From Chthoniobacterales bacterium (lineage in GTDB: Bacteria > Verrucomicrobiota > Verrucomicrobiia > Chthoniobacterales > DASVRZ01): DNA of 64,000 bases. Below are positions 1-64,000 of this stretch, one piece after another; position 1 is the first letter of the stretch, and every line of letters begins with the position of its first letter. The position numbers and the translations under genes were made by a program. Location of the stretch: the NCBI GenBank assembly GCA_039930045.1, contig JBDSQB010000003.1, positions 186,001 through 250,000 on the forward strand, written 5' to 3'. Below the pieces are notes generated by a model that saw only the letters and a program-made list of their open reading frames with translations, was not told the origin of the DNA and made no database searches.

Positions 1-254
1 CCGCCCACGAGACTCACGGGAACGAGACGCGCGAGCCAGGGCTTGATCTCGTCGATGTGTCTGCGGTAGCCAAAAATGCTCCCCGCCGTGCCGATCACGA
101 GCGCGAGCGTGCTGGTGGCATTGGCGACAATGGCGGGCGTCCCAAAAAGGAGCAGCACCGGAAAAGTGATCATCGTGCCGCCACCGGCGACGGCATTGAT
201 GACACCGGCGGCAAAGGCAGCACCGAGCAGGCTCAGAATTTCTTGAACGGACAT
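1..254 (-). CDS. TauE/SafE-family membrane permease (3' part cut by window edge)
   Basis: Only the first 84 residues are visible; the gene runs off the left edge. It opens with MSVQEILSLLGAAFAAG, followed by NAVAGGGTMITFPVLLLFG and a second hydrophobic stretch. The early Asn-Ala-Val-Ala-Gly-Gly-Gly turn between two membrane helices is the hallmark of the TauE/SafE (DUF81) family, whose members export sulfite, sulfoacetate or related organic anions across the inner membrane. The substrate cannot be told from this fragment. It starts only three bases after the stop of the upstream single-TM protein, so the two are probably co-transcribed. Confidence 0.8.
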   Translation of the reverse strand, partial: MSVQEILSLLGAAFAAGVINAVAGGGTMITFPVLLLFGTPAIVANATSTLALVIGTAGSIFGYRRHIDEIKPWLARLVPVSLVG

Positions 255-257
255 CGC

Positions 258-764
258 TTAGAAACCTGCATCGCGATTGGGCACATTCACACTGGCGTTA
301 TCGACCTTCTCCAACTGCCAATCCCATGGAAGTCGGCTCTGTTTTCGCCAAGTAAAAACCCAGGGTGTGGGCAGTCGATTCACCTCGCTGGTGATCCATT
401 CCGTCGCTCCGGTTCCGGTGCCGGAAAGCGTGAGATTGGTGGTAATCGTCGCCGTTTCCGACATGAGAACCATCTGACTCCCCTGCGTGTGAATTGTTAC
501 GGCGAAAAACTGCCGCAGCACCTCGCGCAGATCGTTCAAGGCCGTTTCGCGATTGTGCCCGAAGCGATCTGAGTAATTGGCCGCGAGCTTGCCTTTGATT
601 CGACTCCAATTTCTATCTTCCAGCGCCGTGAGGAGATTTTTCTGGTGAAGTTCGATTTGCCGCCGTGGCTGCCAGAGTTTAAAGCAATAAACGGCGATAA
701 AAACGGTCGCGAATATCATCAGCCGCCGTCCCCAGGCGTGCACTTTGAAGGTAGGCAGTGACAT
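258..764 (-). CDS. Membrane-anchored protein of unknown function
   Basis: About 168 residues. A single hydrophobic segment (LMIFATVFIAVYCFKLW, about residues 14-30) is followed by a soluble domain that should face the periplasm. That domain has a helix ending LREVLRQFFAVTIH and a strand-rich end with Trp-Asp-Trp-Gln-Leu, a pattern compatible with a small NTF2/SnoaL-like fold, but I do not recognise a family. ATG at 764 was chosen because GGGAG lies five bases upstream; an upstream in-frame ATG would overlap the divergent Nudix gene. The start is 10 bp from that gene's start, so promoters of each must lie inside the other. Confidence 0.6.
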   Translation of the reverse strand: MSLPTFKVHAWGRRLMIFATVFIAVYCFKLWQPRRQIELHQKNLLTALEDRNWSRIKGKLAANYSDRFGHNRETALNDLREVLRQFFAVTIHTQGSQMVLMSETATITTNLTLSGTGTGATEWITSEVNRLPTPWVFTWRKQSRLPWDWQLEKVDNASVNVPNRDAGF

Positions 765-774
765 AAAAACTCCC

Positions 775-1233
775 ATGAATAGCATCAAATACCGCCCAAA
801 TGTAGCGGCAATTCTCCAGCGTGAGGACGGTCAGATCCTCGTGGGCGAACGGCGCGACTATTCCGGCGCGTGGCAGTTTCCCCAAGGCGGCGTCGATGCC
901 GGGGAAAGCCTCGAGCAGGCCCTGCGGCGCGAAATTTGGGAGGAAATCGGACTCGAGTCCGATGCTTATGAGGTCGGCGAAATGCGCGGGCCGTATCGCT
1001 ACGAGTTTATGAGGAAGCGCAAAAACTGGGGCTTCGACGGACAGGAACAGCATTATTTTTTGCTCCATGCCCAGCCGGGCTGCTCGCCGAAAGTCGAGGT
1101 GCGGCATCCGGAATTTCAAAAGCTGCGCTGGATCTGGCCGCCGGAATTTCAATTGGTCTGGCTGCCGGAAATGAAGAAGCCGGTGTATCGCCAGGTCTTT
1201 CTGGATTTCTTTCAGGTCGATCTGAACGACTAG
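775..1233 (+). CDS. rppH: RppH-like Nudix hydrolase
   Basis: About 152 residues with a complete Nudix box: GGVDAGE from residue 38 and REIWEEIGL at residues 52-60, with all metal-binding glutamates present. The opening YRPNVAAILQREDGQILVGER and the WQFPQGGVD segment match the RppH / Ap(n)A pyrophosphatase subfamily, which in other bacteria removes pyrophosphate from mRNA 5' ends or hydrolyses diadenosine polyphosphates in the cytoplasm. The length is normal for the subfamily. The ATG at 775 was preferred because the conserved N-terminus starts there; another in-frame ATG at 745 would overlap the divergent gene. Whether it prefers mRNA or dinucleotides cannot be read from sequence. Confidence 0.88.
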   Translation: MNSIKYRPNVAAILQREDGQILVGERRDYSGAWQFPQGGVDAGESLEQALRREIWEEIGLESDAYEVGEMRGPYRYEFMRKRKNWGFDGQEQHYFLLHAQPGCSPKVEVRHPEFQKLRWIWPPEFQLVWLPEMKKPVYRQVFLDFFQVDLND

Positions 1234-1285
1234 CGCCGCGCCGATTTGCAAAACGAGTCGAGTCGCTTAGAATTGGCGTCCATTT

Positions 1286-2470
1286 ATGAGTATTATTAGT
1301 CCCGACCGGCTGGAGAAAATCCAGTTTAGCAACGATGAGATCGCCCGTTATTCCCGGCACCTCATCATGCCGGAAGTGACGCTCGAAGGTCAGAAAAAGC
1401 TCAAGGCCGCTAAAATTCTCATCATCGGTGCGGGCGGACTCGGTTCGCCCATTGCGCTCTATCTCGCTGCGGCGGGCATTGGAACAATCGGCCTCGTTGA
1501 CTTCGACACCGTGGATTTTTCCAATTTGCAGCGACAGATTTTGCACGGAACAAAGGATGTCGGCCGCAAAAAAATCCTCTCCGCCCGCGACCGCATTCGC
1601 GACGTGAATCCTAATGTCCAGGTCGTTATGCACGACACGATGTTCCGCTCGGAGAACGCCATGGAGATCGTCGCGCCCTACGACATCGTGATCGACGGGA
1701 CCGATAATTTCCCGACTCGTTATCTCTCCAACGACGTTTGCGTTTTCCTGAAAAAACCCAACGTCTATGGGTCGATCTTTCGTTTCGACGGCCAATGCAC
1801 TGTTTTCGCGCCGCATCTCGGCGGCCCCTGCTATCGCTGCATGTTTCCCGAGCCGCCGCCGCCCGGAATGGTCCCAAGCTGCGCCGAAGGTGGCGTTTTG
1901 GGGATTTTGCCTGGCATCATCGGCGTCATGCAGGCGATCGAAGCCGTGAAGTTGATCATGGGCATCGGCGAAACGCTAATGGGCCGATTGATTAATTTCG
2001 ACGCGCTGACGATGAAGTTTCGCGAATTCAAATTGCGCCGCGACCCGAAGTGTCCGGTCTGTGGCGAGCATCCGACCGTCACCGAGCCGATTGATTACGA
2101 GATGTTTTGTGGTGTGCCGCAAGCCGCCGCCAAGCTTGAGGAAGACGCCGATGTGCCATCCATTTCCGCGAAGGAACTCAAGGAACGCCTCGACCGTGGC
2201 GACAAGGTCGTCCTCCTCGATGTGCGCGAGAAATACGAATGGGACATCTGCCATTTGCCAGGGGCGACTTTGATTCCACTCAACCAGCTTCCATCGCGCA
2301 TGAGCGAGCTTGATTCGGCGGACGAAATCGTGGTGCATTGCAAAATCGGCAACCGCAGCGTGACCGCTTTCCACACGTTGCAGGACGCGGGTTTCGGGAA
2401 ACTTCTGAATCTCACCGACGGTCTCGTGACGTGGACCGATCAGGTCGATCCGAGTTTCCCTAAATACTAA
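1286..2470 (+). CDS. moeB: MoeB/ThiF-type adenylyltransferase with C-terminal rhodanese domain
   Basis: This 394-residue protein adenylates the C-terminal Gly of a small sulfur carrier (MoaD or ThiS type). Residues 1-270 form the E1-like domain: ATP-binding GAGGLGSP at 48-55, the RYSRHLIMPE opening typical of MoeB, two Cys pairs (CYRCMFP and CPVCGE) that bind zinc, and the SCAEGGVLG loop. Residues 290-394 form a rhodanese domain with active-site CKIGNRS (Cys 352), which can supply persulfide sulfur. MoeB-rhodanese fusions are well known and may serve molybdopterin, thiamine or tRNA thiolation; the partner is not in this window. It is followed after 11 bp by the Trm112-like gene. Confidence 0.9.
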   Translation: MSIISPDRLEKIQFSNDEIARYSRHLIMPEVTLEGQKKLKAAKILIIGAGGLGSPIALYLAAAGIGTIGLVDFDTVDFSNLQRQILHGTKDVGRKKILSARDRIRDVNPNVQVVMHDTMFRSENAMEIVAPYDIVIDGTDNFPTRYLSNDVCVFLKKPNVYGSIFRFDGQCTVFAPHLGGPCYRCMFPEPPPPGMVPSCAEGGVLGILPGIIGVMQAIEAVKLIMGIGETLMGRLINFDALTMKFREFKLRRDPKCPVCGEHPTVTEPIDYEMFCGVPQAAAKLEEDADVPSISAKELKERLDRGDKVVLLDVREKYEWDICHLPGATLIPLNQLPSRMSELDSADEIVVHCKIGNRSVTAFHTLQDAGFGKLLNLTDGLVTWTDQVDPSFPKY

Positions 2471-2481
2471 ACTCGCCTCCG

Positions 2482-2730
2482 ATGGAACGCGCACGATTGA
2501 TCCAGATTTTGCGCTGTCCGATAACGATGCAACTCGTCCGCGAGGCGACGCCGGAGGAAATTTCCGACTGCAATCGGCGCATCGTTGCCGGGGAGATTCG
2601 GAAAACTTCCGGCGAGCCTCGCTCAGATTCGATTCAAACTGGACTTCTCCGCGAGGACGGCGCGGTCCTTTTTCCCATTGAAAACGGCATCCCGGTGATG
2701 CTGGCCGAAGAAGCTCTTGTCCTTCGCTAA
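2482..2730 (+). CDS. Trm112-like small protein
   Basis: A protein of 82 residues starting MERARLIQILRCPITMQ and ending near a FPIENGIPVMLAEEA segment. This two-part layout (LxxLxCPxT at the start and a P-I-x-x-G-I-P-x-L/M end) is that of the Trm112/UPF0434 family. Only one cysteine remains at the first zinc knuckle, as in many bacterial members. Eukaryotic Trm112 activates methyltransferases; the bacterial role is unsettled. It is 11 bp behind the moeB-like gene and 20 bp ahead of PPK2, so the three are probably one transcript. Confidence 0.75.
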   Translation: MERARLIQILRCPITMQLVREATPEEISDCNRRIVAGEIRKTSGEPRSDSIQTGLLREDGAVLFPIENGIPVMLAEEALVLR

Positions 2731-2750
2731 AAAATCTCTAGAACGAAGCC

Positions 2751-3500
2751 ATGCCATCCGTCTCCGCGAGTTCCGTCAAACGAATCATCCTCGATGATCT
2801 GGACCAAAAAGAAGTCATCGATACGGAGACTTACAAGCGCAAGCTGAAGGAGCATCAACTTTCCCTGCTCAACTTGCAGTTGCGCCTGAGCAAGACCAAA
2901 CGCTCGGTCATCATGGTTTTTGAGGGCCCCGATGCGGCGGGAAAAGGTGGCTCGATCAAGCGCATTACGGAGAAACTCGACCCGCGCATGTATCGCGTTT
3001 ACTCGGTCATCAAACCCACTTCCGAGGAATATCAGCACCATTACATGTGGCGTTTCTGGAACAAACTTCCGCAATACGGCCAGATCGCGATCTTCGACCG
3101 CTCGTGGTATGGACGCCTCCTCGTCGAGCGCGTGGAAGGCTTCGCCAAAGAGGAGGAATGGAAGCGCGCGCCGAGGGAGATTAACGAGTTTGAGCGCACT
3201 CTGACCGACGATGGCGCGATCATTTTCAAGTTCTACATCCACATCAGCAAGGACGAGCAACTGGAGCGTTTCAAACGCCGCGAGGCCGATCCTTACAAGC
3301 ATTGGAAAATCAGCGACGAAGACTGGCGCAACCGCCACAAATGGAACGAGCACAACGAGGCAGCGCAGGATTGTTTTGAAAAAACCTCCACCCGCAACGC
3401 CCCGTGGGTCGTCGTTCCCGGCAATTACAAATGGAGCGCGCGGCTCCAGGTTTTGAAAACGATCACGCGCCGTCTGGAAGAGATCGATCTCTCTTCCTAG
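2751..3500 (+). CDS. ppk2: Polyphosphate kinase 2 family protein
   Basis: A 249-residue protein that transfers phosphate between polyphosphate and nucleotides (GDP/ADP, or AMP in some subclasses) in the cytoplasm. Walker A is EGPDAAGKGGS at 58-68 and the Walker B/lid region is IAIFDRSWYGR at 112-122. The KPTSEEYQHHYMWRFW segment and the late DPYKHWKISDEDWRNR segment are PPK2 signatures. It is a single-domain short PPK2. Which of the three classes (nucleoside diphosphate kinase, AMP phosphotransferase or both) cannot be settled by eye. It ends 9 bp from the convergent response-regulator gene. Confidence 0.92.
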   Translation: MPSVSASSVKRIILDDLDQKEVIDTETYKRKLKEHQLSLLNLQLRLSKTKRSVIMVFEGPDAAGKGGSIKRITEKLDPRMYRVYSVIKPTSEEYQHHYMWRFWNKLPQYGQIAIFDRSWYGRLLVERVEGFAKEEEWKRAPREINEFERTLTDDGAIIFKFYIHISKDEQLERFKRREADPYKHWKISDEDWRNRHKWNEHNEAAQDCFEKTSTRNAPWVVVPGNYKWSARLQVLKTITRRLEEIDLSS

Positions 3501-3509
3501 CGCCGCCAG

Positions 3510-4907
3510 TTAGTACTCGATCTCGAGTCGCTTGATTTTCTGGTAAAGAGTCGGGCGATAAATCCCGAGCATCTCGGCGGCTTTCTTCTTATTTCCCTGC
3601 GTCGCGGCCAGGGCGCGGATGATGGTCTGCTTTTCGCTTTCCACCAGACTTTGCACGCTCGATGTCGTCGCCTTGCGTCGGGTTTGCAAGCCAGCGGGCA
3701 GCCGGATTTCCGCCGGCAGATGCGCCTCCTCAATCGTGTGTCCCTCCGCCAGAACGACGGCGTATTCAATGGCGTTGCGGAGCTGGCGCACATTCCCCGG
3801 CCAGTGGAAGGCGGTGATTTTTTCCAGCGCATTCGCCGTGAGCGCCATGCCGTCCTTGCCCATTTGCCCGGCAAAAGTTTCCACGAAAAGATTGGCCAGC
3901 GTCGGAATGTCCTCGCGGCGCTCCCGCAACGGCGGCAACTCGAGTTGGAACGTATTCAGCCGATAATAAAGATCCTCGCGCAGACGACCGCTTTCCAGCG
4001 CCTCCTCGATGGCCCGGTTCGTCGCCGCGATCAGCCGGAAATCGACCGGTTTCGTCTTCGTGCTGCCGAGCGGACGATACTCGCGCTCCTGCAAGACGCG
4101 CAGCAGCCGCGTCTGGAGTTCGGGCGGCATCTCGGCCAGCTCATCGAGGAAAAGCGTGCCACCTGCGGACTCCTGAATCATGCCCGGGAAATCGGCGACG
4201 GCTCCGGTGAACGCGCCTTTTACATAACCAAACAACTCGGCCTCGATCATGTTCGCCGGGAACGCCGCGCAATTTAGTTTCACCAGCGGACCGGAAGCCC
4301 GGCGGCTCGATTGATGAATGTGATTCGCCAGGACTTCCTTGCCGACGCCGCTCTCGCCCAGAATCAGCACGCTGGCATCACTCGACGCGAGCCGGCGGAC
4401 GAGGTCGTAAATTTCCTGCATCTTCCGGCTGCGCGCCTTTGGGGAGAAATACGCCTCTGCACGCTTCAATTTCTTTTTCAGCTCCAGCGTTTCCTCGCGC
4501 AGATGAGCCGTTTCCTCCTGCATGTTGTGCGCTTCGAGGGCCCGTCCGAGCAGACTGATCACCTCCTCCGGCGCATACGGCTTGCTGATGAAATGGAAGG
4601 CTCCCAGCTTGATGCATTCGATGGCGTTATGGAGCGAGTCCTGGCCCGTCAAAATAATGATCTGGAGATCGGGCCACGTGAGCTTCATTTCGCGGAGCAA
4701 CTCCATGCCGTCGCCGTCGGGCAAACCCAGATCGAGCAGCACAACATCGGGCTTTTCGCGCTCGACCAGACTGCGTCCGGAGGCGGCGGTGTTGGCGAGA
4801 TGGACGACGTAACCCTTGCGTGTGAGCAACCCGTCGAGCGTCATCAGCACGGGCCGGTCGTCGTCGATGACAACGATCTTTCCCAAGGTGGCAGCGGGCG
4901 TGTTCAT
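3510..4907 (-). CDS. Sigma-54-dependent response regulator (NtrC family)
   Basis: A 465-residue activator in three parts. Residues 1-125 are a receiver with phosphoacceptor Asp59 (DVVLLDLGLPDG). Residues 160-400 are the AAA+ domain, with Walker A GESGVGKE at 184-191, the sigma-54-contacting GAFTGA loop at 231-236 and Walker B TLFLDE at 251-256. A Fis-type helix-turn-helix ends the protein (KKKAAEMLGIYRPTLYQKIK). Intact GAFTGA implies true sigma-54 dependence, so the organism should carry rpoN. It overlaps the upstream kinase gene by 4 bp (ATGA), which makes that kinase its likely partner. The target promoters are unknown. Confidence 0.93.
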   Translation of the reverse strand: MNTPAATLGKIVVIDDDRPVLMTLDGLLTRKGYVVHLANTAASGRSLVEREKPDVVLLDLGLPDGDGMELLREMKLTWPDLQIIILTGQDSLHNAIECIKLGAFHFISKPYAPEEVISLLGRALEAHNMQEETAHLREETLELKKKLKRAEAYFSPKARSRKMQEIYDLVRRLASSDASVLILGESGVGKEVLANHIHQSSRRASGPLVKLNCAAFPANMIEAELFGYVKGAFTGAVADFPGMIQESAGGTLFLDELAEMPPELQTRLLRVLQEREYRPLGSTKTKPVDFRLIAATNRAIEEALESGRLREDLYYRLNTFQLELPPLRERREDIPTLANLFVETFAGQMGKDGMALTANALEKITAFHWPGNVRQLRNAIEYAVVLAEGHTIEEAHLPAEIRLPAGLQTRRKATTSSVQSLVESEKQTIIRALAATQGNKKKAAEMLGIYRPTLYQKIKRLEIEY

Positions 4908-5614
4908 GGGAGTTTCATCGGGATGCAGACGGTCGTCTGGAGCATTCCATTCAATGCATTTTGCTCAAACTGAATGTCGCCACCATGAGCGGCCAGCACG
5001 CGGCGGGCAAAGTAAAGTCCCAGTCCCATGCGACCGCGCTCGCTGCTGGAAAAAGGCTGGCGTCCCCACGTTTCTGGATCGGAGTCACCCTCGTATCTTT
5101 CGCTCCAGCAGAGGGCGAGAAATCCCCCAGCCTCGCGCGCGGCAATCGAAAGTTTCGCATCGGCCGACAGGCGGCGCAGGCTGTTCTCGATCAATTCACT
5201 CACGGCCTGTGCAATGAGACCGAAATCCAACACCACTTTTCCCGATGCGGCACTTTTTTCCCATTCGAGTTTGAGTGCATTCTCGCCCAGATGCTGGGAG
5301 AGGTAGCCGGCCAGATCCTCCAGGAAAAAATCCACCGGATACGGGATCGCCGTCACGGTCGGCGTGGCGATTCTACGACTGAGAGCGCCGAGCTGGGCGG
5401 TGGCGGCGACGATCAACTGATGCGCCTCCTCCAGATCGGATTCCCACTCCGCATCCGTCTCGGCATATTTCGCCGAGCTGATGCGCAGATTGATGCCATT
5501 CAGGACGTTTCGCCAGTCGTGCGTGAGCGTGCGGAGCCCTTGCTCCACTTGCTGGATGTCAACGCTGTCTGGGGTGTCTTCGTTCACGACACTGGGTGTA
5601 GCAGCATTCGTCAC
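4904..5614 (-). CDS. Soluble sensor histidine kinase paired with the sigma-54 regulator
   Basis: About 236 residues with no membrane helix or input domain. A short DHp-like helix carries LTHDWRNVLNGI, with the candidate phosphoacceptor at His32. An ATPase domain follows, with an N-box-like SELIENSLRRL and the G2 box MGLGLYFARRVLAAHGG. The start is uncertain: there is no ATG downstream of the transketolase stop. GTG at 5614 is used here and GTG at 5587 is an alternative; neither has a clear ribosome-binding site. The cognate receiver is the gene overlapping its stop. Because the sensor part is missing, it probably reads a cytoplasmic partner or works as part of a larger complex. Confidence 0.78.
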   Translation of the reverse strand: MTNAATPSVVNEDTPDSVDIQQVEQGLRTLTHDWRNVLNGINLRISSAKYAETDAEWESDLEEAHQLIVAATAQLGALSRRIATPTVTAIPYPVDFFLEDLAGYLSQHLGENALKLEWEKSAASGKVVLDFGLIAQAVSELIENSLRRLSADAKLSIAAREAGGFLALCWSERYEGDSDPETWGRQPFSSSERGRMGLGLYFARRVLAAHGGDIQFEQNALNGMLQTTVCIPMKLP

Positions 5615-5649
5615 CCCGGTAAAGGGAAACGATGCACAGTCGCTCGAGA

Positions 5650-7635
5650 TTATTCCAAGCTCTGCACGGTCTTCACCAGGTTCTCGGTGGTGATGCCGAG
5701 GACCTTGAAAACCTGCGCGCCGGGAGCGCTCAGACCGAAGCGGTCGATACCAACGACCTTGCCGTCGAGACCCACGTATTTGAACCACAGATCGGAGACT
5801 CCGGCTTCTATGGCGACACGGCGGCGAATGGCCTTGGGCAGCACCGATTCGCGGTATTCGTCGCTCTGGCGATCAAAGCGCTCGAAGCACGGCACGGACA
5901 CCACGCGGACGCCGTCGCCGAGTTGCTTGGCGGCTTCCACCGCGTATTGCACCTCGCTGCCGGCACCGAGAAGAATGGTGGTCAGCTCGCCCTTTTCGGG
6001 AATGGCAATGTAAGCGCCCTTCTCCACACCAGCGCGGCGATCTTCCACCGAAATGTCGTTCAACATCGGCACGGCCTGACGCGAGAGCGAAAGCAAAGTC
6101 GGCCCGTCGGTGCGGGTTAGCGCAGCGGCAAAAGCACCCGCTGTTTCCTCCGGGTCCGCCGGACGAATCACGTCCAGATTTGGGATCACTCGCAGGGAAC
6201 TGACCGTCTCCACGGGTTCGTGCGTCGGGCCGTCCTCGCCGACGCCGACCGAGTCGTGGGTGAAAATGTAGAGCGTCGGCAGGTGCGAGAGCGCCGCGAG
6301 TCGAATGGCAGCCCGGCAATAATCGGCGAACACCAGGAACGTCGCACCCGAGGGGCGGAAAATGCCGTGATAGGCGATGCCATTCATGATCGACGTCATG
6401 CCGTGCTCGCGGATGCCGAAACGGATGTTGCGTCCGCCGTAGTTGCCCGGGGTGAAATCCTTGCTGCTGTCGATATAATTCAAAGTCGAACCGTAAAGAT
6501 CCGCGCTTCCGCCCACCAGCAGCGGCAACACCTCCGCGAGCGGCTGCAGCACATCGCTGCCCGCCTTGCGCGTGGCCACTTTGGAGTCCGGCTTGAACGC
6601 AGGAATCTTGTCGATCAGATTGGCTGGAATGGACTTCGTTATCCCGCTGTCGAGCAGGGCCGAGAGCGCGGGATTGGTCTTTTCCCAGGCGAGAAACAGC
6701 TTCTGCCAGGCGTCGTATTTTTCCTTTTGCACCGCCTGACGGGCCGCGAAAAACTCCGTGACGACCGGATCGACGTAGAAATGTTCCGCTGGAAGATCGA
6801 GTCCCTTGCGGGCGGCATCGGCAAATTTCGCGCCACCTTCGCCGTGGCCCTTGGCCGTGCCCGCCACTTCGGGAATGCCCTGCGCGATGAGCGTGCGGAC
6901 AATGATGAAATGCGGCTTGCCATTGGCCACCCGCGCCTTTTCAAACGCCACCAGAAACGCCTCCATGTCGTGCCCGTCCACGATCTGCACGTCGAAGCCG
7001 TAGGCCTCGTAACGCTTCGCCGTGTCCTCGCTCTGCGAAGCCGAGGCCATCGCATCGAGCGTCACATCGTTCGAATCATAAATCAGAATCAGATTATCGA
7101 GTTTGAAGTGCCCCGCGAAAGACGACGCCTCTGCCGCCACGCCTTCCTGGAGGCAGCCATCGCCCGCCAGCGCCACGATTTTATGATCGAAAATGGCGTG
7201 CTCGGCGGTGTTGAACCGCGCCGCAGCCATCTTCGCCGACACCGCCATGCCCACCGCATTGCCCACGCCCTGGCCGAGCGGACCCGTCGTGCATTCCACG
7301 CCCACCGTGTGGCCAAACTCCGGATGTCCCGGCGTCTTGCTGTCGAGCACGCGGAAGTCTGCCACGTCCTGGATGCTCAAATCATAGCCCGCCAGATGCA
7401 GCCAGGAGTAGAGAAACATGCTGCCGTGGCCCGCCGAAAGCACGAAGCGATCGCGGTTCAACCAATGCGGATCGGCCGGATAAAAATTCAGCACCTCGCC
7501 GAAAAGCACCGCGCCCACCTCCGCCGCGCCGAGCGGCAGCCCGAGGTGACCGGAACTGGACTTGTGCACGGCATCGATGGCCAGACCACGGGCAATATTG
7601 GCAGCGCGAGAGAGAACGGGAAGATTGAGTGACAT
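5650..7635 (-). CDS. tkt: Transketolase
   Basis: A 661-residue thiamine diphosphate enzyme of the pentose phosphate pathway that moves two-carbon ketol units between sugar phosphates in the cytoplasm. The N-terminal domain has the [16 protein letters not shown] and [14 protein letters not shown] segments and the ThDP-binding GDGCLQEG with downstream DSNDVTLD. The Pyr domain has [15 protein letters not shown] and TFLVFADY, and a C-terminal domain follows. Length and order are normal for bacterial transketolase. A poorly resolved 200-bp gap separates it from the divergent iron-permease-family gene; the kinase gene follows within about 36 bp and may share the transcript. Confidence 0.96.
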
Positions 7636-7841
7636 ATAAGAGTGGGTAATTTTTTGGAGTGGTAAGGCTTAATGAAAACTCCGCCGGATGACAACCCCTT
7701 TAGTGCACACACCCGAACCATTCTGGCTGGACGGTAAAATCCCTCGTGACACGGGGCGCTGGGGCCCGTATTGCGGGTAGAGACTACGAGGGTGGGAGAA
7801 TTATGTGGAAATCCCGCGCGCTCTGTTTAAATATCCCGGCC

Positions 7842-8336
7842 ATGACTGAGAAAAACGATTTATTCTGCCGTTTCGCCCGCTCTGCTTCCAAGCAATCGGG
7901 CAAGCCCTGGGTCTTTGGCGCCGCTGTCCTGATCATTCTGCTCTGGGCGGTGCTCGGGCCGGTCTTTAAGTTTAGCGACACCTGGCAGTTGGTGATCAAT
8001 ACCAGCACGACGATCATCACGTTTCTAATGGTGTTTCTGATTCAAAACACCCAGAACCGCGACAGCGAGGCGATGCATTTGAAGCTCGATGAATTGATCC
8101 GCGCCAGCTCCGCACACAATGCGCTGCTAGACATCGAGGAATTAACCGACCAGCAACTCGACCAGATCAAGGTCGATTACGAGGAGCTGGCGAAAGTGGC
8201 CCGACCGGAGTTGGAGACGCCCCAGGAGGAAGAGGAGCCGGTGGCGCCAGTCAAGAAGCAGCCCGCTCCGGGCCGCAAGAAGAAGCCGCGCAAGAAGAAG
8301 GTGGAGCCGCCGAAGCGCAGCACGGTGGCCTGGTAG
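7842..8336 (+). CDS. Low-affinity iron permease family small membrane protein
   Basis: About 164 residues. Two membrane helices (WVFGAAVLIILLWAVLGPVF and VINTSTTIITFLMVFLI) are followed by the family's diagnostic stretch FLIQNTQNRDSEAMHLKLDELI. The C-terminal third is a charged tail rich in Lys, Pro and Glu (EEEEP, RKKKPRKKK), so it should lie in the cytoplasm. The name comes from similarity to part of yeast Fet4; iron transport by bacterial members is not proven and two helices seem too few for a stand-alone channel. ATG at 7842 fits the family start better than the ATG at 7803. EngB follows after 18 bp. Confidence 0.8.
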   Translation: MTEKNDLFCRFARSASKQSGKPWVFGAAVLIILLWAVLGPVFKFSDTWQLVINTSTTIITFLMVFLIQNTQNRDSEAMHLKLDELIRASSAHNALLDIEELTDQQLDQIKVDYEELAKVARPELETPQEEEEPVAPVKKQPAPGRKKKPRKKKVEPPKRSTVAW

Positions 8337-8354
8337 ATTCGCCTCTCCTCCCCA

Positions 8355-8999
8355 ATGAAAATCAAAACCGCGCAGTTCGTCACCAGTGCGCTCACACTCG
8401 ACTCGTGTCCGCCGGAGAAACTGCCGGAGTTTGCCTTCATTGGCCGCTCGAATGTGGGCAAATCGTCGCTCCTGAACATGCTGACGGGGCAGGCCAACCT
8501 CGCGAAAGTCTCCGCCACGCCGGGGCACACGCGGATGATCAATTTTTTTAAGATCAACGACGCCTGGACGATGGTGGATCTGCCCGGCTACGGCTATGCG
8601 AAGACGATCAAGAAGGACCCTCAGCAGTTTCAGAAGATGGTGGCCAGCTACATCGGCGACCGCGGGACGTTGCGCTGCGTGCTGGTGCTGATCGATTCGC
8701 GGCTCGATCCGCAGCAGATCGACCTGGAGTTTGTGCAGTGGCTGATCGACAACGACATCCGCTTTGCGCTGGTGTTCACGAAGTCGGACAAGATGAAAAA
8801 GATGGCGCTGCAGCGGAACATTGAGGCGTTTCAGAATCATCTCATCGGCCTGAGCGAGACGCTGCCGGAGACGTTTGTGAGTTCGGCGGAGACGCGCGCG
8901 GGGAAGTCGGAGTTGCTGGCGTTTATCGAGCGGAAACTCTTGGAGCCACAGCCGGAGCTGCCCAAGGACGAGGACACGGACGAGGAAGACGCGAGTTAG
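8355..8999 (+). CDS. engB: Ribosome biogenesis GTPase YsxC/EngB
   Basis: A 214-residue TRAFAC-class GTPase that helps assemble the large ribosomal subunit. All G motifs are visible: G1 GRSNVGKSS at 30-38, the G2 threonine in SATPGHTR, G3 DLPGYGYA at 75-82, G4 TKSDKMKK and G5 SSAETRAGK. The C-terminus carries an acidic tail (DEDTDEEDAS) not needed for catalysis. It follows the iron-permease-family gene by 18 bp and is probably read from the same message. Downstream is a 376-bp gene-free stretch. Confidence 0.95.
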   Translation: MKIKTAQFVTSALTLDSCPPEKLPEFAFIGRSNVGKSSLLNMLTGQANLAKVSATPGHTRMINFFKINDAWTMVDLPGYGYAKTIKKDPQQFQKMVASYIGDRGTLRCVLVLIDSRLDPQQIDLEFVQWLIDNDIRFALVFTKSDKMKKMALQRNIEAFQNHLIGLSETLPETFVSSAETRAGKSELLAFIERKLLEPQPELPKDEDTDEEDAS

Positions 9000-9055
9000 A
9001 GTCGAATCAGCGTTTCAAGCGGCTCTCGTCGAATCGACCTCATCCTGCGTCCAAA

Positions 9056-9300
9056 GTGGCCAATGTATTTTTCGCTTTACCGGAAATTGCCGGTCCGACG
9101 AGATCGCCGCAGGCAAATGACGAAGAGGGCGTAGCGAAAGTCTGTGATCCACTTACTCCGAATCGCCGTGAAAGGCTCCGTCGGAGCCAAATATCTATAG
9201 AAGAACGCTCGAGAAAACGGTGTGAGCGCCGGAGGTGCGGCATCGCTGTCGGGAGCGATGCCGGTCCTACGGACCTGATTCGACTGAAACTCGATTGGCT
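9056..9300. repeat. Gene-free stretch with a cluster of short palindromes
   Basis: The 376 bases between engB and the next gene contain no convincing gene but several perfect inverted repeats: accgg/ccggt around 9078-9093; GGCTCC-gtc-GGAGCC at 9174-9188; CGGCATCGCT-gtcggg-AGCGATGCCG at 9238-9263; GGTCC-tac-GGACC at 9263-9275. Three of the stems have a 3-nt centre or nearly so, like palindromes at 14428, 28637 and 59896. The stretch 9275-9375 holds nothing I recognise. It looks like a relic or nest of small dispersed repeats rather than a regulator or terminator, as no T-run follows any stem. Confidence 0.6.
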
Positions 9301-9375
9301 ATAAATAGGCTGACCCTAACGGGTCTCGGGACACCGCTGCGCACCCTCATAGTCATTAGGATTTAGTCATTTCCC

Positions 9376-10068
9376 CTACACCGGCGGCGGCGTGGCGTCC
9401 GTGGCCTGGCTCTGCGTCGGGTCTTCCAGCTTCGATTGATCGAAAAACTCCGCTGCCTTCTCCGGCTGGCCTTTGTATTCCTTGGCCAGCGTCAGCAGAT
9501 TATCCGTCAATTGCAGCTCCAGCGCCGTCCGCGTCGTCTTCACCGTGCCCCGCGCCTGGCTCACCCCGCCTTTTTCCTCCACCTGACTGCTGCGCGCCTC
9601 GTTGAAACTCGCCTGCAACGCCACAAATTCCGCCAGCAACGGCGCGCCGAGTTGCGCCTGATACTTCGTTAATTTCTCCACCAGATAATCCAGCCGCGTC
9701 TTCAGCGTCTGCATCGTGGCCCGCGTGTAATACGACAGCCCCTGCGGGAAAATCTCCAGATACTCCGCGCTCGTCTCGCTCAAGACATCCACCACCCGCC
9801 CGCGCCGCTGGCGGATCTTCGTCCGGAAAAGCTGCACCACCTCATTCTTCGTCATCGTCTGGCCCATCTGCGAACCGATGGTGGCCGCGCGAGCCGAGAG
9901 CGCGTCGTCGAATGGCCCAAACACCGCCTCCGTCGCCGCCAGCATCGCCGCGTAAGGCGCCCGCCCGGTGAGTTTCCCGATATGATCCTCCGCAAAACTC
10001 CGCAACTCCTCGGAGCTGATCTGCGGTTTATCGAACTGGTTTTCAAACACACGACTGAGATTCATCAT
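9376..10068 (-). CDS. Unknown alpha-helical cytoplasmic protein
   Basis: About 230 residues, no signal peptide or membrane segment, predicted by eye to be mostly helical (long runs of Glu, Leu, Arg, Lys). Helical segments such as YYTRATMQTLKTRLDYLVEKLTKY could form a coiled coil at about residues 115-140. The tail is Thr/Pro/Gln-rich (TQSQATDATPPPV). I recognise no family. ATG at 10068 is preceded by AGGAG about 12 bases upstream; a second ATG follows at once at 10065. The 42-bp tandem array lies in its upstream region, so the array may control this gene. Confidence 0.7.
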   Translation of the reverse strand: MMNLSRVFENQFDKPQISSEELRSFAEDHIGKLTGRAPYAAMLAATEAVFGPFDDALSARAATIGSQMGQTMTKNEVVQLFRTKIRQRRGRVVDVLSETSAEYLEIFPQGLSYYTRATMQTLKTRLDYLVEKLTKYQAQLGAPLLAEFVALQASFNEARSSQVEEKGGVSQARGTVKTTRTALELQLTDNLLTLAKEYKGQPEKAAEFFDQSKLEDPTQSQATDATPPPV

Positions 10069-10228
10069 AACTAATTTTTCTCCTGTAGGTTTAAGTTTGC
10101 GGTGCCAGCCGGACTTCATGCCCGCAGCATCCGAGTCGGATATGAACGGTTTTCATGGCAGTGACAAGCTAATTTGTTCTACTTAATACACCTGCGCGTT
10201 TGCGCAGCGTCGGAACCGGCTTTGACGA

Positions 10229-10470
10229 TCCACTCTGCCGCCAAGTCCATTGCAAAAACCCGTAATGCCCCGCGCAGTCCTGCCAAGTGCCTTGCAAAAA
10301 CTCACAAACCGTCGTGCAGCGCTGCAAACCTCGTTGCAAAAACTCACAAGGCTCCGCGCACTCCTGCAAACCTCATTGCAAAAATCTGCGAGGCTCTGTG
10401 CAGGGCTGCTAGTGCCGTTGCAAAAAACCGAAAACTGTTGTGCAGCCTTGCAAACTTACCTACAAATTTC
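10229..10470. repeat. 42-bp tandem repeat array, about five and a half units
   Basis: The motif TTGCAAAAA recurs at 10250, 10292, 10334, 10376 and 10418, exactly 42 bp apart, with a degraded sixth copy at 10460 and a partial unit before 10250. Each unit also has a GCAG-NN-CTGC-like inverted repeat, perfect as TGCAGCGCTGCA near 10316-10327, and often a second short A-run about 11 bp before the TTGC. Because 42 is divisible by three, several frames stay open through the array, but none has a supported start, so I treat it as non-coding. It fills the 418-bp gap between two same-strand genes; outside the array the gap shows nothing else. Confidence 0.9.
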
Positions 10471-10486
10471 CAATCCGCTTCCTAAG

Positions 10487-12487
10487 TCAGGACTTAAGAG
10501 CGGTATAGATATCGCGAAGGTCTTCAGGAATGATCGAGGGAAGGCACTTGGTTTGCATCTCTAGCACACGAGCAAGGGAATCTCGTGCCGGAAGAATTAT
10601 TGGGCGCTTCATCTTATCGCACATCGGGTTGAGCGTTTGTTTGCAGATTGTTTTTAGGTCGTGACCACGGAAGTCGCGAACCCAAACCGGAAGACTCAAC
10701 GTAGGACCGAATAAATATTTTACGTCAAAACGGCCTGGGTGCTGTGCAACGAGAATCGCATGATCTTTTTCCAGCCAAGCGACAACATCGTTGGCCAAAT
10801 GCTGCAGTGACTCTTGGTTGAGTGATGTGATCCTGTGGAAGTTCATATCAGTAATAGAACAATTGTTGAATCCACTTACGACGCCGTCCTTGATAAAAAG
10901 TGCGGCAATCGTTAGAGGATCTAAGAGATAGTTTTCGATGCTGTAGCGGTTTAGGACTTTGACTACACCAACCGAACTTCGACTCTCATCGCGGTCGATA
11001 AGTCCACGAAATCCTATTTCTTGGAACAATGAATCGAGCTTTGGAGCCCAGTTATTAACTTGCGCGACTCCACCGTTTGAACCGTCATCGCCTTCTTTTG
11101 ATGCTTGGAGAAAACTCAGAGGTGGAGTGGAGGCAAGAAACCCAGCTCCAGTTATGCTTTCACATAATTCTGCGTGACAAAGCGAGTCAAAGCTGGATTC
11201 GACAACAACAACCCTACTCGTAGGCATTACTGTGACAAAGCCAGAAGTTAGCACTTGCACTGCATGCGCTCGTGTTACGGGTTTGAGATGTCGCGGGTGA
11301 CGATCTAACTCATATAGCGAGTTTTCCGGTGCGAGAGCGACCGTGCTGGGAGAGTGAGTTGTTAGCAGGATTTTGAGGCCATATTGATCCACCAATGTAT
11401 CCTTCAATACCTCCAACAACAATTTGGTAAAGCTCGGGTGCAGGGGGGCATCTACTTCGTCCAATACCAGCATTTGCGGCAGAGCTGCCAGTTGCTGATT
11501 CGTGGTGACCTGATAAAGCAGTAGGGTAATGGATAACAGAATTCGTTCGCCTGAAGAAAGGTCGGCGACTTTGAGTTCGATCTGAGGGTCAGAACGATCC
11601 GTTAGGCGAAGAGTAAATTTGGAACCCTCCTCCAAACTGGCGGTAGGTTGATTGAATTTGTAACGAAGGCTGGCTTTCTCCAGAACCCTGTTGGCGAGAT
11701 CCCATGGCTTAGGACCGTAGCGGCGAACGAACGCCTCTTCGTCAAGCCATGGCAAATCAGTATTCCCTTCATGCTCCGCGTAGTAGCGATTTATGCGATT
11801 GCGTTCAAAGGTCGCGTGGTAAGCCGTAAACAACTCAGCAAAACGAAAATCCAAGAGAGGCGCCTGCGCCCATGAAAGTGGGACACAACCTCGCAGATCA
11901 GTTGCATCGAGTTTCAACAGTGAACACTCTTTTTCTTTCGCGCGTTGAATCAACTCCGAGGCAAACTCGCCGAATTGTTTCAGTTTTTTAGATAAATCCG
12001 ATGGAATTTGGTCGCGGAGTTTGACAAATCCTTCGACTACTTTCGCAATGTGGCTTTGAGAAAATGTAGCCGACTTATCACGAATGATAATGTCTGTTAT
12101 TGCCGCATCGTCGGCTAAAAGCAGCCAGTCGCAATCTGCTAAATCTTGACCCGTCTTCACAGCATGAGTAGTAAACCAGCGGACCAGCGCCTGGCGCAAT
12201 TCCTCGATGGCTTTTTGGCCTGCCGCAATTGCTTGCTCCTTCCGTTTGCGGGTTTCCAGCGGATCGCCCACTTCATCAAGTTTCACAGTGAGATTCGTCC
12301 AATCGTACCGCTTGATGCCCTCAACTGCATTTATGCCAGCAACTTGTACCAGCCCTTTTTCGATCGCTTCCAATAGGTGACTTTTGCCAGCGCCATTGAC
12401 GCCAGTTATAAGCGCGAAGTCGTTTAACTCGATAGGCGGCAGTTCTTTTATCGAGCGGTGGGGCTTTTGAAACGTGAGCGCAATCAT
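10487..12487 (-). CDS. AAA (ABC-type) ATPase with C-terminal TOPRIM/DUF4435-like domain
   Basis: A 666-residue protein. Walker A is GVNGAGKSH at 29-37, the ABC-type signature LSSGE at 310-314, Walker B MLVLDEVD at 339-346 and the H-loop TTHSPS at 376-381. After residue 420 comes a TOPRIM-like module: VVVVESSFD (Glu430, Asp434), LIDRDES (Asp498, Asp500) and RYSIENYLL at 514-522, the last being typical of DUF4435. This architecture is shared by OLD-family nucleases and by PARIS-type anti-phage ATPase plus effector pairs. The gene is visibly poorer in GC than its neighbours: 26 of 60 bases at 11941-12000 against 36 of 60 in gdhA at 13741-13800. No partner gene is adjacent. Specific function not established. 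Confidence 0.85.
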   Translation of the reverse strand: MIALTFQKPHRSIKELPPIELNDFALITGVNGAGKSHLLEAIEKGLVQVAGINAVEGIKRYDWTNLTVKLDEVGDPLETRKRKEQAIAAGQKAIEELRQALVRWFTTHAVKTGQDLADCDWLLLADDAAITDIIIRDKSATFSQSHIAKVVEGFVKLRDQIPSDLSKKLKQFGEFASELIQRAKEKECSLLKLDATDLRGCVPLSWAQAPLLDFRFAELFTAYHATFERNRINRYYAEHEGNTDLPWLDEEAFVRRYGPKPWDLANRVLEKASLRYKFNQPTASLEEGSKFTLRLTDRSDPQIELKVADLSSGERILLSITLLLYQVTTNQQLAALPQMLVLDEVDAPLHPSFTKLLLEVLKDTLVDQYGLKILLTTHSPSTVALAPENSLYELDRHPRHLKPVTRAHAVQVLTSGFVTVMPTSRVVVVESSFDSLCHAELCESITGAGFLASTPPLSFLQASKEGDDGSNGGVAQVNNWAPKLDSLFQEIGFRGLIDRDESRSSVGVVKVLNRYSIENYLLDPLTIAALFIKDGVVSGFNNCSITDMNFHRITSLNQESLQHLANDVVAWLEKDHAILVAQHPGRFDVKYLFGPTLSLPVWVRDFRGHDLKTICKQTLNPMCDKMKRPIILPARDSLARVLEMQTKCLPSIIPEDLRDIYTALKS

Positions 12488-12495
12488 TGATTATG

Positions 12496-12512
12496 GTCAG
12501 TGTGTCACTGAC
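12496..12512. promoter_or_regulatory. Perfect inverted repeat just before the AAA/TOPRIM start
   Basis: GTCAGTG-tgt-CACTGAC, two 7-bp arms around 3 bases, lies 9 to 25 bases upstream of the ATG. It would cover the ribosome-binding site or the promoter start region, so it could be an operator or a translation-blocking hairpin. No T-run follows, so it is not a terminator. Confidence 0.45.
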
Positions 12513-12581
12513 ATTGCGTGCCGAACTACAAAAAACTCATGTGACTAATTTGCGAATCGAGACTGGAAGGAGCAACACCTG

Positions 12582-12659
12582 ATGAGTTGCCGATGCCACA
12601 TCCGGAACAAAAATCCATGCGGGCTGGCGTGGATTGCGTTCTATTGGCGGCAGGCATGA
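12582..12659 (+). CDS. Possible 25-residue leader peptide coupled to the NlpC/P60-like gene
   Basis: ATG at 12582 follows GGAAGGAG with 9 bases between, the best ribosome-binding site in the region. The 25-residue frame begins MSCRCHIRNKNPCG, with three Cys in the first 13 residues, and ends at TGA 12657-12659. That stop overlaps the ATG at 12656 that opens the signal peptide of the next gene (ATGA). It could be a leader peptide that carries ribosomes to the hydrolase start. A chance frame is quite possible, since it is very short. Confidence 0.35.
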   Translation: MSCRCHIRNKNPCGLAWIAFYWRQA

Positions 12660-13153
12660 TGATTCCCCTCCAACTCGCTGGTGGTTTTTTGGCGATCATC
12701 TTGATTGGTTCGGCGCTCGCGGAGACGTTTCTGACGCCCCGGGTGACGGTGGTCACAGGTCAGGCGACGCTGCTCATCGATGACGCGCCGGAGGCGGTGA
12801 AGCGGGCGGTGGATGCGGCCAATCGGATCGTGGGCAAACCTTACAAACCCGCAGGCGGCCACGGCGAGTGGGAGGACGATGGCTACGATTGCTCGGGGTC
12901 GGTGTCGTATGTGTTGCATGGGGCCGGGCTGCTGGAGGAGGCGCGGGCGTCGGGGGATTACCTGGAATACGGCGAGCCGGGGCCGGGGAAATGGATCACG
13001 GTGTTTGTGCGGCCGGGTCATGTGTTTCTGGTGATCGGCGACGCGCGTTTCGATACGACGGACCATGAAAACATCGGCCCCGGCTGGCGCGAGGCGGTGC
13101 GTGTGACGGAGGGGGTGAAGGGTTTCGCGGCGAGGCATCCGAAAGATTTATGA
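12656..13153 (+). CDS. Secreted NlpC/P60-like peptidoglycan hydrolase
   Basis: About 165 residues if it starts at 12656, where a clean signal peptide begins (MMIPLQLAGGFLAIILIGSALA before ETF). A longer in-frame start at 12587 exists but lacks a ribosome-binding site. The catalytic Cys sits in DGYDCSGSVSYVLHGAG and the histidine segment is VRPGHVFLVIGDARFDT, both as in NlpC/P60 cysteine peptidases that cut cell-wall peptides. AAANRIVGKPYKPAGGHG-like sequence before the Cys is also typical. Its stop overlaps the gdhA start by 4 bp. The pairing with a catabolic enzyme is odd and may only reflect shared expression. Confidence 0.8.
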   Translation: MMIPLQLAGGFLAIILIGSALAETFLTPRVTVVTGQATLLIDDAPEAVKRAVDAANRIVGKPYKPAGGHGEWEDDGYDCSGSVSYVLHGAGLLEEARASGDYLEYGEPGPGKWITVFVRPGHVFLVIGDARFDTTDHENIGPGWREAVRVTEGVKGFAARHPKDL

Positions 13154-14412
13154 AAAACATCTATCAAGACCCCACGTTTGACATGGCGGCGGAGCAGTTT
13201 CGCATCATTGCCGATTTTCTGAATCTCGACGCGGAGGCGCGGGCGCGGATGATTTACCCGAAGCGGAGTCTGATTGTGACCCTGCCGATTCATATGGACG
13301 ACGGGCGCACGGAGGTGTTTGAGGGGTATCGCTGTCAGCATCATCTCTCGCTCGGGCCCACGAAGGGCGGCGTGCGGTTTCATCCGTCGGTGACGCTCGG
13401 CGAGGTGGCCGCGCTCTCGATGTGGATGAGCTGGAAATGCGCGTTGACGGGCCTGCCCTATGGCGGCGCGAAGGGCGGCGTGGCGGTGGACCCGAGGCAG
13501 TTGAGTGTGAGGGAACTCGAGGCGCTCTCGCGGCGTTACATGCAGGAGATGACGTCGTTTGTGGGGCCGCACACGGACATTATTGGGCCCGACATGGGGA
13601 CGAATGAGCAGGTGATGGCGTGGTTTATGGACACGTATTCGGTGCATGTGGGCCACGCGGTGCCGGAGATCGTGACGGGCAAACCGGTGTCGATAGGCGG
13701 AACGTCGGGCCGCCGCGAATCGACCGGGCGCGGTGTGGCGTATCTGGTGGAGCGCGCCCTGAATATGCTCAAACTCGAGCCGCAGGATCGCACGGTGGTG
13801 GTGCAGGGTTATGGCAATGTGGGCGCGGTGGCGGCTCAATCCCTGGCCTTGAAGGCGGGCATGAAAGTGATCGGGATCAGCGATGCCTATGCGGCGTTTC
13901 ACAAGGCGGATGGCATCGATATTCTGGCGGCGGATGCGCATGTGGCGGCGAAGGGCGACTTGCGCGGCTTCACCGGGGCCGATGCGATGGACCCGGCGGT
14001 GATGCTGGAGTTGGAGTGCGATGTGTTGATTCCGGCGGCGGTCAGCAGCGTGATTACCGGCGAGAATGCACCGCGACTTCGCTGTCGGATTTTGGCCGAG
14101 GCGGCGAATGGCCCGACGACTCCCGAAGCGGACTTGGTGCTGGCGGAGCGGCCCGAGATTTTTGTGATCCCGGACATTCTTTGCAACGCGGGCGGCGTGA
14201 TCGTTTCCTACTTCGAATGGGTGCAGGGGCTCCAGCAGTTTTTCTGGAACGAGACGGAGGTGATGGACAAGTTGTTTCGCATTCTAGAGGGCGCTTTCGT
14301 GCAGGTAACGAAGCGGGCGCGCGAGCAGAAAATCACCCAGCGCATGGCGGCGATGGCAATCGGAGTCGAACGCGTCGCGAAAGCGAAGATCGACCGCGGG
14401 CTGTTTCCGTAG
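13150..14412 (+). CDS. gdhA: Glu/Leu/Phe/Val dehydrogenase (glutamate dehydrogenase)
   Basis: A 420-residue enzyme for reversible oxidative deamination of glutamate in the cytoplasm. The substrate domain contains PTKGGVRFHP, MSWKCALTGLPYGGAKGG with the catalytic Lys, and GPDMGTNEQVMAWF. The GKPVSIGGTSGRRESTGRG link leads to the Rossmann domain with GYGNVGAVAAQS. The sequence is closest by eye to the NAD-type clostridial/Thermus glutamate dehydrogenases, but leucine or phenylalanine dehydrogenases share these motifs. It is translationally coupled to the upstream hydrolase by a 4-bp overlap. Close to glnB in the same window, but not the same operon. Confidence 0.93.
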   Translation: MKNIYQDPTFDMAAEQFRIIADFLNLDAEARARMIYPKRSLIVTLPIHMDDGRTEVFEGYRCQHHLSLGPTKGGVRFHPSVTLGEVAALSMWMSWKCALTGLPYGGAKGGVAVDPRQLSVRELEALSRRYMQEMTSFVGPHTDIIGPDMGTNEQVMAWFMDTYSVHVGHAVPEIVTGKPVSIGGTSGRRESTGRGVAYLVERALNMLKLEPQDRTVVVQGYGNVGAVAAQSLALKAGMKVIGISDAYAAFHKADGIDILAADAHVAAKGDLRGFTGADAMDPAVMLELECDVLIPAAVSSVITGENAPRLRCRILAEAANGPTTPEADLVLAERPEIFVIPDILCNAGGVIVSYFEWVQGLQQFFWNETEVMDKLFRILEGAFVQVTKRAREQKITQRMAAMAIGVERVAKAKIDRGLFP

Positions 14413-14427
14413 CCATGTCTCCAGACG

Positions 14428-14503
14428 GAAACGGAGTTTCGGGGACAAGGCGTTCCCAAACGGAGTTTGGGAACGAGAGCGAGGACACAAGCTGGAAGCT
14501 TGT
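14428..14503. repeat. Three consecutive GGA-centred palindromes
   Basis: In the 97-bp convergent gap between gdhA and the TPR gene: GAAAC-gga-GTTTC at 14428-14440, CGTTCCCAAAC-gga-GTTTGGGAACG at 14451-14475 and ACAAGCT-gga-AGCTTGT at 14487-14503. All have perfect arms and the same central trinucleotide. The stretch from 14436 to 14477 is nearly identical to 60009-60052 ahead of lpxB. It may also act as a two-way transcription stop, though T-runs are absent. Confidence 0.85.
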
Positions 14504-14509
14504 TCTACC

Positions 14510-17125
14510 TTATTTTAGCTTCGCCAGAGTCGGCTTGTAGTCGGGGTAGCGGTCTTTTAGCTCGAGATTCGCCTTCTGCGATTCGGCGGTGTTGCCCGAT
14601 TTGCTGTAAGAGAGAGCGGCTTTTTCCAGCGCGAGCGGAGTCAGTTCGGCGTCCTCGTAAAGCACGCTGATGCTGAGGTAGTTTTTCGCGGCGTTCTCGA
14701 ATTTTCCCTCGGCGAAATCGATGTCGCCGGCCTGCATTCGGCCCTCGGCATTGAGGCGTCCCTCGGGCTGGAGATTGAGCGCGTCGCTGCAACGGGTGCG
14801 GGCGGCAGCGAAGTTTTTCTGGGTGAGCTCGAGCTTGGAATAAGCGATCAGGCCGCGCGCCTTGAGGGCGGGTCCGTCGGCTTTGGTGAGGTAAAGATCG
14901 AGGTTTTTGCGAGCCTTGTCCCAGTCCTGCTGCTGGCGGGCTGCGTCGCCGAGAAGGTAGTAAATCTCCGTGTCGGGATCGCCCGGAATGTTGGCAATGT
15001 GGAGTTCCAAATAGCGGGCGGCCTTGGCGAAATTGCCGTCGTGATAATACTTCGTGCCCAGCCAGCTATAGATTTCCCCGGGGAGTCCGCGCTTGCCGTC
15101 CTTCGCTTTGTAGAAGTCGATCTCGCGGGAAAGCGGTTCGAGTTTTTCCAGATAATAGTTGGCGAGAATGATGCGAACGCTGGCGTCGTCGAAGTAACTT
15201 TTCGGATCGAGATCGCGGGCCGTGGTTAGTGGATCGATGGCGTCGGCGAAGTTTTTTGCCTCGAAAGTCGCCCAGCCAATATAGTAGCTGGCCTGCGCCT
15301 TCGACTCGGTCTTGGGATATTCCTTGAGAAGCTGACGGAAGGTGGCGGCCATGGCGACGTTGTCATCCTGCTGACCTTCGGCGAGCGCCTTTTGAGTCAG
15401 GGCCAATTCACGCTCGGGAGCCTTCGGGTAGTTCTGGATCAGCTTGTCGAAATCGCGCAGCGCATCGGTGTAAGCCCGCAACTTGAGCGAGGCGAAACCG
15501 CGTTGCACCAGCGCTTTCGGGGCGTTTTCGTGCTGGGGAAATGCCTCGATGAACTCACCCATCGCGTCGATGGTTTTCGGCCAGTCGTTTGCCTGCGAAT
15601 AGCACCAGCCGGCCCGATAAAGGCACTCGGCCTGGAGTTTGCGGTCGGTGAGGATTTTTCCGACATCCTGATAAACCTTCGCCGCCTCGGGGTAGCGTTT
15701 GTTTTTGTAAAAATATTCCGCTTTCAACAAGCGCGCCTTGTCCGGACGCTCGCCCGACGGATTCTGGCTGAGATAATCGTTGATCGCCGTGATGACCCCC
15801 GCATCGTTCGCCGAGGCGAGCGCAAGCAAACGCTGATAACCCGCCTCGCGCGACTCCGGCGTATCGGGGTAACCGGTGATGACTTGCTCGTAAAGCGCCG
15901 ACGCATCCGAGTTGCGGTTGAGTTGCCGGTAGGCGTTTGCTGCGAGAATCATCACATCCGCCGGAGCGACCCCGCCCTGGTTAGCGGCGCCGGATTCATA
16001 CATGCTCACCGCACCCGCGTAATCGCCGGCGTCGTAGCTGAGTTTCATCAAACCCAGCCGCGCGAGCGGACGCCAGTTGCCCGTGCCCGGCGCGTCGATC
16101 GCTTTCTGAAAATACGCCTTGGCCTGCGGCAGTTTCCCGAGCGCGCCGGAAAGGCTGCCCGCATGAATCAATGCCTCGCCGCGCAATTCGTTGCGCTCGG
16201 TTTCATTGGCGAGTTGCGCATAATGCCCAAGAGCCTCCTCCTTCGCGCCGGTCTCCTCGGCGTAACGGGCGAGCGCGAGCCGGGCAGCAGTTTTATAAGG
16301 ATTCCGCTCCTTGATCGAAATGATGTCCTGAAAAACGAGCCGGGCCTCGGCGCGGCGACCGGTTTCCTCCAACCCGCGCGCCTCGAAATAGCGGGCAGAA
16401 AGGGTCAGATCGGCGTTCTTCGCATTGGCGGCAGCCTTGCGATAGAGCGTGATCGCCTCGTCGAAACGCTTCTGCCCGTAATAAATTTCCGCCAGCCGAT
16501 ACGACGCGGCCCCGAGGAATTCTCCGCTGGCAAACTCGGTCAGCAATTTCTGGTAATAACCCACGGCGACTCCGGGATTTCCCAAGGCGCGATAGCATTC
16601 GCCGAGACGGAAAATGGCCGACTGACGACCCGGTGCGCCGGGGTAGTTCGAGAGATATTTCTCGTACTCCGGCACCGCCAGATCGTAAAGTTTCCGTGAG
16701 TAAAAGCCGTTCGCGACTTCCAATAAATCCGCCGCCGCGCTGCCGACTCCGGCTCCATTCGACGGCGCGATGCGGATTTCGCGGCCTTGATTCGTCTCGA
16801 CCGTGGGCGGCGTGGCCGGAGTTTGATCGTCCTCACGGGCCGACATCGGCTTGGGCGGCACGATCAGATTCGGAGTCGCCTTGGGATAGGCATTCGAGTT
16901 GGCCCCGAGCACCGCCGGACCCGCATCCAATGGAATGGGAGTCGGCTGGTTCAGCGGCTCGGCGCGACGCACTTCCACGGGAGTTTCAGTGGCATCTGCG
17001 GGATTGACCGGCTGTGCGCGCGGCGGCGTTCTCAAGGGAATGGCCTGGCGCACCTCGGGAGTCGGGTCTTGGGCGAATAATGGGGAGGTGCCGAGGACCA
17101 CGACGGCTAAAATACGGCGTCTCAT
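14510..17125 (-). CDS. Large periplasmic TPR protein linked to ExbB/ExbD
   Basis: About 871 residues with a signal peptide (MRRRILAVVVLGTSPLFAQD). A Pro/Thr-rich linker (about 21-130) is followed by tetratricopeptide-type helix pairs to the end, for example FYSRKLYDLAVPEYEKYLSNYP, SARYFEARGLEETGRRAEA and YIGWATFEAKNFADAI. TPR proteins of this layout in the Tol-Pal/ExbBD context resemble enlarged YbgF/CpoB. ATG at 17125 lies 1 bp after the exbD stop, so the two are coupled; a longer frame upstream would lie within exbD. It probably scaffolds an envelope complex energised by the ExbB/ExbD motor. That role is inferred from position. Confidence 0.85.
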   Translation of the reverse strand: MRRRILAVVVLGTSPLFAQDPTPEVRQAIPLRTPPRAQPVNPADATETPVEVRRAEPLNQPTPIPLDAGPAVLGANSNAYPKATPNLIVPPKPMSAREDDQTPATPPTVETNQGREIRIAPSNGAGVGSAAADLLEVANGFYSRKLYDLAVPEYEKYLSNYPGAPGRQSAIFRLGECYRALGNPGVAVGYYQKLLTEFASGEFLGAASYRLAEIYYGQKRFDEAITLYRKAAANAKNADLTLSARYFEARGLEETGRRAEARLVFQDIISIKERNPYKTAARLALARYAEETGAKEEALGHYAQLANETERNELRGEALIHAGSLSGALGKLPQAKAYFQKAIDAPGTGNWRPLARLGLMKLSYDAGDYAGAVSMYESGAANQGGVAPADVMILAANAYRQLNRNSDASALYEQVITGYPDTPESREAGYQRLLALASANDAGVITAINDYLSQNPSGERPDKARLLKAEYFYKNKRYPEAAKVYQDVGKILTDRKLQAECLYRAGWCYSQANDWPKTIDAMGEFIEAFPQHENAPKALVQRGFASLKLRAYTDALRDFDKLIQNYPKAPERELALTQKALAEGQQDDNVAMAATFRQLLKEYPKTESKAQASYYIGWATFEAKNFADAIDPLTTARDLDPKSYFDDASVRIILANYYLEKLEPLSREIDFYKAKDGKRGLPGEIYSWLGTKYYHDGNFAKAARYLELHIANIPGDPDTEIYYLLGDAARQQQDWDKARKNLDLYLTKADGPALKARGLIAYSKLELTQKNFAAARTRCSDALNLQPEGRLNAEGRMQAGDIDFAEGKFENAAKNYLSISVLYEDAELTPLALEKAALSYSKSGNTAESQKANLELKDRYPDYKPTLAKLK

Positions 17126-17126
17126 T

Positions 17127-17543
17127 CTATTTCTTCTCGCTGGCCGTCGCGAAAGCCACATTCCAAATGTCCGCACCACGGCAGATATCGAGGACAGTCG
17201 CGATGTATTTGTATTCCACCTTTTCGTCGCCACGAACGATCACCGCCTGGTCGGGATACAGGCCGGAGAGTTTCTTGAGGCGGGCGAGCAATTCGTCGCG
17301 ATTCAGCGGGTTCTTATTCATTACAAACGTGCCGTCGCCGCGGATATTTATGACGACCTGGCCCAGATACGGCTGCGCTTCCTTGGCGCTTTTGGCCGAG
17401 GGAACGCGGACATCCAGTTCGTTTTCGTGCAGCGCGGAATTCCACGTAAGGATGAAAAAACAAAGAACCACGAGCAGGACATCGATCATCGGTGCCAATT
17501 GAAACGTCGGCGTGGGCAGCGTCTGGGTTCTGCGGAAATTCAT
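17127..17543 (-). CDS. exbD: ExbD/TolR-type biopolymer transport protein
   Basis: A 138-residue inner-membrane protein. One N-terminal helix carries APMIDVLLVVLCFFILTWN, including the conserved membrane Asp (in MIDVLL) used for proton-driven work, and a periplasmic domain ends with GDEKVEYKYIATVLDICRGA. It works with the ExbB/MotA-type channel 18 bp upstream in the same operon. Downstream, the TPR gene starts 1 bp after its stop. Confidence 0.92.
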   Translation of the reverse strand: MNFRRTQTLPTPTFQLAPMIDVLLVVLCFFILTWNSALHENELDVRVPSAKSAKEAQPYLGQVVINIRGDGTFVMNKNPLNRDELLARLKKLSGLYPDQAVIVRGDEKVEYKYIATVLDICRGADIWNVAFATASEKK

Positions 17544-17561
17544 GCGAGTTCCAACGAAATC

Positions 17562-18326
17562 TTAGTACTCGTCGTCGTCCAGCACCGAGCGGCGGCTGGT
17601 CGCAGTCTCGCGGCTTTTCTTGTCGAAACTGATCGCAAAAAGAGTCAGCAAATGCGTCGAGGCCCCCTCCAGATCGGAGATGAGATTTTGCACCTTGCCC
17701 CGGAAGAACGCATAAAACGTCATCGCCACGATGCCGATGAGAATGCCGGCGGCGGTGGTCACGAGCGCCTGCCCGACGCCTTGCGCGAGGAGAATCGGCT
17801 GGCTGGCGTCGCCCGCTTTTTTGCCTAGTTCGCCGAAGGATTGAATGATGCCCGATACGGTGCCGAGCAGGCCCAGCATGGGAGCCAAAGTCCCGACGTC
17901 GGCCAGATAAGTGATGCGATGGCTCAACGAATTGGCGACGCGTCCGCCCTCGGTCTCCGCGACTTCGCGGATGGCTTCCAGCGACGCGGTGGGGTGGTTG
18001 TTGGTAAAATCGAGCATCCGACCGGCGATGCGGGCGATGGCTTCATTGTGACGATTCGAGACGGCGAGCAGACCGAGGTAATCGCGTTTCCGCAGAAGGG
18101 CGGCGGCGGTTTCCATGTATTCGCGGCTGACGACCGCCCCGCGCCGCAAGGTGATGAGGTAAACCAGCACGAGGGTGACGGTTAAAATAGAGGCGGCCGC
18201 GAGGGGAATCATGACCCAGCCGCCGGTTCGCACGAGGTCGAAAAGGCTTTTCGTGCCGCTGGCATCCTGAGCGTAAACGCTGGACGACGTGAGGAAAGCC
18301 GCAAAAATGCAGGCGGGAATTTTCAT
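17562..18326 (-). CDS. exbB: ExbB/TolQ/MotA-family proton channel
   Basis: About 254 residues from ATG 18326, which opens a signal peptide (MKIPACIFAAFLTSSSVYAQD). Three membrane helices follow: GWVMIPLAAASILTVTLVLVYLI, then LADVGTLAPMLGLLGTVSGIIQSF and QALVTTAAGILIGIVAMTFYAFF, the last two forming the conserved TolQ/ExbB core. With ExbD it makes a proton-driven motor. A leading signal peptide is common in ExbB of this lineage type. First gene of the exbB-exbD-TPR operon. Confidence 0.92.
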   Translation of the reverse strand: MKIPACIFAAFLTSSSVYAQDASGTKSLFDLVRTGGWVMIPLAAASILTVTLVLVYLITLRRGAVVSREYMETAAALLRKRDYLGLLAVSNRHNEAIARIAGRMLDFTNNHPTASLEAIREVAETEGGRVANSLSHRITYLADVGTLAPMLGLLGTVSGIIQSFGELGKKAGDASQPILLAQGVGQALVTTAAGILIGIVAMTFYAFFRGKVQNLISDLEGASTHLLTLFAISFDKKSRETATSRRSVLDDDEY

Positions 18327-18331
18327 GCGCA

Positions 18332-18378
18332 AGCCCCTCTTATAATAGAGGACACCGGGCCTTGCAACCACCAGCCTC
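18332..18378 (-). promoter_or_regulatory. Possible exbB promoter
   Basis: On the minus strand TTGCAA (about 18363-18368) and TTATAA (about 18341-18346) are 16 bases apart and 15 bases ahead of the exbB start. The -10 sits within a small palindrome, CCTCT-tataat-AGAGG at 18336-18351. This is pattern matching only. Confidence 0.3.
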
Positions 18379-18419
18379 TGTGGAGAGAGCCTGTCTCTCA
18401 GACGCGTGTGCAGGGCCGC

Positions 18420-18453
18420 CACAGTGGCCTGATACATCCGGCTGGCCACTGTG
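18420..18453. promoter_or_regulatory. Inverted repeat in the divergent exbB / small-protein gap
   Basis: CACAGTGGCC and GGCCACTGTG, 10-bp perfect arms 14 bases apart, end about 30 bases before the start of the small gene at 18484. It could be an operator or a 5' hairpin of that gene's mRNA. No T-run, so not a terminator. Confidence 0.4.
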
Positions 18454-18483
18454 CGCGTTTGTTTATCAGGTTCACTAACAGTA

Positions 18484-18675
18484 ATGGAGAAGTCGCCCTA
18501 CATATCTGGCAAGGATTCCGTTGTGGAAGACACGGCTCGCATGATTGCTGATTCTCAAAAAGTGATCCGCAGGGCAAAGGCATCGATCATTGAAAGCCGG
18601 GAAACCACGAAGCAAACACAGAGGATCAGCCGCGAGTCGATGGCCGCTCTGCGGCAGGGCTGGCGGCCCGAGTAA
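18484..18675 (+). CDS. Small charged helical protein, unknown
   Basis: 63 residues from ATG 18484, starting MEKSPYISGKDSVVEDT and continuing as one amphipathic, highly charged helix (SQKVIRRAKASIIESRETTKQTQR). No membrane segment or cysteine. It stands alone between the exbB operon and the convergent prenyl synthase gene. The frame is kept because of its clean start after a regulated-looking hairpin and its ordinary codon use. It could be a phage-like or stress-related helical peptide; I assign no function. Confidence 0.5.
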   Translation: MEKSPYISGKDSVVEDTARMIADSQKVIRRAKASIIESRETTKQTQRISRESMAALRQGWRPE

Positions 18676-18683
18676 GGGCGATT

Positions 18684-19712
18684 TTACTCCGCGTAAGGGG
18701 CGATAATTTCATCGACGTAGTTGCCGACGCTTTTCAGCCCGCTGGTGTAGCGGTTTTCAGGAACGACGGAGAGTCCATCATTGGCCTCGCGGACCATGCG
18801 CTGGGCGACTTTGGCGGCGGCTTTGAGCGCGCCGTGCCGGTAAACGGCCTCGATGATGGAGTCGATGTCGGCGTCCTCGCCACGCAGAAGCTGGGTGCTG
18901 AGGTGCTCGTTTTCTTGTCCACGGGTGGATTGCAGCAGGTAGAGAAGCGGGAGCGTGAGCTTGCCCTTGCGGAGGTCGGTGCCGAGGGTTTTGCCGGCTT
19001 CCTTTTCGTTTCCGACGATGTCGAGGAGGTCGTCATAGACCTGGTAGGCGGTGCCGATTTTCATGCCGTATTGCTTGAGCGCAGAGATGCTGGCGGGGCT
19101 GGCCTCGCTGATGAAGGCCCCGAGTTCGGCGGCGGCGGCAAAGAGCGCGCCGGTTTTCATTTCGATGATGCGGAAGTAATCGGCGGTGCTGAGTTTGAGG
19201 TCGAAGCGGCGCTGGGTCTGGATGATTTCACCCGAGCAGACTTCGGTTGCGGCGTCGGCGATGCGGCGGCTGATCTCGGTGTTGGAGAAATTCGTGGCGA
19301 GTTTGAGCGCGTGCGAGAAGAGGCAGTCGCCGAGGAGAACGCTGATGGTGTTGCCCCATTTGGCGTTGGGCGTGGGTTGGTCGCGCCGCCGGTCCGCGCC
19401 GTCGATGATGTCGTCGTGGACGAGTGTGGCCATGTGGATGAGTTCCAAAATAATGGCGAGATCGATGTGGGCGGAGGTGATTTTTCCGGTGGCTCCCCCA
19501 GCAAGAATGGCGAGGGCGGGGCGCAGGTGTTTGCCGCCGTTGTCGAGCGCGTAGGAGACGTAGCCCTCGATGGCGGGGTCGAAGGCTTTGGCCTGCTCTT
19601 TGATGCGCTGATCGACCGTGTAGAGATGCGGGTTGATCAGCTCGAAGGTTTGCTTGAGGCCGGCGCGGGAAGCGGCGGAGATGCGGGCGCGTGGAGTTGT
19701 GAAATTTTTCAC
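18684..19712 (-). CDS. ispB: Polyprenyl diphosphate synthase
   Basis: A 342-residue trans-isoprenyl synthase. The first Asp-rich motif is HDDIIDGADRRR (Asp-rich core at 100-104) and the second is YQVYDDLLDIVGNEKEAGK. GGKHLRPAL near residue 59 and KTGALFAAAAELGAFIS are further family marks. It lengthens isopentenyl chains into C35-C50 diphosphates for the quinone side chain. Product length cannot be read directly; IspB/HepS-type long-chain synthesis is the likely one. Start is GTG at 19712. It stands alone and is convergent with the small gene, ending 8 bp from it. Confidence 0.9.
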   Translation of the reverse strand: MKNFTTPRARISAASRAGLKQTFELINPHLYTVDQRIKEQAKAFDPAIEGYVSYALDNGGKHLRPALAILAGGATGKITSAHIDLAIILELIHMATLVHDDIIDGADRRRDQPTPNAKWGNTISVLLGDCLFSHALKLATNFSNTEISRRIADAATEVCSGEIIQTQRRFDLKLSTADYFRIIEMKTGALFAAAAELGAFISEASPASISALKQYGMKIGTAYQVYDDLLDIVGNEKEAGKTLGTDLRKGKLTLPLLYLLQSTRGQENEHLSTQLLRGEDADIDSIIEAVYRHGALKAAAKVAQRMVREANDGLSVVPENRYTSGLKSVGNYVDEIIAPYAE

Positions 19713-19806
19713 GAAGTTGATTTAGGGTTGATGACGGGGAAAGTCAACGCAGGGCGGGCGAAAGAGTCATTGTCGTCTGCCGGAGCGAGGGTTAAATTTT
19801 ACCGGC

Positions 19807-20745
19807 ATGTCCTCCAGAATCGCACGTTTATTGATCGTATCTCTTGTATTTACGACCACGAGCTGCGAAAGGCCACCTTCGTCGGAGGCACATTATCGGG
19901 TGATGGAGATGTTGAAGACGGCCGACTACGAACAGGCTCTGAAGGATGTGAACCGGGGACTGGAAAAGGACCCGAACAAGATCGTTCTGCTGGAGGACCG
20001 GCTGATTCTTTTGCTCGGGAATGGGAATCCACAGGCTCGCGAGGATGTGCTCAAGACCCAGGCCCGGCTCGATGCGGCGGGCGGCGGAAGGTTTATTCTC
20101 CTCGAACAGGCTCAAAGTCGCCTGCCCCAGGTTCGCCAGCAGACGGCCTACCTACTGGGTGTGTTGCGGGAGCCCGATGGACTATCGGCGTTGAAGGGTC
20201 TGGCTGAGGATGAAAATGACGAGGTGCGCGCGGAGGCGGTTCATGCCCTGGCGAAGTTGAATGCGCCGGACGCGAAGAAATTGCTGATGATCCGTCTGCG
20301 CGACGGTTATTGGAAAGTGCGCGCGGAGGCGGCAGCAGCGCTGGCGAAATCGAAAGACCCGGCGGTGACGAGCCAGTTGTTTCGAGTGGTGGCCGACCCG
20401 GATGATTATGCGCGGATGCAAATTCTCAACGCGGTGCTCGACCTGGCCGATCCGTCGCAAACCGACTTCTATTTGAATGCACTGGACTCGGATGAGATTC
20501 ACAAAAAGACCGCCGCCGCCCTCGCGCTGGCAAAGATTCATCGAGCGGAGGCGGTGCCTGCGCTGATCGATTTGCTCAAGGACAAGGATGGCCCCGAGAG
20601 GCTGCAACTGGCGCAGGCTCTGATCCGGTTGCACGCCGATCCGGCGCGTCTGGAGGCGTTGTTGAAGAACGAGCGGAATCCACAGGTGAAGGAAGTCTTT
20701 CTGCAATATCTCCAGCAACGCAGCGGCGGCACCCGGGCTGGTTGA
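19807..20745 (+). CDS. HEAT-repeat lipoprotein
   Basis: A 312-residue protein with a lipoprotein signal (LIVSLVFTTTSC, Cys20). Residues 30-80 look TPR-like (ALKDVNRGLEKDPNKIVLLEDRL). From about 120 it is made of HEAT/PBS-lyase-type repeats: DENDEVRAEAVHALAKLNAPDAKK, RDGYWKVRAEAAAALAKSKDPAV and DSDEIHKKTAAALALAKIHRAEAV. It is anchored in an envelope membrane and probably binds other proteins. The gene after it encodes a TonB-like DUF4159 protein on the same strand 108 bp on. Confidence 0.8.
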   Translation: MSSRIARLLIVSLVFTTTSCERPPSSEAHYRVMEMLKTADYEQALKDVNRGLEKDPNKIVLLEDRLILLLGNGNPQAREDVLKTQARLDAAGGGRFILLEQAQSRLPQVRQQTAYLLGVLREPDGLSALKGLAEDENDEVRAEAVHALAKLNAPDAKKLLMIRLRDGYWKVRAEAAAALAKSKDPAVTSQLFRVVADPDDYARMQILNAVLDLADPSQTDFYLNALDSDEIHKKTAAALALAKIHRAEAVPALIDLLKDKDGPERLQLAQALIRLHADPARLEALLKNERNPQVKEVFLQYLQQRSGGTRAG

Positions 20746-20853
20746 AAATATTTTTCTAAGAAAGCAGCCGCAGCGGACGTATCACAGACAGAGCTAAAAA
20801 AACTGCTGAAAAAGCTCTTCCTTCGTGCTACACCACTTCTAGTATCTTCCCCC

Positions 20854-22149
20854 ATGGCTGCCATCACCCAAAATAACGCGCTTCGAGAATTCTGGTATCG
20901 TCTCAGCAAATCGCAGTTTTTCGTCGCCTCTTTGCTGTTTCACCTGCTGCTGGTGATCTTCTTCGGAGGCAAGGCTATTTTCGACAACATCAAGGACGAA
21001 CCCGACATGATCGCGAGCGAGGCCGGGCAATTTGTCTCGTCCGATCCGAATCCAGCCCCGCCCGCACCGCCTGCGCAACCACAGCAGACGAAGCCACAAT
21101 TCAATGTGACTCCCACGCAAACAGCAGCGGCTCCCGCTGGTTTGACGGCGATCACTACCGCTACCTCGGCGGCCACGAGTTTTTCCATGCCGACCACGAT
21201 GACGATGGCCCCGTCCCGCTCAAACACGATCACCTCTATCGAGACTGTCGCCCCCAGCATGCCCTCGCCTGCGAATGCGTCTGCCTTGAGCAAGGAAGCC
21301 AAGGCCGCGATTGCATCCTTTACCGGCGGCTGGTCCCAAGGTGCCAGCGGTGGAGGCGGCGGATCGTTGAAGAACCGGAAATTCAAATTCACCGCTTACG
21401 TTGCGAAATACAGCGGCGGCGACTGGGCCTCGACCGTCTGGAGAGACGGCACCAGAATTTACGGCGGCAGCCTTCCCAATCTGCTCTACGTCATGAAAAC
21501 ACAGTCGCAGGACAAGATCGACGCCACGCCCGACCCCGAGGCCATCGATCTCGCCAGCGATAAGATTTTCACCGTCAAACCGCCTTTCATCTTCTTTACC
21601 GGCCATCGCGATTTCGTGCTCACGGACAAGGAAGTGGAGAATCTCCAGCGCTACATACGCCTCGGAGGGTGCGTGTGGGGCGATAGTTCCCTGCCTGGGC
21701 AGCGTTCTCGTTTCGACATCGCCTTTCGCCGCGAAATGAAGCGTGTCATCCCCGATCTGGATAAGCAATTCGAGCCGCTGCCGAGGGATCACGATATTTT
21801 TACGAAGGGCTATTACAAGGAAATCATCTCGGTTCCGCCAGGCATCAACGGCTATCAGGAGCCGGTTTATGCCTTGAAATACAATGGCGAGATCGCCGTG
21901 CTTTACACCGCTAACGACTATGGCGACATGTGGCAAATCGGAATGGATTCTCGCTGGCAGGTCGATACCCGGCGCGATAAAGGCTACCGCTACGTAGCCT
22001 TGAATATCACCCTCTGGAATCATCGCGGCGACTATTTTCGGGGCATGGAGCCCGACAAACTGGCAAACTCTTTCCGCTTCGGTACCAATGTCGTCATCCA
22101 TTTGCTGACTCGCTGGGAGAGCAAGGTCCGCAGCATCGGCACTTTGTAG
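20854..22149 (+). CDS. Membrane-anchored DUF4159 protein with TonB-like N-terminus
   Basis: A 431-residue protein. A short cytoplasmic segment, one membrane helix (FFVASLLFHLLLVIFFGG) and a long Pro/Ala/Thr/Ser-rich spacer (about 50-165) resemble TonB. A serine/glycine run (GGGGSLKNRKFKF) leads to a DUF4159 domain from about 185 with LASDKIFTVKPPFIFFTGHRDFVLT, LQRYIRLGGCVWGDSS and NDYGDMWQIG. DUF4159 has a glutamine-amidotransferase-like fold; its role is unknown. Regulation: nothing clear. The domain joins cell-envelope anchoring with that fold, so an envelope assembly or carbohydrate role is conceivable. Confidence 0.82.
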   Translation: MAAITQNNALREFWYRLSKSQFFVASLLFHLLLVIFFGGKAIFDNIKDEPDMIASEAGQFVSSDPNPAPPAPPAQPQQTKPQFNVTPTQTAAAPAGLTAITTATSAATSFSMPTTMTMAPSRSNTITSIETVAPSMPSPANASALSKEAKAAIASFTGGWSQGASGGGGGSLKNRKFKFTAYVAKYSGGDWASTVWRDGTRIYGGSLPNLLYVMKTQSQDKIDATPDPEAIDLASDKIFTVKPPFIFFTGHRDFVLTDKEVENLQRYIRLGGCVWGDSSLPGQRSRFDIAFRREMKRVIPDLDKQFEPLPRDHDIFTKGYYKEIISVPPGINGYQEPVYALKYNGEIAVLYTANDYGDMWQIGMDSRWQVDTRRDKGYRYVALNITLWNHRGDYFRGMEPDKLANSFRFGTNVVIHLLTRWESKVRSIGTL

Positions 22150-22281
22150 AACTACGCGGTCAGTAACCCGGAAATTCTTTCTGGCCGCCCTGTCTGCCTA
22201 ACCGCAGCCAAGTCCGATCGCGGAAGGGATGTTTGATCTCTCCCTGATGAACCCGTTGCGTATGCGAGATTGGAATCGGAC

Positions 22282-24237
22282 TCAGCTCGCCATCTCCAGA
22301 TCGGCGGGCATGTCGCTGTTGCGGAACTGAATGTTGTAGAGGCGGCGATAGATGGTGGATTCGGTGAGCAATTCCTCGTGGCTACCGACTTCGGCGATGC
22401 GTCCGTCTTTCATGACGATAATTTTGTCGGCTTTCAAAATCGTGGAAAGCCGGTGCGCGATAGCGATAACGGTGCGGCCCGAGGCGAGCAATTCGAGCGC
22501 GGACTGAATGGCCAGCTCGGACTCGGAATCGAGCGCGGACGTGGCCTCGTCGAGGAGGAGAATCGGGGCGTTTTTCAGCAGGGCGCGGGCGATGGCGAGG
22601 CGTTGCTGCTGGCCACCGGAAATCATGCAGCCTTTGTCGCCGATGACGGTCTGGTAGCCATTGGGCTGCTCGATGATGAACTCATCCGCGTGCGCCAGTT
22701 TCGCCGCCTGAATGACTTCCTCGTCCGTGGCCTCGAAGCGTCCGTAGCGGATGTTGTTAGCGATGGTGTCGTGGAAGAGAAATGTCTCCTGCGTGACGAC
22801 GCCGATTTGCTCGCGCAACGACGTCTGCGTGATGTCGCGAATGTCGCGGCCGTCGAGTTGAATGAAACCCGAGTTCGGCTCGTAAAAGCGAAGGATCAGA
22901 GCCATCATCGTGCTCTTCCCCGCGCCGCTCTCGCCGACCAAGGCGTAGTATTTCCCCGCCTCGAAATCAAACTGGATATCGACCACAGCATTACGGTCCT
23001 TGCGATAGGCAAACGTAATATCATTAAAACTCAAATGACCCTTGGCATGGCTGATGGCGACTGCATTAGGCCGATCAAGAACGAGAGGTTTGGAGTCGAG
23101 AATGTCGAAGATTTTCGCCGTTGCGCCAAAGGTGCGCTGCATCGTGACGTGGATGCGGCTGAGCTTTTTCATCGGATCGTAGAGCAGGAAAAGCCCCATC
23201 AGCATCGAGATGAAGGTCGCCACTGAAATGCCGGAATACCAAACGTAAAAAATCGTTACGCCTGCACCAATAGCCGAGACAGACTCGACCATCGGGCCAA
23301 CCGCTTCGACTGTTTGGCGGATTCTGAAGGATTGATGAAATTGCTCGAGATTACTTTCGGCGAATTTTTCGATTTGATGTCGTTCACGAGCGAGCGACTT
23401 GATCACCCGGATGCCGGCAAACGACTCTTGCAGGATCACCATCATGCCCGATGCGCTGTCCTCCTCGGTGCCACCACCCTTTCGCACCCGCCGACCGTAA
23501 TGCAACACCGGCAACAGACAAAGCGGGAACAAACACAAGCTGATGAGTGTGAATTTCCAGTCGATGAAGACCAGCACAGACACGGCCATGAGGATGGCGA
23601 TAGGCTGCGTCACGAGGTCGCTGCTGATCGTCGAGAGCGCCATCTGCGCCATGCGCGGATCGTTGTAAACACGCGAAATGAGATCGCCACTTTTGTTTTT
23701 GTGAAAGAAATCCAGCGATTGTTTCATGACGTGTTTGTAAACGTCGTCGCGCAAATCCGAGAGAACGCGAAGACTGACCCACGCCATAAAATACGAGGAG
23801 AAATACGAGAGCAGACCCCGCAGAATCATAATGAAGGGGATGGCGGCGCAAAGAGTCAGGGCCGAATCAATCTTCGGGCCGGTAGTGTCCTTAACCTTGA
23901 GTTTTTCGTATTTGTTGACCATGGCCGTGCGGGCCTTTTCATAGAGCGTGCTTCCTTTCGGAAGTTTATCTTTCGGTGGCGCAATAGTGGCCGACGCAAC
24001 CATTTCAGATTTTTGCCCCTTACCGCCCGGCACGATTGTCATCACTTCGCGCATGACCAAGGGCAGGAGGCCATTGACCACACCAAACGCCGCGCCGAGG
24101 AGCAAACCGAGTATGAAGCGTCCGCGATAAGGCCGCAGATAAGGCAGAAGCTGGCGAACGGGTTTCGCGCTGGAGCGGAGGGTCTGGGCAAAAGTGGGCT
24201 TCGGTTTCTTGGCCTTCGGTTTCTTGAGGTCGGACAT
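22282..24237 (-). CDS. msbA: ABC exporter, MsbA-like (fused TM and ATPase)
   Basis: A 651-residue half-transporter. After a Lys-rich start there are six membrane helices (FILGLLLGAAFGVVNGLLPLV, IPFIMILRGLLSYFSSYFMAW and so on), then an ATPase domain with Walker A VGESGAGKST, signature ISGGQQQRLAIARAL, Walker B ILLLDEATSALD and the switch His in AIAHRLS. An extra soluble segment (about 75-115) between helices 1 and 2 is unusual. In this context, 7 bp behind a GT9 heptosyltransferase-like gene, lipid A-core flipping is likely. Drug or peptide export is the alternative. Confidence 0.88.
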   Translation of the reverse strand: MSDLKKPKAKKPKPTFAQTLRSSAKPVRQLLPYLRPYRGRFILGLLLGAAFGVVNGLLPLVMREVMTIVPGGKGQKSEMVASATIAPPKDKLPKGSTLYEKARTAMVNKYEKLKVKDTTGPKIDSALTLCAAIPFIMILRGLLSYFSSYFMAWVSLRVLSDLRDDVYKHVMKQSLDFFHKNKSGDLISRVYNDPRMAQMALSTISSDLVTQPIAILMAVSVLVFIDWKFTLISLCLFPLCLLPVLHYGRRVRKGGGTEEDSASGMMVILQESFAGIRVIKSLARERHQIEKFAESNLEQFHQSFRIRQTVEAVGPMVESVSAIGAGVTIFYVWYSGISVATFISMLMGLFLLYDPMKKLSRIHVTMQRTFGATAKIFDILDSKPLVLDRPNAVAISHAKGHLSFNDITFAYRKDRNAVVDIQFDFEAGKYYALVGESGAGKSTMMALILRFYEPNSGFIQLDGRDIRDITQTSLREQIGVVTQETFLFHDTIANNIRYGRFEATDEEVIQAAKLAHADEFIIEQPNGYQTVIGDKGCMISGGQQQRLAIARALLKNAPILLLDEATSALDSESELAIQSALELLASGRTVIAIAHRLSTILKADKIIVMKDGRIAEVGSHEELLTESTIYRRLYNIQFRNSDMPADLEMAS

Positions 24238-24244
24238 GCTATTT

Positions 24245-25225
24245 TTAGGGAATTGGCAGGAGGAGATTTATCGCATGAATCACTTCCTGCGTCGATAAGG
24301 CATTGAGGTCCCCCGGAGTCGAATGGGAGTCGAATATCGTGAGCGGATTCGGCTTTCCGCCCTGCAATACGATGGACTTCGCATGGCGCGCCCGCCAGTG
24401 AAACGGGTTGGTCGAACCGAAAAGCGTGATCTGCGGCGTCTGCGCAGCGGCGGCGAGATGACTCGGGCCCGAGTCGATGCCGATGAAAAGCTGGGCATCT
24501 GCGATTAGCGCCGCAGATTCGAGCAGGCTCAATTTCCCGGACATATCGATGAAACTCGACTCAGTTTTTTCGCGAATCTCGCGGATCGCCTGCTGCTCCA
24601 TTTCCGAGCGGCCACCAATCAAAACACAAGGGAGTTTCATTTCATTCTGGCAATAATCGATCACCGCCGCCCATCTCTCGGGTTGCCAGTATTTCTCCGC
24701 CCGCGCAGCTCCGGCGTGAATAACGATGTAACTTGAATCCAGGACATGACTCCGGGCGGAATCGGGCAGATCGAGATGCAACTCCGCTGGAGCCGGAGCG
24801 ACATCGACGCCAGCGAGGAGGTCCAGATAATGATCGACCGTATGCTGGTCGCGCACCGGCGAGTCGATGAATCGCGTATAAGAACGGGAGCGAAAAGCGT
24901 TTTTCTCCGCCCATTGGAATGCAACTCGCCTCGTCGCCTGCGTCAGCAACGTGAGCAAGGCCGAGCGATCTGTCCCCGTGAAATCGAGCGCGGCATCGTG
25001 CCGGGCGAAGATCAGCGCACTGAAAGTCCGCAGGTTGAGCGCGTTCTTTTTGTAAACCAGCACCTCGTCCACGCAGCGAATTGCGGGGGCGAGTCCAGCG
25101 GTGTCGCCGTCGATGACGAGTGAAATACGCGCTGCCGGATAGGCTTTTCGGAGTGCCTCCAAAGCAGGAAGCGTGAGGATCAAATCCCCGATCCGCTTGA
25201 GCTGAATGGCGACGATGGATTTCAT
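24245..25225 (-). CDS. Glycosyltransferase family 9 (heptosyltransferase-like)
   Basis: About 326 residues from ATG 25225 (MKSIVAIQLKRIGDLILTLPALEALRKAYP), the classic GT9 start. DSSYIVIHAGAARAEKYWQPERWA marks the ADP-sugar site region, and late IGIDSGPSHLAAAAQTPQITLFGSTNPFHW is the GT9 acceptor/donor segment. GT9 enzymes add heptose to the LPS inner core in the cytoplasm. The start overlaps the upstream GT4 stop by 4 bp (ATGA). The HldE-type gene at 62147 would supply the ADP-heptose. Confidence 0.9.
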   Translation of the reverse strand: MKSIVAIQLKRIGDLILTLPALEALRKAYPAARISLVIDGDTAGLAPAIRCVDEVLVYKKNALNLRTFSALIFARHDAALDFTGTDRSALLTLLTQATRRVAFQWAEKNAFRSRSYTRFIDSPVRDQHTVDHYLDLLAGVDVAPAPAELHLDLPDSARSHVLDSSYIVIHAGAARAEKYWQPERWAAVIDYCQNEMKLPCVLIGGRSEMEQQAIREIREKTESSFIDMSGKLSLLESAALIADAQLFIGIDSGPSHLAAAAQTPQITLFGSTNPFHWRARHAKSIVLQGGKPNPLTIFDSHSTPGDLNALSTQEVIHAINLLLPIP

Positions 25226-26400
25226 CCGTGGACGCGCTGCCAGGCCACGCGATGGGCTTCCAGAAGCCGCTGGCGGAAGTGGCGCCAGGTGAAATTCTCC
25301 AAAATGCGCTCGCGCCCGGCGGCTCCCATGCGGGCGACGAGATCGGGGTCGGCAGCCAGTTTTCCCATCGCGGCGACGAGCGCATCGACGTTGTTTGGAG
25401 GAATGATGAGGCCATTCAAGCCGTCGATCACGACATCGCCCGACTCGCGCGTGGTGATTTGCGCCAGCCCGCAGGCGGCGGCTTCGTAGGTGACTTTGGC
25501 GCTGCCCTCGCATTCGGACGGGAAGACGTGGATGTGCGCCGAGCGGTAGCTTTCTTCCACGCTGCCGGCGAATCCTGCGAGCCGCACGGAGTCCGTTTTG
25601 AACTGCTGGAGATAGGGTTCGATCTCGGCATGGAGCGAGCCGACGAGGACGAGTTCGGCGTTCGGCAGCGCGAGTTTTTTCCAAGCTTCCAGCAAAACGT
25701 GGACGCCTTTCCGCTGGATCAGTGCGCCGACAAAGAGGAAGCGCAGCTTTTCCGGACGCTGCTCGGGCGGCGCGAATCGCACCGGATCGACCCCGCGCGA
25801 GAAGCGAAAAAGTTTCTCCTCCGGCACGCCCTGGACCAGAAACGTCTCGGCGGCTTTTTCGGATAAAACGAGGATCAGGTCGGCCAATTCGTATTCCTCC
25901 ATGACGTGTTGGCGGGTGATGAGTAACTGATTCAACCAGCTTTGCGGCCAGGCGGCCCGGTCGCGTTCGCGCTCGGATTTGGTAATGGCGGGTTTGATTT
26001 TTCCCTTGTTGCGATGCCAGGTCGGAATCTCCAATAACGATGGCACTCCCCTCCCCTTCGCCACGCGCAACGTCCGCAATGCGTCGCCCGACCAGCCGTG
26101 AAACGCATCAAACTCCCCTCGTGCCAGCGTCCGGCTCGCCACCCAGTCGGCGTAATGTTTCTTCGCGCCATAGTAATAGTCGCGCCGCAGACCCGAGAGC
26201 AATTTCACTGGCGCGCCGCGCATCGTCTGGATTTTGTCGGCCGGCACACGCATCTGGCGGTTTTCGTAAGCGAGCGCCTTCCCGAGCACGCCAGCCTCAT
26301 ACAAACCGGCGACACTTTCCAGCGCCACGGTGTCCAGACCGACCCCGCCCAGCCGCGCGCTCGTGGCGTAAAAAACGTTTTTTGGCTGAAAATCGGGCAT
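25222..26400 (-). CDS. Glycosyltransferase family 4
   Basis: A 392-residue GT-B enzyme. C-terminal half has KLRFLFVGALIQRKGVHVLLEAWKKL and HIHVFPSECEGSAKVTYEAAACGLAQITT, which includes the EX7E-like donor site, followed by GLIIPPNNVDALVAAM. First gene of the GT4-GT9-ABC exporter operon, so it probably builds LPS core or O-antigen in the cytoplasm. Donor and acceptor are not identifiable. It is divergent from another GT4 gene 81 bp away. Confidence 0.9.
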   Translation of the reverse strand: MPDFQPKNVFYATSARLGGVGLDTVALESVAGLYEAGVLGKALAYENRQMRVPADKIQTMRGAPVKLLSGLRRDYYYGAKKHYADWVASRTLARGEFDAFHGWSGDALRTLRVAKGRGVPSLLEIPTWHRNKGKIKPAITKSERERDRAAWPQSWLNQLLITRQHVMEEYELADLILVLSEKAAETFLVQGVPEEKLFRFSRGVDPVRFAPPEQRPEKLRFLFVGALIQRKGVHVLLEAWKKLALPNAELVLVGSLHAEIEPYLQQFKTDSVRLAGFAGSVEESYRSAHIHVFPSECEGSAKVTYEAAACGLAQITTRESGDVVIDGLNGLIIPPNNVDALVAAMGKLAADPDLVARMGAAGRERILENFTWRHFRQRLLEAHRVAWQRVHG

Positions 26401-26481
26401 CTACCTGTTTTTGGGCTGGTCGGAGCCCGCGCATTTTCTAAGGTCAAACGTGACCCTAAGCAAGCCCCGCTCCATTTTGCC

Positions 26482-27522
26482 ATGCGCATAGGACTCGTCC
26501 GTCGCGGCTATTCACCGGCGGGCGGAGCGGAAAGTTACCTGCGCGGCTTCGCCCAGGCGGCGCTCGCGGCGGGACACGAGACGGTCTTTTTTTGCTCGCC
26601 CGAGTGGCAGGATTGGGCGTTTGGAGAAATGATTCGAGTCGCGGGGAAATCGCCGCGCGCCTTCTCCGATCAACTCGCCGCGCTGCGTCCGAAGGAAAAA
26701 TGCGACGTGCTTTTCAGCCTGGAACGCGTCTCGCAATGCGACTTTTACCGCGCCGGCGATGGCGTGCACGCGGCCTGGCTGAAGCGCCGGGCGGAGTTTG
26801 AGTCGCCTCTGCGCCGACTCACGTTTGCGTTCAATCCAAAGCATCGCGCACTTCTGCGACTGGAAAAAGAAAGCATCACCGGCGCTCGTTGTGTGATCGC
26901 AAACTCCGAAATGGTCCGCCGCGAAATCGCCGAAAACTACGGGAGTTCCATTCGAGTGGAAGTCGTCCGCAACGGCATCGATCCGCTGAAATGGGCCGTG
27001 CCGTCGGAGTGTCGGGAAGCGTTGCGGAAACGATTCGAGTTGCAGCCGAATGATCGCGTCGCCGTCTTCGTCGGCTCGGGCTGGGAACGCAAAGGCCTGC
27101 GTTTCGCCATCGCTGCGGCGCGTGAAGCGGGCTGCATTCTATTAGTGAGCGGAAAAGGACACGCGGAAAGTTTCCACGCGCCGCAAGTCCGTTTTCTCGG
27201 GCCTACCGATCAAGTTGCCGACGTGCTGCACGCAGCGGACGCGTTCATTTTGCCGACGATTTATGATCCGTTTTCCAATGCGACTTTGGAAGCATTGGCC
27301 GCCGGATTGCCAATCATCACGACCACCGCGAACGGCGTTTCCGAAATCCTCGATCCAGAGTCGGATGGAACTGCCGTCACGTCTCCCGGCGACGTTTCCG
27401 CCTTGGCCGCCGCCTTAAAACGCTGGCTGCCAGATCAAAACACAGCGATCCGCCAGTCGCATGGAAGTCGCTTCACCCTCGAACGCAACTTCGCCGAAAC
27501 GCTACGCATCATCGAATCATGA
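26482..27522 (+). CDS. Glycosyltransferase family 4 (second)
   Basis: About 346 residues starting MRIGLVRRGYSPAGGAESYLRGFAQ, the start of the GT4/PimA-like fold. C-terminal half: NDRVAVFVGSGWERKGLRFAIAAAREAGC and ADAFILPTIYDPFSNATLEALAAGLPIITTTANG with the EX7E motif. Together with the divergent GT4 and GT9 it makes a small LPS-glycosylation locus. The substrate is unknown. ATG at 26482 was chosen because it opens the conserved fold; a longer frame reaching back over the divergent gene is unlikely. Confidence 0.9.
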   Translation: MRIGLVRRGYSPAGGAESYLRGFAQAALAAGHETVFFCSPEWQDWAFGEMIRVAGKSPRAFSDQLAALRPKEKCDVLFSLERVSQCDFYRAGDGVHAAWLKRRAEFESPLRRLTFAFNPKHRALLRLEKESITGARCVIANSEMVRREIAENYGSSIRVEVVRNGIDPLKWAVPSECREALRKRFELQPNDRVAVFVGSGWERKGLRFAIAAAREAGCILLVSGKGHAESFHAPQVRFLGPTDQVADVLHAADAFILPTIYDPFSNATLEALAAGLPIITTTANGVSEILDPESDGTAVTSPGDVSALAAALKRWLPDQNTAIRQSHGSRFTLERNFAETLRIIES

Positions 27523-27572
27523 TACGTTAATTCGTTGTTTGAAATCGCGATGAAATCGTCCATATTTCCGCC

Positions 27573-30500
27573 ATGCATCCACTCGCCCACCTTCTCCAAG
27601 AACGTGTCGTCATCATCGATGGCGCGATGGGGACGACCATTCAGCAATACGGGCTGACCGAGGAGCAATTTCGCGGCGAGCGGTTTAAGAATTGGGTTGG
27701 CAAGGACCAACATGGGAAGGAAATTCGCTTCGTCAAAGGCAACAACGAGCTGCTCAACCTCACCCAGCCGCAGATCATTGAGGAGATTCACCGGCGTTAT
27801 TTCGAGGCCGGAGCGGACATCGCGGAGACGAATACCTTTAACGGGCAGTTCATTTCGCTGGCCGATTATGGAATGGAATCGCTGGCTTACGAACTGGCGT
27901 TTGCCGGTGCCCAATGCGCCCGCCGCGCCGCCGATGCTGTGATGGCCGCGCAACCCGGTCGCCTGTGTTTTGTGGCAGGCGCGCTCGGGCCGACGACGAA
28001 GACGAGTTCCATTTCGACGGACGTGAACGACGCCTCGGCGCGCGGCACGAATTGGGATGAACTCGTGGCCGCGTATGGCGAGCAGACTCGCGCGCTACTC
28101 GATGGCGGCGTGGACATCCTGCTGGTGGAAACGATTTTCGACACGTTGAACGCCAAGGCGGCGTTTTTTGCGATCCAGCAGATCTTGGATGAGCGAGGGC
28201 TAAGTCCGGTTCCGTTTGGAACCACGAAGCACGCGGAAAATGCGATCCCGCTGATGGCGTCGGTGACCTTCATCCAAAAAGGCGGCACGCGTGGGGTCAC
28301 GGGGCAGACGGTCGAGGCGTTTTGGAACTCGATTTCCCACGTGCCGCTGCTGAGCGTCGGGATGAATTGTGCGCTCGGACCCGAGGAGATGAGGCCGCTG
28401 ATTGAGGAATTGGCTGCCGTGGCGCCGATTTATGTGAGCGTTTATCCGAATGCCGGCCTGCCGAACCCATTGCTGCCGACGGGCTTTCCCGAGACGCCAG
28501 AATCCCTTGCGCCACAACTCGCCGAGTGGGGTCGCACCGGCCTCTATAATATAGTGGGCGGCTGCTGCGGGACGACTCCACCGCATATCGAAAAAATCGC
28601 GACTGCGGTGAAGGGCATCGCTCCGAGGCAAATCCCCGGGAGCGCACGCGTCTCGCGTGTTCTTGCCGGCGTCTCGCCGGGAAGCTCTGAAAATGTCTCC
28701 GGCGAGACGCCGGAGACTGCACGCGAGACGCGTGCGCTCCCGAGAGAAGAGTCCCCTCGCCCACTTCGTTTGTCCGGCATCGACGCATTGACCATTGATG
28801 GCTCGACCAATTTCGTGAACATCGGCGAGCGCGCCAACGTCACGGGTTCCCCGAAGTTTGCCAAACTCATCCTCAACGAGAAATACGAAGACGCCGTCGC
28901 GGTGGCGCGTCATCAAGTCGAAAACGGTGCGCAGATTATCGACGTCAACATGGACGAAGGGATGCTCGATGGCGCGGCGGCGATGACGAAGTTTCTCAAT
29001 TACATCATGACCGAGCCCGAGATCGCGCGCGTGCCGGTGATGGTCGATTCGTCGAAATGGAGCGTGATTGAGGCCGGGTTGAAGTGCATTCAGGGCAAGG
29101 GAATCGTTAACTCGATCTCGCTAAAAGAGGGCGAGGAAAAGTTCCTCCAATCAGCTCGTCTGATTCGCCGATACGGGGCGGCGACCGTCGTGATGGCCTT
29201 TGACGAACAGGGTCAGGCGGACTCGTTTGCGCGGAAGATCGAAATTTGTGAGCGAAGTTACAGGCTACTCGTGGACAAGGTCGGATTCCCGCCCGAAGAC
29301 ATCATTTTTGACCCAAACATTCTAACGGTCGCGACCGGGCTGGAGGAGCACAACAATTACGCGGTCGATTTCATTGAGACCTGTCGGTGGATCAAGGCGA
29401 ACCTTCCCCACGCGCGAATCAGCGGCGGCATTTCCAATATTTCGTTCTCGTTTCGCGGCAACAATCCGGTGCGCGAGGCGATGCATTCAGCGTTTCTCTA
29501 CCACGCGATTCGAGCCGGACTCGACATGGGAATCGTCAACGCCGGGATGCTGGAAGTTTACAGCGACATTCCCGCCGATTTGCTGGAACTCGTCGAGGAC
29601 GTGATCCTGAATCGCCGCCCCGATGCGACCGAGCGGCTGGTCAATTTTGCCGAAACGGTGAAGGCCAAGGGCAAGGTAGAGGCGGTGGTCAGCGAATGGC
29701 GCAACGGCCCCGTCGAGGACCGGCTGAGTCACGCGCTGGTGAAGGGAATCGTGGAATTTATCGACGCCGATGTGGAGGAGGCGCGCGGGAAATACGAGCG
29801 TCCGCTGCATATCATTGAAGGTCCGCTCATGGCCGGAATGAGCATCGTCGGCGACCTCTTCGGAGCCGGGAAAATGTTTCTCCCGCAAATAATGAAATCG
29901 GCCCGCGTGATGAAAAAAGCCGTGGCGTATTTGCTGCCGTTTATGGAAGCCGAGAAGCGTCCGGGCGATCGCGCCCAAGGAAAAGTGCTCATGGCCACGG
30001 TCAAGGGCGATGTCCACGACATTGGCAAAAACATCGTCGGAGTCGTGCTGGCTTGTAACAATTACGAGGTGATCGACATGGGCGTGATGGTGCCCTGCGA
30101 CCAGATTTTGGCAAAGGCGAAGGAGATCGGGGCGGACATTGTGGGCTTGAGCGGATTGATCACGCCGTCGCTGGACGAGATGATTCATGTCGCGCAAGAG
30201 ATGCAGCGCCAGGGGTTTACGCAGCCGCTTTTGATCGGTGGCGCGACGACGAGCAAGGCGCACACGGCGGTGAAAATCGCGGCTCATTATCCAGGAAACG
30301 TGATCCATGTTTTAGACGCTTCTCGCGCGGTCGGCGTGGTCAGCAGTCTGCTCAACGACCAGCAATCGGCGGCTTACAAAACCAACGTGCTGGCCGAATA
30401 TCAGACGCTGCGCAGCGAGCACGCGAACAAGAGCAAGGACCGCAAGTCGCTCACTTGGCCGCAGGCAAAACAGAATCGACTGGAACTCGACTGGAAAAAT

Positions 30501-31478
30501 TATGTGCCGCCGAAGCCAGCGTTTCTCGGGCTGCGCGTGCTGAGCACCGACCCGCAGTTTTTGCCGGAAGGAGGACGATGCGATTGTGGCGTGCCGCATC
30601 ATCACGATGGGCTGATCTCGCTGGAAGACCTCGTGCCGTTCATCGATTGGTCGCCATTTTTCCACACGTGGGAATTGCGCGGGCGTTACCCGGCGATCTT
30701 CGACGACCCGGTGGTGGGCGAGGAATGCAAGACGCTTTTCGCCGACGCGCAGAAGCTTCTAAAGCGGATTGTGAAGGAGAAACTTTTCACCGCGCGTGCC
30801 GTTTACGGCTTCTGGCCCGCGAACTCGACCGGCGAGGACATCGTGCTCCATACGGATGAAACTCGACTGGAAACTTTGGCGACCTTGCATTGTCTGCGTC
30901 AGCAAATGCAGAAGCCGGCAGGTCAGAAAAATCATTCTCTGGCCGATTACGTCGCGCCAAACGGAGTGGACTACATCGGAGGCTTTGGCGTTTCCATTCA
31001 TGGCGCGGATGAAGTTGCCGACATCTACAAGGCCGAGCTCGACGACTACAACGCGATCATAGTCAAGGCTCTGGCCGATCGTCTGGCGGAGGCGTTTGCC
31101 GAATATCTCCACGCGCAAGCGAGACGCGATTGGGGTTTTGGAAAGACGGAGAACCTGACCAGCGAGGATCTCATTCGCGAAAAATACCAAGGCATTCGTC
31201 CGGCTCCGGGCTATCCCGCCTGCCCCGATCACACGGAGAAGACGACTTTGTTTGAGTTATTGCAGGCACCTAAAAATGCGGGGGTTATTCTCACCGAAAG
31301 CATGGCGATGCACCCCGGCGCCGCAGTGAGCGGACTCTACTTTTCGCATCCGGAGGCCAAGTATTTCGCCGTGGGCAAAATCGAAGACGACCAAGTCGCG
31401 GATTACGCCGAGCGCAAAGGGCAAAAAAAAGATTGGGTGGAGCGCTGGCTCTCACCCAATCTTGCTTACGATCCTTGA
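27573..31478 (+). CDS. metH: Cobalamin-dependent methionine synthase
   Basis: A 1301-residue, four-module enzyme that methylates homocysteine from methyltetrahydrofolate. The homocysteine domain (about 1-345) has [10 protein letters not shown] and [11 protein letters not shown] with the zinc cysteines. The folate domain (about 395-665) has [15 protein letters not shown]. The B12 cap and binding domain have DVHDIG with the cobalt-ligand His815 and [10 protein letters not shown]. The reactivation domain (about 965-1301) has [15 protein letters not shown]. It is about 75 residues longer than E. coli MetH: a palindromic repeat adds roughly 35 residues at 355-390 and a Cys/His-rich insert ([13 protein letters not shown]) lies ahead of the last domain. 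No B12 riboswitch fits in the 50-bp gap upstream. Confidence 0.97.
28637..28742. repeat. 106-bp nested palindromic element inside metH
   Basis: Outer arms 28637-28659 and 28720-28742 are perfect 23-bp inverted repeats; inner arms 28666-28680 and 28699-28713 are perfect over 15 bp. Each arm is itself a small palindrome with a 3-nt centre: CACGCG-tct-CGCGTG, CCGGCG-tct-CGCCGG, CCGGCG-aga-CGCCGG and CACGCG-aga-CGCGTG. It is in frame and lies in the linker between the homocysteine and folate domains. A dispersed repeat that inserted into a coding gene explains this best. Confidence 0.85.
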
Positions 31479-31483
31479 TTTAG

Positions 31484-32083
31484 TTAGGAAACGCCGAGCG
31501 CACTAACGAGATTGCGGTCGATCCGTCCAGTCTGTGCCAGATCGTTATCGCGCTGAAAACGCGTAATCGCACGTCGTGTCGCAGGGCCGATGTCTCCATC
31601 AATTTCACCGGAGTAGTAACCCAGCTTGGCCAGTTTTCGCTGCACAGAGATTTCCAGTGAAGAACTGGTGCTCTCAGAGATTTGGCGGCCACGATAGATT
31701 GGGCGGTCATCGTCACTGCGATAGGTGCCGATATATTCGGTGTCGTAGTAACCGGTGCCGACTCCGATGGCGACCGAAGTCCGGGGATAGCTGTAATAAT
31801 ATGGAGCGTAGCCGTAGTAGCCGCCGCGATAGTAACCCCCGCCGCCGTAGTAGCGCCGATCACCCCGATGGTAGTCGCGGCGCGATGACTGGGCGCGTTG
31901 ATAGTCGGCGATGCGCTCATTGCGGATGTTGCGATTGCGGTCGCTGTCATTGGAAACGTGGACGTCAAACCGGTCGGGCCGACGGTGGCTGCTGCCATGT
32001 TTGGAGTCTGCGTGTGCCGCTGACGAGAAAAGCGTCAAGAGCGCTCCCGCCAGCAAGAGTTTTGGAAGCAATGGTAGTTTCAT
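31484..32083 (-). CDS. Secreted Tyr/Arg-rich protein with peptidoglycan-binding domain
   Basis: About 199 residues from ATG 32083, with a signal peptide (LLPKLLLAGALLTLFSSAAHAD). The mature start is His/Arg/Asp-rich and residues 85-120 are very Tyr/Gly-rich (RRYYGGGGYYRGGYYGY). The end is a PG_binding_1 domain: VQRKLAKLGYYSGEIDGDIGPATRRAITRFQRDNDLAQTG. It should bind cell-wall peptidoglycan in the periplasm. It is convergent with metH, only 5 bp apart. The longer in-frame ATG upstream (32116) is less likely, as it would lengthen the signal peptide. Confidence 0.82.
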   Translation of the reverse strand: MKLPLLPKLLLAGALLTLFSSAAHADSKHGSSHRRPDRFDVHVSNDSDRNRNIRNERIADYQRAQSSRRDYHRGDRRYYGGGGYYRGGYYGYAPYYYSYPRTSVAIGVGTGYYDTEYIGTYRSDDDRPIYRGRQISESTSSSLEISVQRKLAKLGYYSGEIDGDIGPATRRAITRFQRDNDLAQTGRIDRNLVSALGVS

Positions 32084-32173
32084 ATAGGAAGTTAGACCTC
32101 CCGTGGCGGATTTCATTCAGAAAAACTGCGCGGCTCTTCCAACCGTTTCACTCCCATCCGACTTAGGGAAAAA

Positions 32174-32245
32174 TGCGCAGTGAGGGGATCGAACCCCCGA
32201 CCAACTCGGTGTAAACGAGCCGCTCTACCGCTGAGCTAACTGCGC
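32174..32245 (-). tRNA. tRNA-Val (anticodon UAC)
   Basis: A 72-nt cloverleaf on the minus strand. The acceptor GCGCAGT pairs with ACTGCGC, the D-arm is AGCTCAGCGGTAGAGC, the anticodon loop TTTACAC lies between GCTCG and CGAGT and gives UAC, and the T-arm is GGGGGTTCGATCCCC. The discriminator base is A and CCA is not encoded. It lies alone in a 339-bp gap; the remainder, 32246-32422, shows no further gene. Confidence 0.96.
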
Positions 32246-32422
32246 GTCCTGTCCGTTTCAAGAAGGTAGCTTTTGCAACTACTCCCACATCAAACGAAGG
32301 CGTCTATTATGCACCGGCCCAACGCTACGGCAAACAGAAAGCTGAACTACTGGATAATAGTTTGGTGCGATGTGGTATTTATTGTTGTCCCCAAGTCGAA
32401 CTGTAGTTATTAATTGGCTTCT

Positions 32423-32743
32423 ATGGCCAAATCTACATCATCATCCTTCTGGAATCATTCTGTCGAAAAAATCGAGGAAGTTCTCCATCTCCGCAAACAA
32501 ATCGATCTTCTCCAAGCCAAGCTCAGCAAGCTGGTCGATGGAACTGTGGAAGCAATCACTCCAACAAAAACCAAACGGAGAAAAACAGGCGGTCGGAAGG
32601 CGAAGGCTGCCATCGCACCTAAAAGCGAGCCGGTAAAAAAAGCAAAGACCCGCAAAAAAGGCGGCATGACTCCTGAAGCCAAAGCCAAAATCTCCGCAGC
32701 GATGAAAGCCCGCTGGGAGGCAAAAAGAAACGCGGCTGCATAA
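32423..32743 (+). CDS. Lys/Ala-rich histone-H1-like small protein
   Basis: 106 residues from ATG 32423 (MAKSTSSSFWNHSVEKIEEVL). An N-terminal helix (EEVLHLRKQIDLLQAKLSKLVD) suggests dimer formation. Residues 50-85 are a Lys/Arg/Ala/Pro-rich basic stretch (TKRRKTGGRKAKAA, KKAKTRKKGG). The tail MTPEAKAKISAAMKARWEAKR recalls a NUMOD-like DNA-binding motif. Likely a nucleoid-associated or DNA-binding protein; the resemblance to eukaryotic H1 tails is compositional. It follows a tRNA gene by 177 bp. Confidence 0.75.
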   Translation: MAKSTSSSFWNHSVEKIEEVLHLRKQIDLLQAKLSKLVDGTVEAITPTKTKRRKTGGRKAKAAIAPKSEPVKKAKTRKKGGMTPEAKAKISAAMKARWEAKRNAAA

Positions 32744-32767
32744 TCGGCCTGCGGTCGAGTTAGATAG

Positions 32768-32798
32768 CATTCAGGAGAAGCTTTATCGCACCTGAATG
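32768..32798. terminator. Weak hairpin between convergent genes
   Basis: CATTCAGG at 32768-32775 and CCTGAATG at 32791-32798, an 8-bp stem with a 15-base loop, lies between the ends of the H1-like gene and the hybrid kinase gene. It could stop transcription in both directions, but it lacks T-runs. Confidence 0.3.
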
Positions 32799-32814
32799 TG
32801 CGCGGTTGATGTAG

Positions 32815-35490
32815 TCAAACCATGAAGGTCGCCTTCAGTTTCTCCACCAGTTTTGCGTGAGTGAACGGCTTGTCCAGCATGGCTTTGACGCCGAGGCTAT
32901 GAAACTCCCGGATCGCGTCGTCGTCGAGGCGTCCGCTAGTGACGAGAACGTTTGCCTGCGGAAGTTTCTCGCGCAGCAAACGCACAAAGGCTAGCCCGTC
33001 CATCCCCGGCATGTGCAGGTCGGTGATCACTCCGCAAAGTTCCGTCCAGCACTCCGTAATGAGTAGCAGGGCGGCAGTGCCATCGCTCGCGCAGACCACT
33101 TTAAATTGGAGCGCGGTCAGCACCGCTCGCAGACATTCACGCACCCCGACATCATCGTCCACGACGAGGATCGTCTGGTTGTTGCCATGGAAGTCGCGGT
33201 AGTTGTTTTTCGTTGGAGTTTCGGACGTCTCATCGGCATCGCGTGAGACAGGCAGGTAAACGGCGAAGGTCGTTCCCGTGCCCACGATGGAATAAACCCG
33301 CACAAATCCGCCATGGCTCTGGACGATGCCGATGGTCGTTGAAAGGCCGAGACCGGTGCCTTTGTCCGGGCCTTTGGTGCTAAAAAATGGCTCAAAAATT
33401 CTGTCCAGCACGTCCGGTGGAATGCCGGTGCCGGTGTCTTGAATGCGCCACACGGTGTAGCTGCCGGGTTTGGCCTCGGGCACGGCTTGCGCGTAGAGCG
33501 TATCGACTTCCACGGTTTCAGCACGAATGGTAAGGGTGCCGCCATCGGGCATGGAGTCGCGGGCGTTAACGCAGAGATTGAGCAGAACCTGATGCAACTG
33601 AGTCGCGTCGCCAGTGACGGGTTGCAGTTTTTCGGCGAAGTCGGTCTTGAGGACGATGTTTTTTGGAAATGTGGTGCTGACGAATTTTGCGATTTCCTCC
33701 AGCAATTGCTCGGGCTGAATGAGCAGACGCTTGCCGTCGATGCCTTTCGCGAATGTGAGCAACTGCTTCACCATGTCGGCTCCGCGTTGTGCGCTAGCTT
33801 CGATCGTGTCGATCATGTCGGTCGAATCTGGGTAGCGAGTTTGCATTAATTCACAAACCATCAGGATCGGTGCCAGCGCGTTGTTTAAGTCGTGCGCAAC
33901 TCCGCCAGCGAGCGTGCCGATGCTTTCCATGCGTTGCGCGCGCAGCATCTGTCCCTCCGTTTCCTTGCGTTCTGTGATGTCGCGACAGAGCCCGCCGATT
34001 CGGAGAATGTCGCCGGCGGCATCGCGTATCGGCGTGCCGCTGCTATGCACCCAGCCGATGCTCCCATCGGGCCGGACGACACGAAATTCCGACTCGAATC
34101 GTGCGGCGTTTCCTTTCAGGCAGGCGGCAAACGCCTCCCGGGCGCGCGCCTGATCCTCGACGTGAATCGCTGACCACCACACGCTGGCATTCTCGTAAAT
34201 TTTCTCCGCTGCAACACCCCACAGACGCTCGATCGCCGGGCTGACGTAGAGGATGCGCTCCGGCTCGCGTTGCACAAACCAGAAGCCGTCGCTGCTCTGT
34301 TCGGCGAGCTGCCGGAAACGTTCCTCGCTCTCGGCCAAGGCCAGCGCAACCCGCTTTCGCTCAGAGATGTCGGTGTTGATGATGAGAATGGATTTGCCCT
34401 GGTCCTTTTCGTCACGCATCAGCGTGCGCCGGCTCTCCACAATGATTTCGCGTCCGTTCTTCGTTCTCTGCTGAAGCTCGCCTGTCCATTCTCCGGTCTC
34501 CAACATCCGTCGCTGGCTCGTCTCGTGACTTGGGGAGTTATCACTGGCAAAGAGTTCCCCGGCCCGCTTGCCCAGGGCCTCCTCGGCAGACCAGCCGTAG
34601 AGCCGCTCCGCACCCTTGTTCCAATAAACAATCTGCTGATTCATATCCATCACGAGGATTGCGTCGCGCGCGTGCTCGAGGAGCGCCGCCTGTTCACTGA
34701 TCTTCCTTTCCGCCTCTTTTCGTTCGGTAATGTCCTGAACCTGAATGATAAAATAAAGGGGATACGTTTGATCATCCGGCACCACGGCGGCAGCGAGAGC
34801 GATCCAGACGACGCGGCCACTTTTATGCAGGTAGCGTTTTTCTATGTGCAGACCAGAACTTCGAGCGGCTAATCCGTCGTTGAATGCCTTCCAACTCGCC
34901 TCCTGGTCGTCGGGGTGCGTGATATCAATGAAACTCCGCTCCAAAAGTTCCGCCTCATTGTAGCCGGTAATCTGGCAAAGCTTCTGGTTGACCTGGAGAA
35001 AACGCCCATTTTTACCGACTAGCGACATCCCCAAAGCGGACGAATCAAACGCGCTTCGGAACAACAACTCCCTCTCGTGCAATTCGCTCTCGGCCTGCCG
35101 TTTTTGCCGACGCAACTCCGCCTCTTTTAATTCCCGCTCCACTGCGGGCGTCAGGCGCGCGAGCTGGCCTTTGACCATGTAATCCTGCACGCCGTTTTTC
35201 ATCATCGACACGGCAATGTCCTCACCAATGGTTCCGGAGACGACGATGAACGGCACGTCCAGCGCCGTTTCCCGGAGGACTTCCAACGCTTCCGGGCCGC
35301 TGAATTTCGGCATCGAAAAATCGCTGATCACCACGTCCCAGTTTTTTTTCGTCAGCGCCTGGGTCATCGCCTCTCTCGTCTCCACGCGCTGGATTTCCGG
35401 CTCGAAACCACCGGCCCGCAACGCACGGCGCACCAGGAGGGCGTCGTCCTCCACATCCTCCACCAGCAACACATTCAGGGGCCGACTCAT
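32815..35490 (-). CDS. Hybrid sensor histidine kinase with receiver at both ends
   Basis: An 891-residue soluble protein. Order: receiver (1-125, Asp57 in ISDFSMPKFSG), three PAS/PAC units (about 145-265, 275-390 and 395-515), histidine kinase with GTLAGGVAHDLNNALAPI (phosphoacceptor His), ATPase domain with DTGTGIPPDVLDRIFEPFFSTK, and a second receiver (ITDLHMPGMDG, Asp in the last 60 residues). No membrane helix. It could form a phosphorelay in which its N-terminal receiver takes a signal from the CHASE3 kinase upstream. Its start overlaps the stop of the single-domain receiver gene by 4 bp. Confidence 0.9.
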   Translation of the reverse strand: MSRPLNVLLVEDVEDDALLVRRALRAGGFEPEIQRVETREAMTQALTKKNWDVVISDFSMPKFSGPEALEVLRETALDVPFIVVSGTIGEDIAVSMMKNGVQDYMVKGQLARLTPAVERELKEAELRRQKRQAESELHERELLFRSAFDSSALGMSLVGKNGRFLQVNQKLCQITGYNEAELLERSFIDITHPDDQEASWKAFNDGLAARSSGLHIEKRYLHKSGRVVWIALAAAVVPDDQTYPLYFIIQVQDITERKEAERKISEQAALLEHARDAILVMDMNQQIVYWNKGAERLYGWSAEEALGKRAGELFASDNSPSHETSQRRMLETGEWTGELQQRTKNGREIIVESRRTLMRDEKDQGKSILIINTDISERKRVALALAESEERFRQLAEQSSDGFWFVQREPERILYVSPAIERLWGVAAEKIYENASVWWSAIHVEDQARAREAFAACLKGNAARFESEFRVVRPDGSIGWVHSSGTPIRDAAGDILRIGGLCRDITERKETEGQMLRAQRMESIGTLAGGVAHDLNNALAPILMVCELMQTRYPDSTDMIDTIEASAQRGADMVKQLLTFAKGIDGKRLLIQPEQLLEEIAKFVSTTFPKNIVLKTDFAEKLQPVTGDATQLHQVLLNLCVNARDSMPDGGTLTIRAETVEVDTLYAQAVPEAKPGSYTVWRIQDTGTGIPPDVLDRIFEPFFSTKGPDKGTGLGLSTTIGIVQSHGGFVRVYSIVGTGTTFAVYLPVSRDADETSETPTKNNYRDFHGNNQTILVVDDDVGVRECLRAVLTALQFKVVCASDGTAALLLITECWTELCGVITDLHMPGMDGLAFVRLLREKLPQANVLVTSGRLDDDAIREFHSLGVKAMLDKPFTHAKLVEKLKATFMV

Positions 35491-35918
35491 TGGTGGCCCC
35501 GGTTCATGGGTGGAGGTTCGTTGAGCATCAACCAGTAGATTTTTAAGTTACGCATGGCCTCGGTGAATTGAATAAAATCGACCGGCTTGCGAATGTAGCT
35601 GTTGCAGCCAAAACGATAGCTGCCCAGCAAATCCTGCTCCTCCTTCGACGTCGTGAGCACGACCACCGGCAGGATTTGCGTGCGCTCGACGCTGCGCAGC
35701 TTTTGGAGGACTTCGAGTCCACTCACCTTGGGTAGTTTCAGATCGAGAAGGACCAAGGCCGGCAGCGGAATATTCTCGTCGAGAAGATATTCCAATGCCT
35801 CCTGGCCGTCGCGAACAACGATGATTTCATTCACGATGTTGTTGCGTTTGAGGGCGCGGACCGCCAGTTGTTCGTCGTCGGGGTTGTCCTCGACCAGCAG
35901 GATGTCTTTCTCATTCAT
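35487..35918 (-). CDS. Single-domain response regulator, Rcp1-like
   Basis: A 143-residue receiver without an output domain. Phosphoacceptor Asp59 is in ALVLLDLKLPKVSG, with Asp11 and Asp14-15 in the acidic pocket (LLVEDNPDDEQLA) and the conserved Lys in YIRKPVDF. The family (Rcp1) is usually a partner of phytochrome-like or PAS kinases. Genes on both sides encode kinases of the same operon, so it likely shuttles phosphate from the CHASE3 kinase to the hybrid kinase. Overlaps the hybrid kinase start by 4 bp. Confidence 0.92.
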   Translation of the reverse strand: MNEKDILLVEDNPDDEQLAVRALKRNNIVNEIIVVRDGQEALEYLLDENIPLPALVLLDLKLPKVSGLEVLQKLRSVERTQILPVVVLTTSKEEQDLLGSYRFGCNSYIRKPVDFIQFTEAMRNLKIYWLMLNEPPPMNRGHQ

Positions 35919-35927
35919 AGGCGTTAT

Positions 35928-37685
35928 TTATAGGCAGAAATAAAAGGTGGCCCCCTGGCCGACGGCACCCTCGGCCCAGACGCGTCCGCTGTGTCGGTGC
36001 ATGATCCGCTGAACTGTTGCAAGTCCTATGCCAGTCCCCTCAAACTCGGCCAGCGAATGCAGCCGCTGAAAGGCTCCGAAGAGCTTCTTTGCGTAAGTCA
36101 TGTCAAACCCGGCTCCGTTGTCGCGGACGTAATAGACCCGGCGTCCATCGTGCAGCTCCGAGCCGCATTCGATGCGAGCTGCGGGCTGTTTGCTGGTGAA
36201 TTTCCAAGCGTTGCCGATGAGATTTTCCAAGGCCACACGGAGGAGTTGCAGGTCGCCCTCCACCACCATGCCCGGAGAAATATCCCATTGCACCTGGCGA
36301 TCCGGCTCGCGGCGCTGCCAGTCGTCGCGGATCGTTTCGGCGAGGTGAGTGAGATCCACCCGGCCCGGATACATGCCGGCCCGGGTGATTTGCGAGAGCT
36401 TTAGGAGATCGTCGATCAATTCGCCCATGCGTCGGGCCGCCCCGCGGATGCGGGCGAGATAACCGCGGCCCTCATCGTCGAAAGTGGCCGCGTAATCTTC
36501 CTCCAGCGCCTGGCTGAAGCCGTCGATGCCACGCAGAGGCGAACGCAAGTCGTGCGAGACCGAGTAGGAAAAAGCCTCAAGTTCCTTATTGGTCTCCTCG
36601 AGTTGCGTGGCACGGTGAATGAGTTCCTCATTGAGTTGTGCGATGGCGGCCTCCGATTCCTTGCGGGCGGTGAGGTCGCGGGCCACGCAAAACATCGTGT
36701 GATCCTCATTTGACCAAGTGGCCGACCAGACCACAGAAATCAGGCTGCCATCTTTGCGCGTATAGCGGTTTTCAAAATCCTGCACGGGCTTTCCGGCCAT
36801 GATTTCCGACGCCATGGCCCTTGTTTTCTCCCGGTCCTCCGGGTGAACGAAATCGCTGTAACTGCGCCCGGCCATTTCCTGCGGTTTGTAGCCCCAGAGA
36901 CGCTCGGCAGCCTCGCTGACAAAGATAAATTTCCCGTTCTTGTCCACGGTGCAGATGACGTCGAGCGAATGCTTCATGATCAACCGGTTCGCCCGCACAC
37001 TCGACTCCAACTCCGCATGGCTCGCCTTCAGGGCCAGCTCCGAGCGCTGGCGCATCCGGTTTTCGCGCACCACCACGGCGGAGACGGCAATGAGAAGAAT
37101 GAAACTCAACCCTGTGCCGGTCAGCATCAGATGCCGCGCCCGGTCAGTGGCCTCCTGCGCAGTGGCCGAACGCTTCACCAGCAACACCTCCTCCTCGTGA
37201 TCCATCTGTTCCATCACGTTATAGATTTGCCTCATGAGTCCGTTCCCCGGACCGGTCGCCACCTCATCGCGGGCCGACTCGAAATTGTTCATTTTGCGCA
37301 GCGTCACCGCTGTCTCTGCCGCCGCCACCCGCATAAACAAAGTGGGCTCGATCATCGCGCAATGTTTCTGCTGGGCCGGGTTGTCACGCGTGAGTTCGCG
37401 CAGCAGCCGATACTGGCCGGAGATCTGGCCCCGCGCTTTTTCATAGGGTTCGAGAAATGTCTCGTCGCCAGTGATGACAAACCCGCGCATCCCGGTTTCC
37501 ACTTCCTGCATCTCGATCTGCAACTGGTGAATGGCCTCGCGCACTTTCTCCGTGTGGCGCACCCATTCCGCCGAATCCTGCATGTCGGCGATGTGCCGCC
37601 AGTTAACCAAAGCCACTCCGCTGAGGAGAAGGAGCGCCACCAGAAATCCTATCAGCAAATAGAGGTGGGTGGCTCGCTTCATCAT
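35928..37685 (-). CDS. Membrane sensor histidine kinase with CHASE3 and PAS domains
   Basis: About 585 residues from ATG 37685. A first membrane helix (LYLLIGFLVALLLLSGVALVN) precedes a periplasmic CHASE3 domain (about 35-185, RGFVITGDETFLEPYEKAR), a second helix (GLSFILLIAVSAVVV), a PAS domain (LDVICTVDKNGKFIFVS) and a kinase core with SYSVSHDLRSPLRGIDGFSQ (phosphoacceptor His) and GIGLATVQRIMHRHSG. The core is of the phytochrome-like class, which agrees with the Rcp1-like partner gene 9 bp downstream. The sensed signal is unknown. Confidence 0.92.
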   Translation of the reverse strand: MMKRATHLYLLIGFLVALLLLSGVALVNWRHIADMQDSAEWVRHTEKVREAIHQLQIEMQEVETGMRGFVITGDETFLEPYEKARGQISGQYRLLRELTRDNPAQQKHCAMIEPTLFMRVAAAETAVTLRKMNNFESARDEVATGPGNGLMRQIYNVMEQMDHEEEVLLVKRSATAQEATDRARHLMLTGTGLSFILLIAVSAVVVRENRMRQRSELALKASHAELESSVRANRLIMKHSLDVICTVDKNGKFIFVSEAAERLWGYKPQEMAGRSYSDFVHPEDREKTRAMASEIMAGKPVQDFENRYTRKDGSLISVVWSATWSNEDHTMFCVARDLTARKESEAAIAQLNEELIHRATQLEETNKELEAFSYSVSHDLRSPLRGIDGFSQALEEDYAATFDDEGRGYLARIRGAARRMGELIDDLLKLSQITRAGMYPGRVDLTHLAETIRDDWQRREPDRQVQWDISPGMVVEGDLQLLRVALENLIGNAWKFTSKQPAARIECGSELHDGRRVYYVRDNGAGFDMTYAKKLFGAFQRLHSLAEFEGTGIGLATVQRIMHRHSGRVWAEGAVGQGATFYFCL

Positions 37686-37822
37686 GGGGGTGTGTAACAA
37701 GTGAGCCTACTATCTCGTGGGCAAAGAACTCATCGTTCAATATAGCTCATGGCCAAACAGGTAACGGATCAACGCATGTGTCGGCAAGTGATTTTGTCCC
37801 GTTCAGAAAAAATTCTCCCACC

Positions 37823-37857
37823 AAAAAAAGAAGCCGCGTTCTTTCAAACGCGGCTTC
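37823..37857 (-). terminator. Rho-independent terminator after the glycine-zipper lipoprotein
   Basis: A perfect 11-bp stem, 37830-37840 with 37847-37857, around a 6-base loop. On the minus strand it is followed directly by a run of T residues (AAAAAAA at 37823-37829 on the plus strand). It lies 30 bp beyond the stop of the lipoprotein gene at 37887. Confidence 0.85.
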
Positions 37858-37886
37858 GGAATTTTAGAGTGGAGTTTAGATACGAA

Positions 37887-38324
37887 TCACGGATTGCGGA
37901 ACGGACGATCCACCGAGGGATCGACCACCAGCGCACCGCTCGGAATGCCGCGGACGTCGATGATGTTATACGGACGATACGGGCTGCGGACGTAGCCCGC
38001 ATATCGGGTGGGTTCGCCGTAGGGATAGCTGCGCTCGCGGCGTTCGTAACCACGGACTTCGCCGTCGCGATAATAGCCGTCCTCGCGGGCATATTTCTCG
38101 CGTTTATGCTCGTCGTAGGCGGCTCCTGCGAGAGCTCCGGCCAGTGCTCCGAGTCCAGCTCCGACTGCGGTGCGGGTGCCGCCTCCGTTATTGGTATTGT
38201 GCCCGATGATTCCACCGATGCCCGCGCCGACGAGGGCTCCGGTGCCAGCGGCGGATTCGCAGGAAGTGAGCAAACTGGAGGAGCCGAGGGCGAGGGTTAC
38301 GGCGAGGGTGGTGAATTTATTCAT
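37887..38324 (-). CDS. Glycine-zipper lipoprotein
   Basis: 145 residues with a lipobox (LLTSC, Cys22). A Gly/Ala zipper (TGALVGAGIGGIIGHNTNNG and AVGAGLGALAGALAGAAYDEHKR) recalls the YMGG/OmpA-like Gly-zipper helical pair. The rest is Tyr/Arg/Asp-rich (YYRDGEVRGYERRERSYPYGEP) with an end rich in Pro and Val. An outer-membrane or periplasmic location is likely. Ends in a strong terminator. The family is unknown to me apart from the zipper. Confidence 0.82.
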   Translation of the reverse strand: MNKFTTLAVTLALGSSSLLTSCESAAGTGALVGAGIGGIIGHNTNNGGGTRTAVGAGLGALAGALAGAAYDEHKREKYAREDGYYRDGEVRGYERRERSYPYGEPTRYAGYVRSPYRPYNIIDVRGIPSGALVVDPSVDRPFRNP

Positions 38325-38374
38325 AATGTGTATTCGTTTGTGACAGCGTTTGAGGTGTGTTTGTTAGGAAAAAC

Positions 38375-39202
38375 TTAGGGGAAACACATCCGGCGAAGGA
38401 CGTGCAGGAGCTTTTCCATGTGAGTCAGACGGTAATGCGTGGAAAATACTCGAAATTTGTTTCGCTCCATTTTCCGAAGCACGCGGTGGTAGATGTCGCC
38501 CATGATGAGACCGGGCCGGAGGTTGCGCCGGTCCTCGGGCGCGATGGCGGCATCGGAGGCGGCGTAATCTTTTTCCGCGACGGCGGCGAGAGTTTGCATG
38601 AGGCGCAGAAAGGCGTCGTTGTGGCGCTCGGCACGGAGATCATCCTCGCTGTAGCCGTGTTCGCGCAGCAGTTCGAGAGGCAGGTAAATGCGCTGGCCAT
38701 TGCGATAATCGTCGGCGACATCGCGCAGGATATTGGTGAGCTGCAGTGCTTCGCCAAGCGCACGGGCGTGGTCGCGAGCCGAAGGATTCTGGTAGCCAAA
38801 CATCTCGATGCTGACCAATCCGACCGCTCCAGCGACCCGGTAGCAATACAATTGCAAGTCGGCCAGCGTCTCGTAGCGCGTGCCGCGAAGATCCATCTCC
38901 ATGCCGGAAATAATCTCGCCGAGCAAACTGCGGTCGATGGCTGGGTGACGGTCGAGTGTGAGTCGAATGTCGGACGCGAGCGGGTGTTCGCCCGGGGTCG
39001 TTTCGAGAATGGCCGAGCGCCAGAGATCGAGCTGCGCCTGACGCTCCGCAACGGGCATCCCCGGTTCATCCGCCAGATCATCGACGATCCGGCAGAAGGC
39101 GTAGAAATTACTGATGTCGCGGCGTTTCTGCTCCGGCAAAGACAAGAAGGCCAGCGCAAGATTCGACCGGCTCGCCTTGGTGATTTGTTCGCCGGGGGTC
39201 AT
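38375..39202 (-). CDS. Squalene/phytoene synthase family protein
   Basis: A 275-residue head-to-head prenyl synthase. The first Asp-rich motif is RIVDDLADE (about 38-46) and the second is NILRDVADDYRNGQRIYLP (about 153-171). GTRYETLADLQLYCYRVAGAVGLVS lies between. Such enzymes condense two farnesyl or geranylgeranyl diphosphates into presqualene, squalene or phytoene. It resembles HpnC/HpnD of hopanoid clusters, but no further carotenoid or hopanoid gene occurs here, so the product is open. It follows the GHMP kinase by 5 bp in one transcript. Confidence 0.87.
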   Translation of the reverse strand: MTPGEQITKASRSNLALAFLSLPEQKRRDISNFYAFCRIVDDLADEPGMPVAERQAQLDLWRSAILETTPGEHPLASDIRLTLDRHPAIDRSLLGEIISGMEMDLRGTRYETLADLQLYCYRVAGAVGLVSIEMFGYQNPSARDHARALGEALQLTNILRDVADDYRNGQRIYLPLELLREHGYSEDDLRAERHNDAFLRLMQTLAAVAEKDYAASDAAIAPEDRRNLRPGLIMGDIYHRVLRKMERNKFRVFSTHYRLTHMEKLLHVLRRMCFP

Positions 39203-39207
39203 TGGAC

Positions 39208-40650
39208 TTAGAGCCGCTGCCAGCCGTGGGAGCTGAATTCGTAGTGCATCGCACCGAATTCGGCTGCGCCGGGCGAAGTGCCCTCGAAAATATCCGGATA
39301 CAGGCCGATGCGCCGCTGGTATTCGCTGGCGATGGCCGGAATCTCGGCGGCGAGCGCGTCCTTGGTTCCGAAAATAGCAACCGCGCCACCCGAGCCTCCG
39401 CCGGTGATTTTCGCTCCGTAGAGTCCACTGGAAGTCCCGCGTCGGCGAACGGCTTCGACGAGGAAATCCACTTCATCGACAGAAAGATGGCAGTTGCTTT
39501 GGTAGCTCTCGTGCGCGGCAAACATCTGCTCGCCGGCTCGAATGCAACCCGACTCGCCGCCGTCCTGGAGCGCGGCCATGAAGGCCAGCACGCGCTCGTT
39601 TTCTTGAATCGGATGCGTCGTTGGCCCGAGAATCCGGTAATCCGCGTCTGGCTGGACAGTGGTCACCGGGTCATCGTGAGTTTGATATTTCTTGAGAAAT
39701 TCGGACCCGCGCATGGTCTCGGGCAAGTGCTGGCGATAGTCGCGCTCCAGTTCTTCGCTGGTGATCTCACTGAGGTAAAGAATCGGCTCCATTCCCATGC
39801 GACTCCGCTCGGAATTAATGATTTTTCGCCCCATGAACGCTCCGATGCGGACGTCGCCGTAAGCACTGCCGCCGACGGAGTGTTTGACCATGGAATTAAT
39901 CCCGACAAAGCCCGTGCCCTCGGGGATTTTCACCGTGCCCTGGACCTGGCCCGGCCGGCAAAGAATGTGGGTAAGATTTCCAGCCCGTCCGCTGGTGACG
40001 GCGATCTGATCCATGATGCCGCAAGGCGCGCCGACAACTTGGTTTTCGGCGAGCTGGCCGAGACGGGCGAGCCGCGTTTCACTGATGGGCAATGCTAGAT
40101 AGGCGCGCAGGCAGCTCAACACGGCGATCTCGGTCGCAGCCGAGCTGCCGATGCCGACATTCATTGGGACGTTGCTCAGAAGGAGCAGGCTAAATCCGTA
40201 GGAAAGCCGGATGCCTTCCTCTTTTAGCAGGGTAAAAATGCTGCCGCCAATATAGGCTGCCCACGAGGAAAGTGGGTTGGCACGGGCCAGTTCACGCACC
40301 TGGGCGTAGCTGCCGAGCTGGTCGCCTTCCTCAAAATATTCGAGGGGAATGCGCGTCTCGACCGGCAGCGCCTTGCGTCCGGCCTGCACGGTGCGAATGC
40401 GCAAAGTGCGGTCGGTGCGGGGTTGGAGCGCGATGACAATTCCACTGCCAAGCACTCCCTCGCAGACGTTGGCGCCCGAGTAATCGGCGATGCCGCCCAT
40501 GATGTCGAGCCGGGCTGGAACGCGGGTGAGAACGATCCCCCCGGAGTTAAAGAAACCAGAAAAACCAGTCGAATCGGAATTGGGTTTGTTGAGAAGACGC
40601 TCAAACTCCACGATCTCAGGCAAGAGGCGAAACTTTTCCTTGGGCAGCAT
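39208..40650 (-). CDS. GHMP kinase, galactokinase / plant L-arabinokinase-like
   Basis: About 480 residues from ATG 40650. Sugar-site motif PARLDIMGGIADYSG at 45-59, ATP-loop NVGIGSSAATEIAVL near 185-200 and the late GGGSGGAVAIFG. These three are the GHMP order of galactokinases. RLDIMGGIADYSG, NQVVGAPCGIMDQ, and KHSVGGSAYGDVRIGAFMGRK closely match, from memory, plant L-arabinokinase rather than E. coli GalK (which has GEHTDYN). So it most likely phosphorylates a sugar at the anomeric carbon. There is no start with a clear ribosome-binding site. Operon with the downstream prenyl synthase. Confidence 0.82.
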   Translation of the reverse strand: MLPKEKFRLLPEIVEFERLLNKPNSDSTGFSGFFNSGGIVLTRVPARLDIMGGIADYSGANVCEGVLGSGIVIALQPRTDRTLRIRTVQAGRKALPVETRIPLEYFEEGDQLGSYAQVRELARANPLSSWAAYIGGSIFTLLKEEGIRLSYGFSLLLLSNVPMNVGIGSSAATEIAVLSCLRAYLALPISETRLARLGQLAENQVVGAPCGIMDQIAVTSGRAGNLTHILCRPGQVQGTVKIPEGTGFVGINSMVKHSVGGSAYGDVRIGAFMGRKIINSERSRMGMEPILYLSEITSEELERDYRQHLPETMRGSEFLKKYQTHDDPVTTVQPDADYRILGPTTHPIQENERVLAFMAALQDGGESGCIRAGEQMFAAHESYQSNCHLSVDEVDFLVEAVRRRGTSSGLYGAKITGGGSGGAVAIFGTKDALAAEIPAIASEYQRRIGLYPDIFEGTSPGAAEFGAMHYEFSSHGWQRL

Positions 40651-40756
40651 TCGCTCATGGTATGTCAGATGCCAAACTGATCGCAAAAACATTTTCCGAT
40701 GTTTGCGACTCGGATTTGCACTTGTCATGCAGCGACTCCAACTCCAAATTTAGCCC

Positions 40757-41959
40757 GTGATGTCCCCCACGGAAGCATTGACGCGACATTTTCGCGACCA
40801 GATTTTGCGGCATGGTCCCGTCACGTTCCGGTGGTTTATGCAGCAGGCGCTTTATCATCCAGAGTGGGGCTACTATTCGTCTGGCCAGGCCACGATCGGG
40901 CGGTTGGGCGACTTCTATACCAGTGTGAGTGTGGGTCGGACTTTTGGGGAATTGCTCACGCGCCAGTTTCACGAAATGTGGACGCGCCTGGGCAGTCCGG
41001 ACGAGTTTACGATTGTCGAGCAGGCGGCGGATCGCGGCCAGCTCGCAAGCGACATCCTGGAGACGGCGGGGATATTGTTCCCGGATTTTTTTCAAGCCTT
41101 GCGCTACTGGATCATCGAGCCCTCGCCGGTGCTGGCCAATGAGCAAAAAAAACGTCTGGCCCGTTTCGGCAAACAACGCACAGGCTGGGCGGAGGAGATC
41201 GACGCGCTGGGCGACGGCTCGATCTTTGGCGTGTATTTTTGCAACGAACTCCTCGACGCCATGCCGGTGCATCTCGTTTCCCTGATCCAGAATGAATGGG
41301 TGGAAAATTACGTGGACTACGACAGCGGCAACTTCCATTTCACCACAGCCGAGCCCTCGACTCAGATCCTCGCCAAATACCTCACCAAACTGCCCACAGC
41401 CTTGCCAGACCAATACCGGACCGAGGTGAATCTCCGCGCCATGACCTGGATGGAAGACGCTGCCCGCGCCTTGCGCTGCGGCTACATCATGGTCATCGAT
41501 TACGGCTATCCACGGCGGCAATTTTATTCCCCCGAGCGGACTGAGGGAACACTCACGTGCTATCGTAAGCACGAGCGGCATTACAATCCCTTTGAGAAGC
41601 TGGGCGAGACCGACATCACGGCCCACGTGGACTTCACCAGCATTGCCGAAGTCGCTCTGGAGGGTGAAATGGAAGTCACCGGTTTTGCGGACCAGAATCA
41701 TTTCCTCGTGGGCGTGGGTCAGAGTGAATTCTCCGCCATCGAAGCCGAATCCCTGGCGGGGCAGTTGAGCGAGGCCACCGCGCAGCGTCTGAAGGAATTG
41801 CAGACCCTCACCCACCCCGAGAGCATGGGTTCACAATTCAAATACCTCACGCTCCAGAAGTTCATCGAGCCCGCGCCGCCCCTGCTCGGCTACCAATTTT
41901 CTCCCGATCCGTATCTCACTCTCGGCCTGCGCCGCCCGGTGCAAAAGGACGGTTACTAG
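40757..41959 (+). CDS. midA: MidA-family SAM-dependent methyltransferase
   Basis: A 400-residue class I methyltransferase of the COG1565 (MidA/NDUFAF7) family. FMQQALYHPEWGYYSSGQATIGRLGDFYTSVSVG is the family start; the SAM site is FTIVEQAADRGQLASDIL, where a Gly-rich loop is replaced by Ala-Ala-Asp-Arg-Gly. IFGVYFCNELLDAMPVHLV and MVIDYGYPRRQFYSPERTEGTLTCYRKH follow. In mitochondria the homologue dimethylates an arginine of complex I; the bacterial target is unproven. Stands alone, divergent from the GHMP kinase. Confidence 0.9.
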   Translation: MMSPTEALTRHFRDQILRHGPVTFRWFMQQALYHPEWGYYSSGQATIGRLGDFYTSVSVGRTFGELLTRQFHEMWTRLGSPDEFTIVEQAADRGQLASDILETAGILFPDFFQALRYWIIEPSPVLANEQKKRLARFGKQRTGWAEEIDALGDGSIFGVYFCNELLDAMPVHLVSLIQNEWVENYVDYDSGNFHFTTAEPSTQILAKYLTKLPTALPDQYRTEVNLRAMTWMEDAARALRCGYIMVIDYGYPRRQFYSPERTEGTLTCYRKHERHYNPFEKLGETDITAHVDFTSIAEVALEGEMEVTGFADQNHFLVGVGQSEFSAIEAESLAGQLSEATAQRLKELQTLTHPESMGSQFKYLTLQKFIEPAPPLLGYQFSPDPYLTLGLRRPVQKDGY

Positions 41960-42025
41960 CCACGGCTTTCCGCTCGTGTCGGAATTTACTCGCCACTTTT
42001 CGTGCGGGCCATTTAGCTTCCTCCA

Positions 42026-43210
42026 ATGATCCACCGCGATTACCTTTTTGTCGGAGCCGGCCTCACCGCCTTCCATGCCTGCCAAGCCCTCCGTCAATAC
42101 GATCACAAGGGAAGTGTTCTCCTCGTGGGTGACGACCATCTTCCGCCGCATCGCCTCCCCGTTCTTGACAAACAATGGTTTAAGGAAGGCCTTACCAATC
42201 CCGCCAGCATCACCGTGGCCCCGGATGGCTGGTTTCAGGAGAACAAAATCGATTACCGCCCGAGCACGCTGGTGACGCAGTTCAACATCGAACGCCGCCT
42301 CGCTGTGCTGAATACCGGCCAAACGATCGAGTTCAAAAAAGCCCTCATCGCCACCGGATCGCGCCCTCGGCGTCCACAGATCGCGGGGTTTAACCTCGGC
42401 AACATCATTTACCCACGGACCGCGCATGACTTGGGGGCGATTCGGGAAATTTCCAGTCACGAAAAAGGCTGCGTCGTCATTGGCTCTGGCCTGGCTGGTT
42501 TGCACTACGCCGCGGCGCTGAAATCGAGCAATCACAACGTCATTCTGCTTACCGGCGACAAGTTTCTCCTCGATGGTCTGGTGGATGCGCCGACCGGCCA
42601 ATTCCTCAACGAATACGCCCTCGCCCACGGGATCAAACTGACTCTCGAAGAAAATCTCAACGGCTTCGAAGGCAAGACTGTCCTGAAAAACGTGCAGCTC
42701 AAAAGCGGCACGCGTTTCGCCGCGGGAATGGCCGTCGTCGCGCTCGGCAGCGAGCCGGATTTGCGACTCGTTACCGGCACACCGCTGAGCAGCCCGAACG
42801 GCTGCCCGGTCAACGAATACCTCGAGACAGACGAAAAAGGCATCTACGCGGCGGGTCCGGTCGCGCTCTTCCCAGATCGCATTTTCGGCAGCGTGCGTCG
42901 CTGGGATTATGCGAGTTGCGCCGAACTCCAAGGCCAGACTGCAGGGGCAAACATCACCGGACGGAAGCGCCAGAAATTTGAATATCTACCGGAGTTTGGA
43001 TTGGATTTCTTCGACCTCAAACTGCGTTTTCTCGGCGACTTTTCCAAACCCATCGTTCGCACCAAACTAGAGGGCGAATACAGCAAAAAGCAATTCACCC
43101 TCAGTTGTCTGCAAGGCGAAAAAGTCGTCGCCGCCGTCCTCTGCAATCGTCCGAATGAGGCGCATGAATTGGTCGCGCAGCAAATCCGCGCCAGCTTCAA
43201 GGCGAACTAA
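42026..43210 (+). CDS. FAD/NAD(P)-dependent oxidoreductase
   Basis: A 394-residue flavoprotein of the pyridine-nucleotide disulfide/ferredoxin-reductase type. The FAD site DYLFVGAGLTAFHACQALR near the start, ATGSRPRRP near 110, a second dinucleotide loop VVIGSGLAGLHYAAALKS near 155 and late EKGIYAAGPVAL with the FAD loop. No redox-active Cys pair, so it is of the AIF/ferredoxin reductase sort. Its partner is unknown. It converges with the sensor kinase, overlapping its end by 14 bp. Confidence 0.9.
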   Translation: MIHRDYLFVGAGLTAFHACQALRQYDHKGSVLLVGDDHLPPHRLPVLDKQWFKEGLTNPASITVAPDGWFQENKIDYRPSTLVTQFNIERRLAVLNTGQTIEFKKALIATGSRPRRPQIAGFNLGNIIYPRTAHDLGAIREISSHEKGCVVIGSGLAGLHYAAALKSSNHNVILLTGDKFLLDGLVDAPTGQFLNEYALAHGIKLTLEENLNGFEGKTVLKNVQLKSGTRFAAGMAVVALGSEPDLRLVTGTPLSSPNGCPVNEYLETDEKGIYAAGPVALFPDRIFGSVRRWDYASCAELQGQTAGANITGRKRQKFEYLPEFGLDFFDLKLRFLGDFSKPIVRTKLEGEYSKKQFTLSCLQGEKVVAAVLCNRPNEAHELVAQQIRASFKAN

Positions 43211-44672
43211 CACCCGGGGCGGCCAGAGTTTCCGCGAGGGGCAGGAGCACTCGAAAAGTCGCGCCGTGGCCCAGTCCCGAGCTCTCGGCTCGTATCGTGC
43301 CGCCATGCAATTCCACGAGCTGGCGGGTAATGGCCAAGCCGAGGCCGAGGCCGCCGTGGGTGCGGGTGCCTGTGGTATTGCCCTGGCGAAAACGATCAAA
43401 GACGTAAGCGAGAAAGTCGGGGGCGATCCCCTCGCCCGTGTCGGTCACCGTCAGTTCCACCGAGGAACTGGAGCGAGTCAGACTGACTTTCACGCCACCA
43501 CCTTTCGGGGTGAATTTGAGTGCATTGGTTAGCAGGTTCCAGACGACTTGCTGGAGCCGGGCGGGATCGCCGCGGACCTGACCCAGATTGGGCTCAATCT
43601 TCTCGTCGAGGGCAATTCCCTTGGTCAACGCGGTGGGCAGGGCCGATTCGATGGCCATGCCGACGATTTTCGACAAATCGATGGATTCGAGTTCCAGTCG
43701 AATCTTGCCCTGGATCATCCCGCTCATATCGAGCAAATCGTTGATGAGCTGGCCTTGCGCGTGCGCGTTGCGGTCGATGATTTCCAGCCCCTCCTGCATT
43801 TCCTCCGGTGTGGTAACGGGATCTTTTAGAAGAGTGAGCCAGCCAAAAACCGCGTTGAGCGGCGTCCGCAATTCATGGGAAATCATGGCCAGAAATTCGT
43901 CTTTCATTCGGTTGGCATTTTCCGCCTCGATGCGAGCCTCTTTCTCGCGCTTGAGGGCTTCCTCGCGCTGCTGCTCCGCGAGATATTGCTCGTGAATATC
44001 GGTGCCTGTGCCCATCCAGCGGACGATTTTGCCTTCCTTGTTTTTGATGGAGACCGCGCGGCATTGGAACCAGCGGTAGAACTGGGCCTTTCTCCGAAAA
44101 CGCAATGACCAGGTGAATTTCTGACCGGTCGCACTCAGACGTTTGAAGTGGGGCGTGAGTTCGGCAATGTCGTCGGGGTGGACATATTTTCTCCAACCTT
44201 CATCGAATGTTTCCTTAATAGTGATCCCGGCAAACGATGCCAACCGGTCGTTGATATACAGCGGCTGTCCATCGGGACTGCACGACCATAAAAAATCTGC
44301 CACCGCATCGCCAATGCTCGCCCGAAACGCCTCGGCTTCCTGTCCTGCCTCCAATCCACGGCGCACGGCCGAGCTGAGAAAGACAATGATCCCGGCATTG
44401 AAAAGCATGCTGATCGAGGGCAGCCACAACCGGCCAAAATCGGTTCCCGGATGCGATAACACCACCGTCACGCCAGTCGCGGCGACGAGCATTCCCGGCC
44501 ACACTCCGCTGCGGGAGGCAGTGATCGCGACCGCCGCGAAAAATAGCATGAAGGGAGTGGAGCGAAAGACTTGGCCCCAGAAAAGATAGGTTAGCAGCAC
44601 CGCCAGGCCGCTCCAAAAAACGGCCCATGCCCAGGATTTCCAACCTTTCAGCGGGGAAAGAAAATTGGTCAT
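43197..44672 (-). CDS. Sensor histidine kinase with DUF4118-like membrane part and PAS
   Basis: About 491 residues from ATG 44672. Three to four membrane helices (WAWAVFWSGLAVLLTYLFWG, FMLFFAAVAITASRSGVWPGMLVAATGVTVVLS and SISMLFNAGIIVFLSSAVR) resemble KdpD-type DUF4118. A PAS/PAC unit (about 130-250), a DHp helix with MKDEFLAMISHELRTPLNAVFGW and an ATPase domain with DTGEGIAPDFLAYVFDRFR and LGLGLAITRQLV follow. No cognate regulator lies adjacent. Overlaps the convergent oxidoreductase by 14 bp. Confidence 0.92.
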   Translation of the reverse strand: MTNFLSPLKGWKSWAWAVFWSGLAVLLTYLFWGQVFRSTPFMLFFAAVAITASRSGVWPGMLVAATGVTVVLSHPGTDFGRLWLPSISMLFNAGIIVFLSSAVRRGLEAGQEAEAFRASIGDAVADFLWSCSPDGQPLYINDRLASFAGITIKETFDEGWRKYVHPDDIAELTPHFKRLSATGQKFTWSLRFRRKAQFYRWFQCRAVSIKNKEGKIVRWMGTGTDIHEQYLAEQQREEALKREKEARIEAENANRMKDEFLAMISHELRTPLNAVFGWLTLLKDPVTTPEEMQEGLEIIDRNAHAQGQLINDLLDMSGMIQGKIRLELESIDLSKIVGMAIESALPTALTKGIALDEKIEPNLGQVRGDPARLQQVVWNLLTNALKFTPKGGGVKVSLTRSSSSVELTVTDTGEGIAPDFLAYVFDRFRQGNTTGTRTHGGLGLGLAITRQLVELHGGTIRAESSGLGHGATFRVLLPLAETLAAPGVSSP

Positions 44673-44732
44673 GCTGCCGCCGAAATTAACGCGTAGCCAC
44701 GAGGAGCACAACACTTCCAATGCGCTCAAACT

Positions 44733-44771
44733 GTAAAAAAAGACGGCCCGGCTTTGTCAGGGCCGGGCCGT
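44733..44771 (-). terminator. Rho-independent terminator after the Tyr/Arg-rich lipoprotein
   Basis: A 10-bp GC-rich stem (44743-44752 with 44762-44771, ACGGCCCGGC against GCCGGGCCGT) with a 9-base loop. On the minus strand it is followed by T-run CTTTTTTTAC (44733-44742). It lies 20 bp beyond the stop of the gene at 44791. Confidence 0.85.
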
Positions 44772-44790
44772 TTCGTTGAGTTAATCGCGC

Positions 44791-45168
44791 TTAACGATGG
44801 TCGTCGTCGTGATCGCGATGTTTCTTTTTCCGGTCGCTATCGCGTTTCCGGTCATCATCACGAGGAGCGTCACGTCGGACAATCGTGCGGGAAGTCCGTT
44901 GCGGGGCGACTACGACGCGGGTGCGACGGTTGTAAACCCGGGGCTGCTCACGCACGATGACATCGCGGCGGTTGTTGATGATGACATCGCGCTCGTAAAC
45001 ACGGTCGTGGTGGCGATAATCGTTGTCATAGTAGCCTCTGCGCGGCCCGCTTTCGTAGTAAGCAGGACGGTCATAGACTCGGACGGGGCGGCGGCTTTCG
45101 ACCACGGTCTCACAACCGGTGAAGAGAAACGACGCCATTAACAGACAAATAATGAGGGTGATTTTCAT
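44791..45168 (-). CDS. Small Tyr/Arg/Asp-rich lipoprotein
   Basis: 125 residues with a lipobox (FLFTGC, Cys19). The mature part is hydrophilic and low in complexity: VYDRPAYYESGPRRGYYDNDY, then RDVIVREQPRVYNRRTRVVVAPQR and an Arg/Asp/His tail (DRKRDSDRKKKHRDHDDDH). No recognised domain. It resembles the Gly-zipper lipoprotein and the PG-binding protein in composition, not sequence. Ends in a strong terminator. Confidence 0.75.
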   Translation of the reverse strand: MKITLIICLLMASFLFTGCETVVESRRPVRVYDRPAYYESGPRRGYYDNDYRHHDRVYERDVIINNRRDVIVREQPRVYNRRTRVVVAPQRTSRTIVRRDAPRDDDRKRDSDRKKKHRDHDDDHR

Positions 45169-45275
45169 AGATGATTTTATAATTAATCGCCGCTGAAGTC
45201 CAACCTGGTTTTATCCGTCAGCAGAAAGCGATGCCTATTTTAGAGGTGGCTCATCTGCCGAGGCCGCAAAATGAC

Positions 45276-45710
45276 TTACGATTCCATCCGGGCGTAGGCG
45301 CCGAGGAATTTGAAAGCGGCAGGGCGGCGTCCGCGATAATCGGAAACGAAGTCGTTGCTGCCGCGAATCTCCACGTGGCCGGCGCGATATCTCCGGTTGG
45401 CGGCATAGACGAGGACAGAACCGACGGGCGCTTTCCATGGGGAGGAAACGCGCAGTTTCTTGAAGCCGTAGACTTCAACAAGTTCCTTGCCGGCCTCACA
45501 GGCCAGATTCGTTTTCGGATAAGAAGAGACAGCGCCGGAGGCGACCAGGGCTTTTTTTACAAATCTCCAGCAGTAGCCAGACGAGTGAGAAAGACTGCTT
45601 TGGCGGGCGATCAAAGAGGCGCGAACCATTTCACGAGAGACATTGGCATCGGAAGCTTCGCTATTCGCAAATAAGAAACTCATGGATAGTAAAACGAGGA
45701 TGATCTTCAT
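45276..45710 (-). CDS. Secreted CHAP/NlpC-like cysteine protein
   Basis: 144 residues. A signal peptide (MKIILVLLSMSFLFANSEASD) precedes a small domain with SSGYCWRFVKKALVASG (candidate catalytic Cys) and later GSVLVYAANRRYRAGHVEIRG (candidate His), followed by DFVSDYRG. This Cys-then-GHVEI order is that of CHAP amidases/peptidases, but the fold is small and other conserved residues are hard to see, so activity is not sure. A palindrome lies 84 bp upstream. Confidence 0.65.
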   Translation of the reverse strand: MKIILVLLSMSFLFANSEASDANVSREMVRASLIARQSSLSHSSGYCWRFVKKALVASGAVSSYPKTNLACEAGKELVEVYGFKKLRVSSPWKAPVGSVLVYAANRRYRAGHVEIRGSNDFVSDYRGRRPAAFKFLGAYARMES

Positions 45711-45793
45711 GATTTCTATTAAGCCCGAACCATGCCTGATCCCTTTTTGCAGGGTAACTGCGAGGCAAATACCAACACCAGGTCCTGAATAGT

Positions 45794-45818
45794 CGCATTT
45801 ATGATATCCATAAATGCG
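45794..45818. promoter_or_regulatory. Perfect 25-bp palindromic site
   Basis: CGCATTTATG-atatc-CATAAATGCG, 10-bp perfect arms with a 5-bp centre, lies in the 127-bp gap ahead of the CHAP-like gene and after the vWA gene. It could be a dimeric-regulator operator; no T-run, so a terminator is unlikely. Confidence 0.45.
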
Positions 45819-45837
45819 AATTTAAGCCGAATGCTCG

Positions 45838-48354
45838 CTAACTTCGCTTCCACCCGAAGCGAGTGGCCCATGCATCGCCGATGAATGCCAGCAGCAGCGC
45901 CATCAGGAGCCAGGCTCGCAGATCGCGCCAGGCGACCCTCCGCGGAGCTTCCCAGACGCGGCTCAAGTCCAGGCGCTCCACGCCACCACTAGCTCGCGAA
46001 AGCTCCCGAAGTTCCGTCAAACGGTTTCGATCAAAGGTCCATTCGATATTGCTGCCTGCGAGAACGGGGCCAAAAGGCAGGGTGAATTCCCCCACCCGCA
46101 CCGCGCCGCGGACAAATTTTCCCGGCTCCAAACTGGTCGTGCAGCGGAAATGGCCTGGCTCCATTCGCTCCCAGACGAGTTCTCTCACGGCGCTTTCCAC
46201 GCCGCTGCTGAGCGAAATCTGCGGCGGCTTCGCGGCGATTCGAGCGGTCCATGTTTCGTCGTAAAACAGATCGAGATGCAACTCGGTTCCGTCGATTTCC
46301 TGCTTCAGGCCAATGCCCGGCGGGAGTTGTTCGCCAGCCAGCCAGCGTCCGAGAGTTTGGGCGAAATCGGCATATTGCGGCCAGGCGCGAACGCTCTGGG
46401 AATACGCCCCGCCCAAGGGAAATGAAACTGCCGCCACCCGGCCCGCGCCGCGCTGCCACCATGCGGTGAGCGGGGCCGCGTATTCGTCCTTGGAGAGCAG
46501 CCCTACCGAGGCTCCCGGCTTGAGATAGCTCAGGTTGTAGCCGTCCACTTGGGCGGGCCAGGCAAGCGGACGCGCCGCTATCTCCATCCAGCCGGGTGCG
46601 GGCGCGATGGGAGTCGGATCTTCGAGAAAAGCCGAGCGCGCCACGGCCACAGTCTCCTGGGCAAAAAGCGCGGGAAGCTCATTCGGGTCAGCGTTAAAAA
46701 AGACGCGTCCCTTGCCCAGCGTGGCGACTTCCTCGAGAAATTTCCCGCCGGAATCGGTTGGCGAGCCCATGCCGATGACGCTGATCGTGATCCCTTCCTT
46801 CACCATGTCGGCGATCAGCGCCTGATAATTTCCCAACTCCTGTGTGGCGTCGTTCGCATCGGCAAAAACCACCACATGACGCTGGCCAGCCTGCGTTTTA
46901 TGCAATTCCTCACGCGCCGCCTTCAAGCCGGTCGGCACACAAATACCACCGCCACCGCTGGCGATTCGCCGCACCACACTGGTGATATCCTTCTCATGTC
47001 CAGCGACTTGCGTAAGCGGCACGACCTTGTGCGGCTCGGTGTCCACGGCGAAAACGGTGACCGCATCCAGACCGCCGAGGAGCGACACACAGCGCGCGGC
47101 ACCTTCGTCGGCGAGATCCATTTTTTCCAATGGACCGCGACTCGTCTGCACCGTCGCGCCCATGCTGCCGGAGCGGTCGAGAACGAGCGCCATGGCGACC
47201 GCGAGCTTGCGGTGCTCGGCCCGGAGTTCCATCGAAACGGGGAGCAAATCATCGACCGGCGATTGAAAATAACCGCCCGCGCCGAAGCTCTGCTTGCCGC
47301 CCGCCATGAGCAGGCCGCCGCCCTGTTGATTCACATAAAACGGCAGCGCCTGGAGGAAGTCGGCGGGCAATTCGTAGGCCGCTACATTATTCAAAATCAC
47401 CCCGCGGCAACCGGTCAGTCGGCCGATGTTAGCGTCCTTCAGATTCGACTGCAACTCGACTGTAAACCCTTGCGCGCGCAGGGCTCCGGCGAGCGGATCA
47501 TCGGCGAATTTGGTCAGCAAAAAGACGCGCGGACCACCGGCAATCTCAATCCAGCGCTCGGCAAAATCGTTACCCGGACGACTGTCGGTTTTTGGGCGCA
47601 AACGAGCGGTGTATTTGGCGGAACCGGCACGCGTCAGTCGGTCGGTGAAACGCAAATGCCCAATGCCTTTTTCGACTTTTACGTCTGCGCTGCCGATCTT
47701 TTGTCCATCGCGTTCGATGTCGCAAGGAATCGTGCCGTCGGGGTCACCGGCGACTTCGATTTCCATCAGAAACGGCTCGCCGGGCTGCGCGCGACTGGGC
47801 AAATCCAGTCGGGCCAGACGCCAGTCGCCAGCTCGGAGCGGGTTGATAATTCGATAATCGAGCGCGACCTGCTCCGCGCGCAAACGTTCCCGCAAATGGG
47901 CCAGCGGTTCGGTGCTGAATCCGTCGGTGATGACGAGCAAACGCGCGGCGCGATCCGGGTCGAGATGGGCCAGCGTGTGCTCGATGGCGAGCCCAGTGAG
48001 CGTCTGCTGGCGGCGCGATTCGGGGATTTCGTCGGCATCGCCACGAAGTTGCGCGAGATCGGCGAAGTCGATGAAATGGAGCCGGTCGCTGGTGCCGCGG
48101 GAGCGTTCGATGAGCGATTCCATCTCGGCACGGGCGGGTTCCAGCGCATCGGCAGCGGAGGCGGAACGATCCACCAGCACCCAGAGATCGAGGCCGTCGC
48201 CGAGGCGTTTCCATTGCGGCTGCACGAGCACGAGCAGGAGTAAAATCAGAAGCAAAATGCGCCGATAAAGATGCAACTCCAATCGTCGCCAATACCATCC
48301 GGCGGCGACGAAAACGGGCACGAGAAGGAACCATTCGGGAGCGTGGAATCTCAT
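45838..48354 (-). CDS. BAT-type vWA membrane protein with amidotransferase-like middle
   Basis: An 838-residue membrane protein. Two N-terminal helices (WFLLVPVFVAAGWYWRR and YRRILLLILLLLVLVQP), a vWA-like region, an amidotransferase-like segment (RGVILNNVAAYELPADFLQALPFYVNQQGGGLLMAGGKQ) and a main vWA domain beginning ALVLDRSGSMGAT (MIDAS DxSxS). A last helix (AWLLMALLLAFIGDAWA) closes the protein. It is the last gene of the BAT-type operon and overlaps the one before by 4 bp. BAT proteins are linked to stress tolerance and chaperone-like work; no activity is proven here. Confidence 0.85.
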   Translation of the reverse strand: MRFHAPEWFLLVPVFVAAGWYWRRLELHLYRRILLLILLLLVLVQPQWKRLGDGLDLWVLVDRSASAADALEPARAEMESLIERSRGTSDRLHFIDFADLAQLRGDADEIPESRRQQTLTGLAIEHTLAHLDPDRAARLLVITDGFSTEPLAHLRERLRAEQVALDYRIINPLRAGDWRLARLDLPSRAQPGEPFLMEIEVAGDPDGTIPCDIERDGQKIGSADVKVEKGIGHLRFTDRLTRAGSAKYTARLRPKTDSRPGNDFAERWIEIAGGPRVFLLTKFADDPLAGALRAQGFTVELQSNLKDANIGRLTGCRGVILNNVAAYELPADFLQALPFYVNQQGGGLLMAGGKQSFGAGGYFQSPVDDLLPVSMELRAEHRKLAVAMALVLDRSGSMGATVQTSRGPLEKMDLADEGAARCVSLLGGLDAVTVFAVDTEPHKVVPLTQVAGHEKDITSVVRRIASGGGGICVPTGLKAAREELHKTQAGQRHVVVFADANDATQELGNYQALIADMVKEGITISVIGMGSPTDSGGKFLEEVATLGKGRVFFNADPNELPALFAQETVAVARSAFLEDPTPIAPAPGWMEIAARPLAWPAQVDGYNLSYLKPGASVGLLSKDEYAAPLTAWWQRGAGRVAAVSFPLGGAYSQSVRAWPQYADFAQTLGRWLAGEQLPPGIGLKQEIDGTELHLDLFYDETWTARIAAKPPQISLSSGVESAVRELVWERMEPGHFRCTTSLEPGKFVRGAVRVGEFTLPFGPVLAGSNIEWTFDRNRLTELRELSRASGGVERLDLSRVWEAPRRVAWRDLRAWLLMALLLAFIGDAWATRFGWKRS

Positions 48355-49976
48355 GCAACTCCCCTCGTTTTTGGCCCGGTTAGCAGCCAGCTCCCGGCGA
48401 TGGTCGCGAGCAAAAGCAGGACCCAGACGGGAGTGAGAAAGTCTTCCTCGCTGTTGCGCTGGCGCAACTCGGTGACGATGCGGCGGACCGGATCGGACGA
48501 CGATGCCTGACGAAAATCGGTTTCGCGCGAATCGGCAAAATGCGCGGCGGCTTTCAGTTGCGGACGCTCAAAGAAACCGGGCACTTCCGGGGCGCGGGAA
48601 TCGTCGGGGAGAAGCTGGCGGGTCTCGACGTTGAGCGACTCGGTGTCGGAGCGTTCGGCGCGCACGATTTCGGTGAAGCGATGCAGCGCGAGAACGAAGG
48701 CGGGCAGCCGGGTGGCATTGGAATAGCGCAGGTCGAAGTTCACCATTAGCGAACGGCTTTTACCAATGCGGCGCAGGAATAAAAGCGGGCGTCCGTCCTG
48801 CGAAACGAGGGGCTCATCCGACGCCTCGGGCGTGATGACCAAGGTCTCGTTCACAAGCAAACCCTGCCAGACGAGGTCGTGCACCAGCGGATGATTTTCC
48901 GCGATGATGGAGCCGGTCAGAAGCTTGCCGGGCACTCCGGGTTGATCGACAAAGACGATGCTGCCGCCCTCCAGCGGTTTCGGATACAGCGGATCGAAAC
49001 GCACCAGCCGGAGGTCGCGACCAGTGGGTGAGCGATCGGAAATACTGGCGGCGAATGCCTTGAAAAAATCGTCGAAGGGAGTGCCCGGATCGGAGTAAAT
49101 GCCGAGCTGTTTCGGACACGGACGCTGCACCGGAAGCGTGTCGTCGAGGGTGAAGCGATCCGCCTCTAATTGGAGCGTGCAGCGTTCGACGAGACCAGGA
49201 AATTGACTGGTCAATTCCGCCATGCCATTCGGCCCTAACTCGACTGTGCCGCGTGGCTGACCGTCCAATTTCCAGGTGCGCGTCGCGGGCTGGTCGCTGT
49301 TGTTTTTCACGAGCACCTGCCACCCGGCGGCGTCGGCGCGGAGGCCGGTGAAGCCGACGTTGTTGAAGGGGCGGCCGACGGCAAGACATTCCACACGGGG
49401 CGGCACGGCGGCCGCGTGGTCGGTGAGATAAAGGACGGCACCTTTCTGGCGGACGAGGCTTTGCGCAGTGCGAAATGCCGGGGCCGGATCGTGCTCGGGC
49501 GCAGTGGGTTTCCAGTTCTTCAGAGCGGCGAGCAAACCTGTGGAATTGGGGCCGTGGTAGAGTCGAGTTCCATGGCTATCGAGCAGCGTCCAATCGGTGT
49601 GCGCGGCGGCGCTGGAAAGAGAGCTGGCCCGGTCTGCGAGCGCCTGCCGCGCGTCGTCCGCAAATGCGCTCATGGAAGCGCTGTCGTCGAGGACGATGGC
49701 CACGGTTTGAGCCGAGTCATGGCGAATCCAGCGCGGCTCGGCCAGCAGCCAGGTGATGAGCAAAATGGCGAGCAGTTGCAGCCAGAGACTGACGGAATTT
49801 CTCAGACGATCGAAGCGCCGCCCCTGGGCGCTTTCAGGCGCGAGTTGTTCGAGGAGAAAGAGCGTGCCCGTGACGACGCGACGGGATTCGCGCTGCAAAA
49901 AATGGATCAGCAATACCGCTGGAACTCCGATCAGCGCCCAGAGTCCGGCCAGATTGGCAAAGAAAAGCCCACTCAT
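48351..49976 (-). CDS. BatA-type membrane protein with vWA-like domain
   Basis: About 541 residues from ATG 49976. The aerotolerance BatA N-terminal domain: FFANLAGLWALIGVPAVLLIHFLQRESRRVVTGTLFLLEQ, then SVSLWLQLLAILLITWLLAEPRWI. A vWA-like fold follows with VAIVLDDSASMSAF. Its last helix (LLLLATIAGSWLLTG) is close to the C-terminus. Its start overlaps the DUF58 stop by 4 bp and its stop overlaps the next start by 4 bp, so translation is coupled. Confidence 0.85.
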   Translation of the reverse strand: MSGLFFANLAGLWALIGVPAVLLIHFLQRESRRVVTGTLFLLEQLAPESAQGRRFDRLRNSVSLWLQLLAILLITWLLAEPRWIRHDSAQTVAIVLDDSASMSAFADDARQALADRASSLSSAAAHTDWTLLDSHGTRLYHGPNSTGLLAALKNWKPTAPEHDPAPAFRTAQSLVRQKGAVLYLTDHAAAVPPRVECLAVGRPFNNVGFTGLRADAAGWQVLVKNNSDQPATRTWKLDGQPRGTVELGPNGMAELTSQFPGLVERCTLQLEADRFTLDDTLPVQRPCPKQLGIYSDPGTPFDDFFKAFAASISDRSPTGRDLRLVRFDPLYPKPLEGGSIVFVDQPGVPGKLLTGSIIAENHPLVHDLVWQGLLVNETLVITPEASDEPLVSQDGRPLLFLRRIGKSRSLMVNFDLRYSNATRLPAFVLALHRFTEIVRAERSDTESLNVETRQLLPDDSRAPEVPGFFERPQLKAAAHFADSRETDFRQASSSDPVRRIVTELRQRNSEEDFLTPVWVLLLLATIAGSWLLTGPKTRGVA

Positions 49977-50836
49977 CCGCACATCTCCACGGCGCCTTTG
50001 GGCAGGGCCTCGTGACGCAGGGCGGCGTGAAAATCACCCGCATCACCGACCCGCGCGAGGGCGACGCGGTGACGCTGCCCCTCCAGCGACCAGAGGGCGA
50101 AATGGCGCTGGTAGGCAGCACGATAGCGCGTAAGCAGACCGGGTGAGACGAGTTGGACTCGACTCTGTTCCGACTCGCAATCGGCAAACTGGATGTTGCC
50201 ATTCCAATCGGGCTCGGCCTCGTCCTGAGTAAAGGGCGCGAAGATGATCCCTGTGCCACGCGCGGCGCTCAGCGCGGTGAGCATCGGACTCGGTGCGCCA
50301 GAAAAAAGCAGGTCGGAAATGAGAACGCGCAGGGAGCCTTGACGCCACGGAAGCGCGAAGTGCGTTTTCTGAAATTTCAACGCGAGCCAGTCCCCGCCGC
50401 CGAGGGCGGATTCGACGGGCCAGCGGGCGGATTCGACTCCGTTAAGAACGTAAACGTGGACGGCCGCGCCGGATTGACGGGCGCTTTCGAGGCAGAAATA
50501 AAACAGCTCCAGCGTGCGATTAGCCTTCGCCGCGCTGATAAACATGGAACTCGAAATGTCGAGCACAAGATCGACGGCGGGACTGACTTCCTCGCGATAT
50601 AATTTCATCGAATACTGGCCGCTCCGCGCATACGCCTGCCAGTCGATGTGACGCGGATCGTCGCCCGGCATGTAGGCGCGATGATCCTGGAAATCGATGG
50701 AACTCCCCGCCCCCGCTCCCTGCCATGAACCGCTTGGGCCCCGCCATGTGCGGCTGCGAAATGGGAGTCGCATCCGCCCCGCCGCCGCCTGCATTCGCGA
50801 GTGAATAGCACGCCGCTCCTCGCGATCAGGCATCAT
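49973..50836 (-). CDS. DUF58 domain protein
   Basis: A 287-residue soluble protein. The DUF58 signature is SSIDFQDHRAYMPGDDPRHIDWQAYARSG, followed by a vWA-like stretch LVLDISSSM (DxSxS). In known BAT operons DUF58 proteins sit between a MoxR ATPase and vWA membrane proteins. Here the gene before it is an ABC-2-type permease, whose end it overlaps by about 10 bp. Confidence 0.9.
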   Translation of the reverse strand: MMPDREERRAIHSRMQAAAGRMRLPFRSRTWRGPSGSWQGAGAGSSIDFQDHRAYMPGDDPRHIDWQAYARSGQYSMKLYREEVSPAVDLVLDISSSMFISAAKANRTLELFYFCLESARQSGAAVHVYVLNGVESARWPVESALGGGDWLALKFQKTHFALPWRQGSLRVLISDLLFSGAPSPMLTALSAARGTGIIFAPFTQDEAEPDWNGNIQFADCESEQSRVQLVSPGLLTRYRAAYQRHFALWSLEGQRHRVALARVGDAGDFHAALRHEALPKGAVEMCG

Positions 50837-52247
50837 GATTCGGCAACGAACGCGACGCCTCGGCGAGGAGCGTTTTCAAAGAGCGAAACGGCGCGCGCGA
50901 TTTGACTAAAAGGAGAATGAGCGAGACGGCGGCGAGGAAACTCATCCAGAGCGTGAGCATTTTTCCGAAGCCTCCAAAGTCGTCGAAGGCAGGGGCGAAA
51001 ATGCCGATCGGTGGCAGGATGACGGAAGCTTGCAGGATATGTGAATGAGCGACGCCGCCAATGATCGACAACACAAAGATCACGAGCCCGGACGACGTGA
51101 AGAGAATGAGATACGGCATCCAGCGTTTTTTTATGGAGCGCGGGGTGAGCGCGGGCGGCAGCAAGAGGGTAGCGGCAAAAGCAATCAGCGAAACGTAGCG
51201 ATATGGGCTGGCAGTCGAGGCGTTAAACCAGCCGGCTTTCCACCAGAAGACGCCGAGGATGGCGAGAACCAGCATGGTGAAATAGAAGCCGGTGTTCCAG
51301 CCGGGCGTGAAAAAGCGGGCGGCGAATCGGCCGAGAAACCCACGTTTTACAAAGGGTCGATACAGGCTGGAAAGCGCGACTTCATTTTCCGACAACGCCC
51401 CGAGACAGATGGGTGTGATCGCTACCTGACCCACAATGATCAGCCATTCGGCGTCCACTGCGAAGAGGCTGGCCACGCCGCAGACCAGCAGAATCAACAA
51501 GGCCAGCAGACGGCGCGGACCCGCGTGATTTTCCGCCAGCGGAGCGATGCGCGAGGCGGCCATTCCCAACATCAGCAGGATCAGGATCGGGAGCAGCAGG
51601 GCGATGCCGCCGAGGATCACGCCACTGGGCAAACCCACTCCTCGCAAGACACCGCGCGAGCCGCCACCCATGAGCAAGACGGCCACAAACGAACCGCCGA
51701 CTTGCAGGAGAAAAAAGTAGCCGAGAAAGAGGAATATCCGGATGATTTTGGATTGATAGGGAGAGACGCCGACCGTCACGGCGGTGAGCACGGCAGAGAC
51801 GACCAAGATCGCCCCGACGGTGAGCAAATCGTTGAGCATGTTCACCCCGCCGAGGTAGTAGCGCAGCGCGATGTAAGGGAGCACTGTGACCGCGAGGAGG
51901 GCGGCTTGCGTGACGATGGCGATCCATTTTCCGAAGACGATGCGCCAGGCATTCAGGCGGGTGAGAAAGATGAGTTCCAGCGTGTTGTTTTTGATCTCGT
52001 TACCCACACTGCCGAGCGCGGAGAGCGGGAGAATCATCAGCAGCGGCAGCGAAAGAATCGTCCAGAAAAACGTCGTCACGCTTTGGGTGTCATTGCCATT
52101 TTCCGCCACCGTAAAGGCGATGATAACATTAAAAATAAGCAGCCCTTGCAGAATGAAAAGGGACGACGTCAGCACCCGCGAGCGCATTCCCTGCCGAAGC
52201 TCTTTCACTAACATCGGGCTGAGCCAGTCGGCGAAATCTTGGATCAT
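50826..52247 (-). CDS. ABC-2-type multi-span permease
   Basis: A 473-residue integral membrane protein. LSPMLVKELRQGMRSRVL near the start and SLPLLMILPLSALGSVGNEIKNNTLELIFLTRLNAWRIVFGKW are ABC-2 permease marks, and about twelve hydrophobic segments can be counted. The ATPase that should energise it is not adjacent. The gene heads the BAT-type operon, so it may have become part of that machinery or use a distant ATPase. The function is inferred. Confidence 0.85.
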   Translation of the reverse strand: MIQDFADWLSPMLVKELRQGMRSRVLTSSLFILQGLLIFNVIIAFTVAENGNDTQSVTTFFWTILSLPLLMILPLSALGSVGNEIKNNTLELIFLTRLNAWRIVFGKWIAIVTQAALLAVTVLPYIALRYYLGGVNMLNDLLTVGAILVVSAVLTAVTVGVSPYQSKIIRIFLFLGYFFLLQVGGSFVAVLLMGGGSRGVLRGVGLPSGVILGGIALLLPILILLMLGMAASRIAPLAENHAGPRRLLALLILLVCGVASLFAVDAEWLIIVGQVAITPICLGALSENEVALSSLYRPFVKRGFLGRFAARFFTPGWNTGFYFTMLVLAILGVFWWKAGWFNASTASPYRYVSLIAFAATLLLPPALTPRSIKKRWMPYLILFTSSGLVIFVLSIIGGVAHSHILQASVILPPIGIFAPAFDDFGGFGKMLTLWMSFLAAVSLILLLVKSRAPFRSLKTLLAEASRSLPNHDA

Positions 52248-52313
52248 AAAACGCGAATTTACCCGGCAAGAGGTATCGCAGGAGAAATGGCCTGTCGATG
52301 CCGAAATCCGGCG

Positions 52314-53231
52314 CTAGGAATTCTGAAATTCCGCGATGATCTCGGGCGGCAAAAGCGGAGTTGCACCGAAATGGGAGGCGACATACGCGCCGAGGCGGCA
52401 GGCGTTTTTCAACGTCAGCGCAGGTTCATTTCCACGGGTCAGGCCGACCATCAGCCCGGCCATGAAGGCGTCGCCAGCGCCGACAGTGTCCTTCACGGTG
52501 ACTTCCGGCGCGGGAGCGCAGACGAGAGTGCCGTTGTCCCAAAGCGCGGCACCGGAGGGACCACGCGTGACGCAGATGCGGCGGGTATTGGTCTTTTCGG
52601 CAATGATGGCACAGGCGGCGGCGAGTGATTCCGCGTCGCGGGGCGTGTGGAGCGCCATCTCACCGGTGGAAATCCAGGAGGCGAGCTGACCGGCTTCGTC
52701 GTCGTTTAGCTTGATGACGTCGGCTCGCTGAGCGAGCGCAAATACCAGCGTGGGATTGGCAAATGGAGGCCGCAGATTCACGTCGAAAAACTTCAGCGGG
52801 CCAGCCACATCGAGGAGTTTGTCGAGTTGATCGAGATTGTAGGGCGAACGTCCGGCGAGCGAGCCGTAGATCAGCGCGCGGCTTTCGGCGACAGCTTCAA
52901 GCGCGGCAGGCGGGACTTTGATTTCATCCCAGGCGGCAGGCTGGACGAGCTCGTAGCTGGCGTTGGCTTTTTCGTCCAAAGTCACGATGACCATGCCCGT
53001 GGTGAGTCCTATCCGGGCGCGATCCACAAACTCGATGTTCACGCCTTTGTCGATGGCGACCTGGAGGATTTCGTCGCCGAGTGCGTCACGTCCGATCGCG
53101 GAAATGAGCGACGCACTGGCGCCGAGTTGCGAGAGATGCGCGGTGACGTTGAAGGGCGCGCCTCCCGCGTGACGCCCCGAAGGCAGGCAGTCCCAGAGGA
53201 TTTCTCCGAAGGCGTAAAATTCAGTGCTCAT
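52314..53231 (-). CDS. PfkB-family sugar kinase (fructokinase-like)
   Basis: A 305-residue ribokinase-fold enzyme. YAFGEILWDCLPSGRHAGGAPFNVTAHLSQLGA is the fructokinase-type N-terminus; DTVGAGDAFMAGLMVGLTRG carries the catalytic Asp and anion hole. It phosphorylates a monosaccharide in the cytoplasm. Its start overlaps the upstream cupin gene by 4 bp; with that gene, an FHS permease and an OprB porin it forms an operon, so it likely works on imported fructose or a similar ketose. Confidence 0.9.
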   Translation of the reverse strand: MSTEFYAFGEILWDCLPSGRHAGGAPFNVTAHLSQLGASASLISAIGRDALGDEILQVAIDKGVNIEFVDRARIGLTTGMVIVTLDEKANASYELVQPAAWDEIKVPPAALEAVAESRALIYGSLAGRSPYNLDQLDKLLDVAGPLKFFDVNLRPPFANPTLVFALAQRADVIKLNDDEAGQLASWISTGEMALHTPRDAESLAAACAIIAEKTNTRRICVTRGPSGAALWDNGTLVCAPAPEVTVKDTVGAGDAFMAGLMVGLTRGNEPALTLKNACRLGAYVASHFGATPLLPPEIIAEFQNS

Positions 53232-53809
53232 AACTTGGGGGCGGCAGTGGGTTCATAAAGAAAAATCAGGTCCTGATCCATGCCCTTTGGATCAGTCGAA
53301 CGCTCAAAAACGAGCAAATCCTCGGTGCCGATGATGCAGTGCTCCATCCCCGGCTCGAAGTGAAACTGGCGACCCGGTTCCAGTGCCTCGACGGTCAGCG
53401 GACAATCCGCGCTGCTCCGCGACAGGATCAAACCCGCGCCTTCCTGGACCTTGAGGTGCTCGTCTTTTTGCTCGTGTTTTTCGAGCGCGAGATAGCCGCC
53501 CTGGCGGATCACGAGATATTTTTCGACTTTGGGCGGCTCGTGCCGGGTAACCACGGCTCCGCCCCAAGAGGTGGGAATGACGCCCGGCAATTTGCGGCTG
53601 ATGCACAAAACCAGTTCGGCAAATTTCTCCGTCGTCTGCCCGAGTTTCTCTGGAAAATGAGCGGCCCAAAGTCGGCAGGCTGCGCGGCAATAGCTGTTGA
53701 AACTTTCCCTCGAATCGATCTTCGACTGCGCTGCCAATTCTCCAGCCATTGCGGCGAGACGCGGATCTTCGACCAGTTGGCTATGATCCAAATCAAAGTC
53801 CGCACTCAT
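53228..53809 (-). CDS. Cupin-domain protein, possible sugar isomerase
   Basis: 193 residues: an alpha-helical start (1-70) then a cupin barrel. LALEKHEQKDEHLKVQEGAGLIL and a later PGRQFHFEPGMEHCIIG hold candidate metal ligands (His/Glu/His and a distant His). Known cupin sugar isomerases, such as the D-lyxose/mannose isomerase and type-I/II phosphomannose isomerases, share this pattern. Position between an FHS permease (4 bp) and a fructokinase-like gene (4-bp overlap) suggests it isomerises the imported sugar to a ketose before phosphorylation. That is inference. Confidence 0.72.
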   Translation of the reverse strand: MSADFDLDHSQLVEDPRLAAMAGELAAQSKIDSRESFNSYCRAACRLWAAHFPEKLGQTTEKFAELVLCISRKLPGVIPTSWGGAVVTRHEPPKVEKYLVIRQGGYLALEKHEQKDEHLKVQEGAGLILSRSSADCPLTVEALEPGRQFHFEPGMEHCIIGTEDLLVFERSTDPKGMDQDLIFLYEPTAAPKL

Positions 53810-53812
53810 CGC

Positions 53813-55210
53813 CTAGTGCCCGCGATTGGTGGAGACTCCGTGCATGGCCTCGTGACCGCTCAACCGCGGCCACAAATATCCGTAAGCGGCGACGACCGCG
53901 AAGCAAAGAATGGGCACGATAAACGCCCGCGACATGCCATAAGCATCGCCGACGTGGCCCATGATTTGCGGCACGACCGCTCCGCCAAAGATGGCCATGA
54001 CGATGAAGGAAGACGCTTTCTTGGCCTGTTCGCCCAGCCCAAAAATCCCGAGCGCGAAGATCGTGGGAAACATGATCGACATCAGAAAATAACTCACGAA
54101 AACGCACGCCACCGAGACCCAGCCGAGTTTGAGAAATATCAGGAAACAGGCGACGACGTTGAGCAATCCGTAAAGACCGAGCACACGATGCGCCGCGGCT
54201 TTTCTTAAAATGGCCGCGCCGGTAAAACGACCGGTCAGAAAGCAGATGAAGCCAAAGGACGCCAGTGTGGAAGCGCCTTTGTCGCTAAAAACGAGCGCTC
54301 CGTGTTTCGTCTCAAAAAGCCCTCGCAAAAAGCCCGGCGCGTCGCGCAACGAGGTCTCCCAGGAGGCGGGCACAGGCGGCGTCTGGGTGGTCATGTAATT
54401 GATGAAATAACTCCAGACTCCGGCCTGCGCGGCGACGTAGAGAAACTGCGCCACCACCGCCATGACGAAGTGCGGATGTTTCCACGGTTGCAGCCACGGC
54501 GTGAGCCAGCCGGTTGGTTTGGCTTGGGCTGCGCTCGCCTCGGCGTCGATGTGGTAGTCGTCCTCCATTTTGATGTCGGGCATCGGGGCGAAAAAGAAAA
54601 CGACCGCCAACACGAGGACGATGACCGCGATGAAAACGTAGGGAATCCAAAGAGTCTCGCTGCCGGTGCTCTCTCCGGCGGCGTTTTTGGCGTAGAAAAA
54701 CTGCGCGCCCACAATCGGGCCAAAGACGAGTCCGATCCCGTTGCAGGATTGCGCTAGATTGATGCGCGTCGCGGAATATTCCAGCGGACCGAGCACGGTA
54801 GTGTAGGGATTGGCCACGGTTTCGAGGAAGGTGAGTCCGGCGGCGATGACGCAAACCCCGAGGAGAAACGCCCAGAATTGCGCGATGTGCGTCGCTTGAA
54901 TGAACCAGAACCCGCCCGCTGCCACCATCAGCAGACCGGTGATGATGCCGCCCTTGTAGCCGAGTCGCGAGGCCAGCCAGCCGGCGGGAATCGCCATCAG
55001 CAGATAGCCGAGATAATGCGCCATCTGGACTCTCGCCGACTGGGCCAGACTGAGATGCAACTCCTCTTGGAAATGCTTGTCCATGACATCGATCATGCCG
55101 TTGCAAAAGCCCCATAGCGCGAAGAGCAGCACTAGCAGGACGAACGTAAACCAGACGTTGCGCCCGTCATCGGTGACGAACATTTTACGCGATTTGGCGG
55201 ATGGATTCAT
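53813..55210 (-). CDS. FHS-family sugar:H+ symporter (MFS)
   Basis: A 465-residue transporter with twelve membrane segments. FALWGFCNGMIDVMDKHFQEEL near residue 31 matches the FHS (fucose/glucose-galactose) subgroup, and FLETVANPYTTVLGP and SCNGIGLVFGPIVGAQFFY are further FucP-like marks. A charged loop (DEDDYHIDAEAS-like) divides the halves. Placed between the porin gene (12 bp) and the cupin gene (4 bp), it should bring a monosaccharide across the inner membrane. The sugar is unknown. Confidence 0.92.
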   Translation of the reverse strand: MNPSAKSRKMFVTDDGRNVWFTFVLLVLLFALWGFCNGMIDVMDKHFQEELHLSLAQSARVQMAHYLGYLLMAIPAGWLASRLGYKGGIITGLLMVAAGGFWFIQATHIAQFWAFLLGVCVIAAGLTFLETVANPYTTVLGPLEYSATRINLAQSCNGIGLVFGPIVGAQFFYAKNAAGESTGSETLWIPYVFIAVIVLVLAVVFFFAPMPDIKMEDDYHIDAEASAAQAKPTGWLTPWLQPWKHPHFVMAVVAQFLYVAAQAGVWSYFINYMTTQTPPVPASWETSLRDAPGFLRGLFETKHGALVFSDKGASTLASFGFICFLTGRFTGAAILRKAAAHRVLGLYGLLNVVACFLIFLKLGWVSVACVFVSYFLMSIMFPTIFALGIFGLGEQAKKASSFIVMAIFGGAVVPQIMGHVGDAYGMSRAFIVPILCFAVVAAYGYLWPRLSGHEAMHGVSTNRGH

Positions 55211-55222
55211 AGGTCGGGTAGG

Positions 55223-56587
55223 TTAAAATGTAAGTCCCATCTGCGCGCCGATCACGACCGCGTCCGGTATGTCGCCCGTGCCGCTGGGGTCGATCACCCA
55301 TTGCACGTCGGGCTGGAAGTAGCTCCATTTGGTGACTTGGAAACGGTGCGCCAGTTCGACGATTTTCTCTGATTCCGGATCGCCGCGTCCGGGCACGCGC
55401 ACACTCCGGGCGTAGTCGCGGCTGAGCCGGCCGTAGATGAAATGAAGCATCGTATGGTCGTCATCGCGCCCGGGGAAAAGCCCTTTGTAATTCAGCCCGA
55501 GATTCACCTGAAACGGCACGATCGCGATTTCCTTTTGCGGATAATAGCCACTCGCCACAAAGGCGGTCAGACCCTGGTCGCTGCCCCAGCTTTCCTGCGT
55601 CAGCATCTGGTCGGCGTGCGCATAGAAGCCGTAGGAAACATCCTTCGTTCCACCGCCAAAACGCTGATATTGATCCCACTGCGAGTAGGTAAATCCGACC
55701 CAATAATGACCGGGAAGTCCCTTCACTTCCGACGACGGCGCGATGGCGTTTTTGCCGTCGGAACCAGCATTGGGATTGGTGGTTTTGAAAAACTCGTGCG
55801 ACCAGCCGACTTGCAGGATAGCGGTGTAGCCGTCGTTGCCGCCGAGGCTGAAATTCAAGCCGTGATCGTCGTTTTCAAACATGTCCTGCGACGTTTGGAA
55901 AAGCCCAAATTTGAAGTGCCACGCCGGCGACGGATCGTAGAGCACCGCGCCCGCCCAGACGGGAAATGGGTAGGCGGAAAAACGCGTGTCGAAGAGCACA
56001 TTGCGGATGTTGCCGTTGATGCCGTTGTTCAGCGAATAGCCGTAGAGCGGCGACGAGTTGAAATCGTCCGAAGCGGAGAAACGTCCGAGCTTGAGCGTGA
56101 GTTTATCGTCGAAAAGTTTCTGCTGGAGATAGAGCTGATAGAGGAACGTCCGCTGGCCGCCGACGAGTTGCTGAGTCGAGTAAATGCTCCCGATATATTT
56201 GTTCGTCAGATCCTCGCCTTCGCGGTTGATGCCGCTGATGACAAACTGGCCACCTTTCCAACCGAAAAGCACGTCGAGATCAAACTTCACTCCGAGCCAG
56301 ATGTCGTGATCGTAGGTCGCATGGCCCGAGCTGCGGCCGCCCGTCACATTGCCGGAAATGATGTTGTTGTAGAAACCAAAGACATCGACTCCCGAGCGAT
56401 AAAGCCGCGTCCGCGCACCGCCCCAATCGCCCGTGGCGAGGCTATCGATGGACAAACCAGCAGGCGCGATGGCCGTCTCGTGCTCCGGTTGCAACAGCGA
56501 TTGCTGCGTTTGAGTCAGAGGCTTTTCAGCGAATGCGGTGCCCGCAAAAAGGAGCGCCGCCAGTAGACTCGGGGAGAGAGCTTTCAT
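55223..56587 (-). CDS. oprB: OprB-family carbohydrate-selective porin
   Basis: A 454-residue beta-barrel precursor with a signal peptide (MKALSPSLLAALLFAGTAFAEK). LSIDSLATGDWGGARTRLYRSGVDVFGFYNN is the OprB start; the barrel strands end in FQPDVQWVIDPSGTGDIPDAVVIGAQMGLTF, with a terminal Phe. It lets sugars cross the outer membrane. First gene of the four-gene sugar operon. The specificity is unknown, but OprB usually serves glucose and other monosaccharides. Confidence 0.93.
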   Translation of the reverse strand: MKALSPSLLAALLFAGTAFAEKPLTQTQQSLLQPEHETAIAPAGLSIDSLATGDWGGARTRLYRSGVDVFGFYNNIISGNVTGGRSSGHATYDHDIWLGVKFDLDVLFGWKGGQFVISGINREGEDLTNKYIGSIYSTQQLVGGQRTFLYQLYLQQKLFDDKLTLKLGRFSASDDFNSSPLYGYSLNNGINGNIRNVLFDTRFSAYPFPVWAGAVLYDPSPAWHFKFGLFQTSQDMFENDDHGLNFSLGGNDGYTAILQVGWSHEFFKTTNPNAGSDGKNAIAPSSEVKGLPGHYWVGFTYSQWDQYQRFGGGTKDVSYGFYAHADQMLTQESWGSDQGLTAFVASGYYPQKEIAIVPFQVNLGLNYKGLFPGRDDDHTMLHFIYGRLSRDYARSVRVPGRGDPESEKIVELAHRFQVTKWSYFQPDVQWVIDPSGTGDIPDAVVIGAQMGLTF

Positions 56588-56669
56588 GTGGGAGGGGGGC
56601 CCGCACCGGAGGCCGATGCTAATATTTCGCGGCCAAGTTCGATTTCGGTCTTACTCGAATGCAGCCCGT

Positions 56670-58055
56670 TCAAAAATCCAAGCCACGCCGGAAAAGCTCC
56701 AGAGTCACATCGCGTTCGCGGTGATGATCCACCATCGGCAGCGGGTAATTTCTCGCCAGCGGCAGACCCGGCGGTTCGCAAAATTTCCTCGGCTCCACCT
56801 GCGCCAGCTCCGGCAGCCAGCGCTGAATGAATTTCCCCTCTCCGTCGAACCGCGCCGTCTGCAGCCACGGGTTTTGAATGCGGAAATACGGCGCGGCATC
56901 GGCCCCGGTTCCGGCGCTCCATTGCCAGCCGCCGTTGTTCGAGGCGATCTCGCCGTCCACCAGTTTTTGCATGAAATACCGCTCCCCTTCGCGCCAGTGA
57001 ATGTGCAGGTCCTTGGTCAAAAACATCGCCGTAATCATGCGCAGTCGGTTGTGCATAAACCCGGTCGCATTCAACTGCCGCATCGCCGCGTCCACGATGG
57101 GAAAACCGGTTTCTCCCGCGCACCAGCGGGCGAACGCGGCGTCATCCGACTTCCATTCGACTTGGGCGTATTTCGGGTTGAAATCCGACTCCAGAACTTC
57201 GGGAAAATGCCAGAGGATTTGCAGGTAAAACTCGCGCCAGATCAGTTCGTTGATGAAGACTTCCGCGCTTTTCCGCTCGACGGCGTTGCCTCGGGCCGCA
57301 GCCTCGGCGCTCCTCCAATAAACCTCGCGCGGCGAAATCAGCCCCCAGCGCAAGTCTTGGGAAAGTCGCGAACCGCCGTCGATCTCAGGCAGGTTGCGAG
57401 TCGCATCGTATTGGAAAATTTTGCGTCCGAGGAAATTTTTCAGTCGAGTGCGGGCGGAATCTTCGCCTGCCTCCACGATGTTCACGCGACCGGCCAGACC
57501 CCGGGTTTCCAGCGTCGGCAACGGCAACGAGGAAATGTTTTCCGGTGTTCGGATGGTGCTCAACTTCGGCAGCGATCCGGGCTTCGGCAGTTTGCGCCAG
57601 GCCTTGGCATACGGCGTGAACACCCGGAAAACGCCGCCCGTTCCGGTGCGCACTTCGTCGCGCTCATGAATCGCGATGTCCTGGCAGAGCACGAGTTTGC
57701 AGCCTTCCTCCGCCGCCATTTTCGCAACGGCGACCTCCGTTACCCGCCCAAACGGATCGGGATCGCGGTTGGTAAAGATGGAAGTCGCCCGCGTTTCCCG
57801 GATCAGCTTGCGGAGTTCCGCGACCGCGCCGCCCTGTCGGACGATCAGCCGGCCTCCAATCGTGGCGAGATTTTTTGCCAAAGACTCCAGACAGCCGCAG
57901 AGAAATTGCTGACGCGCGAGACCGGTCCAGGGGTGATTTTTCCGCCAGTTGCTCAAGATGTAAACAGGGACGACTTCCATTCCACTCTGCGTGGCAGCGT
58001 GGAGGGCGGTGTTGTCCGTCAGGCGCAGGTCGCGGCGAAACCAGTGAATGTGCAT
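56670..58055 (-). CDS. phr: Deoxyribodipyrimidine photolyase (class I type)
   Basis: About 461 residues from ATG 58055 (MHIHWFRRDLRLTDNTALHAA), the antenna-domain start. The FAD domain contains LIWREFYLQILWHFPEVLE, WCAGETGFPIVDAAMRQLNATGFMHNRLRM and GGWQWSAGTGADAAPYFRIQNPW. These Trp/Asn residues belong to the FAD site and electron chain. It repairs UV-made cyclobutane dimers using light. The upstream part of the open frame overlaps lpxI and is not used. Stands alone; the lpxI gene is divergent, with starts 64 bp apart. Confidence 0.95.
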   Translation of the reverse strand: MHIHWFRRDLRLTDNTALHAATQSGMEVVPVYILSNWRKNHPWTGLARQQFLCGCLESLAKNLATIGGRLIVRQGGAVAELRKLIRETRATSIFTNRDPDPFGRVTEVAVAKMAAEEGCKLVLCQDIAIHERDEVRTGTGGVFRVFTPYAKAWRKLPKPGSLPKLSTIRTPENISSLPLPTLETRGLAGRVNIVEAGEDSARTRLKNFLGRKIFQYDATRNLPEIDGGSRLSQDLRWGLISPREVYWRSAEAAARGNAVERKSAEVFINELIWREFYLQILWHFPEVLESDFNPKYAQVEWKSDDAAFARWCAGETGFPIVDAAMRQLNATGFMHNRLRMITAMFLTKDLHIHWREGERYFMQKLVDGEIASNNGGWQWSAGTGADAAPYFRIQNPWLQTARFDGEGKFIQRWLPELAQVEPRKFCEPPGLPLARNYPLPMVDHHRERDVTLELFRRGLDF

Positions 58056-58119
58056 CACCTGCGATACGTTCGGAGGGCTCGACAGGGCGCCGACGGTTTC
58101 GCTATTTTGGGCGAAATTG

Positions 58120-58920
58120 ATGGAATCCCTCGGCATTATCGCTGGCAACGGCGCGTATCCCTTTGAGCTGGCGCAACGTGCCCGCGCCGCCGGGGTGAGG
58201 CGAATCGTGGTCGCCGCCTTTGAAAACGAGACGCGGCCCGAACTCGCCTCGCAGGTGGACGAAATCACCTGGATTCGCGTCGGCCAGCTCGGGAAAATGA
58301 TCGGGATTTTTGAGAAATCGGGCGTTCAGGATGTGATCATGGCCGGCCAGATTGCGCCGAAGAATTTGTTTGATCTGCGGCCCGATTTTAAGGCGTTGCT
58401 CTTGCTCGGACGACTGAAGGAGCGCAACGCGGAAAGCCTTTTTGGCGGCATCGCCGACGAGCTGGCCAAGAGCGGAGTTACATTGTTATCAGCGACGACG
58501 TTTCTGGAGGATTCGCTCGCGCCGGAAGGGCACATCGCCGGGCCGAAACTGAAGAAACGCACCATCGACGACCTCGAATACGGCTTCCGCATCGCCAAGG
58601 AAGTGAGCCGGCTCGACATCGGGCAGACGGTCGTCGTTCGCAACGGCACCGTGCTCGCCGTCGAGGCATTTGAGGGGACAAACGACGCCATCCAGCGCGG
58701 TGGAAAAATGGGCAACGGCAGCGCCGTGATGGTGAAAGTGTCGAAGCCGGATCAGGACTTCCGTTTCGATGTGCCGGTCATCGGTTTGCAAACCCTGGAA
58801 ACCGCCCAAGCCGCCGGCGTGATTGCGATCGGAGTCGAATCTGGCAAAACGCTTTTGCTGGAACGCGCCCAACTTCTAGCCGACGCGGCAGCCCGCAAAA
58901 TCACGCTCTTCGGTTTGTAA
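58120..58920 (+). CDS. lpxI: UDP-2,3-diacylglucosamine pyrophosphatase LpxI
   Basis: About 266 residues from ATG 58120 (MESLGIIAGNGAYPFELAQ), the DUF1009 start. QDVIMAGQIAPKNLFDL and DIGQTVVVRNGTVLAVEAFEGTNDAIQRGG and the late PVIGLQTLETAQAAG are LpxI features. It hydrolyses UDP-2,3-diacylglucosamine to lipid X in lipid A synthesis, in organisms that lack LpxH. The oxidoreductase and LpxB genes follow on the same strand (4 bp to the first). Confidence 0.93.
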   Translation: MESLGIIAGNGAYPFELAQRARAAGVRRIVVAAFENETRPELASQVDEITWIRVGQLGKMIGIFEKSGVQDVIMAGQIAPKNLFDLRPDFKALLLLGRLKERNAESLFGGIADELAKSGVTLLSATTFLEDSLAPEGHIAGPKLKKRTIDDLEYGFRIAKEVSRLDIGQTVVVRNGTVLAVEAFEGTNDAIQRGGKMGNGSAVMVKVSKPDQDFRFDVPVIGLQTLETAQAAGVIAIGVESGKTLLLERAQLLADAAARKITLFGL

Positions 58921-58924
58921 CTTT

Positions 58925-59875
58925 ATGACTAAAATCCGCTCCGGCATCGTTGGCGTTGGCCACATTGGCAAATTCCATTCCCGCATTTACTCCGAACTCG
59001 CCGCCGCTGGTGAAACGACTTTCAGCGCGATCTACGATACGAATTTCGACAACGCCCGCGCTGTCGCCGAACAATATGGAACTCGCGCCGTCGAGACGCT
59101 GGAGGAATTTTCCACGCTGGTCGATTGCGCGTCCGTCGCCACGCCGACGCCATTTCACTTCGACACCGCCGGGTTTTTGCTGGAGCGCGGCATTCATTTG
59201 CTCATCGAAAAGCCGATCACCGAAACGACCGAGCAGGCGCAGAAACTGGTCGCCCTCGCGAAGGAAAAAAAACTCATCCTGCAAGTCGGCCACGTTGAGC
59301 GTTTCAACCCCGTGATGGCCGTCCTCGAAAAACACCTCAACCACCCGCGCTTCATCGAGGCTCATCGACTTTCTCCCTACCCTAATCGCAGCGTGGAAAT
59401 CGGCGTCGTGCTCGACCTCATGATCCACGATCTGGAGGTCATTTTGCATCTCATCAAGTCGCCGATCAAGTCGGTCGATGCGGTCGGCATCCCGGTCTTG
59501 AGCAAGCGCGAGGACATCGCCAACGCGCGCATTCGTTTTGAAAATGGCTCCGTCGCCAATGTCACCGCGAGCCGCATCAGCCCTGAGAAAATGCGCAAGC
59601 TGCGGGTCTTTCAGGAGGACGCTTATCTATCGCTCGATTACGGCGAACAATCGGGCGAAATCTATCGCAAGGACGGCTTCCAGATTGTGCGCGAAGTCGT
59701 GCCCATCGAACGCGACGATGCCCTCACACGGCAGTTGCAAAGTTTTCTAACTTGCGCGCAACAAGGCATCCAGCCGCGCGTCTCCGGCAACCAGGCCGCC
59801 GCTGCACTGGAACTGGCGATTCGCATCACGCACGCCATCGAAGCTTCCCCTTTTGGCGACAAGCTGCCGGAATGA
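58925..59875 (+). CDS. Gfo/Idh/MocA oxidoreductase in the lipid A cluster
   Basis: A 316-residue NAD(P)-dependent dehydrogenase. The Rossmann start SGIVGVGHIGKFHSRIYSEL, then HLLIEKPITETTEQAQKLVAL (EKP motif) and LQVGHVERFNPVMAVLEKH. The C-terminal domain has DLMIHDLEVILHLIK. It lies 4 bp after lpxI and before lpxB. In some bacteria a Gfo/Idh enzyme (GnnA) in lipid A operons oxidises UDP-GlcNAc for 3-amino lipid A. I cannot assign that activity from sequence alone, and no aminotransferase partner (GnnB) is next to it. Confidence 0.85.
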   Translation: MTKIRSGIVGVGHIGKFHSRIYSELAAAGETTFSAIYDTNFDNARAVAEQYGTRAVETLEEFSTLVDCASVATPTPFHFDTAGFLLERGIHLLIEKPITETTEQAQKLVALAKEKKLILQVGHVERFNPVMAVLEKHLNHPRFIEAHRLSPYPNRSVEIGVVLDLMIHDLEVILHLIKSPIKSVDAVGIPVLSKREDIANARIRFENGSVANVTASRISPEKMRKLRVFQEDAYLSLDYGEQSGEIYRKDGFQIVREVVPIERDDALTRQLQSFLTCAQQGIQPRVSGNQAAAALELAIRITHAIEASPFGDKLPE

Positions 59876-59895
59876 AAACCAAGTTAGAAATCCCT

Positions 59896-60050
59896 CGTTC
59901 CCAAGCTCCAGCTTGGGAACGCACTTGTCTTGGAAGCTCCAGCTTCCTAGCCACACCTGACACGCAAGATTCGCGAGCCTCAATGGACCACCAAGCCGAC
60001 GAAGCAGAGCTTCGGGGACACTCGCGTTCCCAAGCCGGAGCTTGGGAACG
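59896..60050. repeat. Cluster of palindromes ahead of lpxB
   Basis: Four stems lie in the 187-bp gap: CGTTCCCAAGCT-cc-AGCTTGGGAACG at 59896-59921, GGAAGCT-cc-AGCTTCC at 59932-59947, CGAAGC-aga-GCTTCG at 60000-60014 and CGTTCCCAAGC-cgga-GCTTGGGAACG at 60025-60050. The 60009-60052 stretch is nearly the same as 14436-14477. The bases directly after it, AGGA at 60051-60054, form the likely lpxB ribosome-binding site. Confidence 0.85.
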
Positions 60051-60062
60051 AGGAATCTGGTG

Positions 60063-61175
60063 ATGAAACACCTCTATCTAGTCGCTGGCGAACTCAGTGG
60101 CGACGCTCATGGCGCGTCGTTGATGCGCGCTTTGCAGGCGCAGTTAGGAGAGGTTAGTTTCTCCGGCGCGGGCGGTCCTGAAATGCAGTCGCTGGCCAGC
60201 GGACCTTTCCTCGAATGGACCAGTCACGCAGTAGTCGGGCTCTGGGAAGTGATTAAAAACTACGGCTACTTCCGCCGCGAATTTCACCGCATGATCGGCG
60301 AGATCGGCGCACTGCAACCCGACGCCGTCATTCTCATCGACTACCCCGGCTTCAATCTGCGACTAGCCAAAGCCCTGCGTGCAAAAGTTCCCGCGTTAAA
60401 AATCATCTACTACATCAGCCCGCAAGTCTGGGCCTGGAATCGACGCCGCATTCCGAAGATGGCCCGCTGGCTCGACCTCATGATCTGCCTGTTTCCGTTC
60501 GAGAAAGAACTCTATGAGGCGAGCGGACTGCGCACCGAGTTTGCCGGTCACCCGATGTTAGATGAACTGGAGAAAAAACGACTGCCCGATGTTAGTCGTG
60601 ATTTGACTTCCATCGGACTCTTTCCCGGCAGCCGCGAGCGTGAGGTTAGGAAGATACTACCCATTATGTTAGAAGCGGGTCGGATTCTCCATCGGCGCCA
60701 CCCGGAATTGCGCTTCGCCATTCCCGCCGCCAGCGAGAAATTACTAACCTTGATCCGCGAAATGACCGCTGGTTTTCCCCATTGCGAAGTCACCTTACGC
60801 AACGCCTATCCGCTCATGCAAACCTGCGGCGCGGGCCTGATCGCCTCGGGCACCGCAACGCTGGAAGCCGCCTTTTTAGGCCTGCCCTACGCGCTGCTTT
60901 ACAAGGTGAGCCCCCTCACCTACGAAGTCGGACGCCGCGTCATTCGTGTGCCGTTTTTGGGAATGGTTAACATTCTCGCCGGGCGCGAAGTCATCCCGGA
61001 ATTCGTCCAGAAAAAAGCCGATCCGACTTCCATTGCCATGTCGGTGGAATCCTTCCTCTTCGATCCGCAGAAACGACTGCAACTCGAATCGGATTTGCGC
61101 AACGTCATCGCGATGTTAGGAGAACGTGGCGCCGCCAGCAAAGCGGCGCAGGCCGTCTGCGAATTGCTAACATGA
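60063..61175 (+). CDS. lpxB: Lipid-A-disaccharide synthase LpxB
   Basis: About 370 residues from ATG 60063, preceded by AGGA with an 8-base spacer. GELSGDAHGASLMRALQ is the family start, then YYISPQVWAWNRRRIPKMARWLDLMICLFPFEKELYE and TEFAGHPMLDELE, followed by LFPGSREREVRKILPIML and SGTATLEAAFLGLPYALLYKVS. It joins UDP-2,3-diacylglucosamine and lipid X on the cytoplasmic side. Its stop overlaps the next small membrane-protein gene by 4 bp. Confidence 0.95.
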   Translation: MKHLYLVAGELSGDAHGASLMRALQAQLGEVSFSGAGGPEMQSLASGPFLEWTSHAVVGLWEVIKNYGYFRREFHRMIGEIGALQPDAVILIDYPGFNLRLAKALRAKVPALKIIYYISPQVWAWNRRRIPKMARWLDLMICLFPFEKELYEASGLRTEFAGHPMLDELEKKRLPDVSRDLTSIGLFPGSREREVRKILPIMLEAGRILHRRHPELRFAIPAASEKLLTLIREMTAGFPHCEVTLRNAYPLMQTCGAGLIASGTATLEAAFLGLPYALLYKVSPLTYEVGRRVIRVPFLGMVNILAGREVIPEFVQKKADPTSIAMSVESFLFDPQKRLQLESDLRNVIAMLGERGAASKAAQAVCELLT

Positions 61176-61495
61176 AGATCACACCCGAGCGGCTGGAGGA
61201 ACTCTGGAAATCGCCCGTCAACTGGCGCGCGGGATTATTCTATCATTGCCCGGAGGACCCGCGGATCATCGTTCCCAAGCGGCAGAAATGGCGCGGCTGG
61301 ACGATTAATTTCGCCCGGCGCGGCGCAATTCCGGTGTTAGTCGGCTGTGTTTTGTATGTCACCGTGCCTTTGGGTTATGTGGCGTGGCTGGGTTACATTC
61401 TTACCTGGGTCTGGTGGACGACGCTCGCTGTGATCATTCTGCTCATGTATCCCATGTGCTGGTATCTCGCCTCGCCCCGGCGTTTCCGGGATTAA
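61172..61495 (+). CDS. Small two-helix membrane protein coupled to lpxB
   Basis: 107 residues. A charged start with WKSPVNWRAGLFYHCPEDPRIIVPKRQKWRGWTINF is followed by two helices (GAIPVLVGCVLYVTVPLGYVAW and WVWWTTLAVIILLMYPMCWYLA). It overlaps the lpxB stop by 4 bp (ATGA), so a role in lipid A or the membrane is plausible. HCPEDPRIIVPKR near residue 27 might be a partner-binding element. I recognise no family. Confidence 0.75.
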   Translation: MKITPERLEELWKSPVNWRAGLFYHCPEDPRIIVPKRQKWRGWTINFARRGAIPVLVGCVLYVTVPLGYVAWLGYILTWVWWTTLAVIILLMYPMCWYLASPRRFRD

Positions 61496-61794
61496 ACCAG
61501 TTCATCCGGCTTCCGCCGGCACCACGGCAGGACGCCGGTAAAGGAGAGTCCGCAGGCACCCGCCATCGCTCCGACGGCCGAGCCCAGAATCATGATCGCG
61601 CCGTATTTGCGGCCCACCTCTTCTCCTGCCCGCCGTCCGATTTTGTAACCCTCTTCGGAGTTGGTGGCTCTGGCCTCCCGCGCTGCGGAAGCGCCCACGA
61701 TGCCCCCAATGACCAGACTGGAACCGAGAAAAAGGACGATGACGAAAAAGATAAAGAGGAAGGACGCAGTGACGAGGCGTTTGAAGAGCAGCAT
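61492..61794 (-). CDS. Small membrane protein, unknown
   Basis: About 100 residues from ATG 61794. One or two hydrophobic stretches (LVTASFLFIFFVIVLFLGSSLVIGGIVGASAA, then IMILGSAVGAMAGACGLSF) with a charged loop EEGYKIGRRAGEEVGRKYG between. The longer open frame upstream continues through the 21-bp repeat array; a start within it is possible but has no support. It overlaps the stop of the convergent small membrane gene by 4 bp. Divergent from the HldE-like gene across the 21-bp array. Confidence 0.6.
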   Translation of the reverse strand: MLLFKRLVTASFLFIFFVIVLFLGSSLVIGGIVGASAAREARATNSEEGYKIGRRAGEEVGRKYGAIMILGSAVGAMAGACGLSFTGVLPWCRRKPDELV

Positions 61795-61850
61795 GGCGAG
61801 GAGACTGGCAGAAAACACCGGGTAGGACAGCCAAAAAGGCCGGTCGCAGG

Positions 61851-62062
61851 GCAAACGACTCAGGTCGTCGATGAAACGACCCAGGTTCCCAGCCAAACGA
61901 CCTCGGTCGTCAGCGAAACGACCCAGGTCGTTGGCCCGACGACCTGGGTTGCAGGGCGGACGACCTCGGTCGTTTAAGCGCCGGACTCGGTCGCTCGAAG
62001 AACGACTGAGGTCGCTTTTGGAAACGACCTGGGTTGTTTGGCCAGCGACCGGGGTTGTCGGG
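61851..62062. repeat. 21-bp tandem array of palindromic units, ten copies
   Basis: The unit core ACGACC-nn-GGTCGT starts (CGAC-like) at 61856, 61877, 61898, 61919, 61940, 61961, 61982, 62003, then 62025 and 62046. Steps are 21 bp except one step of 22 bp. Best copies read ACGACC-tc-GGTCGT, a 14-bp near-perfect palindrome. The array lies in the 352-bp gap between divergent starts (61794 and 62147). Outside it, 62063-62146 shows nothing certain. Both strands stay open through parts of it because 21 is divisible by three, but no start is supported. Confidence 0.9.
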
Positions 62063-62146
62063 AAAGAAGGCCGTGCCGAGCGGACGCGGAAAACAGTTGT
62101 CGCGGGGCGGGGTTGATTGTTGTCTAACCCGGATGAGTTTTTTCCC

Positions 62147-62632
62147 ATGAGCGTGGTCATTCCTTTTTCTGAGGCGAGTCAGATTCGATTGAAACTCGGA
62201 CTTCCCGAGAGTCGGCGGCTGGTTTTTACCAATGGCTGCTTCGACGTGCTCCATGCCGGGCACGTGCGTTACTTGGAGGGCGCGCGCAAGCTGGGCGACG
62301 CGCTGGTGGTGGGGCTGAATGGAGATGACTCCGTGCGCCAGCTCAAGGGCGAAAATCGTCCGATCAATGGCGAGGACGACCGCGCCGAGGTGTTGACGGG
62401 CCTCCGCTCGGTGGATGCGGTGGTGATTTTTCCGGAGGTGCGGGCGACGGCCTTGATCGAAAAACTGCGGCCCGATGTGTATGTGAAGGGCGGCGATTAC
62501 ACGGTGGAATCGCTCAATCCCGAGGAGCGGGCGGTGCTGGAATCCATCGGGTGCGAGATCGGTTTCGTGCCGCTGGTGCCGGGGCGCTCGACGACGTCCA
62601 CGCTTGCCAAGATGCGCGGTTCTGCGGAATGA
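62147..62632 (+). CDS. hldE: Heptose-1-phosphate adenylyltransferase (HldE C-domain type)
   Basis: About 161 residues from ATG 62147. FTNGCFDVLHAGHVRYLEGARKLGDALVVGLNGDDS contains the nucleotidyltransferase motif (HAGH version of HIGH). ENRPINGEDDRAEVL and KGGDYTVESLNPEE and PLVPGRSTTSTL follow. It makes ADP-heptose for the LPS core. The kinase domain present in E. coli HldE is absent, so the kinase should be a separate gene elsewhere. Its stop overlaps the purN start by 4 bp (ATGA). Confidence 0.9.
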   Translation: MSVVIPFSEASQIRLKLGLPESRRLVFTNGCFDVLHAGHVRYLEGARKLGDALVVGLNGDDSVRQLKGENRPINGEDDRAEVLTGLRSVDAVVIFPEVRATALIEKLRPDVYVKGGDYTVESLNPEERAVLESIGCEIGFVPLVPGRSTTSTLAKMRGSAE

Positions 62633-63291
62633 TGCCGCCCCCAATGTCTGAAATATCCGAAGCATCCCCTGAATTGACTCCCCCTCGACCGCTGCGTATC
62701 GGCGTGCTTGGTTCCGGTACCGGGAGTAATTTCCGGGCGCTGGTGGAGAAGAAACGCGAGTCGGGTCTGGATGTGGAATTTGTCTGCGTCGCCTCCGACG
62801 TGGCGGGCTCGGGTATTCTGGAGTTTGCCCGCGCGGAAGGCCTGCCGGTGATTGCCATCGAACCCGGCAAATACAAGGCATCGCTGGAGCCCGAGGTGGA
62901 AAATCAACTTGTGAGATCGTTGCAAGAACGCCAGGTGGAACTGGTGGTGCTGGCGGGTTTCATGCGCATCCTAAAACACGGCTTGCTGGAGGCGTATGCA
63001 GGTCGAATCATTAACATTCACCCCTCGCTGCTCCCGAAATATCGCGGGATGCAGGCGTGGAAACAGGCCCTCCTGGCGGGCGAGACGGTGACCGGATGCA
63101 CCGTGCATTACGTGGACAACGGCGTCGATACCGGAGCGATCATTGCCCAAGCCGAGGTGGATGTGCTGCCCGACGACACAGCGGAAACTCTCCATGCGCG
63201 CATTCAGAAGGCGGAGCATCTGCTGCTGCCGCTGGTGGTGGAGGAAATCAGCTCCCATCGCGAGGAATATCTCGGTGCTGGAAAAAATTAG
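62629..63291 (+). CDS. purN: Phosphoribosylglycinamide formyltransferase PurN
   Basis: About 220 residues from ATG 62629 or 62632. RIGVLGSGTGSNFRALVEKK at about 24-43 is the nucleotide site, then INIHPSLLPKYRGMQAWKQAL with the Asn-His-(Ser) catalytic set and DNGVDTGAIIAQAEVDV with the catalytic Asp. It makes formyl-GAR in purine synthesis from 10-formyl-THF. N-terminal 20 residues are an extension of the usual start. Overlaps hldE by 4 bp. Confidence 0.93.
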   Translation: MMPPPMSEISEASPELTPPRPLRIGVLGSGTGSNFRALVEKKRESGLDVEFVCVASDVAGSGILEFARAEGLPVIAIEPGKYKASLEPEVENQLVRSLQERQVELVVLAGFMRILKHGLLEAYAGRIINIHPSLLPKYRGMQAWKQALLAGETVTGCTVHYVDNGVDTGAIIAQAEVDVLPDDTAETLHARIQKAEHLLLPLVVEEISSHREEYLGAGKN

Positions 63292-63687
<396 letters not shown>

Positions 63688-63758
63688 CATTTCTGTCCTG
63701 CGTATTCGCAGTTATCCGCTGACCATTGGCGCAATCAATGGCAGCTAGGAAAATCTGA

Positions 63759-64000
63759 ATGTTCCTGCCTTATTGGTTAGTCGTCGTCTTGCTCGGAGTC
63801 ATCGAGGGAATCACGGAGTTCATCCCGATTTCCTCCACGGGCCATCTGCTCATCGCCGAACATTTGCTCAAGCTCGATCCGCAAAGTTTCCTGCGTAGCG
63901 ACCTCTTTAATGTGGTCATCCAGGCTGGCGCGGTGCTGGCCGTTCTGCCGCTCTTCAAGGATCGTCTCGCCATGCTCACCCGCTGGCGGGAACCGGCCAG
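63759..64000 (+). CDS. uppP: Undecaprenyl-diphosphatase UppP (5' part, cut by window edge)
   Basis: The first 80 residues are visible. [37 protein letters not shown] shows the [14 protein letters not shown] motif that binds pyrophosphate, then [22 protein letters not shown]. It recycles undecaprenyl diphosphate for cell-wall and LPS synthesis. ATG at 63759 has AGGA (63747-63750) before it. The rest runs off the right edge. Confidence 0.95.

What the first reader, a model, noticed from the sequence alone, without database searches (positions are those of the whole stretch)
61851..62062. 21-bp tandem array of ten palindromic units between divergent genes
Ten units with a palindromic core ACGACC-nn-GGTCGT sit at 21 bp steps (two helical turns), with one 22-bp step. 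They fill the gap between a small membrane-protein gene and the heptose adenylyltransferase gene. A row of dimer sites on one DNA face is what cooperative regulators or nucleoid proteins often use. It could also be a DNA-uptake or segregation-type site.
Basis: partly seen in the sequence, partly recalled or inferred. Interest (0 to 1): 0.65.

Follow-up and report, generated by a model that had tools for sequence, protein, structure and literature searches.

The report
One of many intergenic 21-bp arrays
The row of ten palindromic 21-bp units is real, and it turns out to be one of roughly 60 non-coding tandem arrays scattered through this genome that have mostly unrelated sequences but keep almost exactly the same 21-bp step, which hints at a shared and apparently undescribed DNA element whose function is not known.

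Summary
In detail: ten units at 61855-62058, nine steps (eight of 21 bp, one of 22), between divergent genes. Only three units carry the exact core. The array is not a unique operator. A second ACGACC-nn-GGTCGT array (11 units) lies elsewhere in the same genome. In 1.26 Mb of this genome I found 22 further intergenic arrays with period 21 and mostly unrelated units; control periods gave 0-2. The window holds a second array (10187-10460). The arrays are non-coding: no codon periodicity, and several have stops in all six frames. About 95% of steps are exactly 21 bp although units differ from their consensus at a third of positions, and in the finding's array the core is conserved while the linkers are random. 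Isolated core sites elsewhere in the genome are at chance level. The rfaE2 locus has no array in 35 other genomes of the order. So the phased-row architecture is supported, but a conserved rfaE2 operator, a wide regulon or a DNA-uptake signal is not. Best reading: a dispersed, helically phased (two-turn) tandem element, probably bound by protein; a functionless satellite is the close rival. No published match was found in the papers searchable here.

The parts
61855..62058 (.). array of ten 14-bp palindromic cores (ACGACCnnGGTCGT, degenerate) with 7-bp variable linkers
61897..61910 (.). perfect unit ACGACC TC GGTCGT
61918..61931 (.). perfect unit ACGACC CA GGTCGT
61960..61973 (.). perfect unit ACGACC TC GGTCGT
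62002..62024 (.). the single 22-bp step (unit 8 to unit 9); the sister array and array L093 also carry one 22-bp step each
61495..61797 (-). small membrane protein (about 101 aa), divergent gene on the left; no Pfam family above cut-off; homologs in 2 of 37 other genomes of the order
62147..62632 (+). D-glycero-beta-D-manno-heptose 1-phosphate adenylyltransferase (rfaE domain II), divergent gene on the right
10187..10460 (.). second array of the same general kind in the window: period 21/42, units TGCAGnnCTGCA alternating with TTGCAA-type, intergenic, upstream of a 247-aa ORF of unknown family

Best explanation
The array belongs to a class of non-coding, dispersed, intergenic tandem arrays with a step of two DNA helical turns (21 bp), about 60 per genome by extrapolation (18 per Mb in the third sampled). 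Shown here: repeated occurrence, the fixed step with diverged units, absence of coding signal, a conserved core with random linkers, and patchy lineage-specific distribution. Inferred: each array is a row of sites on one face of the DNA for a DNA-binding protein, probably acting cooperatively. Near-palindromic cores in about half of the arrays fit a symmetric dimer. The arrays would serve as local nucleoid or insulator-like structures rather than as promoter operators, because gene orientation around them is mixed and single sites elsewhere are at chance. They appear to spread to new intergenic sites, in at least one case with about 50 bp of flank, and some lie just 3' of a small helical-protein gene ('MSDL' family) that may be a companion.
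For: 22 intergenic period-21 clusters in 1.26 Mb against 0 for periods 17, 19, 20, 22, 23, 31, 32 and 33 and 1-2 for 15, 18, 24, 27 and 30. 312 of 329 unit-to-unit steps are 21 bp with about 2630 substitutions to consensus. No period-3 variability (Fisher p = 0.9986) and stops in all six frames in L104, L113, L144 and L145. Core against linker heterogeneity beyond uniform decay in 13 of 26 arrays, window z = 6.6, sister z = 7.5. Unit families recur at unlinked loci. Array plus flank shared between two G316 loci, including an exact 19-mer that occurs only twice in that genome with up to 3 mismatches allowed. Array 3' of the MSDL gene at 6 of 7 such loci in four genomes, base rate 1.8% of genes.
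Against: No binding protein is identified. Compensatory change between arms is weak overall (Stouffer 3.0) and not clear for this array. Many arrays have no palindromic consensus. Arrays are absent at the same locus in relatives, as expected of a dispensable element. The MSDL protein is predicted as a three-helix rod without a recognisable DNA-binding fold, and the window array has no MSDL gene beside it. Uniform-decay simulations ignore the duplication history of the units, so the heterogeneity test can be inflated.
Confidence: 0.42

Rival explanations
1. Functionless or selfish satellite: 21-bp tandem duplications arise and are copied between intergenic sites by slippage or template switching, then decay. 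The fixed step reflects the amplification mechanism, not selection.
For: Unit sequences are mostly unrelated between arrays. Orientation of flanking genes is mixed and neighbours are unrelated genes. Locus-specific absence in relatives. Perfect or near-perfect, apparently young arrays exist, e.g. L165 and L111.
Against: Substitution to non-21-step ratio of about 155:1 is far above the roughly 10:1 that I recall for neutral bacterial DNA. Conserved core beside saturated linkers is not expected of uniform decay. No arrays at 20, 22, 31 or 32 bp.
Confidence: 0.36
2. RNA-level element: the array is transcribed and acts as a row of small hairpins or a long folded RNA.
For: As RNA the + strand folds at -123.5 kcal/mol, z = -9.7 against shuffles; the - strand z = -7.0.
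Against: No Rfam match, no promoter-like site. The array lies upstream of both divergent genes and flanking orientations of arrays are mixed. Palindromic arrays fold on both strands by construction, and non-palindromic arrays exist.
Confidence: 0.1
3. Protein-coding heptad repeats (21 bp = 7 codons).
For: Many frames are open, e.g. TTxVVxx in this array. One other array (L107) is in frame with the start of a porin with a signal-peptide-like N-terminus.
Against: No period-3 variability in any array. Homologous units in L144 and L145 carry stops in different frames. The 22-bp step shifts frame here and in the sister array. Homologs of the neighbouring gene begin after the array.
Confidence: 0.05
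4. Promoter-region operator of the two divergent genes (classical regulator).
For: Position between divergent genes; palindromic sites.
Against: The same unit lies in an unrelated context on contig C5; absent upstream of rfaE2 in 35 other genomes; isolated sites at chance.
Confidence: 0.07

Closest known systems
REP / GTAG- and CGTC-tagged palindromic repeats (PMC3733652), with RAYT transposases
   Same: short intergenic palindromes, many per genome, lineage-specific; reported as abundant in the verrucomicrobium O. terrae
   Different: REPs share one sequence family with a GTAG or CGTC tag and occur as single elements, dimers or irregular clusters. Here there are many unrelated unit families in regular 21-bp arrays, and only one marginal Y1-transposase match exists in the genome.
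Plasmid iterons and ParR-type centromere repeats (general knowledge)
   Same: tandem protein-binding sites spaced by about two helical turns
   Different: those sit beside rep or par genes, one array per replicon, one sequence; here there are many chromosomal arrays with different units and no such genes seen next to them
Intergenic direct repeats of giant sulfur bacteria, TAACTGA (PMC4679880)
   Same: many intergenic direct-repeat sets per genome
   Different: one heptanucleotide shared by all sets, not a fixed 21-bp step with varied units
CRISPR arrays
   Same: conserved palindromic part plus variable part in tandem
   Different: 21-bp step with 7-bp linkers is too short for spacers

Membership tests
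REP/RAYT elements | GTAG or CGTC tag at one end of a stem-loop of one sequence family, present as many dispersed copies | tested here: not met
   isolated core sites are at chance; units of different arrays are mostly unrelated
REP/RAYT elements | RAYT (Y1 transposase) gene in the genome | tested here: inconclusive
   one weak PF01797 match, 20.8 bits, 23.2 with neighbours against a cut-off of 23
DNA-uptake sequence | hundreds or more dispersed exact copies | tested here: not met
   6 exact sites in 3.52 Mb, all inside two arrays
Iterons / centromere arrays | tandem sites at about two helical turns | tested here: met
   21-bp steps
Iterons / centromere arrays | adjacent replication-initiator or partition gene | tested here: not met
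   neighbours are a small membrane protein and rfaE2; the sister array lies beside the MSDL and LRR-Roc-COR genes
Cooperative transcription-factor operator | conserved with its target gene in relatives | tested here: not met
   no array beside rfaE2 in 35 genomes
Cooperative transcription-factor operator | bound by a protein that changes promoter activity | not testable with these tools
   needs experiment
Coding heptad repeats | codon-position pattern of variation and an open frame | tested here: not met
Known structured RNA | match to an Rfam family | tested here: not met
   only a tRNA elsewhere in the window

The most novel reading that the evidence does not exclude
Some genomes of this order carry a previously undescribed genome-wide system of 'two-turn arrays': dozens of intergenic rows of sites, each family with its own core sequence, held to 21-bp phase, spread as units and partly linked to a paralogous companion gene family (MSDL), forming a diversified chromosome-organising or selfish DNA-protein system.
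Probability: 0.3. Interest if true: 0.78.

Novelty: new variant of a known kind. Interest (0 to 1): 0.55.

Why it matters
Intergenic repeats are normally recognised by shared sequence. Here the shared property is the step length, not the sequence, so ordinary repeat searches miss the class (DNA similarity search with two of the arrays found nothing in 96 other genomes). If the step is under selection, these arrays would be a natural, sequence-diverse set for asking how helical phasing organises bacterial DNA. If not, they point to an unknown process that makes 21-bp tandem duplications.

Tried and rejected
Coding heptads (rejected). Compensatory arm changes: a first test that chose the axis by the same statistic gave Stouffer 6.8; with axis re-optimised in the null it fell to 3.0, so I do not rely on it. 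Intrinsic DNA curvature as the common property: the window array is not predicted to be more curved than column-permuted versions (wedge parameters recalled from memory), rejected as a general explanation. Rfam, viral contigs and DNA similarity in the order: nothing. Literature searches for 21-bp, helical-turn or verrucomicrobial tandem arrays: no description found, though only open-licence papers are searchable. MSDL protein fold: no significant PDB match. Conserved array position 3' of deaD (present in G000 and G316): other genomes with a deaD-type gene showed no such array, one weak signal in L228 aside, so probably coincidence. A genome-contig scan with one MSDL protein returned only its own record.

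Full report
Observation. The ten units are at the stated place and are far from chance. The core ACGACC-nn-GGTCGT is exact in three units, within one mismatch in two more, within two in three more, and poor in two. Linkers of 7 bp are essentially random. One step is 22 bp. The region between the divergent membrane-protein gene (start about 61797, -) and rfaE2 (start 62147, +) is 349 bp, and the array fills most of it.

A sister array. The genome (G000, 3.52 Mb, 23 contigs; window = C3:186001-250000) has exactly one other place with several such sites: contig C5, 203859-204080 (L039:7860-8084), 11 units, again with one 22-bp step. There the left arm ACGACC is intact in all 11 units while the right arm decays. 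It lies just 3' of a 126-aa gene ('MSDL' family, no Pfam or NCBIfam family) and 5' of an LRR-Roc-COR gene. Outside the two arrays, sites with at most one mismatch are at chance: 15, against 12 for the reversed control pattern.

A genome-wide class. Identity at a lag of 21 or 42 bp over 105-bp windows was scanned in 1.26 Mb of the genome (window plus taken stretches). Outside predicted genes it gave 22 clusters at period 21; periods 17, 19, 20, 22, 23, 31, 32 and 33 gave none, and 15, 18, 24, 27 and 30 gave one or two each. The finding's own array is not in the 22 because a spurious 222-aa ORF covers it. Extrapolated, that is about 60 arrays in the genome. The window has a second one at 10187-10460. 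Unit sequences differ between arrays, but some families recur: ACGACC..GGTCGT (C3, C5); CTAA...TTGGCGTCAG (L111, L147); GTCGCTTCnTTAACCCAAGA (L144, L145, 73% identical); a 42-bp unit (L120, L134). Family recurrence other than C3/C5 and L144/L145 was judged by eye.

Not coding. In 26 aligned arrays the per-column variability shows no period of three (Fisher p = 0.9986), and several arrays have stops in all six frames. L144 and L145 share their unit, yet each has stops in frames that are more open in the other. One genuine exception, L107, is in frame with the N-terminus of a Porin_5 protein.

Constraint. With steps of 15-27 bp allowed, 312 of 329 steps in 29 arrays are 21 bp, while units carry on average 7.35 differences of 21 from their own consensus. 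Some of the 17 other steps are probably noise at array edges. Detection by lag 21 favours regular arrays, but arrays based on 20 or 22 bp should have been found with the control lags and were not. In 13 of 26 arrays, including this one (z = 6.6) and its sister (z = 7.5), variability is concentrated in linkers beside nearly invariant core columns; the null there is a star-like uniform decay, which is a simplification.

Palindromes. Consensus palindromicity is significant in about half of the arrays (this one z = 5.3, sister 4.3, L051 4.4, L052 5.1, L054 4.2) and absent in others. Compensatory change is suggestive in single units (G316 array L188: CCAACC/GGTTGG, CCCACC/GGTGGG, AATACC/GGTATT) but weak statistically and not shown for the finding's array.

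Distribution. G316 (another family of the order) has four unselected intergenic arrays in 162 kb, one of them at a contig edge with perfect units. G019 has arrays at both of its MSDL genes but none in 113 kb of unselected sequence; G182, G018 and G036 have none in 100 kb each and G028 none in 100 kb; G008 and G014 gave one weak or edge signal each, not examined further. Loci around rfaE2 in 29 + 6 other genomes contain no array. The array is therefore lineage-specific at this locus.

Mobility and a possible companion. Two G316 arrays share 121 bp at 74% identity across the array end and flank, including an exact 19-mer found nowhere else in that genome. Arrays lie 3' of the MSDL gene or its remnant at C5, C10 and C3:62.5k in G000, at both loci in G019 and at the locus in G316; the G014 homolog has none. 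The base rate for a G000 gene is 1.8%. AlphaFold2 predicts MSDL as a three-helix rod (mean pLDDT 84.7, pTM 0.46) without a significant PDB match, so a DNA-binding role is not supported by fold.

Mechanism. The best account is a row of protein-binding sites phased at two helical turns, on a dispersed element; binding and function are inferred, not shown. The main rival is a functionless satellite whose step is set by the amplification process. RNA, coding and conventional-operator readings are less likely for the reasons given in the rival list. Curvature does not unify the arrays.

Comparison with known systems. REP elements, iterons or centromere arrays, CRISPR and the TAACTGA repeats each share a trait but fail on a tested defining feature or differ in having one sequence family. 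No paper describing sequence-diverse 21-bp intergenic arrays was found in the open-licence library, which does not prove that none exists.

Noticed in passing
window 10187-10460: Second intergenic array, period 42 (2 x 21), units TGCAGnnCTGCA / TTGCAAAAAC, predicted strongly curved, upstream of a 247-aa ORF of unknown family and next to an AAA/AbiEii-like ATPase gene.
   Followed up: partly
L039:7430-7810 and relatives L051, L052, L054, L055: Unknown 120-145 aa helical 'MSDL' protein family with arrays just 3' of the gene; found in 4 of 97 genomes of the order.
   Followed up: partly
L148:6251-9571: ORF of 1106 aa that looks like a Cas9 (judged by eye) directly after an MSDL gene and its array in genome G019.
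   Followed up: no
L107:4171-6300: A 21-bp-period stretch that is in frame as heptads at the N-terminus of a Porin_5 protein, downstream of an ExbD/TonB-like operon.
   Followed up: partly
window 59897-59923 and 60024-60052: Two copies of a dispersed palindrome CGTTCCCAAGCnnnAGCTTGGGAACG in an intergenic region before lpxB.
   Followed up: no
L188:3787 and L150 (G316): Exact 19-mer TGTCCAATTTATGACAAAA at the end of two arrays, otherwise absent from that genome; G019 and G000 MSDL arrays end with AGTTACGAAA-like sequence.
   Followed up: partly
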